A DNA stretch of 34,667 bases from the NCBI GenBank assembly GCA_024709845.1, contig JANJVX010000243.1:1-34667 (forward strand), read 5' to 3'. The position numbers and the translations under genes are program-made. The stretch comes from Burkholderiaceae bacterium. Its GTDB lineage: Bacteria; Pseudomonadota; Gammaproteobacteria; Burkholderiales; Burkholderiaceae_C. The notes under the pieces were generated by a model. That model made no database searches. It was given only the letters and a program-made list of their open reading frames with translations, and was not told where the DNA came from. Position 1 is the first letter of the stretch, and each line of letters begins with the position of its first letter. Shown here piece by piece: positions 1 to 34,667 of the stretch.

Positions 1-1083
1 TCGGCACGTTTCGCGGTGGGCGACACGCTCAAGATCAAGGCCGACGTGTATGGCCACCACGGCACGCTTACGGCGGGCACGCTGAACGTGGGCGACCACG
101 CCACGGCGGCCGTGAACACCGCCGTGCGCGCCGCCACAGTGCGCAACCACTCGGCCACTCACCTCATGCACAAGGCCTTGCGCGAGGTGCTGGGCAGCCA
201 TGTGCAGCAGAAGGGCAGCCTGGTCAATGCCGAGCGCACACGCTTTGACTTCGCGCACAACGCACCGGTGACGGACGCGGAGATCCGCGAGATCGAGCGC
301 CGCGTGAATGACGAAATCCTCGCCAATGCGGCCACCCAGGCGCGCGTGATGGACATCGAATCGGCCCAGAAGACCGGTGCCATGATGCTGTTTGGCGAAA
401 AATACGGCGAGACCGTGCGTGTGCTCGACATCGGCACCAGCCGTGAACTGTGCGGCGGAACCCATGTGCAGCGCACGGGCGACATTGGCCTGTTTTCCAT
501 CGTCGCTGAAGGTGGCGTGGCCGCCGGTGTGCGCCGCATCGAGGCCGTGACGGGCATGAACGCCCTGAACTACGTGCAGGACATGGAGGCCACGCTCGGG
601 GGCGTGGCGGGTACGCTGCGGGTCGTGCCCAGCGATGTGCCTGCGCGCGTGGGGGCCTTGCTGGAGCAGTTGCGCGATCTGGAAAAGGAGATGGCGGCGC
701 TCAAGGGCCGCCTGGCTTCGGCACAGGGCGATGAACTCCTGGCGCAGGCCGTGGAGGTCAAGGGCCTGAAGGTGTTGGCCGCCCGACTCGATGGTGCCGA
801 TGCCAAGGCATTGCGCGAAACCATGGACAAGCTCAAGGACAAGCTGAAGACCGCCGCCATCGTGCTGGCGGCCGTGGACGGCGACAAGGTGCAGCTGGCA
901 GCGGGCGTGACGCAGGATTCCATTGGCAAGGTCAAGGCCGGCGAGCTGGTCAACTTTGTGGCCGGCCAGGTGGGCGGCAAGGGCGGCGGCAAGCCTGACA
1001 TGGCCATGGCTGGTGGCACCGATGCGTCCAGGCTGCCAGAAGCCCTGGCATCCGTGGCAGGCTGGGTCGCGCAGAAACTCTGA
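1..1083 (+). CDS. alaS: Alanyl-tRNA synthetase, C-terminal part (5' end outside window)
   Basis: The reading frame is open from the first base, so the true start lies upstream. AlaRS charges tRNA-Ala in the cytoplasm. What remains is the end of the linker, the editing domain and the C-Ala domain. The editing-site zinc ligands are visible as HSATH (fragment residues about 50-54) and CGGTH in the stretch [17 protein letters not shown] coiled segment ([19 protein letters not shown]) leads into the DHHA1/C-Ala domain, which has the typical glycine-rich end ([15 protein letters not shown]). The frame ends in TGA without disruption. The next gene follows after 56 bp on the same strand but is functionally unrelated. 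Identification is very secure. Confidence 0.97.
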
Positions 1084-1127
1084 CGCTCCGGGGCAACAGC
1101 GGCGCACTGCGGTAGCGCCTTTTCCCC

Positions 1128-1133
1128 TACAGT
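1128..1133 (+). promoter_or_regulatory. Candidate -10 element for the HD-GYP gene
   Basis: TACAGT matches TATAAT at four of six positions. It ends exactly 6 nt before the ATG at 1140, so transcription from the usual distance would start on the A of the start codon. No Shine-Dalgarno precedes that ATG. No convincing -35 hexamer is visible 16-18 bp upstream, so the call rests on position and on the same arrangement at two other genes here. Confidence 0.35.
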
Positions 1134-1139
1134 GGGCGC

Positions 1140-4100
1140 ATGGACACCATGCGCGGCGCCCCCGGGACAGAGACTGAGGCAGCACACCGCTGGCCTCCGG
1201 GGGGGAGCCGCGTGCACTGGTGGCACCGGGTTTCAGTCCCTTCCGGGCTGTTGATCAGTGCGCTGGTGGTCGCGGCGATGCTGTTCCTGTCGGGCCTGCT
1301 GGCCTACCAGGCGAGCACCACGGCCCGCGAGGCCATTTTTGCGGCCTCCGAGGACAGCGCACAGCGCATCGGCCTCATCATCAGCGAGCGGGTGCGCCGC
1401 ATCGTCGACCCGGCCGATGCCATCATCCGGCAGCTGGCCTTCGATCCGATCACCGCAGCGACGTCGTTGCCCGCGCGCATGCGTCGGCTGCCGGTGTTGG
1501 CCCGGGTGCTGGAGCAGAAAGCGCTTCTGTCTGCGGTTTTCATCGGTTATCCAGACGGGCAGTTTCTGCTGGTGCGGCCGCTGCGTGACCCGGTGATACG
1601 CCAGCGCCTGGGCGCACCCGCCACGGCGGCATTTCTGGTGCAGTCGATGTCCAGGGAGCGGGGCAGCGCGGCGCTGGTGGGGCGTTGGGGCTTCTATGGC
1701 GCACAGTTGCAGCTGCTGTCTTCGTCGGTGCGCCCGGACTACCGCTATGACCCGCGCACCCGGCCCTGGTACCAGGAAGCGCAGGAGCAGAACGGGCAGA
1801 TCCTGACCGCTCCCTACCTGTTTTTCACGACGCGCGAGGTCGGCGTCACGCTGAGCCAGCCGAGCGAGGATGGGCGTGCCATCCTCGGGCTGGACGTGGC
1901 GCTGCCCGACCTGGGGCGTGAGATCGAATCCCTGCGCCTCATTCCCGACACCGAGATCGTGGTGGTGGACCGGGATCTGCGCGTGCTGGCCTATCCCGAC
2001 ATGTCCCGGGTGCTGGAGTCCGATGGTGGTGGCCCCAGCCTGAATCTGCGCATGCTCGACAGCCTGGGCATCCCCAGTCTGTCCGAGGTGCACCGGCTCG
2101 ACATTCAGCCGGGAGAGTCTCGGCGCTTCTCGGTCCACGGCCGGGAGTGGCTCGGCCAGGTGCAGCCGCTGCAGTCTCTGCGCTGGCGCGATCTGAACAT
2201 CCTCATGGCCATCCCTACGAACGAACTGCTTTCGGGCATCGACAAGAGCCTGCGGCACCAGGCCTGGGTTGCGGCCAGCAGCATCCTGTTCATGGTATTC
2301 CTCGGTGCGCTGGCTGGGCGGCGCGTGGGGCAAAGTCTGTCTATCCTGGCCGCCCAGGCCGAGGCATTGACGCGTTTTGATTTCCGGCGCTTCCAGCGCC
2401 CCCGGTCCTATGTGCGCGAGATGCGCGATCTGGGGCAGGTGATGGACAGCATGTCGGAAACCATCGCCAAGTTTCTGGACATCACGCACCACATCAGCGC
2501 GGAGTCGCGGCTTGACCTGATGCTGTCGAGCGTGCTGTATGAACTGGTGCAAACCACCCACTGCAGCAGTGGTGCGGTGTACCTGGCTGCCCAGAACGGC
2601 GCGGGCCTGGAACGCATTGCACGCTACTGCAAAGACCCAGATGACCACTGGCATTACCCAGAGCACCTGGCCATGGCGCATTTCATCAATCCAGCCAGCG
2701 CACTGGATGAGGACCTGGACTCTCAGGGGGATGCGCTACCTCAGCGCGCGCTGCGTGTGCAGTTGCGCACCCGCGACGGACAGCCCCTGGGCGTGCTGTC
2801 CCTGCGCTACGTGGCGGACTACCGGCAGGACGACGCCAATTTCCGCATTTTTGTGGAAAAGCTTTCCGGCACGCTGTCGGTGGCGATCGAAACGCGCAAT
2901 CTCATCGAGGGGCAAAAGCGCCTGTTCGACGCCATGATTCGCCTGCTGGCCGATGCCATCGATGCAAAGAGCCCTTACACCGGCGGCCATTGTGAGCGCG
3001 TGCCGCAGCTGGCGGAAATGCTGATGCAGAGCCTGTGCGATGCCCGCGAGGGGCCCTTTGCCGCTGTCCGGATGTCCGAGGCAGAGCGCGAGGAGTTCCG
3101 TCTGGGGGCCTGGCTGCATGACTGCGGCAAGGTGACCAGCCCCGAGCATGTGATCGACAAGGCCACGAAGCTGGAGACGCTCTACAACCGCATCCATGAG
3201 GTGCGCATGCGCTTTGAGGTGCTGTGGCGGGATGCTCAGATCAACTACTGGCAGCAGCGGCTGGCCGGGCTGGATGCGGCAGACCTCGAGAGCCACCTGC
3301 AGGCGCAGCATGCCCGCCTGCAGGAAGAGTTTGCCTTCGTCGCGCGCTGCAATGTGGGCGGTGAAGCCATGGCAGATGCCGATGTGGCGCGTCTGGCCGC
3401 CATCGGCGGGCAGACCTGGCTGCGCCACTTCGACCATCGGCTGGGCCTGTCGGCGGCCGAACTGGACAGGCTTGGCGCCTCCGGTGCAGGCGCACTGCCC
3501 GTGGCCGAGCCATTGCTGGCCGACCGGCCGGACCACATCGTTCCCTGGGGTGAACGCCGTCCGCCCGTGGAGCGGGGCAACCCGGCCAACCGGTGGGGCT
3601 TCGACATGGCGCTGCCCGCGCAGGCTGCCCATCTGGGCGAGTTGCACAATCTGTCAGTCCGGCGCGGCACGCTCACCGAGGAAGACCGGTTCAAGATCAA
3701 TGAGCACATCGTCCAGACCATCATCATGCTCAGCAGCCTGCCGTTTCCGCAGCACCTGGCCCGTGTGCCGGACATCGCGGGCACGCACCACGAAAAAATG
3801 GATGGCACGGGCTACCCGCGCGGCCTGGTGGGGACGCAGCTCACGCTGGCCGACCGGGTGATGGCATTGGCAGATATTTTCGAGGCACTCACCGCTGCTG
3901 ACCGGCCCTACAAACCGGCGAAGACGCTGTCGGAGTCGTTGTCCATCATGGCTGCCATGGCACGGCAGAAGCACATCGACCTGGAGGTCTTCCGCTTCTT
4001 CCTGCACAGCGGCGTGTGGCGCGACTATGCCGAGCGTTTTCTCTCGCCGCTGCAACGTGATGAAGTGGACCTGGAGGCGCTCGAAAAGACGCTGGGCTGA
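1140..4100 (+). CDS. Membrane-bound dCache-HAMP-GAF-HD-GYP phosphodiesterase
   Basis: Predicted to hydrolyse cyclic di-GMP in the cytoplasm in response to a periplasmic signal. Of 986 residues, about 38-61 form a first membrane helix. A Cache-like periplasmic domain follows (YDPRTRPWYQEA is typical), then a second helix near 378-398, a HAMP-like linker, a GAF-like region (about 455-590) and the HD-GYP domain. The HD pair is H660-D661 (WLHDCGKV) and the second metal site is HHEKMDGTGYP at 883-893, so the catalytic signature is intact. The HD-to-HHE distance is about 223 residues against roughly 60 in typical members, meaning an insertion of about 160 residues. The start is the first ATG after alaS and has no ribosome site. 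A GTG at about 1212 with GGGGGAG upstream is an alternative, still ahead of the first helix. No partner gene is obvious. Confidence 0.9.
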   Translation: MDTMRGAPGTETEAAHRWPPGGSRVHWWHRVSVPSGLLISALVVAAMLFLSGLLAYQASTTAREAIFAASEDSAQRIGLIISERVRRIVDPADAIIRQLAFDPITAATSLPARMRRLPVLARVLEQKALLSAVFIGYPDGQFLLVRPLRDPVIRQRLGAPATAAFLVQSMSRERGSAALVGRWGFYGAQLQLLSSSVRPDYRYDPRTRPWYQEAQEQNGQILTAPYLFFTTREVGVTLSQPSEDGRAILGLDVALPDLGREIESLRLIPDTEIVVVDRDLRVLAYPDMSRVLESDGGGPSLNLRMLDSLGIPSLSEVHRLDIQPGESRRFSVHGREWLGQVQPLQSLRWRDLNILMAIPTNELLSGIDKSLRHQAWVAASSILFMVFLGALAGRRVGQSLSILAAQAEALTRFDFRRFQRPRSYVREMRDLGQVMDSMSETIAKFLDITHHISAESRLDLMLSSVLYELVQTTHCSSGAVYLAAQNGAGLERIARYCKDPDDHWHYPEHLAMAHFINPASALDEDLDSQGDALPQRALRVQLRTRDGQPLGVLSLRYVADYRQDDANFRIFVEKLSGTLSVAIETRNLIEGQKRLFDAMIRLLADAIDAKSPYTGGHCERVPQLAEMLMQSLCDAREGPFAAVRMSEAEREEFRLGAWLHDCGKVTSPEHVIDKATKLETLYNRIHEVRMRFEVLWRDAQINYWQQRLAGLDAADLESHLQAQHARLQEEFAFVARCNVGGEAMADADVARLAAIGGQTWLRHFDHRLGLSAAELDRLGASGAGALPVAEPLLADRPDHIVPWGERRPPVERGNPANRWGFDMALPAQAAHLGELHNLSVRRGTLTEEDRFKINEHIVQTIIMLSSLPFPQHLARVPDIAGTHHEKMDGTGYPRGLVGTQLTLADRVMALADIFEALTAADRPYKPAKTLSESLSIMAAMARQKHIDLEVFRFFLHSGVWRDYAERFLSPLQRDEVDLEALEKTLG

Positions 4101-4133
4101 CCGTGGAACGCCTGCCCGGAACCGGCCAGCCCG

Positions 4134-5177
4134 TCAGAAGAGTTCAACGTCGTCGTTGCTGACCTTGGCCTGCAGGTGGCCTTCGGCAACCAGGTCGTCG
4201 TAGTAGCGCACCTGGTTGCGGCCATTTTCCTTGGCGAAATAGAGCGCCTGGTCGGCTTGGCCCAGGATTTCGACTGGCGAGCCGTGGGCGGTGGACACGA
4301 AGCCCACGCTGACCGTGACCTGTCCGACCTGGGGAAAGTAATAGTCTTCCACGTTCTTGCGGAAGCGGTTGAACACCTTGTGCGCGGTGGACAGACTGGT
4401 CGAGCGCAGCAACACCACGAACTCTTCGCCGCCAAACCGGAAGATTTTGTCGTGGCTGCGGAACGAGGAGCGCAGGATGTTGGCCACGAGGATCAGCACC
4501 TCGTCACCGTAGAGGTGGCCGAAGCGGTCATTGACCTGCTTGAAGTGGTCGATATCCACCACAGCCAGCCACTGATGGGCGGCATCACCGGCGCTTTCGC
4601 CTTCGTCCAGTCCGGTTGCAAGGGGCTGCGGGCGCTCGTTTTGCTCGGGGGAGGTGAAACGTGAAAACTGCTCGTCGAAGGTCTTGCGGTTGAACAGGCC
4701 GGTGAGGGCGTCGCGCTCGCTGTAGTCGAGCAGGCTCTGGTAGTTCTTGTAGACATGGAAGACGTGGGTGATCACGTCGATCTTCTGCGCCGAGAAGGGG
4801 CGTGACTGGACGATCTCCAGGCACGAAGTGACCTTGTCATGCATCCACAGCGGCAGCCACATGCAGTACCGGCCCTTGCCCAGGGTGGCGATGGCATGCG
4901 GGCTGCGCCCCTGAATGCAGGTCTGCAGCGCGGGGATCTGGTCGATGGACTGGCTCGCGGGATCGCTGGCCGTGTCGGTTTCCGCGCTGTGCCACTGGCC
5001 GTTTTCCATCCAGGTGCGTGGCCGCACGCACAGAGCCTCGTCCCTGGAAAAAACCTCCAGGGCGCGGACCTGCACGATGCTGCTGAGAGACTGCAGTGTC
5101 GAGAGCACCGAAACCTCCAGCCGCAAATGATCGCGGTGGCCGGTCATTTCTACCAGGTTCTGCAGGATGGGCTTCAT
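4134..5177 (-). CDS. Diguanylate cyclase (GGDEF) with N-terminal GAF-like sensor region
   Basis: Predicted to make cyclic di-GMP from two GTP. The 347-residue protein has an N-terminal region of about 165 residues with GAF-like spacing and no membrane helix, so it is cytosolic. A complete GGDEF domain follows. The active-site loop is GGEEF at 249-253, and RSHD five residues before it is the RxxD product-inhibition site. DALTGLFNRKTF marks the start of the catalytic domain. The ORF is open to 5333, but that extension reads through trmB out of frame. I chose the ATG at 5177 (MKPILQNL), 13 bp after the trmB stop and probably co-transcribed with it. The gene faces the HD-GYP gene tail to tail with a 33-bp gap, which puts opposing c-di-GMP enzymes side by side. 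Confidence 0.92.
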   Translation of the reverse strand: MKPILQNLVEMTGHRDHLRLEVSVLSTLQSLSSIVQVRALEVFSRDEALCVRPRTWMENGQWHSAETDTASDPASQSIDQIPALQTCIQGRSPHAIATLGKGRYCMWLPLWMHDKVTSCLEIVQSRPFSAQKIDVITHVFHVYKNYQSLLDYSERDALTGLFNRKTFDEQFSRFTSPEQNERPQPLATGLDEGESAGDAAHQWLAVVDIDHFKQVNDRFGHLYGDEVLILVANILRSSFRSHDKIFRFGGEEFVVLLRSTSLSTAHKVFNRFRKNVEDYYFPQVGQVTVSVGFVSTAHGSPVEILGQADQALYFAKENGRNQVRYYDDLVAEGHLQAKVSNDDVELF

Positions 5178-5190
5178 GAGGGTGCAGTGG

Positions 5191-6006
5191 TCAGGAGGAT
5201 GCGCGGCGCTTGAAGACCAGGTCCCACACCCCGTGGCCGAGCTTGAGGCCCCGGTTTTCGAACTTGGTGAGTGGCCGGTAATCGGGCTGCGGTGCAAAAC
5301 CTTCGGCCGTATTGGCCAGCAAGGGTTCGGCACGGAGCACCTGCAGCATTTGCTCGGCGTAGGGCTGCCAGTCGGTGGCGCAGTGGATGTAGCCGCCGGG
5401 CTTGAGCCGCGCGGCCAGCTTGGCCACGAGTGGCGGCTGGATCAGGCGGCGTTTGTTGTGCTTCTTCTTGTGCCAGGGGTCGGGGAAAAAAATATGCACG
5501 CCGTCCAGGCTGCCGGGTGGCAGCATGTGGTCGATGACTTCGACGGCGTCGTGCTGCAGGATGCGGATGTTGGTCTGGCCCTGTTCGCCGATGCGCTTGA
5601 GCAATGCGCCCACGCCGGGCTCATGCACCTCGCAGCACAGAAAATTGTCCTGTGGCCGCATGCGGGCGATGTGGGCCGTGGCCTCGCCCATGCCGAAGCC
5701 GATTTCCAGTACCAGGGGTGCGCTCCGGCCAAACACGGACAAGGCATCCAGCGGGGCGGGGGCGTAGGGCACGATGAAGCGCGGCCCCAGGTCTTCGAAG
5801 GCCTTGGCCTGGCCCGTGGTGGTGCGGCCGGCGCGGCGCACGAAGCTCTTGATGGTCTTGGGGTGGGCGACGCCGTCAGGCGCCTTGCCGACCGAGGTGG
5901 GCAAGGTGGCAGCGGGTTCAGCAGTAGCGGCGCCGGGGGCGGAGGCGTTGGGAGGCAATTCGGTCACGATGTCTGATTGTAGAGATGCATCCATGCACGG
6001 ACCCAT
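5191..6006 (-). CDS. trmB: tRNA (guanine-N7-)-methyltransferase
   Basis: Methylates N7 of G46 in the variable loop of tRNAs using SAM. The class I methyltransferase motif I is [15 protein letters not shown]. The family-specific [15 protein letters not shown] is present, as is a typical C-terminal end ([22 protein letters not shown]). The N-terminal 60 residues are a low-complexity Ala/Pro/Thr extension. Three starts are possible: ATG 6006 (GAGG 10 nt upstream), ATG 5994, or GTG 5967. The GTG overlaps the gluQ stop as GTGA, the usual form of translational coupling, and would give 258 residues. Coordinates here use the longest form. It lies third in the run FAD oxidoreductase-gluQ-trmB-DGC. Confidence 0.93.
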
Positions 6007-6932
6007 TGTGCGAGGGCCTCATGGAGCGGTGTGTTGTGAGGATGCACCAGTTTGGGCAGCCCGAGCACCTGAGCGGCGGCTTGCAGGGCTTGCACGGGCA
6101 CGTCGAGCGCCAGGGGGGCTGCGCCATGCTGCTTGGAGAGCTTTTCGCCGTCGGCCCCGCGCACCAGGGGGGCGTGCAGGTACTGTGGCGTGGGCAAGCC
6201 CAGCGCCCGCTGCAACAGAATCTGGCGCGGGGTATTGTCGGCGAGGTCTTCCCCCCGGACTACATGGGTGACGCCCTGTGCGCCGTCGTCCACCACCACG
6301 GCAAGCTGGTAGGCCCACAGGCCATCGGCTCGGCGCAGAACGAAGTCCCCCACGCTGTCCACCACGTTCTGTTCCTGCAGGCCCAGGCGGCGGTCGTGCC
6401 AGGAAAGCGTGTTGTTTGCTATTGAAAAAATAGCTTGTTGCGCTTTATCTGTGGGCGCTTGAAGGAATTTTTCTGTGTAATCCCTGGTGGCGAATCGCCA
6501 GGCGCGTGCGGGCCGCCCCCGCAGTCCGGTGCGGCAGGTTCCGGGGTATGGCAGCTCGGTGTGGCGCTGGCGCACATGGCCCACAGCCGCCAGGGCGGCC
6601 TCGATGTCCTTGCGTGAGCAGGCGCAGGGGTAGGCCAATTGGCGCGCGGCCAGATCGTCCAGGGCCTGCTGGTACAGCGGGCCGCGCCGTGACTGCCACA
6701 GCGGCGGCTCGTCCGGGAGCATGCCGCAGGCGGCCAGTTGGCCGAGGATGTGTTCGCCCGCCCCGGCATTGCAGCGCGGAGTGTCCACGTCCTCGATGCG
6801 TACCAGCCAGCGGCCGCCGCGCCCGCTGTTCCAGGCGCGGGCGTCCAGCCAACTCGCAAGGGCCGCGACCAGCGATCCAGCATGCAGGGGGCCGGTGGGA
6901 GAGGGGGCGAACCGGCCGGTGTAGCCCGTCAT
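5964..6932 (-). CDS. gluQ: Glutamyl-Q tRNA(Asp) synthetase
   Basis: Attaches glutamate to queuosine at position 34 of tRNA-Asp. It is a GluRS paralogue lacking the anticodon-binding domain, and its 322 residues fit that. The start [19 protein letters not shown] carries the HIGH-like motif as HAGS. The KMSKS loop is replaced by GEKLSKQHG. The zinc site appears as CACS (103-106) with GTCR near 131-134. The ATG at 6932 overlaps the upstream stop as ATGA, and the end overlaps trmB. Residues about 153-174 (TEKFLQ to SIANN) are encoded by a copy of a dispersed repeat. They fall where, by my recollection of the family, sequence normally runs straight into the SWHDRR segment. The frame is kept, so the enzyme is probably functional with an added surface loop. 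Confidence 0.95.
6415..6478 (-). repeat. Dispersed Comamonadaceae-type repeat, copy A (inside gluQ)
   Basis: Read on the minus strand it contains aagcgc...aaagcgcaacaagctat and ends in GCTATT-N5-AATAGC (the perfect 6-bp palindrome at 6418-6434). The same blocks in the same order occur at 27515-27570. It is visibly AT-rich within GC-rich coding sequence and sits inside gluQ without breaking the frame. Confidence 0.75.
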
Positions 6933-8023
6933 GCCACGGTAAGTGCCAGTTCCAGTCCGGAAATGAAGGCGTCCTCAAGACGGTGGCCCAGGCACCAGTC
7001 GCCGCAGGCACCGATGCTGCTCCGGGCGTCCCACAGGTGGCTGCGGCCCAGGGCGCGGGTGGTTTGTGCATGGCGCCAGCGGCGCACATCGGCGTGCGCG
7101 GGCTCGGCGCGGATGCCTGTGACCTCGGAGAAGGCCTTGACCATCTTGGCCTGCACGCGCTCGGCGTCGTCTTCCAGGTGTTCGGCCGACCAGGCCGGGC
7201 TGGCCTGCACGGTCCAGCGCTCGATGACGCTGCGTCCGGGCTTGGACGACTCGCGTGCCAGCCACGCAATGCGGTGGTGCGTGCTGCGGGCGGCATTCCA
7301 TTGCGGGCCCAGCGTGGTCAGACCCGGGCGCACCGCCTGGGGGAAGGCGAGCATCAGGGTCCAGCAGGGGGCCATGGTCACGCCGGCCATGGACTGTGCG
7401 AGGCTGGCGCCCACGCCGCTGTTGTCGAGCAGGGCTTTGGCGGGGGCCGCGGGCAGGGCCAGCAGCACGGTATCGAAACCGGCGAAAACATGCTGCCCGC
7501 CCTCTGCCGACTGGGTGCACAACTGCCAGCGCTGGGGGGCCAGCCGGTCGGGTTCAATGCGCAGCACATGGGTTCCGGTGTGCAGGCTGCCCGCCTGCTG
7601 CAGGGGCTGGGCCCAGGCATCCACCAGGCTGCCCATGCCAGGGCGGGCGACCCAGTGCGGGTCATTGGGTGCCGGGCTGGCGGCAACCACGCGGCCCGCC
7701 GCGTCGAGCACGCGCACGGTGTTGGCGCTCCAGGGGCGGCACATGCCGGGCACGGTGGCCAGCGCCTGGGTGAAGCGCGCGTCACGCACCGTGAAGTACT
7801 GCGCGCCGGTGTCAAAGCCGCCAAAAGGCGTTTGCAGCGTGGTGGTCCGGCCGCCGGGATGTTCGGTCTTCTCGAAGACGGTGACCTGGTGCCCGGCTTG
7901 CATGAGGGTGCGGGCGCAGGCCACGCCGGCCATGCCGGCGCCGATCACGGCGATGCTGCGGGGCGCCGTCGTGGCGCGCTGGCTTCGGGGGCGGGTGGCA
8001 CGGGCAGGTTGGCGTGGAGGCAT
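6929..8023 (-). CDS. NAD(P)/FAD-dependent oxidoreductase, renalase/amine-oxidase-like
   Basis: A flavin-dependent oxidoreductase of 364 residues with unknown substrate. After a basic leader of about 22 residues comes the dinucleotide-binding motif ([18 protein letters not shown]). The second FAD contact [12 protein letters not shown] and [12 protein letters not shown] follow, both typical of renalase-like/NAD(P)-binding 'COG3380' proteins. The C-terminus has the FAD-closing segment [20 protein letters not shown]. The stop overlaps the gluQ start by 4 bp (ATGA), so it is co-translated with gluQ. I see no mechanistic reason linking it to tRNA queuosine charging. It lies 80 bp after the LysR gene on the same strand and may be read from the same transcript or from its own promoter. 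Confidence 0.85.
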
Positions 8024-8103
8024 GTGCGGGTCTTTCGGGCGGAAGGCCAGTAGAGAAGATGGGGCTATGCGTGCACTCTACACGCCTGGCGCCCCCTTGC
8101 GTA

Positions 8104-9042
8104 TCAAAAGTGGTGGTGATTTTCCAGCAGGGCGCGGCGTGTTGCCGGGCTCTGCAGCTGGCCCAGCCACCACTGCAGTGCCCGGCCGGGCGCGGTGAAC
8201 CCCGGACCTCCCCAGGCGTAGTGCATGCGGACGCTGCGCTCGGGGCGGGCCACTTTGCGTTCGATCAGATGACCGGCCTCCAGGTAGGGGCGCACCATGG
8301 GCTCGGGCAGGAAGCCGCCGCCCAGGCCGCGCAGTTGCACCTGCACCTTGGCCTGCATGGTGTCCACGGTCAGGACGTCCTGGCCGCCGAGAAGGCCCAT
8401 GGTCAGGCCGCCGCGTTGGGCCGAATCGGCCACGGCCACGGCGCGGTGCTCCAGCAGCGTGGCGTCGGTAATGGGCTCGGGCGCGCTGGCCAGCGGGTGG
8501 TGGGGGGCCACCACGTAGATGAACAGCAGGTCGCCCAGCGGCGCCTGCTGCAGACCGGCGACATTGCTGCCGGCCACTGAGACACCGATGGCCAGGTCGG
8601 CGCGGCCCGAGGTCAGGGCCTCGAGCGTGCCACTCATGATGCCGTTGCGCAGCTTCAGGCGCGTGGGGGGTGCAAGCGCATAAAAGGCTTCCACCAGCTC
8701 CAGCATGGTGTGGGGTGACACCACACCCTCGACGGAGAGGGTCAGCTGTGGCTCCCAGCCCGTGGCAACGCGCTGCACGCGGTGGGCCACGGCGTCGACA
8801 TCGCACAGGAGCCGCGCGCCTTCGCGCAGCAGTTCGGCACCGGCTTCGGTGGGGCGCGCCTGGCGCGCGCTGCGGTCAAACAGCAGCACATCCAGTGCAT
8901 CCTCGATCTGGCGCACGCGGTAGGTCAAGGCGCTGGGCACCAGTCCCAGTTGCCGCGCGGCGGCCGCGAAGCTGCCCGCCTCGGCGATCACCTGCAGCAT
9001 GGTGAGATTCTCGGGGGTCAGTGCATCGCGCGTGTTGTGCAT
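8104..9042 (-). CDS. LysR-family transcriptional regulator
   Basis: A 312-residue DNA-binding regulator. The winged helix-turn-helix occupies about residues 12-70 (LTMLQVIAEAGSFAAAARQL, then SALTYRVRQIEDALDVLLF). The rest is the usual effector-binding domain. The inducer cannot be read from the sequence. It is divergent from the pirin gene with 103 bp between them, a layout usual for a LysR protein controlling its neighbour. A dyad ATTC-N9-GAAT lies in that gap. The start ATG at 9042 has no clear ribosome site; it was chosen because the HTH begins about 12 residues in, as is usual for the family. Confidence 0.92.
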   Translation of the reverse strand: MHNTRDALTPENLTMLQVIAEAGSFAAAARQLGLVPSALTYRVRQIEDALDVLLFDRSARQARPTEAGAELLREGARLLCDVDAVAHRVQRVATGWEPQLTLSVEGVVSPHTMLELVEAFYALAPPTRLKLRNGIMSGTLEALTSGRADLAIGVSVAGSNVAGLQQAPLGDLLFIYVVAPHHPLASAPEPITDATLLEHRAVAVADSAQRGGLTMGLLGGQDVLTVDTMQAKVQVQLRGLGGGFLPEPMVRPYLEAGHLIERKVARPERSVRMHYAWGGPGFTAPGRALQWWLGQLQSPATRRALLENHHHF

Positions 9043-9057
9043 GGCGGCTCGATGTGG

Positions 9058-9074
9058 ATTCAGATATTTTGAAT
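9058..9074. promoter_or_regulatory. Candidate LysR operator (dyad)
   Basis: ATTC (9058-9061) and GAAT (9071-9074) form a dyad with a 9-bp AT-rich centre. This fits the T-N11-A rule for LysR-type boxes and lies in the short divergent region between the LysR and pirin genes. The assignment to this regulator is by position only. Confidence 0.45.
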
Positions 9075-9117
9075 TGTTCCATCAATCCGATTGCCCCACG
9101 GAAGCGCTGGCGGGTTC

Positions 9118-9139
9118 TACAGTGGGATCTTGAAAGGAG
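9118..9139 (+). promoter_or_regulatory. Pirin -10 element and Shine-Dalgarno
   Basis: TACAGT at 9118-9123 is the best -10 candidate. AAGGAG at 9134-9139 lies 6 nt before the ATG at 9146 and fixes that start. The only -35-like hexamer, TTGCCC at 9091-9096, is 21 bp from the -10, too far for an unaided sigma-70 promoter, which would suit activation by LysR. Confidence 0.5.
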
Positions 9140-9145
9140 CACACC

Positions 9146-9847
<702 letters not shown>

Positions 9848-9881
9848 GCACGTAAACACGTTCTGAGAAGGTGCGATTGAA

Positions 9882-9895
9882 CCCGGCCTGCCGGG
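9882..9895. terminator. Short GC hairpin between convergent genes
   Basis: CCCGGC-CT-GCCGGG is a 6-bp perfect dyad in the 74 bp between the pirin and ATPase stop codons. There is no T-run on either side, so intrinsic termination is uncertain. It is the only hairpin in this gap that I noticed. Confidence 0.25.
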
Positions 9896-9921
9896 GTGCT
9901 GCGGATTCGTTCGCGTTTGTG

Positions 9922-10758
9922 TCAGCCTGCGCGGCTGAGCAGCGTTTCTTCAATCTTGCCGGCCAGCTGTGAAATGGCCAGTGCCGCCGGGCATCCGGGC
10001 GTGTTCAGCAACAGCAGTTGCCGACGCATCACGGCGTCACGCACGGCCAGGTCGGCCGGGATGTCGCCCATGTGAATCAGGCGCAGCGGGCGGCCGGAGT
10101 CGGTGGCGACGAAGCGCTCCAGCACCTGCTGCAGCTGGCTGGTGATGGCCCGGCCGTCGCCCGGACGGGCGGCCTGGTTGACCACCATGCGCACATGCTG
10201 GCGCTTTTGCTGCATGGCAAGCACCTTGATGGCGGCGTAGGCGTCGGTGAGCGAGGTGGGCTCGGGCGTGGCCACGATCAGCACCTCGGATGCCAGAGAA
10301 ACGGAAAACAGCACCACATCGGAGATGCCGGCACCGGTGTCGAGCAGGATCACATCGAAGCGTGGAGCCAGGGTCTGGATGACGTTCAGGAACTGGTTGC
10401 GCACCTCGGGTGTCAGGCGCGAGTATTCGACCATGCCCGAGCCTGCCAGAACGACCGAGAAGCCGCCGGGGGCGGCGATCACCGCATCGTCCAGGCTGGA
10501 TTTGCCGGTGAAAACGTCGTGGAGCGTGATCTTGGGGTGCAGGTTCAGCACCACGTCCAGGTTGGCCAGGCCCAGGTCGGCGTCGAGCACCAGCACGCGC
10601 TGGCCCCGGCGGGTCAGGGCGGCTGCCAGGTTGGCGGAGACAAAGGTCTTGCCGACGCCGCCCTTGCCGCTGGTCACGGCAATGATGCGCGCGCCCTGGG
10701 AGGCGGATGCAGGGGCTGCGGTGGAGGTAGGGGTGGAGGGGGACGGCGCGTCGCTCAT
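9922..10758 (-). CDS. MinD/ParA-family ATPase, FlhG (FleN)-like
   Basis: A 278-residue P-loop ATPase. The deviant Walker A is GKGGVGKT (31-38), the switch region is LDADLGLANLDVVL, and Walker B is DVILLDTGAGIS. The overall pattern fits FlhG/FleN or MinD-like proteins that count or place cell-surface structures. The first 22 residues are a Ser/Pro/Ala/Thr-rich tail, and the N-terminal DQAxxLR motif with which FlhG activates FlhF is absent. No FlhF or other flagellar gene is nearby. It follows a diguanylate cyclase by 10 bp and is presumably co-transcribed, so it may link c-di-GMP level and polar organisation. FlhG-like is a family call, not a proven role. Confidence 0.85.
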   Translation of the reverse strand: MSDAPSPSTPTSTAAPASASQGARIIAVTSGKGGVGKTFVSANLAAALTRRGQRVLVLDADLGLANLDVVLNLHPKITLHDVFTGKSSLDDAVIAAPGGFSVVLAGSGMVEYSRLTPEVRNQFLNVIQTLAPRFDVILLDTGAGISDVVLFSVSLASEVLIVATPEPTSLTDAYAAIKVLAMQQKRQHVRMVVNQAARPGDGRAITSQLQQVLERFVATDSGRPLRLIHMGDIPADLAVRDAVMRRQLLLLNTPGCPAALAISQLAGKIEETLLSRAG

Positions 10759-10768
10759 CTCGTTGCTT

Positions 10769-11536
10769 TCAGTGGGCGCTGTCGTTGAGGTTCATGGCGG
10801 TCAGATCGCCCCAGCCCGAGGGTGTGTAGAGGGGGCCAAAAAGCAGCCCCTTTTCTTCGGCGGTAACGGTGCTGTCGGGCTGTTCCTCGATGCACACACG
10901 GTTACGGCCTTCCGATTTTGCCCGGTAGAGCTGGTGGTCGGCACGGTCCGTCCAGAGCAATGTGGTGGAACGGATCCATTGCAGCGCGAAGGCGCCGCCA
11001 ATGCTGATGGTGATGTCCAGTTCAGTGGTGCTGTCGATGCGTATGGGCGTGGCGGCCACCGTGCGCCGGATGCGCTCGGCCACGGCCTTGCCGAAGGCGG
11101 CGTGGCAGGCCGGCAGCACCACGGCAAACTCTTCCCCGCCATACCGGGCGAGGGTGTCCATGGGGCGCACGCAGTCGCTCAGAGTGCGGGCGACGGCCTG
11201 GAGCACCCTGTCTCCCGCCAGATGTCCGTAGGTGTCGTTGACCTGCTTGAAGCGGTCGATGTCGAGCATCAGCAGCAGGGCGGCTTCGCCTGAACGGGTC
11301 ACACGGTCAATCTCGCGCTCAAGTACCGCCTGAAAATGCCGCCGGTTGGCCAGTCCGGTCAGGGGATCTTTGAGAGAGAGATCGCACAGGCCGTCAATCA
11401 GCCGCTGCAGGTACAGCGCTGGCGTGGCGGCTGTTTGAATCTGCGGCGCGGTTCCCTCAAGGCCGACCAGCGAGATGGCTGTGTCCAGGCGAAGGTCGCG
11501 CAGATCAACGAGAGGAGGAGATGCGGTATGCGGCAC
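10769..11536 (-). CDS. Diguanylate cyclase (GGDEF only)
   Basis: Predicted to synthesise cyclic di-GMP. The protein is 255 residues with an N-terminal stretch of only about 60 residues and then a full GGDEF domain (DPLTGLANRRHF onward). GGEEF is at 133-137, and RPMD five residues before it is the RxxD inhibitory site. The frame is open to 11920, but that part is antisense reading of the SulP gene and has no start codon with support. GTG 11536 is the first plausible start after the SulP stop, although no Shine-Dalgarno precedes it. TACACT at 11565-11560 could be a -10. No membrane segment or known sensor domain is seen, so regulation would come from product inhibition, expression or the downstream ATPase. 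Confidence 0.85.
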   Translation of the reverse strand: MPHTASPPLVDLRDLRLDTAISLVGLEGTAPQIQTAATPALYLQRLIDGLCDLSLKDPLTGLANRRHFQAVLEREIDRVTRSGEAALLLMLDIDRFKQVNDTYGHLAGDRVLQAVARTLSDCVRPMDTLARYGGEEFAVVLPACHAAFGKAVAERIRRTVAATPIRIDSTTELDITISIGGAFALQWIRSTTLLWTDRADHQLYRAKSEGRNRVCIEEQPDSTVTAEEKGLLFGPLYTPSGWGDLTAMNLNDSAH

Positions 11537-11552
11537 GGATGAAAAAGGTCGG

Positions 11553-11588
11553 GTTCCGAAGTGTAACTCCCGTACAGTCCCTCGGAAC
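11553..11588. promoter_or_regulatory. Inverted repeat before the DGC gene
   Basis: GTTCCGA (11553-11559) and TCGGAAC (11582-11588) are perfect 7-bp arms 22 bp apart, lying between the SulP stop and the DGC GTG. The candidate -10 (TACACT, minus strand) is inside the loop. This could be an operator or an mRNA stem; the sequence does not decide. Confidence 0.4.
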
Positions 11589-11600
11589 GTGTTTGCGTTC

Positions 11601-13277
11601 TCAGGAGGTTTCTGCGATCTGCTGCAGCGCGCCCAAAGCTTCGGCGTCGGTACGGTAGGTGCGCAGGTGCGGGCCTGGCACAAGCACCTGGGCGCGTTCC
11701 AGGGCCTGCTGCACGGGGAGCTTGAGGCCGCTGATGTGCAAGACGCAGCCCTGGCGGAGGGCCAGGGCCTGCAGGCGGGCAAAGGTTTCCACGCCGGTGA
11801 CGTCGATGCGGTTGATGGGCTGGGCGAACAGGCAGACATGGGCCAGGCCGGGGTGGCTGGCCATGCGCTCGGCAAGGGTGCGTTCCAGTGCGCTGGCCGA
11901 GGCAAAGTCGAGTTCGGCATCCATGCGCAGGGCCAGAAGGTGCGGGGCCAGCGGGGGAAGATGCCACAGGTGGCGGTCGCGCAGGCTGCCGTCGGGGTGC
12001 AGGCCGACCTCGATGATGCGAGGGTGCAGGCGCTGGTAGAGAAAATGGCTCAGGTTCACCACCAATCCGGCCAGGACACCCCAGTAGAGATTGGGAGTCG
12101 CCGCCAGCGTGACAACGAAGGTCAGGGCGCCAATCGTGGCCTCGACACGCGAGATGCGCCAGAGCTGTGCCAGCAGGGCGGGTTTGATCAGGCCGGTGAT
12201 GGCTGTCACCACCACGGCCGCCAGTACCGACTGGGGTACATGGTGCAAGGCCGGGGTGAGCCACAGCAGGGCCATCAGGACCAGGGCGCAGGAAAACAGC
12301 GTGGCCCAGCCGGTGCGCGCGCCGGCATACAGGTTGACGGCTGACCGCGAGAAGGAGGCACTGGTGGCAAAACTTCCGCACAGTCCCGAACTGATCTTGG
12401 CCAGGCCCTGGGCCATCAGGTCCTGGTTTTCGTTCCAGCGCGTGCCGCCGCTCTGGTGCTCGACCTTGGCGCTCGATGCCGTTTCCAGAAAACTCACCAG
12501 CGTGACGACCAGCACCGGCATGATGAGTGCGCCCAGCGTAGACCAGGGCAGCGCGCCGGGCCAGTAAGGCTGGGGCAGTCCCACGGGCACTGCGCCCACC
12601 ACGGCGCCGCCACCGGCAGCGTAGCCCAGGGCCTGGCTCGCCAGAGCGGCAACGCTCATCACGGCGATGACGGCCGGAAAACCGGGCCAGAAGCGCTTGG
12701 CAAGCACCAGTGCGGCGATGCTGCCCAGGCCCATGCCCGCGCCCAGGAGGTCGAAGTGCCGCAGCCCCGGGCTGGCGGCAAGTTCGGCCAGCGGTACCTG
12801 CAGGCCCGTGAGGGCGGGCAGCTGGGATGCCAGGATCAGCAAGGCCGCGGCCTGCGTGAAGCCGCTGAGCACGGGGGAGGTGACGAGGTTGAGCAGCCAG
12901 CCAAAGCGCACCAGGCCCAGCAGCAGTTGCAGCGCACCGGTGAGCAGCGCCATCCAGGCGGCCAGCGCCACCCATTGCGCGCTGCCTGGCGCGGCCAGAC
13001 CGGTGAGTGATGCGCCGATGAGCAGGCTGGTCAGCGCCGTGGGGCCCACGCTCAGCCGTGGCGACGATCCCCACAAAACGGCCACCAGAGCGGGCAGCAG
13101 CGACGCATAGATCCCGGTCACCAGCGGCATTCCCGCCAGTGCCGCGTAGGCCATGCCCTGGGGCACCAGCATCAGACCGACCGTCATGCCAGCCCAGAAC
13201 TCGCCCCGCAACAGCGCGGCATCCGGGCGGGGCCAGCCAAGGAACGGGAACCAGCGTACAAGGGAAGCAGGAAACAT
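11601..13277 (-). CDS. SulP-family anion permease with STAS domain
   Basis: An inner-membrane anion carrier of 558 residues. SulP proteins move sulfate, bicarbonate, dicarboxylates or other anions, and the substrate here is not evident. The N-terminal part has the family start (FWAGMTVGLMLVPQGMAYA) and about 10-12 hydrophobic segments, including SVGPTALTSLLIGASL. The last 110 residues form a STAS domain (MDAELDFASASALERTL, then INRIDVTGVETFARL). ATG 13277 (MFPASLV) lies 7 nt after GACAAT, so the mRNA may be leaderless. ATG 13286 three codons upstream is the alternative. It is divergent from the cystathionine beta-lyase gene. Sulfate uptake for methionine/cysteine metabolism would fit that neighbour but is only an inference. 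Confidence 0.92.
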   Translation of the reverse strand: MFPASLVRWFPFLGWPRPDAALLRGEFWAGMTVGLMLVPQGMAYAALAGMPLVTGIYASLLPALVAVLWGSSPRLSVGPTALTSLLIGASLTGLAAPGSAQWVALAAWMALLTGALQLLLGLVRFGWLLNLVTSPVLSGFTQAAALLILASQLPALTGLQVPLAELAASPGLRHFDLLGAGMGLGSIAALVLAKRFWPGFPAVIAVMSVAALASQALGYAAGGGAVVGAVPVGLPQPYWPGALPWSTLGALIMPVLVVTLVSFLETASSAKVEHQSGGTRWNENQDLMAQGLAKISSGLCGSFATSASFSRSAVNLYAGARTGWATLFSCALVLMALLWLTPALHHVPQSVLAAVVVTAITGLIKPALLAQLWRISRVEATIGALTFVVTLAATPNLYWGVLAGLVVNLSHFLYQRLHPRIIEVGLHPDGSLRDRHLWHLPPLAPHLLALRMDAELDFASASALERTLAERMASHPGLAHVCLFAQPINRIDVTGVETFARLQALALRQGCVLHISGLKLPVQQALERAQVLVPGPHLRTYRTDAEALGALQQIAETS

Positions 13278-13284
13278 GGCCGCC

Positions 13285-13290
13285 ATTGTC
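13285..13290 (-). promoter_or_regulatory. Candidate -10 element for the SulP gene
   Basis: GACAAT on the minus strand ends 7 nt before the ATG at 13277. There is no ribosome site between them. The divergent metC gene has nearly the same arrangement: a hexamer ending in AT, then ggcggc, then ATG. Confidence 0.35.
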
Positions 13291-13333
13291 GCGCGCACGC
13301 AGGCTGGAGCGGTTTCCTCGCACAGGTGCGCGT

Positions 13334-13339
13334 TAGGAT
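13334..13339 (+). promoter_or_regulatory. Candidate -10 element for metC
   Basis: TAGGAT is followed by exactly 6 nt (ggcggc) and the ATG at 13346, which places a normal transcription start on the start codon. No Shine-Dalgarno is present and the -35 region is weak. Confidence 0.35.
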
Positions 13340-13345
13340 GGCGGC

Positions 13346-14581
13346 ATGAAGTCCACCGAACAAGCCCTGGATCTGTCCACCCGCATCGTCCACCACGATT
13401 ACGAGCCACCGCAGGGCTTCAAGGCCCCGCAGCCGGGTGTGTTCAAGGCGTCCACCGTCATCTTCCCGAGTGTCGCGGCGATGCGCACACGCGAATGGAA
13501 GGACAAGAGCGGCTACACCTATGGCCTGCACGGCACGCCCACCACCTTCATTCTTGAGGAGCGCCTGTGCGCGCTGGAGGGCGGCCTGCAGTGCGTGCTG
13601 GTACCCAGCGGCCTGGCGGCCATCGGCAACGTGTCGCTGGCCCTGCTGAAGTCGGGCGACGAGGTGCTGGTGCCCGACAATGCCTACGGCCCCAACAAGT
13701 CCATGAGCGAGTCCACCCTGGCGCAGTTCGGCATCCGCACCGTGCTCTACGACGCGCTCGACCCGGCCGACCTGGCGGCGCGCATCACGCCTGCCACGCG
13801 CCTTGTGTGGCTCGAAGCCCCGGGTTCGGTGACGCTGGAGTTTCCCGATCTGCCTGCACTGGTGCGCATCTGCCGCGAGCGTGGCGTGACCACCGCACTG
13901 GACAACACCTGGGGCGCGGGTCTGGCGTTCGCGCCCTTCGACCTGAGCGGCGACGGCAGCCTGGGTGTCGATGTGTCCATCCACGCCCTGACCAAATACC
14001 CCAGCGGCGGTGGCGACGTGCTCATGGGCAGTGTCATCACGCGTGACCCTGTGCTGCACATGAAGATCAAGCTGTTGCACATGCACCTGGGCCTGGGCGT
14101 GGGGGCCAACGACGCTGAGGCGGTGCTGCGCGCCCTGCCCAGCATCGGTTTGCGCTACCGTGCCCACGACCAGGCTGCGCGCAGTCTGGCGCTGTGGATG
14201 GGGCAGCAGGCCCCGGTGGTGCAGGTGCTGCACCCGGCGCTGCCCGGCTCGCCCGGCCATGCGCACTGGAGCGCGCTGTGCGGCCCGGCCAACGCGGGGC
14301 AGGGTGCGGCAGCGGGTCTGTTCAGCATCGTTATCGACCCGCGCCACACCCAGGCGCAGGTGGATGCGTTCTGCGATGGTCTGCGCCTCTTCAAGATCGG
14401 CTACAGCTGGGGCGGACCGATGAGCCTGGTGGTGCCCTACGATCTGCGCGGCATGCGCAGCCGACCTGCGCCGCACCTGCGTCCGGGTACGGTCGTGCGC
14501 TTTTCCATCGGTCTGGAGGCCGTCCAGGACCTGCAGTCGGATCTGTTCCAGGCCATGCGGCAGGCTTTTCTCCTGGAATGA
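13346..14581 (+). CDS. metC: Cystathionine beta-lyase (PLP-dependent)
   Basis: Cleaves cystathionine to homocysteine, pyruvate and ammonia in methionine biosynthesis. The 411-residue protein is of the Cys/Met metabolism fold type I PLP family. The Schiff-base lysine is K217 in SIHALTKYPSGG. The cofactor aspartate lies in TALDNTWGAG, and YTYGLHGTPTTFILEERLC and LVPSGLAAIG are family blocks near the N-terminus. The C-terminal SYSWGGPMSLVVPYD fits the proteobacterial MetC subgroup rather than cystathionine gamma-synthase. The gene stands alone, divergent from SulP, and is probably read from a leaderless promoter just before the ATG. Confidence 0.93.
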   Translation: MKSTEQALDLSTRIVHHDYEPPQGFKAPQPGVFKASTVIFPSVAAMRTREWKDKSGYTYGLHGTPTTFILEERLCALEGGLQCVLVPSGLAAIGNVSLALLKSGDEVLVPDNAYGPNKSMSESTLAQFGIRTVLYDALDPADLAARITPATRLVWLEAPGSVTLEFPDLPALVRICRERGVTTALDNTWGAGLAFAPFDLSGDGSLGVDVSIHALTKYPSGGGDVLMGSVITRDPVLHMKIKLLHMHLGLGVGANDAEAVLRALPSIGLRYRAHDQAARSLALWMGQQAPVVQVLHPALPGSPGHAHWSALCGPANAGQGAAAGLFSIVIDPRHTQAQVDAFCDGLRLFKIGYSWGGPMSLVVPYDLRGMRSRPAPHLRPGTVVRFSIGLEAVQDLQSDLFQAMRQAFLLE

Positions 14582-14626
14582 CCCCCTGCGTCTCGCTATA
14601 ACCCGATAAAAAAAGTTGGGTATTTG

Positions 14627-14663
14627 TTGAGATAAATCAAAGGGTGTTGGTGGGGCATACATT
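14627..14663 (+). promoter_or_regulatory. FNR/Anr-like box and -10 element
   Basis: TTGAG-ATAA-ATCAA at 14627-14640 matches the FNR consensus TTGAT-N4-ATCAA at nine of ten fixed positions. TACATT at 14658-14663 is the best -10, giving a start near 14670. The box centre would then be at about -36.5, a few bases nearer than the usual -41.5 for class II activation. Activation from a slightly different start, or repression, are both possible. Confidence 0.6.
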
Positions 14664-14683
14664 GGGCCAAAACCCAAGGCCTT

Positions 14684-15472
14684 ATGAACACCACCACCGC
14701 CTCGCCCACCCCCTCGCCGTCCATCGTCCTGCAGCCGCTGCGCTGGACCGATCCCTGGCGCTGGCTGCGCCTGGGATGGGATGACATGCGCGCCTCTGCG
14801 GGAATCTCCCTTTTCTATGGCGCCTGTTTCTGGGCCATGGCGCTGGTGCTGGGCTGGGTGTTTCGCGCGCGCCCGGAGTACGTCATGTCCCTGGCCAGCG
14901 GCTGCCTGCTGGTCGGTCCGTTTCTTGCGATGGGCCTGTACGACACAAGCCGCAGACGCGAGGCGGGTCTGGTGCCTGATCTGGGGCAGTCCATCACCTG
15001 CTGGGACAAGCATCTGGGCAGCATGGGCATGCTGGTGCTGGTTTTGGTGGTGCTGGAGCTGCTCTGGGGCCGGGCGTCGCTGGTCGTGTTCGCGGTTTTC
15101 TTCAACACCGGCATGCCGTCAACCACGGGGGTAATGCAGGCCATCTTCAACCCGCAGAACTGGAGCTTTGTTGTGGTCTACATCCTGGTGGGCGGGGTCT
15201 TTGCGTCGCTGGTGTTTTCCTCCAGCGTCGTCTCCATTCCCATGATTCTTGACCGTGACACCGATGCGCTCACCGCAGGCATCACCAGCATGCGCGTGGT
15301 GCTGGACAACACCGCCGTGATGGTGCTGTGGGGCGGCATGATCACCGTGCTGGTGGGGCTGTCGCTCTGGGCCTACGGAGCGGGGCTGCTGCTGGTGGGG
15401 CCTTTGCTGGGGCATGCCAGCTGGCATGCCTATCGTGCGGCCGTCAAGCCGCCAGAACCCCCCGGCGTCTGA
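14684..15472 (+). CDS. DUF2189 family integral membrane protein
   Basis: A 262-residue inner-membrane protein with about six hydrophobic segments, for example ISLFYGACFWAMALVLGWVF, MLVLVLVVLELLWG and VVVYILVGGVFASLVFS. The pattern (RWLRLGWDDMRASAG, GPFLAMGLYDTSRR, SIPMILDRDTDALTA) is that of DUF2189 proteins, whose function is not established. The upstream FNR-like box suggests control by oxygen supply. The ATG at 14684 fits the first hydrophilic stretch, although no strong ribosome site is seen. The preceding metC stop is 103 bp away and unrelated. Confidence 0.82.
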   Translation: MNTTTASPTPSPSIVLQPLRWTDPWRWLRLGWDDMRASAGISLFYGACFWAMALVLGWVFRARPEYVMSLASGCLLVGPFLAMGLYDTSRRREAGLVPDLGQSITCWDKHLGSMGMLVLVLVVLELLWGRASLVVFAVFFNTGMPSTTGVMQAIFNPQNWSFVVVYILVGGVFASLVFSSSVVSIPMILDRDTDALTAGITSMRVVLDNTAVMVLWGGMITVLVGLSLWAYGAGLLLVGPLLGHASWHAYRAAVKPPEPPGV

Positions 15473-15494
15473 CGCCCGCGCCGGGCCAAGCTGT

Positions 15495-15500
15495 TACAGT
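15495..15500 (+). promoter_or_regulatory. Extended -10 element for the small basic protein gene
   Basis: TGT-TACAGT forms an extended -10 (TGn plus hexamer) 27 nt before the TTG start at 15528. It lies just after the DUF2189 stop. Confidence 0.4.
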
Positions 15501-15527
15501 GGGTCTCAACTCTAGAAAGCACACACC

Positions 15528-15728
15528 TTGGCCACTCCCAACTACGGATACGAAAAGCGCCAGCGCGAACTTGCCAAAAAGCAGAAGAAGGAAGAAAAGC
15601 TGCGGGCCAAGGCGTCCAATGCACGCCATGGCGCCACTGCCGAGGCTCCAGACCGCTTGGTGGCAGAAGAGGGTTCCGGACCCGCAGGACCCGCCAGTGG
15701 CCCCGGAGACGCGGCCCAGCCAGCCTGA
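15528..15728 (+). CDS. Small lysine-rich conserved hypothetical protein
   Basis: A 66-residue protein starting at TTG. The first 35 residues are strongly basic and helical (YEKRQRELAKKQKKEEKLR) and the remainder is Ala/Gly/Pro-rich and probably disordered. I recall similar short proteins with the MATPNYGYEKRQRELAKK start in related betaproteobacteria, which supports a real gene, but no function is known to me. A nucleic-acid or ribosome contact is conceivable from charge alone. The ribosome site is weak (AGAAAG). It ends 9 bp before the convergent esterase gene. Confidence 0.7.
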   Translation: MATPNYGYEKRQRELAKKQKKEEKLRAKASNARHGATAEAPDRLVAEEGSGPAGPASGPGDAAQPA

Positions 15729-15737
15729 GCCGGGGCT

Positions 15738-16391
15738 TCAGCGCAGCAGCTTGCGCAGCGAAGGCCAGACGTTGTCCAGCATGATCGGGTGCGCCTGCGC
15801 GGCCGGATGGATGCGGTCGGGCTGGAACAGCCGTGCCGCATCGGGCCCATTGGCCACCCCCTCCAGAAAGAACGGCACCACGGCCGTCTTGTGCTGCCGT
15901 GCCACGGTCTCGAAAACCCCGGCAAAGCGCCGCGCGTAGTCGCTTCCATAGTTCGGGGGCACCTGCATGCCCACCAGCAGCACCTGGGCGCCCGCTTTTT
16001 GCGCGGATTGCACCATGCTGGAGAGATTGTCCTCGGTGTTCTGGAGGGGCAGGCCCCGCAGAGCGTCGTTGCCGCCCAGCTCGATCACCACCACGCTGGG
16101 TTTGTGCTGGGCCAGCAGCGCGGGCAGACGGGCGCGGCCACCCGAGGTGGTGTCGCCGCTCACGCTGGCGTTGACCACGGTGGCGTTCAGTTTCTCGGAT
16201 TCCAGGCGCTTTTCCAGCAGTGCAACCCAGCCAGTGCCGCGTGGCAGGCCGTATTCGGCGCTCAGGGAATCGCCGAGCACCAGAATGGAGCGGGGCGCCT
16301 TGGGTTGCGCCAGGGCCGGAAGGCTGCAAAGCCCCGCGAGCGCGCTCGCTGCCGCGGTCAGGATAAAGTGGCGCCGAAACCGATCTGTCAT
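15738..16391 (-). CDS. tesA: SGNH/GDSL esterase, TesA-like, exported
   Basis: A lysophospholipase/thioesterase/arylesterase of the TesA type, 217 residues. Residues 1-29 are a signal peptide (n-region RFRRHF, cleavage near ALAQ-PKAP), so it acts in the periplasm. The nucleophile is S42 in LGDSLSAEYGL. GGND is at 106-109, and D192/H195 in DRIHPAA complete the triad. The frame is open upstream to 17036, but that part is antisense to the ABC gene. ATG 16391 starts the signal peptide. It is divergent from the ABC ATPase gene with 18 bp between start codons, the same pairing as tesA-ybbA in Escherichia coli. Confidence 0.92.
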   Translation of the reverse strand: MTDRFRRHFILTAAASALAGLCSLPALAQPKAPRSILVLGDSLSAEYGLPRGTGWVALLEKRLESEKLNATVVNASVSGDTTSGGRARLPALLAQHKPSVVVIELGGNDALRGLPLQNTEDNLSSMVQSAQKAGAQVLLVGMQVPPNYGSDYARRFAGVFETVARQHKTAVVPFFLEGVANGPDAARLFQPDRIHPAAQAHPIMLDNVWPSLRKLLR

Positions 16392-16409
16392 CACAAACAA
16401 AAACCTTTC

Positions 16410-17105
16410 ATGTCCGAAACCCCTCCCTCGCCCGTGTCGCCGATTATTGCCGTGGAGCATGTCTTCAAGTCGGTGACCGACTCGACCGGTACGCTCGACA
16501 TTCTGCGCGACATTGATTTCCAGCTGGCGCCGAGGGAAACCGTGGCCATTGTGGGCGCCTCGGGCTCGGGCAAGAGCACGCTGCTGTCCATCATCGCCGG
16601 GCTGGACACACCGACGCGGGGCACGGTGCGCCTGGATGGGCAGGACCTGTTTGCCCTGAGCGAGGACGAGCGCGCGGCGCTGCGCGCGCAGAAGGTCGGT
16701 TTCGTGTTCCAGAGCTTTCAGCTCATGGGCAACCTCACGGCGCTGGAGAACGTGATGCTGCCGCTGGAGCTGGCCAGCCAGCGCGATGCCCGCAAACGCG
16801 CCGCCGAGATGCTGGAGCACGTGGGTCTGGGCCAGCGCCTGGGGCATTACCCCAAGGTGCTCTCGGGCGGCGAGCAGCAGCGCGTGGCGCTCGCCCGCGC
16901 CTTCGTGGTCAAGCCGGCCGTGCTGCTGGCCGACGAACCCACGGGCAGCCTGGATTTCGCCACGGGCGAGACCATCATGCAGCTCATGTTCGACCTCAAC
17001 CGTGAGCAGGGCACCACGCTCGTGCTGGTCACGCACGATCGGGGCATTGCTCAGCGCTGTGAACGCCTGATCACCATCGAGGCCGGGCGCGTTGCAGGGA
17101 TCTAA
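16410..17105 (+). CDS. ybbA: ABC transporter ATP-binding protein, YbbA/LolD-like
   Basis: A 231-residue ATPase subunit. Walker A is GASGSGKST (49-57), the Q-loop follows in FVFQSFQLM, the signature is LSGGEQQRV, Walker B is LLADEPTGSLD, and the switch histidine is in LVTHDRG. The family (MacB/LolD/YbbA) works with a FtsX-like permease. In E. coli the permease ybbP lies directly downstream; here the next gene is rlmB after 83 bp, so the partner is missing locally. Because only 18 bp separate it from the divergent esterase gene, each promoter must reach into the other gene. Confidence 0.9.
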   Translation: MSETPPSPVSPIIAVEHVFKSVTDSTGTLDILRDIDFQLAPRETVAIVGASGSGKSTLLSIIAGLDTPTRGTVRLDGQDLFALSEDERAALRAQKVGFVFQSFQLMGNLTALENVMLPLELASQRDARKRAAEMLEHVGLGQRLGHYPKVLSGGEQQRVALARAFVVKPAVLLADEPTGSLDFATGETIMQLMFDLNREQGTTLVLVTHDRGIAQRCERLITIEAGRVAGI

Positions 17106-17108
17106 GTG

Positions 17109-17162
17109 TTTTATGCCTCCAGGGCAATATGGAAAAGCGCTTGCAGCTATTGAATCAATAGT
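17109..17162 (+). repeat. Dispersed Comamonadaceae-type repeat, copy B
   Basis: Contains atgcctccag, aagcgcttgcagctattg and the near-perfect palindrome GCTATT-N5-AATAGT. It matches the block order of the other copies. It fills most of the gap between the ABC ATPase and rlmB. Confidence 0.65.
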
Positions 17163-17176
17163 GTTCGGGTGCAGCG

Positions 17177-17182
17177 GATAAT
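17177..17182 (+). promoter_or_regulatory. Candidate -10 element for rlmB
   Basis: GATAAT (five of six to consensus) ends 6 nt before the ATG at 17189, so transcription would begin on the start codon. No Shine-Dalgarno is present. It lies just after repeat copy B, which may supply the -35 side. Confidence 0.45.
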
Positions 17183-17188
17183 CGCTCC

Positions 17189-17935
17189 ATGTCCAGCCCC
17201 AAAGTCCTTTTCGGCTTCCATGCCGTGGGCGTGCGCCTCAAGACGGCGCCGCAATCCATCATCGAAATCTATTACGAGGCCACGCGCCGCGACGCACGCA
17301 TGCGCCAGTTCCTGGACCGCGCCAGGGAGGCGGGCGCCCGCCTGATCGAGGCTGACAGCCTGCGCATCGCCAAGCTGGCCGGCAGCCACGGCCACCAGGG
17401 CGTGGCCGCGCGCGTGGAGCCGGTGGCCCAGGTGACCTCGCTAGACGAACTGCTGGAACAACTCGAAGCCGACGGCGTGGAGCAACCCCTGCTGCTGGTG
17501 CTCGACGGCGTGACCGATCCGCACAACCTCGGCGCCTGCCTGCGCGTGGCCGATGGTGCGGGCGCCCATGCCGTGATCGCCCCCAAGGACCATGCCTCGG
17601 GCATCAACGCCACCGTGGCCAAGGTGGCCAGCGGCGCCGCCGAGACCATGCCGTATTTCATGGTGACCAACCTGGCGCGCACGCTCAATGAGCTGAAGGA
17701 GCGCAACATCTGGATCATCGGCACCAGCGACGATGCACCCAAGACCATCTACCAGGTGGACCTGAAAGGCCCCGTGGCACTGGTGCTGGGCGCCGAGGGC
17801 GATGGCATGCGCCAGCTCACGCGCAAGACCTGCGACGAGCTCGTCGGCATCCCCATGAAGGGTGCGGTCGAGAGTCTGAATGTGTCCGTGGCCAGCGGCA
17901 TCTGCCTCTATGAGGCCCTGCGCCAGCGCAGTTGA
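17189..17935 (+). CDS. rlmB: 23S rRNA (guanosine-2'-O)-methyltransferase
   Basis: Methylates the 2'-OH of G2251 in 23S rRNA using SAM. The 248-residue protein has an N-terminal substrate-binding domain (KVLFGFHAVGVRLK onward) and a C-terminal SpoU/TrmH knot. The SpoU motifs are DPHNLGACLRVADGAG (motif 1), LVLGAEGDGM (motif 2) and IPMKGAVESLNVSVA (motif 3), all intact. It is followed 2 bp later by the sirtuin ATG, so the two are co-transcribed. The start codon has a -10-like hexamer immediately upstream and no ribosome site, suggesting a leaderless transcript. Confidence 0.96.
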   Translation: MSSPKVLFGFHAVGVRLKTAPQSIIEIYYEATRRDARMRQFLDRAREAGARLIEADSLRIAKLAGSHGHQGVAARVEPVAQVTSLDELLEQLEADGVEQPLLLVLDGVTDPHNLGACLRVADGAGAHAVIAPKDHASGINATVAKVASGAAETMPYFMVTNLARTLNELKERNIWIIGTSDDAPKTIYQVDLKGPVALVLGAEGDGMRQLTRKTCDELVGIPMKGAVESLNVSVASGICLYEALRQRS

Positions 17936-17937
17936 GC

Positions 17938-18675
<738 letters not shown>

Positions 18676-19266
18676 TCAGGGCAGCTGCGACAGGTAGTCG
18701 GCCACGGCCTTGGCTTCCAGCTCGGTCAGGCGTGAGGCCACGAGGTGCATGGCCTCGTTGTCGTTGTTGCGGATGCGCTGGTTGAAGTCCTTGAGCTGTG
18801 CCAGCAGGTAGCGCGAGTTTTGCCCGGCCAGGCGCGGCAGGTTGGTGGAACCGGCCGCGTTTTCACCATGGCAGGTGGTGCACGCCGGCACACCGGACCA
18901 GCTGTTGCCCTTGGTGTAGATGTAGCGGCCCACGGGCACCAGATCCGCGTCGGAAACGCGGTGGGTGCGGGCCTTCCTGGCGGCGAAGAAGTCGGCGAGC
19001 GCCGCGATGGCCTCGTCGGACAGATCGGCCACCTGCGGGGCCATGGTTTCGCTGACACGCTTCTTGGACTTGAAATCCTGCATCTGCTTGACCAGGTACT
19101 CGCGGTTCTGCCCCGCCAGCGACGGGAAGATGGGCGAGGTGGCATGTCCCTCCGCGCCATGGCAGGTGGCGCAGCGGCTGCTGACCAGGGATTCGGCGGT
19201 GGGCTCGGCGGCCCAGGCGGCGGGTGCAATGAGAGCGCAGGCGAGCGCGAATGTGTGCAGTTTCAT
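18676..19266 (-). CDS. Cytochrome c4-like dihaem cytochrome c, periplasmic
   Basis: A 196-residue electron carrier with a signal peptide (cleavage after AAWAA, residue 20). It has two haem sites, CATCH (32-36) and CTTCH (129-133), in two similar halves. Likely methionine ligands are M75 (SETMAPQV) and M173 (NEAMHLVA). Cytochrome c4 feeds electrons from the bc1 complex to cbb3-type oxidases. The frame is open upstream to 19362, but the signal peptide fixes the ATG at 19266. It stands alone, tail to tail with the sirtuin gene. Confidence 0.93.
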   Translation of the reverse strand: MKLHTFALACALIAPAAWAAEPTAESLVSSRCATCHGAEGHATSPIFPSLAGQNREYLVKQMQDFKSKKRVSETMAPQVADLSDEAIAALADFFAARKARTHRVSDADLVPVGRYIYTKGNSWSGVPACTTCHGENAAGSTNLPRLAGQNSRYLLAQLKDFNQRIRNNDNEAMHLVASRLTELEAKAVADYLSQLP

Positions 19267-19409
19267 GGAATGGGCAGTGCAAACGGAAGGATCGGTACAG
19301 CATCCATTGTTGTACCAATCGCCAGGTTTTGCATGAAAGGGAAATGTCTTGACCCGTGTCATGTGTTCACCGGGCCGTCGGGGGGCTTTCGGATGGCGAA
19401 AACGTCGAA

Positions 19410-19429
19410 GCTGTCACGAAGCTGACAGC
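19410..19429. promoter_or_regulatory. Dyad/PhoB-like box upstream of the substrate-binding protein gene
   Basis: GCTGTCA-CGAAGC-TGACAGC has perfect 7-bp arms. It can also be read as two 11-bp-spaced heptamers, CTGTCAC and CTGACAG, resembling a pho box (CTGTCAT-N4-CTGTCAC) with the second half degenerate. It lies 60 bp before the ATG, where an activator would sit. A weak -10 (CGATAG, 19447-19452) follows. Confidence 0.45.
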
Positions 19430-19488
19430 GTGAACATGGCATTTGCCGATAGCCTGCGCCACCTTCGTACTTCAGGCGTATCCACACC

Positions 19489-20655
19489 ATGAGCCGTCGT
19501 CATTTTCTCTTGCGTGCCACCCAGGCACTGGCCGCCACCGGGCTTCCTGCCTGGGCCCACACCACCCGCGCGGCAGACATCGAGCTGCCCGCGCGGCAGC
19601 TTACGCTGGGCTGCTCCATCGCGCTGTCGGGGCCCCTGGGGGCAGCGGGGGTCGAGCAGGTGGCAGGCATGCAGGCCGCCTTTGCCGAGGTCAATCGCCA
19701 GGGGGGTATTCATGGCCGGGAAATCCTGCTCGACATCAAGGACGACGGCTATGTGCCTGCCAACACCCTCCAGAACGTGACCGGGATGGTGGATTCGCAG
19801 TCGGTGTTTGCCCTGATATCGCCCCTGGGCACGGCCAACACGGCGGCCATCCTGCCTCTCATCGAGGGCAAGGGGATTCCGACCGTCGGCCCGATCACGG
19901 GAGCTCCATCGGTGCGCAGCCCGCAGCAGCGCAACATCTTTTTCGTGCGGCCCAGCTACGCCGACGAGGCACGCCGACTGGTGCAGCAGATGGTGGCCAT
20001 GGGCCTGCGCCGCATTGCCATCGTCTACCTCGACAACCCGTTCGGCAAGGAGGTGCTGGGCTATATGTCCTCGGCGCTGGATGAAGCGCAGGTCGAACGC
20101 GCTGGTGCCTATGCGCTGGCGGTGGACGGCAGGAACGGCGAGGAGGTGGCCGAGAAGGTGTTTGCCGACGGCCCTGGCGCCGTGCTGCTGGCCACCACGG
20201 GCGTGGCCAACACGGCTTTCGTGCTGCCTTTTCGTGCCCGGGCCAAGAGCGTGCCGCTGGCGGGGCTGTCGGTCACCATTTTTGTCTCGGAACTGCCCAA
20301 GCTGGGCGAAGGAACCCGTGGCATGGCGGCGGTGCAGGTGTTCCCCGATGCGACATCCAGCAAGTCGATGATGGTGCGCCGCTTCCAGAGCACGATGAAG
20401 TCCACCGGTGCCAAGCCCGAGTTCTTGACCAGCGGCAGCAGCCTGGAAGGCTGGATCAATGCCCAGGTCATGATCGAAGGCCTGCGCAATGCGGGCAAAG
20501 ACCTGACGCGCGAGCGGCTGCGCGCCGGACTGGCGGGCATTCGCTCGCTGTCGTTTGGCGACTTCAGCGTCGGCTTCGGCAACAAGGCGCCTTACGTGGG
20601 CTCCAGCTCCATCTATCTGGCCATCTATGCCGAGAACGGGCGCCGCCTGAGCTGA
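19489..20655 (+). CDS. ABC-type substrate-binding protein, branched-chain amino acid (LivK/HAAT) type
   Basis: A periplasmic binding protein of 388 residues. The start MSRRHFLLRATQALAAT carries a twin-arginine signal (SRRHFLL), so export is probably by Tat in folded form. The mature part has the type I fold pattern: TLGCSIALSGPLG, EVNRQGGIHGREI, DNPFGKEVLGYM. Members of this family bind amino acids, amides, urea or aromatic acids, and the ligand is not evident here. No permease or ATPase genes adjoin it. Instead a cytosolic hybrid kinase follows after 206 bp, which could mean an orphan sensor role. A dyad lies upstream. Confidence 0.88.
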   Translation: MSRRHFLLRATQALAATGLPAWAHTTRAADIELPARQLTLGCSIALSGPLGAAGVEQVAGMQAAFAEVNRQGGIHGREILLDIKDDGYVPANTLQNVTGMVDSQSVFALISPLGTANTAAILPLIEGKGIPTVGPITGAPSVRSPQQRNIFFVRPSYADEARRLVQQMVAMGLRRIAIVYLDNPFGKEVLGYMSSALDEAQVERAGAYALAVDGRNGEEVAEKVFADGPGAVLLATTGVANTAFVLPFRARAKSVPLAGLSVTIFVSELPKLGEGTRGMAAVQVFPDATSSKSMMVRRFQSTMKSTGAKPEFLTSGSSLEGWINAQVMIEGLRNAGKDLTRERLRAGLAGIRSLSFGDFSVGFGNKAPYVGSSSIYLAIYAENGRRLS

Positions 20656-20764
20656 AGTGCCCCGCATCGCTCGGTGCGGTTGAAAACGGGCCTCCGTCGC
20701 CGTCGCCTGCTTGCGATAGCTCAAACAGAGCCGGTATCGCCCCCCCGGATGCTGGTTTGCCGCG

Positions 20765-20793
20765 TTGACGCCTCGCCAGTGGGCTGCTGTACT
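20765..20793 (+). promoter_or_regulatory. Sigma-70-type promoter for the hybrid kinase
   Basis: TTGACG (20765-20770), a 17-bp spacer and TGTACT (20788-20793) form the best -35/-10 pair I found in the window. Transcription would start near 20800, leaving a leader of about 60 nt, so the kinase need not depend on read-through from the preceding gene. Confidence 0.55.
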
Positions 20794-20811
20794 GCTTGCA
20801 CCCTGCGGCCG

Positions 20812-20830
20812 GGCGAGACGGACTCTCGCC
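20812..20830 (+). other. Hairpin in the kinase mRNA leader
   Basis: GGCGAGA-CGGAC-TCTCGCC gives a perfect 7-bp stem with a 5-nt loop, 31 nt before the ATG and 21 nt before the AGGAG ribosome site. There is no T-run, so it is not a terminator. It could affect translation or mRNA stability. Confidence 0.4.
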
Positions 20831-20861
20831 TGCGCGGCGGCACCATGCAACAGGAGAGGCC

Positions 20862-25211
<4,350 letters not shown>

Positions 25212-25224
25212 CGTTCACATCGTC

Positions 25225-26133
25225 TCAGCGCTGCCGGGCCACGAAGCGGTTGCGTCCGGCGCTCTTGGCCTCGTACAGGGCGGCATCGGCCAGGTCCACC
25301 AGTGCCTGCGGGCTCTCGTCGGCCTGTGGCACGAGAGTGGCCACGCCCAGGCTGATGGTGGCATGGCTGTGCGTGGCCGAGTGCGCGTGCTCCAGCCCCT
25401 GAGCCAGCACCCCCGCGCGCATCTGCTCTGCGAGAAGGGTGGCACCCGCGCTGCCGGTGGCGGGCAGCACCGCAGCAAACTCCTCACCGCCGCAACGCGC
25501 CACCAGGTCGGTGGGCCGCGTCACGCTGGCGGCCAAGGCCCGGGCTACCTGGATCAGGCACTGGTCGCCCTGGGGGTGGCCGTAGTGGTCGTTGTAGGCC
25601 TTGAAGTGGTCGATGTCGATGGAGATGAGAGAGATGGGCGTCTGCTCGCGCGCCGCTCGGCGCCATTCCACGGCCAGAAAATCGTCGAACCGGCGCCGGT
25701 TGCTGATGCCGGTCAGGTGGTCCTGCGTGGTCAGCCGCTCCAGCAGGTCGCGGCTGCGCTTGAGTTCAATGTGGTTGCGCACCCGGGCCTGCACGATGGA
25801 GGGGCGGATGGGCTTGACGATGTAGTCGATGGCGCCCATGGACAGGCCCCGCGCCTCGTCCTCTTCCTCGTCGCGCGATGAGACGAACAGCACCGGAATG
25901 CGGGCCGTTGCCGGTTGGGCCTTGAGGCGGCTGCACACCTCGTAGCCATCCATGCCGGGCATCATCACGTCCAGCAGAATCAGGTCGGGCGGATCGGCCG
26001 CCGTGGCCAGGGCCAAGGCCCGCTCGCCATTGATGGCGACCTTGACCTTGTAGTGCTCTTTCAGTACGGCCGAGATCACCTGCAGGTTCTCGGGGGAGTC
26101 GTCCACCACCAGAATGGTTGCCGGGGTTTCCAT
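25225..26133 (-). CDS. Response regulator with diguanylate cyclase output (REC-GGDEF)
   Basis: A 302-residue, PleD/WspR-type protein that makes cyclic di-GMP when phosphorylated. The receiver domain (1-120) has D11-D12, the phospho-acceptor D55 (ILLDVMMPGMDGYEV) and K108 (YIVKPI). The GGDEF domain begins at DHLTGISNRRRF. GGEEF is at 215-219, and RPTD at 206-209 is the inhibitory RxxD site. GGAG 7 nt before the ATG at 26133 supports the start. It is tail to tail with the hybrid kinase, whose HPt domain is a natural phosphodonor. This pairing is an inference from adjacency. Confidence 0.94.
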   Translation of the reverse strand: METPATILVVDDSPENLQVISAVLKEHYKVKVAINGERALALATAADPPDLILLDVMMPGMDGYEVCSRLKAQPATARIPVLFVSSRDEEEDEARGLSMGAIDYIVKPIRPSIVQARVRNHIELKRSRDLLERLTTQDHLTGISNRRRFDDFLAVEWRRAAREQTPISLISIDIDHFKAYNDHYGHPQGDQCLIQVARALAASVTRPTDLVARCGGEEFAAVLPATGSAGATLLAEQMRAGVLAQGLEHAHSATHSHATISLGVATLVPQADESPQALVDLADAALYEAKSAGRNRFVARQR

Positions 26134-26202
26134 CGCGTGTCTCCGTCGCGCATTCGGCTAGGCAAGAGTGTTACCGAATGTTCTTCTTTGAGAAAAGCAT
26201 AC

Positions 26203-26234
26203 GCGGTTTGACACGGCGGTGTGGCAAAAACCGC
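26203..26234. other. Nested inverted repeat between REC-GGDEF and the chromate transporter genes
   Basis: GCGGTTT (26203-26209) pairs with AAACCGC (26228-26234), and inside it ACAC (26211-26214) pairs with GTGT (26219-26222). The remainder of the 198-bp gap (26134-26331) shows nothing else clear. It could be a terminator for the chromate genes, though without a long T-run, or part of the regulator's promoter region. Confidence 0.35.
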
Positions 26235-26331
26235 CCGGGGACTGCGCTGGATCAATGCGCGCTGCTCCCCTGTGGATCGTCTGCGTGAGGAGTGTTCCGC
26301 GAAATCCATTCAGGGCATGCCGCCCAGCCCC

Positions 26332-26925
26332 TCACACCCAGCCCAGCATCCCCAGCAGCGCGCCCGCGCCCAGCATCCATAGCAGGTGCAGTTTGGTGCG
26401 CCACACCAGCAGCATCACGGCGGCTGTCAGCAGCCACAGCGGCGCGTCGGTGGCGGGCTGGCCCTGGGCGCGGCCCAGCACCCAGGTGGCCGCCATCAGC
26501 AGGCCGATGACCAGTGGCGCCATGCCCTGCTTGAAGGCGCGCACTGCTCGCCGCTCGCGGTTGCGGTGGGCCCAGCGCGTGGCCAGCCAGGTCAGCGTGG
26601 CGCTGGGCAGCATGATGCCCAGCATGCACAGCGCCGCGCCCAGCAGCCCGTAGGCCCAGCCCATGGCTCCCGGGCCGCCCGCATTGAGCCCCACATGCCA
26701 GCCCAGCAATGCGATGAACAGCACGTTGGGGCCGGGCGCGGCCTGGGCAATGGCGATGCTGGCGTTGAACTGCATCTCGGTCAGCCAGGCGTTGCGGTCC
26801 ACCAGGAAGCGGTGCATGTCGGGCGCCGTGGCAATGGCGCCGCCCACGGCCAGCAGAGAGATCGAGAGGTAATACAGGAACAGGTGCAGCCAGTCCAGCG
26901 GCTGCAGGGTGATGGCGTGCGTCAT
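26332..26925 (-). CDS. chrA: Chromate transporter, short-chain CHR subunit (second)
   Basis: A 197-residue inner-membrane protein with one CHR domain: LAVGGAIATAPDMHRFLVD near the N-terminus, then AQAAPGPNVLFIALLGWHVG, the conserved PGPN motif of the family, and about six hydrophobic segments. Paired short CHR proteins are thought to work together as one chromate efflux unit with opposed topologies. The frame is open to 27171, but the upstream part is antisense or other-frame reading. ATG 26925 overlaps the stop of the first subunit as ATGA, giving translational coupling and fixing the start. Confidence 0.88.
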   Translation of the reverse strand: MTHAITLQPLDWLHLFLYYLSISLLAVGGAIATAPDMHRFLVDRNAWLTEMQFNASIAIAQAAPGPNVLFIALLGWHVGLNAGGPGAMGWAYGLLGAALCMLGIMLPSATLTWLATRWAHRNRERRAVRAFKQGMAPLVIGLLMAATWVLGRAQGQPATDAPLWLLTAAVMLLVWRTKLHLLWMLGAGALLGMLGWV

Positions 26926-27503
26926 GGCGCAAGCTTTCGCCAGGTCAGCACGCAGGCAGCGCCGCCCACCACCAGCAGCAGGCCGTACAGCGGCACGCGC
27001 AGCCAGACGATGGCGCTGAACGACACGGCAGCGATCACCGCGCACAGCGCAGGCCCCAGCGGGTGCGTGCGCAGTGCCACCGCCAGCTTCAGGCCCATGC
27101 CGCCGATCAGACCGGCCGCCACGGCGCCCATGCCGCGCAGCGCGCCCGCCATGGCCGGGTGGCTGGCCCATTGCGCATAGACCAGCGCCACCAGCAGCGC
27201 GATGGCCAGCGGAAACGACAGCATGCCCGCCAGCGCCGCGAAGGCGCCGCGCAGGCCGAAATGCCGGTCGCCGATCATGATGGAGAGATTCACCACGTTG
27301 GGCCCCGGCATCACCTGGGCCACGGCCCAGTCTTCCAGGAACTCCTCGTTCGTCATCCAGCGCTTCTTCTCCACCAGCTCGCGCTGCACCACGGCCACCA
27401 CGCCGCCAAAGCCCTGCAGGGCCAGCCAGGTGAAGGACCAGAACAGGTCGGCCGGATTGCGGGGCCGGGGGCGGACATCGGAAAGCGGGTGATCGGGGGC
27501 CAT
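26922..27503 (-). CDS. chrA: Chromate transporter, short-chain CHR subunit (first)
   Basis: A 193-residue inner-membrane protein with one CHR domain: FTWLALQGFGGVVAVVQREL, then AVAQVMPGPNVVNLSIMIG with the PGPN motif, and about five to six hydrophobic segments. It forms a two-gene unit with the next subunit through a 4-bp overlap. The open frame runs to 27551, but the first 16 codons of that longer form are the translation of repeat copy C. I therefore chose ATG 27503 (MAPDHPLSDV). Family members export chromate or, in some cases, related oxyanions. No chrB regulator is visible nearby. Confidence 0.9.
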   Translation of the reverse strand: MAPDHPLSDVRPRPRNPADLFWSFTWLALQGFGGVVAVVQRELVEKKRWMTNEEFLEDWAVAQVMPGPNVVNLSIMIGDRHFGLRGAFAALAGMLSFPLAIALLVALVYAQWASHPAMAGALRGMGAVAAGLIGGMGLKLAVALRTHPLGPALCAVIAAVSFSAIVWLRVPLYGLLLVVGGAACVLTWRKLAP

Positions 27504-27514
27504 GAATTTGAATG

Positions 27515-27570
27515 AAAAACGGCTTTTGCGCTTATAAATAAAGCGCCGCAAGCTATTTTAATAATAGCAA
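27515..27570. repeat. Dispersed Comamonadaceae-type repeat, copy C
   Basis: Contains ttgcgcttataaataaagcgc followed by gcaagctatt and the perfect palindrome GCTATT-N5-AATAGC (27552-27568). The block aaagcgc-(cgc/aac)aagctatttt is shared with copy A read on its minus strand. It lies in the divergent gap between the chromate genes and the FAH gene and probably carries or adjoins promoter sequence. Confidence 0.75.
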
Positions 27571-27662
27571 TCACGATTGAATGCTATGTGCGCCAATGGT
27601 ACGCTTGCGGCCACCCGCCTGCCGTGCGGGCGCTCCCTTCCTTGTTCGCAGGAATTTCCAAC

Positions 27663-28508
27663 ATGAAACTCATCCGCTACGGCCACCCAGGGGCCGAGCG
27701 CCCGGGCCTCATCGATGCCCAGGGCGTGCTGCGCGACCTCTCCATGCTGCTGGCCGACATCGGCCCCGCGCAGCTGGCCCCCCGCACCCTGGCGGCATGG
27801 GCCGCCATCGACGCCGCGCGCCTGCCCGCGATCGATGGCCAGCCGCGCCTGGGCTGCCCCGTGGGTGGCGTGGGCAAGATCGTCTGTGTGGGCCTGAACT
27901 ACCGCGACCACGCGCTTGAAGCGGGCATGCAGCCGCCCGCTGAGCCCGTGCTGTTCATGAAGGCCGTCACCGCGCTGAGCGGCCCGAACGACCCGCTGCA
28001 CATCCCGCCTGGCGCGCTCAAGACCGACTGGGAAGTGGAGCTGGGCATCGTCATCGGTACACGCGCGCGCCATGTGAAGGAAGCCGATGCATTGGGGCAT
28101 GTGGCGGGTTACGTGCTGGCCAACGATGTGTCCGAGCGGTCGTACCAGATCGAGCGCGGCGGCCAGTGGGACAAGGGCAAGAGCTACGACAGCTTCGCGC
28201 CCATCGGCCCGTGGCTGGTCACGGCCGACGAAGTGCCCGACCCGCATGCCATCGACCTGTGGCTGGAGGTGAACGGCCAGCGCGTGCAGAACGGCAGCAC
28301 GCGCAACTTCATCTTCGGTGTGCCCACGGTGCTGGCCTACATCAGCCAGTTCATGACGCTGGAGCCCGGTGACATTGTGCTGACGGGTACCCCGGCGGGC
28401 GTGGGCCTGGGGCAGATGCCCGCGCCCTGGTTTCTGAAGCCCGGCGATGGGGTGCGCCTGGGCGGCACCGGCCTGGGCGAGCAGGTGCAAACCTGCGTGG
28501 GCGGCTGA
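27663..28508 (+). CDS. Fumarylacetoacetate hydrolase (FAH) family protein
   Basis: A 281-residue metal-dependent enzyme of the FAH/hydratase-isomerase family, which cleaves or isomerises beta-dicarbonyl acids in aromatic and sugar-acid breakdown or decarboxylates oxaloacetate. Family blocks are CVGLNYRDHALEAG, DWEVELGIVIG (metal-binding glutamates), GYVLANDVSERSYQ (metal-binding aspartate) and DIVLTGTPAGVGLG. No other catabolic gene is near, so the substrate is open. AGGAA upstream of ATG 27663 supports this start over the longer frame from 27588. The stop abuts that of the opposing DUF6150-like gene with no gap. Confidence 0.9.
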   Translation: MKLIRYGHPGAERPGLIDAQGVLRDLSMLLADIGPAQLAPRTLAAWAAIDAARLPAIDGQPRLGCPVGGVGKIVCVGLNYRDHALEAGMQPPAEPVLFMKAVTALSGPNDPLHIPPGALKTDWEVELGIVIGTRARHVKEADALGHVAGYVLANDVSERSYQIERGGQWDKGKSYDSFAPIGPWLVTADEVPDPHAIDLWLEVNGQRVQNGSTRNFIFGVPTVLAYISQFMTLEPGDIVLTGTPAGVGLGQMPAPWFLKPGDGVRLGGTGLGEQVQTCVGG

Positions 28509-28793
28509 TCAGCCCAGTTTTCCGCGCAACGCGTGGCTGGTGTCGCGCCAGCCCGCCTTGTTCGCGAAGGGCACCTTGAAGATCTTGAGCGCCGCCTGTT
28601 TCTCGTGCTTCACCCGGAAGATCCGGAAACTGGCCTGTTCTTCATAGTGCACGAAGCACCACAGCGCGTCGCCCTCGGCCTGCTGGGGGTAGTGGACCTC
28701 ATGCCAGCACAGGTCGGCCTGGCTCTCGTAAGGCACCTCGAACACCGTCGCATCGGCCTTGTTTTCGTATTTCACTTCCAGGATTTTTGCCAT
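28509..28793 (-). CDS. Small tandem-repeat protein, DUF6150-like
   Basis: A 94-residue protein built almost wholly of about six imperfect units of roughly 13 residues with the pattern V-x-[YFH]-x-x-[KQ]-A-x3-[IVW]-[FH]-x. Examples are VKYENKADATVFE, VPYESQADLCWHE, VHYEEQASFRIFR and VKHEKQAALKIFK. Alternating aromatic and aliphatic residues suggest stacked beta strands. It resembles the family I know as DUF6150, which has no established function. There is no signal peptide, so it is probably cytosolic. ATG 28793 with GGAAAGAG upstream is preferred over an earlier start at 28853. Confidence 0.78.
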   Translation of the reverse strand: MAKILEVKYENKADATVFEVPYESQADLCWHEVHYPQQAEGDALWCFVHYEEQASFRIFRVKHEKQAALKIFKVPFANKAGWRDTSHALRGKLG

Positions 28794-28868
28794 GGGTGTC
28801 TCTTTCCGGGGGGCTGAAAGGGCGCCACCTGCCGAGGGTGGGGCGGCTGCCATGGGCGCAGGGTAGCC

Positions 28869-28905
28869 AAAAAAACGCCAGCCCGGCGGCTGGCGCGGGC
28901 TGGCG
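28869..28905 (-). terminator. Intrinsic terminator downstream of the lipoprotein gene
   Basis: On the minus strand, CGCCAGCCC (28905-28897) pairs with GGGCTGGCG (28884-28876) over 9 bp with a 12-nt loop, followed directly by seven T (28875-28869). It lies about 130 bp after the lipoprotein stop and before the DUF6150-like gene, so it should insulate the two. Confidence 0.8.
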
Positions 28906-28928
28906 AAACAACTCGATACCTTGTGCGG

Positions 28929-28949
28929 GATGGGTGCACCCGACCCATC
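28929..28949. other. Hairpin 3' of the lipoprotein gene
   Basis: GATGGGT-GCACCCG-ACCCATC has perfect 7-bp arms and a 7-nt loop, and lies between the lipoprotein stop and its terminator. It has no T-run. It may protect the 3' end of the mRNA. Confidence 0.4.
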
Positions 28950-28994
28950 GCATCACAGTTGGAGCCAAAAATCGCCGGAAGACCCATGCAATGG

Positions 28995-29020
28995 CCGCTT
29001 CCTGCTATCAAATTTGGCTC
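28995..29020 (+). repeat. Possible degenerate fragment of the dispersed repeat
   Basis: ccgcttcctgctatcaaattt resembles the gcgctt...gctat(t/c)aaa end of the repeat family seen in copies A-D but lacks the second arm. It could be a decayed remnant or chance. Confidence 0.3.
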
Positions 29021-29036
29021 CCCGGTTGGGCATTTC

Positions 29037-30989
29037 TCAATTGCAGTAGTTTGGGTGGCTGAACTGAAAATTGCACACGCAGTGGGATCCATCCGAGTAG
29101 TCCTGCCAGCCCGTGACCTCCACTTCCACGATCTGGGCAAACATGTCCACCGCCATGTCGAATGCAAAACCAATACCGGCGTTCTTCACATCCTTTCCGA
29201 AGTCCTTGAAGTTGGTCGCCACCTCTTTGATCACGCCGCCAACGGCCTTGATGCCGATCACGCTGTAGCCCGCAATCTTGGTGCTCGACGCCTTGTCAAT
29301 CACGTCGCCGGCATAAGTCAGCATTTCCAGCATCGGGCCCACCCATGAGCGTCCGCCCACGTAGTAGGACATGGCGGCGCGTATGACATAGGCGCTGGTC
29401 TTGATGATCCGCTGCTTGGTGGACTTCCAGGCGTTTTGCGTCCAGTGGATGTTCCAGTAGTCGCCCACCTGGTTGTGGATGATCCATTCGCTCATGCACA
29501 CACGGCTGCCACGCCCGAATCTGCCCGTGCAGGCCGCGTACTTGCTGTTGGTGCAGTTCCAGTAAAAGTTGCCAATCCGCACATGGTCCAGCCCCTGTCC
29601 CAGGTTCTCGGCGCTGGCACTGCACTGGCCACCCGCGGCGGCACGCAGGGCGATGCGCTGGTACGGCGTGACCACGGAAAAGCCTTGCGGCACTCCGGGG
29701 GCGGTGCTGGCCAGGGGCACCAGTTCCAAGGCCCCCGAGGACGTCGCGCAGGCCAACGAGTCGCCCACCTGCAGCACCTGGCCCGCGCTGTTGTGCAGGC
29801 AGGTGGTGCCATATTCTCCGGTCACGCCGTCGGCGGCATCCATGGCGGCGCTGTAGGTTTGCAGCATGACGTCGGCTGGTGCCAAGCCCTGCAAGTGCGC
29901 GGGCGTCAGCCCGGCGTGCAGCATGCTGGGTGCGGCTTCCCAGGCGTCCACGTCGCGCAGGCAGTCGGCATCGCTGGCCGCGCGCGCCATGCCAGAAACA
30001 AGCCCGAGCGTCTGTTGCGCCAGCTCAGGTGCGGGCACAAATGAAACCATCAGGTCAGAGGAGGGAATGTCCAGCGTCTGGATGTTGCCGATCAACTGGC
30101 TGAACAAGGCCAGGTTGTCGGCCGCTGCAGCCACCTGCGCCTGCGTCAGGTACCCCTTGCCCGGCTCCACGGCTGCCGTGTGCAGCAACGCCAGGTTGTC
30201 CACATAAAAATGTGCCGTCAGGCTGATCTGATAGTTCCATTGGGCCGCGCCGGGCGGCACGAACACCGCGTTGGACTGAGCCACGTAGCTTGCCACGCCA
30301 TCCGTGTCGGCCAGCAGGCGCGAGCAGCCGGGCAGCGGGTTGCCGGGTGTGGTCAGCCGCTGGGCGGGCAGTGTCATGGCCACTGTCACCAGTGTCTGTG
30401 CCAATTCGTGGCTGCCGTCACCATCCTCGTCCGAGCGCTCGCCGCTGGACAACGAAATGGCATCAATGCGCAGCCCCTGCAGACTGCTGGCGCTGCGGGT
30501 GTCCACCGCCGCCCACTGGGGGTAGCTCTGCACCATGGTGCGCAGCGCATTCTGGGTATCGGTCTGGCCCAGCAGGCGGCTGTAGTAGGCGGCCAGCCCG
30601 GCTTCGGCCTGCGCGATGGTGTTGTCGCCCAGCTTCACTGCCAGGTCATCGCGCCCCAGGCCGAACGACCACACGGGTGCGTCGGCCGTGCCTTTGAGCG
30701 TCGTGGCCAGTGCCTCCATGCGCACCGTGGGCACCGAAGTGAGCAGGGCGGCTGTGGACGAAGCGCGCAGCGCATAGTGCCGCGAATGCGTGAACTGAAG
30801 GCTGCGTGGCGCCGCTGGGTCGGGGATGAGATCCTGCACCCGGGCGCTGGCCGGAATGTGCATGTCTGCGGGCGGCTGCGGGTCGTCCGAGCCCATGCAA
30901 CCCGTCAGGGCCAGGGTGCTGGCGGCCAGCAGCCCCGCACGCCGCAGCCAGGGCGCAACCCGCGCGCCAGAAAGAAGAGACCTGTCCAT
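29037..30989 (-). CDS. Large lipoprotein of unknown function
   Basis: I do not recognise this 650-residue protein. The N-terminus is a lipoprotein signal: basic residues, a hydrophobic core and the lipobox LTGC (cysteine 31) followed by Met-Gly-Ser-Asp. It should be lipid-anchored and sent to the outer membrane. The middle has helical Ala/Leu-rich segments (YFYSW-type motifs are absent). The part after about residue 400 is rich in cysteine, Tyr, Trp and Asn (IGNFYWNCTNSKYAACTG). A glycine/alanine-rich amphipathic stretch follows (AGYSVIGIKAVGGVIKEVA), then a C-terminal CVCNFQFSHPNYCN, so disulfides are likely. AAAGG 6 nt before ATG 30989 supports the start; the frame is open to 31121. It is a single-gene unit ending in an intrinsic terminator. 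Confidence 0.75.
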   Translation of the reverse strand: MDRSLLSGARVAPWLRRAGLLAASTLALTGCMGSDDPQPPADMHIPASARVQDLIPDPAAPRSLQFTHSRHYALRASSTAALLTSVPTVRMEALATTLKGTADAPVWSFGLGRDDLAVKLGDNTIAQAEAGLAAYYSRLLGQTDTQNALRTMVQSYPQWAAVDTRSASSLQGLRIDAISLSSGERSDEDGDGSHELAQTLVTVAMTLPAQRLTTPGNPLPGCSRLLADTDGVASYVAQSNAVFVPPGAAQWNYQISLTAHFYVDNLALLHTAAVEPGKGYLTQAQVAAAADNLALFSQLIGNIQTLDIPSSDLMVSFVPAPELAQQTLGLVSGMARAASDADCLRDVDAWEAAPSMLHAGLTPAHLQGLAPADVMLQTYSAAMDAADGVTGEYGTTCLHNSAGQVLQVGDSLACATSSGALELVPLASTAPGVPQGFSVVTPYQRIALRAAAGGQCSASAENLGQGLDHVRIGNFYWNCTNSKYAACTGRFGRGSRVCMSEWIIHNQVGDYWNIHWTQNAWKSTKQRIIKTSAYVIRAAMSYYVGGRSWVGPMLEMLTYAGDVIDKASSTKIAGYSVIGIKAVGGVIKEVATNFKDFGKDVKNAGIGFAFDMAVDMFAQIVEVEVTGWQDYSDGSHCVCNFQFSHPNYCN

Positions 30990-31151
30990 GCAAGACCTTT
31001 CAGCGGGGCGTATTGAAATGCGTCCACCGGCCCTGCAAGACCACTGCCCCACCAACCTTGCCCTGCAGGCAACTTTTTGTAACACGGGCGTTTCCGGGCA
31101 CCAAGGCGTTTTTGGCCGCAACAGGCCGATCCGATCCAGGAACAGTGACTA

Positions 31152-31168
31152 TTTGATCTGGGTTTGAT
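31152..31168. promoter_or_regulatory. Direct repeat in the lipoprotein promoter region
   Basis: TTTGAT occurs at 31152-31157 and 31163-31168, an 11-bp spacing (one helical turn) typical of OmpR/PhoB-class sites. It is framed by AGTGAC (31144-31149) and GTCACT (31173-31178). It is about 160 bp upstream of the lipoprotein ATG and overlaps the end of the next gene. The regulator is unknown. Confidence 0.35.
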
Positions 31169-31173
31169 ACAGG

Positions 31174-31791
31174 TCACTCGACTTGCACCGCCTCCACATA
31201 CAACAGTTCGCACGAATCAGCCCCGGAATCCGTGCGCGAGAGCGAACTCGTCCAGCGCCATCCGCTGGGGTGCGTAGCCTCTACCAGCAGGCCGCGCAAG
31301 CGGACGAACTCGCCCCCGCGCACCTTTCGCAGTGCGCGTTCCACGGCAGCGTTGGCAGGAATCAGGTGCATGTTGGCCGACGACGCCACGATCTCCGGCA
31401 CCGGAATGGGCGGCTGGTCGCGCCACGAATAGAAGTACCAGCGCCGCCCCTGCGAGATGTTCAGGCGCTCGAACACCGCCGGGTCGGCCATGCGCTGCCA
31501 GCCCAGGGCCAGGTCGAGCGGTGAGAGGTCGGCCTCCATGCCCAGGTAGTAATCCTCGCGCCGCAGCACCTTGGCCTGCACCGTCAGCCGCGCCAGCGGC
31601 CGCAGCGTGAAGCCCTTGAAGGCAAACGCCGCCTCGGTGGCGGGCGTCTGCTGCGGGCTCTGGCTTTGCACCTGCTGCGCCAGGGTGGGGCCTTGCAGCG
31701 CGGGCTCGGACACGCGAGTGCGCACCGCCTCGACGGCAAAAAACGCCGCAATCAGGGCGGCGCCGATTTTGAGGACGGTCAGGGGGGACAT
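31174..31791 (-). CDS. Membrane-anchored conserved hypothetical protein
   Basis: I cannot name a family. The 205-residue protein has one N-terminal membrane helix (about residues 4-20, VLKIGAALIAAFFAVEAV), then a Gln/Thr/Pro linker and a soluble domain rich in Trp/Tyr (LDLALGWQRMADPAVF, GRRWYFYSWRDQPPIP, IVASSANMHLIPAN). It ends in WRWTSSLSRTDSGADSCEL. The segment EIVASSANMHLIPAN and the short all-beta look suggest an exported domain on the periplasmic side. The frame is open to 31935, but ATG 31791 directly precedes the membrane helix. It lies 40 bp after the methyltransferase stop on the same strand and may share its transcript, though a functional tie is not evident. Confidence 0.65.
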   Translation of the reverse strand: MSPLTVLKIGAALIAAFFAVEAVRTRVSEPALQGPTLAQQVQSQSPQQTPATEAAFAFKGFTLRPLARLTVQAKVLRREDYYLGMEADLSPLDLALGWQRMADPAVFERLNISQGRRWYFYSWRDQPPIPVPEIVASSANMHLIPANAAVERALRKVRGGEFVRLRGLLVEATHPSGWRWTSSLSRTDSGADSCELLYVEAVQVE

Positions 31792-31831
31792 GGCGGCGAA
31801 TCGGCAGGGCAGGGTACAGGCAACCGGTGCA

Positions 31832-34667
31832 TCAACCCCGCCAGGCCATACCGTCCTGCGTCTGCACCGCCTGCGCACGGCCCAGGGCTTCCAGCGTTTG
31901 CAGCAGGGTGGGCAGGCCCTTCTTCCAGGGGCCACGGCCTTTGAAGCGGGCTTCGAGGGCGCTCAGGCTGAGCGGCACGGGGCTGGCGGCCAGCGCAGCG
32001 GCCACGGCGCGCACCTGTTCGGGGAGCTGGGGGGGCCAGGGGTGCTGGGCGGGTTTGGTTTGCTCTTGTTTTGATAGCGATTTGTCACTATCAAAATCGG
32101 CCTCTGGCGCTTGTTCCTCTTGCGCAAGCAGCTCCTGTTTTTGCACTGAATTTTGCGGGTTTTGAAACGCGGGCCGCAGCCAGCGCACGCGGCCCTGGGC
32201 TTCCTCAAGGGCGCGCTGGGTGTTGAGCTGCACCAGGTGGGCCAGGATGTCGTCGGTGCTGGCCGTGGCGCTCAAGCCGTAGGCTGCCAGCACGGCAGCG
32301 TCCAGTTCGTCGTGCAGCTCGCGCAGCACGCCCACCAGGCCCTGGGCATGCTGGATTTTCTCTTTGGCGGTGAGTGCGCGGCCTTCGCGCAGGGCCGCCA
32401 GCACGTTGTAAATGCCGGTGAGGGTGAGGCCGGTGTTGCCGGATTCGGGCGCCAGCACGCGCTTGCGGTGCTGGTCGATCTGCTCGGCGAGGTGGGCGAT
32501 GCGTTCGCGGAGTTGCGGGGTCAGGCCGGTGTCTTCGTCGGGGAAGGGGAATTTTTCAAAGCAATCGCTGTGGTTGTAGGTGGAGTCGTTTCCGACGCCC
32601 AGCCAGCCACCGGTCTGATTGGCAAAGGTGACGTGTGTTGACGATTGAAGGACTCCCAGCGCAAAAGCATCAGCTAATGCGACGATCAATACTTTGGTTT
32701 CGGGGAGTGACGTGGCTTCCGTGAGTTGAAAAATTCGGTGTCGTGCGGTGCGTGAAGTGACGATGAACCCCGTGAGACCTTCAAGTGCAGCGCGAAATTT
32801 CGAGCGCGTCTCGGCATGTCTCCACCATTGAAGCCGATAGGATTCGCGCGGATTGAGGTCCCTATCCGGCTTGACTCGGTCGAACAGCCATTGATAGACG
32901 CTGGGGTGTTGGTCGCGGAGGGTGACGCCATCAAAACCAAAGGTGTCGATCACATACTGCTCACGCATGGATTGCATGAGGTCTCTGCCGGTGAAATAGC
33001 GCTTGACCAACGCAGCGCTGCCTGCCGAGCGCATCGTTTCTGCTTCTATCGGTGTGAGGATGAACCCTTGCCCTGATAGCTGAACCCCGGGGCAAGCCAA
33101 TCCTTTATTGCCTTGCAATGTTTTCAAGTTGGCGATATCGGCGCCCACTGTCAAATCTGCATGCATCAGTCCAGTGGTTTGGGTCAGCGTCACGGTTGCT
33201 TCGCCGTGTTCACCGGGCTGCTCGTTTGTCACGGTGAGCAGTTGCCCTTCGTTGCTGCCTGCTGCCAGCACGGTCATGGCAATCCGCACGGCGGCGCCGT
33301 TCCCGCTGTCCACCCACGGGTGGTCGGCAATCGCCATTTCCAGGTGCGTGCCCTTGTCCAAAGCGGCTTGCACCACGCGGCGGTTGAACACCATGGTCAG
33401 GCTGTTGGTGGTGATCAGGCCCATGCGCCGGGTGTGACCAGCGGCCACCTGCGCGGCGGCGTGGTGCCACCAGAACATCACAAAGTCCGCGCTCTCAGGA
33501 ATCTCGGGCCAGGCGCCGCGCAGCGCTTGCACGTAGCCGTCGCCTAGCGCATCGCGCATTCGCTTGTTTCCAATGAACGGCGGATTCCCCACAATGAAAT
33601 CCGCCTGCGGCCACTGTGCCTGCCGGGCGCCCACGTAGCGCCATTGCGGCACCTGGGCGGCTTCGTCGGGCACCTGTGCGCCCGTCACAGGGTGGGTTTT
33701 GAAGGTGCGGCCGTCCCAGCGGCTGAGCAATTGGCCGTGGGTGTCGTAAGCCACTTCCTGCGCGTCCCAGGCCAGCACGGCGTCGCGGCATTCGATGTTG
33801 CCGTAGTTGTGCACCACGGGTTCGGCCACGCTGGCGGCGCCCCGGGTGCGGATGTGCCATTGCAGGTAGCCAATCCACAGCACCAGTTCGGCCAGGGCGG
33901 CGGCGCGTTCGTTCAGCTCGATGCCGCGCAGTTGCTGCAGCGTCACCGTTTCGCCTTCAAAGCCGAGCTGGTCTTGCGTGTGGCCGAGTGCTTCCAGCTG
34001 GTTGACGACTTCGCCCTCCAGGCGCTTGAGGTGTTCCAGCGTCACGTACAAAAAGTTGGCGCTGACGCAGGCTGGGTCGAGCACGCGGGTGGTGCACAGC
34101 TGGTGGTGGAATTTTTTGACCTCGGCGCGGGCCTCGGCCAGTTTGGCCTCTGCGGCCTTGCCTTGCAGCGTTGCGGCCTCGTGCGCCAACACGAGCGCTG
34201 AAGCCTGGGCGTCGGACCAGGCTGCGCGCAGGGGCTCGATCACGGTGGGCAGCACCAGGCGCTCCACATAGGCGCGGGGCGTGTAGTGGGCGCCCAGGGC
34301 ATGGCGCTCGGTGGGGTTGAGAGCGCGTTCGAGCAGGGTACCGAAGATGGCGGGCTCCACCTCGCGCCAGTTGCATTGGGCGGCGGCAATCAGCAAATCG
34401 ACCTGCTCGGGGGTGAGCAGCAGGCTGTAGCCGTCTTCGCCTGTGCCTTTGAAGAGCTTGCCGTTGAAGTGCAGCACGGGCTTGGCCAGTGCGGCGCTGA
34501 AGCCGCCCCGATCCATGTCGGCCCACAGGATGCGCAGCATCTGCTGCAGCGTGGCGGGGTCGTTGCGGTGGGTTTGCAACAGGCCCAGAAAGGCGCCTTT
34601 GGGCAGCAGTTCCACGTCTTCGGCAAACATGCTGAACAGACAGCGGGTGAGGTAGGCTGCTACTGTT
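31832..34667 (-). CDS. MmeI/DrmMI-like class I DNA methyltransferase, 5' end outside window
   Basis: The frame runs off the right edge. The codons before ATG 34630 read [12 protein letters not shown], the usual lead-in to [11 protein letters not shown] in this family, so the protein starts further upstream. About 944 residues are visible. These are large adenine-specific methyltransferases, either fused to a nuclease (MmeI, type IIL) or working in DISARM (DrmMI). Visible parts are a helical spacer, the methyltransferase core with motif [12 protein letters not shown], the family block [12 protein letters not shown], the target-recognition region (about 32560-33190, of visibly lower GC) and a C-terminal helical tail. 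Motif I reads DPACVSANF where the family has DPACGSGNF, so SAM binding may be lost. A dispersed repeat encodes part of the tail. Whether a nuclease domain precedes it cannot be seen. Confidence 0.85.
32069..32134. repeat. Dispersed Comamonadaceae-type repeat, copy D (inside the methyltransferase gene)
   Basis: TTTTGATAG (32069-32077) and CTATCAAAA (32088-32096) form a perfect 9-bp dyad. They are followed by tcggcctctggcgctt and ttgcgcaagcagct, the other blocks of the family. On the minus strand it is translated as [18 protein letters not shown] within the C-terminal tail, keeping the frame. Confidence 0.75.

Follow-up and report, generated by a model that had tools for sequence, protein, structure and literature searches.

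Organization of the locus

The window, i.e. the whole stretch of DNA analysed in this study, is 34667 bases long and constitutes the entire contig C230 of a draft genome of 302 contigs, with a completeness of 79% and a contamination of 4.2%. Analysis of the window revealed a restriction-methylation (RM) gene on the minus strand that runs off one contig end. The features of this gene are listed in Table 1. The start of the contig (window 1-141) lies inside an alaS-like gene, and its 141 bases are identical to the end of contig C231. A number of cyclic-di-GMP and sensor genes occupy window 1140-26133. Among them are genes for an HD-GYP type HD-domain protein and for three GGDEF proteins, as well as one frame of 1471 residues in which PAS, histidine kinase, receiver and Hpt domains are combined. 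A second copy of the RM gene was found in its own genome neither by protein search (E 0.001) nor by DNA search, where the 44 matches were the window itself and others of 16-54 bases.

Table 1. Features of the RM gene in the window, with positions on contig C230
Feature	Position	Strand	Basis
Type IIL (MmeI-like) restriction-methylation fusion gene	31832..34666	-	Open frame, 944 aa present, 5' end truncated by contig end
MmeI helical spacer domain, residues 2-72	34451..34663	-	Pfam PF20465 (MmeI_hel), E 7.2e-14
MmeI DNA-methyltransferase domain, residues 178-464	33275..34135	-	Pfam PF20473 (MmeI_Mtase), E 1.8e-29
Motif I DPACVSANF, residues 197-205	34052..34078	-	Direct reading of the frame; aligns with DPACGCGNF of MmeI 5hr4
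Val201 codon, the motif's only unique residue	34064..34066	-	Gly in 107/107 listed relatives
Ala203 codon, normal for the clade	34058..34060	-	Ala in 30/107 listed relatives
Motif IV NPPF, residues 361-364, intact	33575..33586	-	Read in frame and aligned with relatives; coordinates derived from residue numbers
Target recognition domain, residues 532-710, weak	32537..33073	-	PF20466 E 2.2e-4, 21.1 bits, below curated cut-off 27

The match to the target recognition domain is weak in the window protein; in the relative L083 the same profile reached 40.7 bits, above the cut-off of 27. PADLOC matched the window protein to REase_MTase_IIG (PDLC03627) with 1116.3 bits, the match starting at profile position 231 and continuing onward. 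By its domain matches, the window protein is an MmeI-like Type IIG/IIL restriction-methylation fusion. An intact enzyme of the MmeI family binds its site, methylates one adenine with S-adenosylmethionine (SAM) and cuts unmethylated DNA some distance off. The sole solved relative by sequence is MmeI (PDB 5hr4).

Motif I of the methyltransferase

A total of 109 listed relatives were used for the analysis: the best 80 of 93, plus the 29 top places from a second search in which some match occurred in 101 of 299 genomes, own genome included. Of the 109, 107 had a readable motif I, L014 and L081 starting downstream of it; three of the 107 are near-duplicates of others. The 107 relatives showed four forms of the motif: DPACGSGNF (75), DPACGSANF (30), DPACGTGNF (1) and DPAGGTGNF (1). 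The gamma-class motif I with a first glycine (DPACGxGxF), a feature of type IIL enzymes, is absent from the window protein, which carries DPACVSANF in its place.

The motif I sequence and the intact motif IV given in the preliminary description were both recovered. That description had also held that both glycines of motif I were lost and that two changes argue against a sequencing error. Alanine at the third position is present in 14 of the 15 listed relatives with at least 70% identity (GSA) and is thus normal in the clade; only the valine departs. The two-change argument falls for motif I for the same reason. The further statement that both glycines touch the SAM ribose was left unconfirmed: motif I is located at the AdoMet site in PMC4833311, the available part of which lists no such contacts.

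The Val form was present in one of 399 family genomes, namely the own genome, and the Gly form in 114 of 399. Recurrence of VSA in the clade, which alignment with family members might have revealed, was found neither in the 107 listed relatives nor in the 398 other family genomes or the viral contigs. Viral contigs contained no stretch related to the RM gene; plasmid-borne relatives exist, with identity up to 62%. The Val201 codon is one base away from the commonest codon of the relatives. A published test of a Gly-to-Val change at this position was not found in a limited literature search, and the available part of PMC3036652 contains no motif I mutant.

Alternatively, the methyltransferase could be active, its cofactor pocket being altered so that valine is accommodated or another cofactor used. 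This would agree with the open window frame, the intact motif IV and the fact that the third position of motif I does vary within the family. The first position, however, is glycine in all 107 listed relatives and in MmeI, and the stop codon upstream of the window part, described below, makes a full-length enzyme unlikely. We consider continued activity of this kind highly improbable.

The probable N-terminal part and the nuclease motif

Comparison with the seven nearest listed relatives not truncated by a contig end (sequences shorter than 850 aa left out) revealed 248-323 extra in-frame N-terminal residues, measured from stop to stop. When the N-terminus of L083 was searched against the own genome, one strong place was obtained, C186:3432-4139, which reaches the end of this 4139-base contig; a third place, on C155, was weak (E 0.007). 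By homology, C230 resumes the protein one residue after the end of C186. We infer that C186 and C230 carry parts of one gene. No sequence overlap exists between the two contigs at the gene break, as against the exact overlap of 141 bases at the other end of C230, and the break is therefore probably a coverage gap. Since the contigs do not overlap and the draft is both incomplete and contaminated to the extent given above, C186 might also derive from a related strain.

On C186 the nuclease motif reads RIDC-stop-RRGHFVLEAQK, with a stop between the catalytic aspartic acid and glutamic acid and glutamine instead of the catalytic lysine. Among 90 listed relatives, the lysine position is occupied by lysine in all 90, the stop position by tyrosine in 89 (one gap), the catalytic aspartic acid position by aspartic acid in 89 (one gap) and the catalytic glutamic acid position by glutamic acid in 89 (one arginine). 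Thus, for the PD-(D/E)XK nuclease feature, D and E are present on C186 and K is replaced by Q. The stop and glutamine codons are each one base from a codon present in relatives, as counted in the 57 of 109 listed relatives that fitted the search pattern, the remaining 52 being excluded. The piece after the stop matches PF20464 (E 1.7e-7), and its frame is open up to the end of C186. As read, the nuclease appears to have lost its lysine, with the frame broken within the active site. In MmeI, substitution of D70, E80 or K82 by alanine abolishes endonuclease activity, according to the part of PMC4833311 available. The open frame reported in the preliminary description holds for the window part and fails for the N-terminal part on C186, which has an in-frame stop.

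These open stretches bear on another reading, namely that translation restarts after the stop and that the dead enzyme has been retained as a sequence-specific DNA-binding protein that neither cuts nor marks DNA. The frame is open from the stop to the end of C186 and for 944 aa in the window, and motif IV, the spacer and the C-terminal parts appear constrained. Recent loss explains this constraint equally well, however, and valine and glutamine occur in none of the listed relatives, which leaves no hint of selection for the dead form across a clade. Such retention is given very little weight here.

Two frames immediately precede the N-terminal part of the RM gene on C186 (L112, 848-1458). One resembles MazE/AbrB antitoxins (E 2.6e-5; 24.5 bits, slightly below the cut-off of 24.7), and the other belongs to the Fic/DOC family (E 2.3e-17). 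L101 and L103 carry relatives of both frames upstream of the RM gene; in L082 and L015 a match there was obtained for the antitoxin only.

Unusual residues: error or decay

A departure was defined as a residue that differs where the other sequences agree, and departures were counted per sequence, leaving out the three near-duplicates and sequences with short overlap. Compared with all listed relatives, the N-terminal part departs at two of 17 invariant positions (the stop and the glutamine); among the 90 listed relatives, 80 showed no departure at these positions, eight showed one and two showed three. The rest of the gene departs at two of 123 invariant positions, Val201 and Gln674, of which Gln674, in the target recognition part, may be harmless. 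Of the 96 sequences compared at these 123 positions, window protein included, 68 had no departure, 20 had one and eight had two or more. The highest number, six departures at otherwise invariant positions, was found in L070, the relative with glycine in place of the motif I cysteine (DPAGGTGNF).

When only near sequences were compared (n = 34), the window gene departed at four of 295 positions, with six or seven departures in three other sequences and four in a further three. Among near N-termini (n = 27), the C186 part departed at two of 78, and six of the 27 relatives also had at least two departures. The number of departures is therefore ordinary by the standard of near relatives, and the argument depends on the nature of the positions affected: a stop, a catalytic lysine and the motif I glycine.

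It is possible, and in our judgement unlikely though to be taken seriously, that the enzyme is in reality intact and that low coverage or strain mixing gave wrong consensus bases. The gene is divided between two contig ends without overlap, suggesting a coverage gap, and the draft is fragmented and incomplete (302 contigs, 79% complete). Each of the three lesions differs by a single base from codons of relatives and, taken singly, could be an error. Against this stands the low number of unique departures in three other, conserved genes on C230 (1/139, 0/88 and 0/150), which suggests that errors are not widespread on the contig; this comparison used the best 29 relatives for each gene, with 80 genomes searched, and is shallower than that for the RM gene. 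Departures are also not concentrated near the contig ends: among residues 1-204 of the window protein, one of 51 invariant positions departs (Val201), and from the second lesion to the end of C186 none of nine does, or none of 44 when 27 near relatives are compared. Three errors in the catalytic motifs of one gene would also be a coincidence, although, because the invariant positions are mostly catalytic, the test is in part bound to find lesions in catalytic motifs. Since the protein otherwise appears constrained, the loss is either very recent or false.

Probable inactivation of the fusion gene

Overall, our analysis suggests that the RM gene is probably a recently inactivated Type IIL fusion, struck in both catalytic centres. 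The fusion would comprise a PD-(D/E)XK nuclease, a helical spacer, a gamma-class N6-adenine methyltransferase and a target recognition domain. The first glycine of motif I, present in every sampled relative, is replaced by valine, which should upset the SAM-binding loop, and the stop early in the nuclease makes a full-length protein unexpected. Should translation restart, the product would have no working nuclease and would carry valine in the SAM-binding loop; neither activity would be expected of it. We infer from these sequences that the three changes are real mutations that would abolish activity. The earlier claim that motif I of the methyltransferase is damaged, and the enzyme probably inactive, finds good support here.

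In RM.BpuSI, a Type IIG enzyme, a mutant in the NPPY motif (not motif I) that had lost SAM binding lost both methylation and cleavage, as described in the part of PMC3817140 available. By analogy, this mutant suggests that failure to bind SAM might by itself suffice to abolish both methylation and cleavage. Because two defining catalytic features, the motif I glycine and the D/E/K set of the nuclease, are incomplete here, the gene is not considered to encode an intact Type IIL enzyme. The preliminary description had proposed a DNA-binding-only role or the use of another cofactor; the stop and the lost lysine in the nuclease favour simple gene decay over both.

Loss of restriction-modification genes is well known. 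A stop or frameshift was flagged in 10 of the 109 listed relatives, or in eight of the 91 not truncated by a contig end; the census was counted from inside the gene, and about eight of the 10 flagged relatives are clear. Of those flagged, L071 has its stop within the final 13 residues; in L081, which is a fragment, the stop comes after a few residues. Decay of this sort therefore seems ordinary for the RM gene. Another decayed copy, L101, adjoins the same kind of antitoxin/Fic module; it has two stop codons, a partly unmatched N-terminal region, NPLF at motif IV and an upstream Fic frame that is 83% identical.

The RM gene thus appears to be an inactivated descendant of a known family and offers no grounds for expecting a new cofactor chemistry. 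It would illustrate the loss of both activities by an RM fusion and, if the reading is true, provide a data point on the loss of single-chain restriction-methylation enzymes. It also carries a caution, as a dead gene may resemble an intact enzyme with one odd motif when a window ends part-way through it.

Comparison with known systems

DrmMI of DISARM and PglX of BREX gave weaker PADLOC matches, mostly to the methyltransferase region. Membership in DISARM or BREX was rejected on the PADLOC score (195.9 bits for DrmMI compared with 1116.3 for Type IIG). Partner genes of these systems were not named by Pfam in the 20 window frames, one flank of the gene lying beyond the contig end.

The decayed relative L101 (genome G226) belongs to the same gene family and shares with the RM gene the presence of stop codons and of Fic and antitoxin frames upstream. 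It differs in having other lesions, including NPLF, and in keeping the motif I glycine.

Comparison with MmeI (PDB 5hr4, PMC4833311) revealed the spacer, methyltransferase and target recognition parts in the same order in both proteins, the last of these a below-cut-off match in the window protein, and the motif IV NPPF, the LGAHYT stretch and DPAC..NF align. MmeI has DPACGCGNF and, according to the available part of that report, an intact D...EXK nuclease, whereas the gene described here has valine and alanine in motif I, a stop in the nuclease and glutamine for lysine. The Burkholderiales members of REase_MTase_IIG include L002, L082 and L083, which are about 80% identical to the window protein and belong to the same family over the entire available length. 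These three differ from it in possessing a nuclease motif with lysine and no stop inside, and in reading DPACGSANF at motif I.
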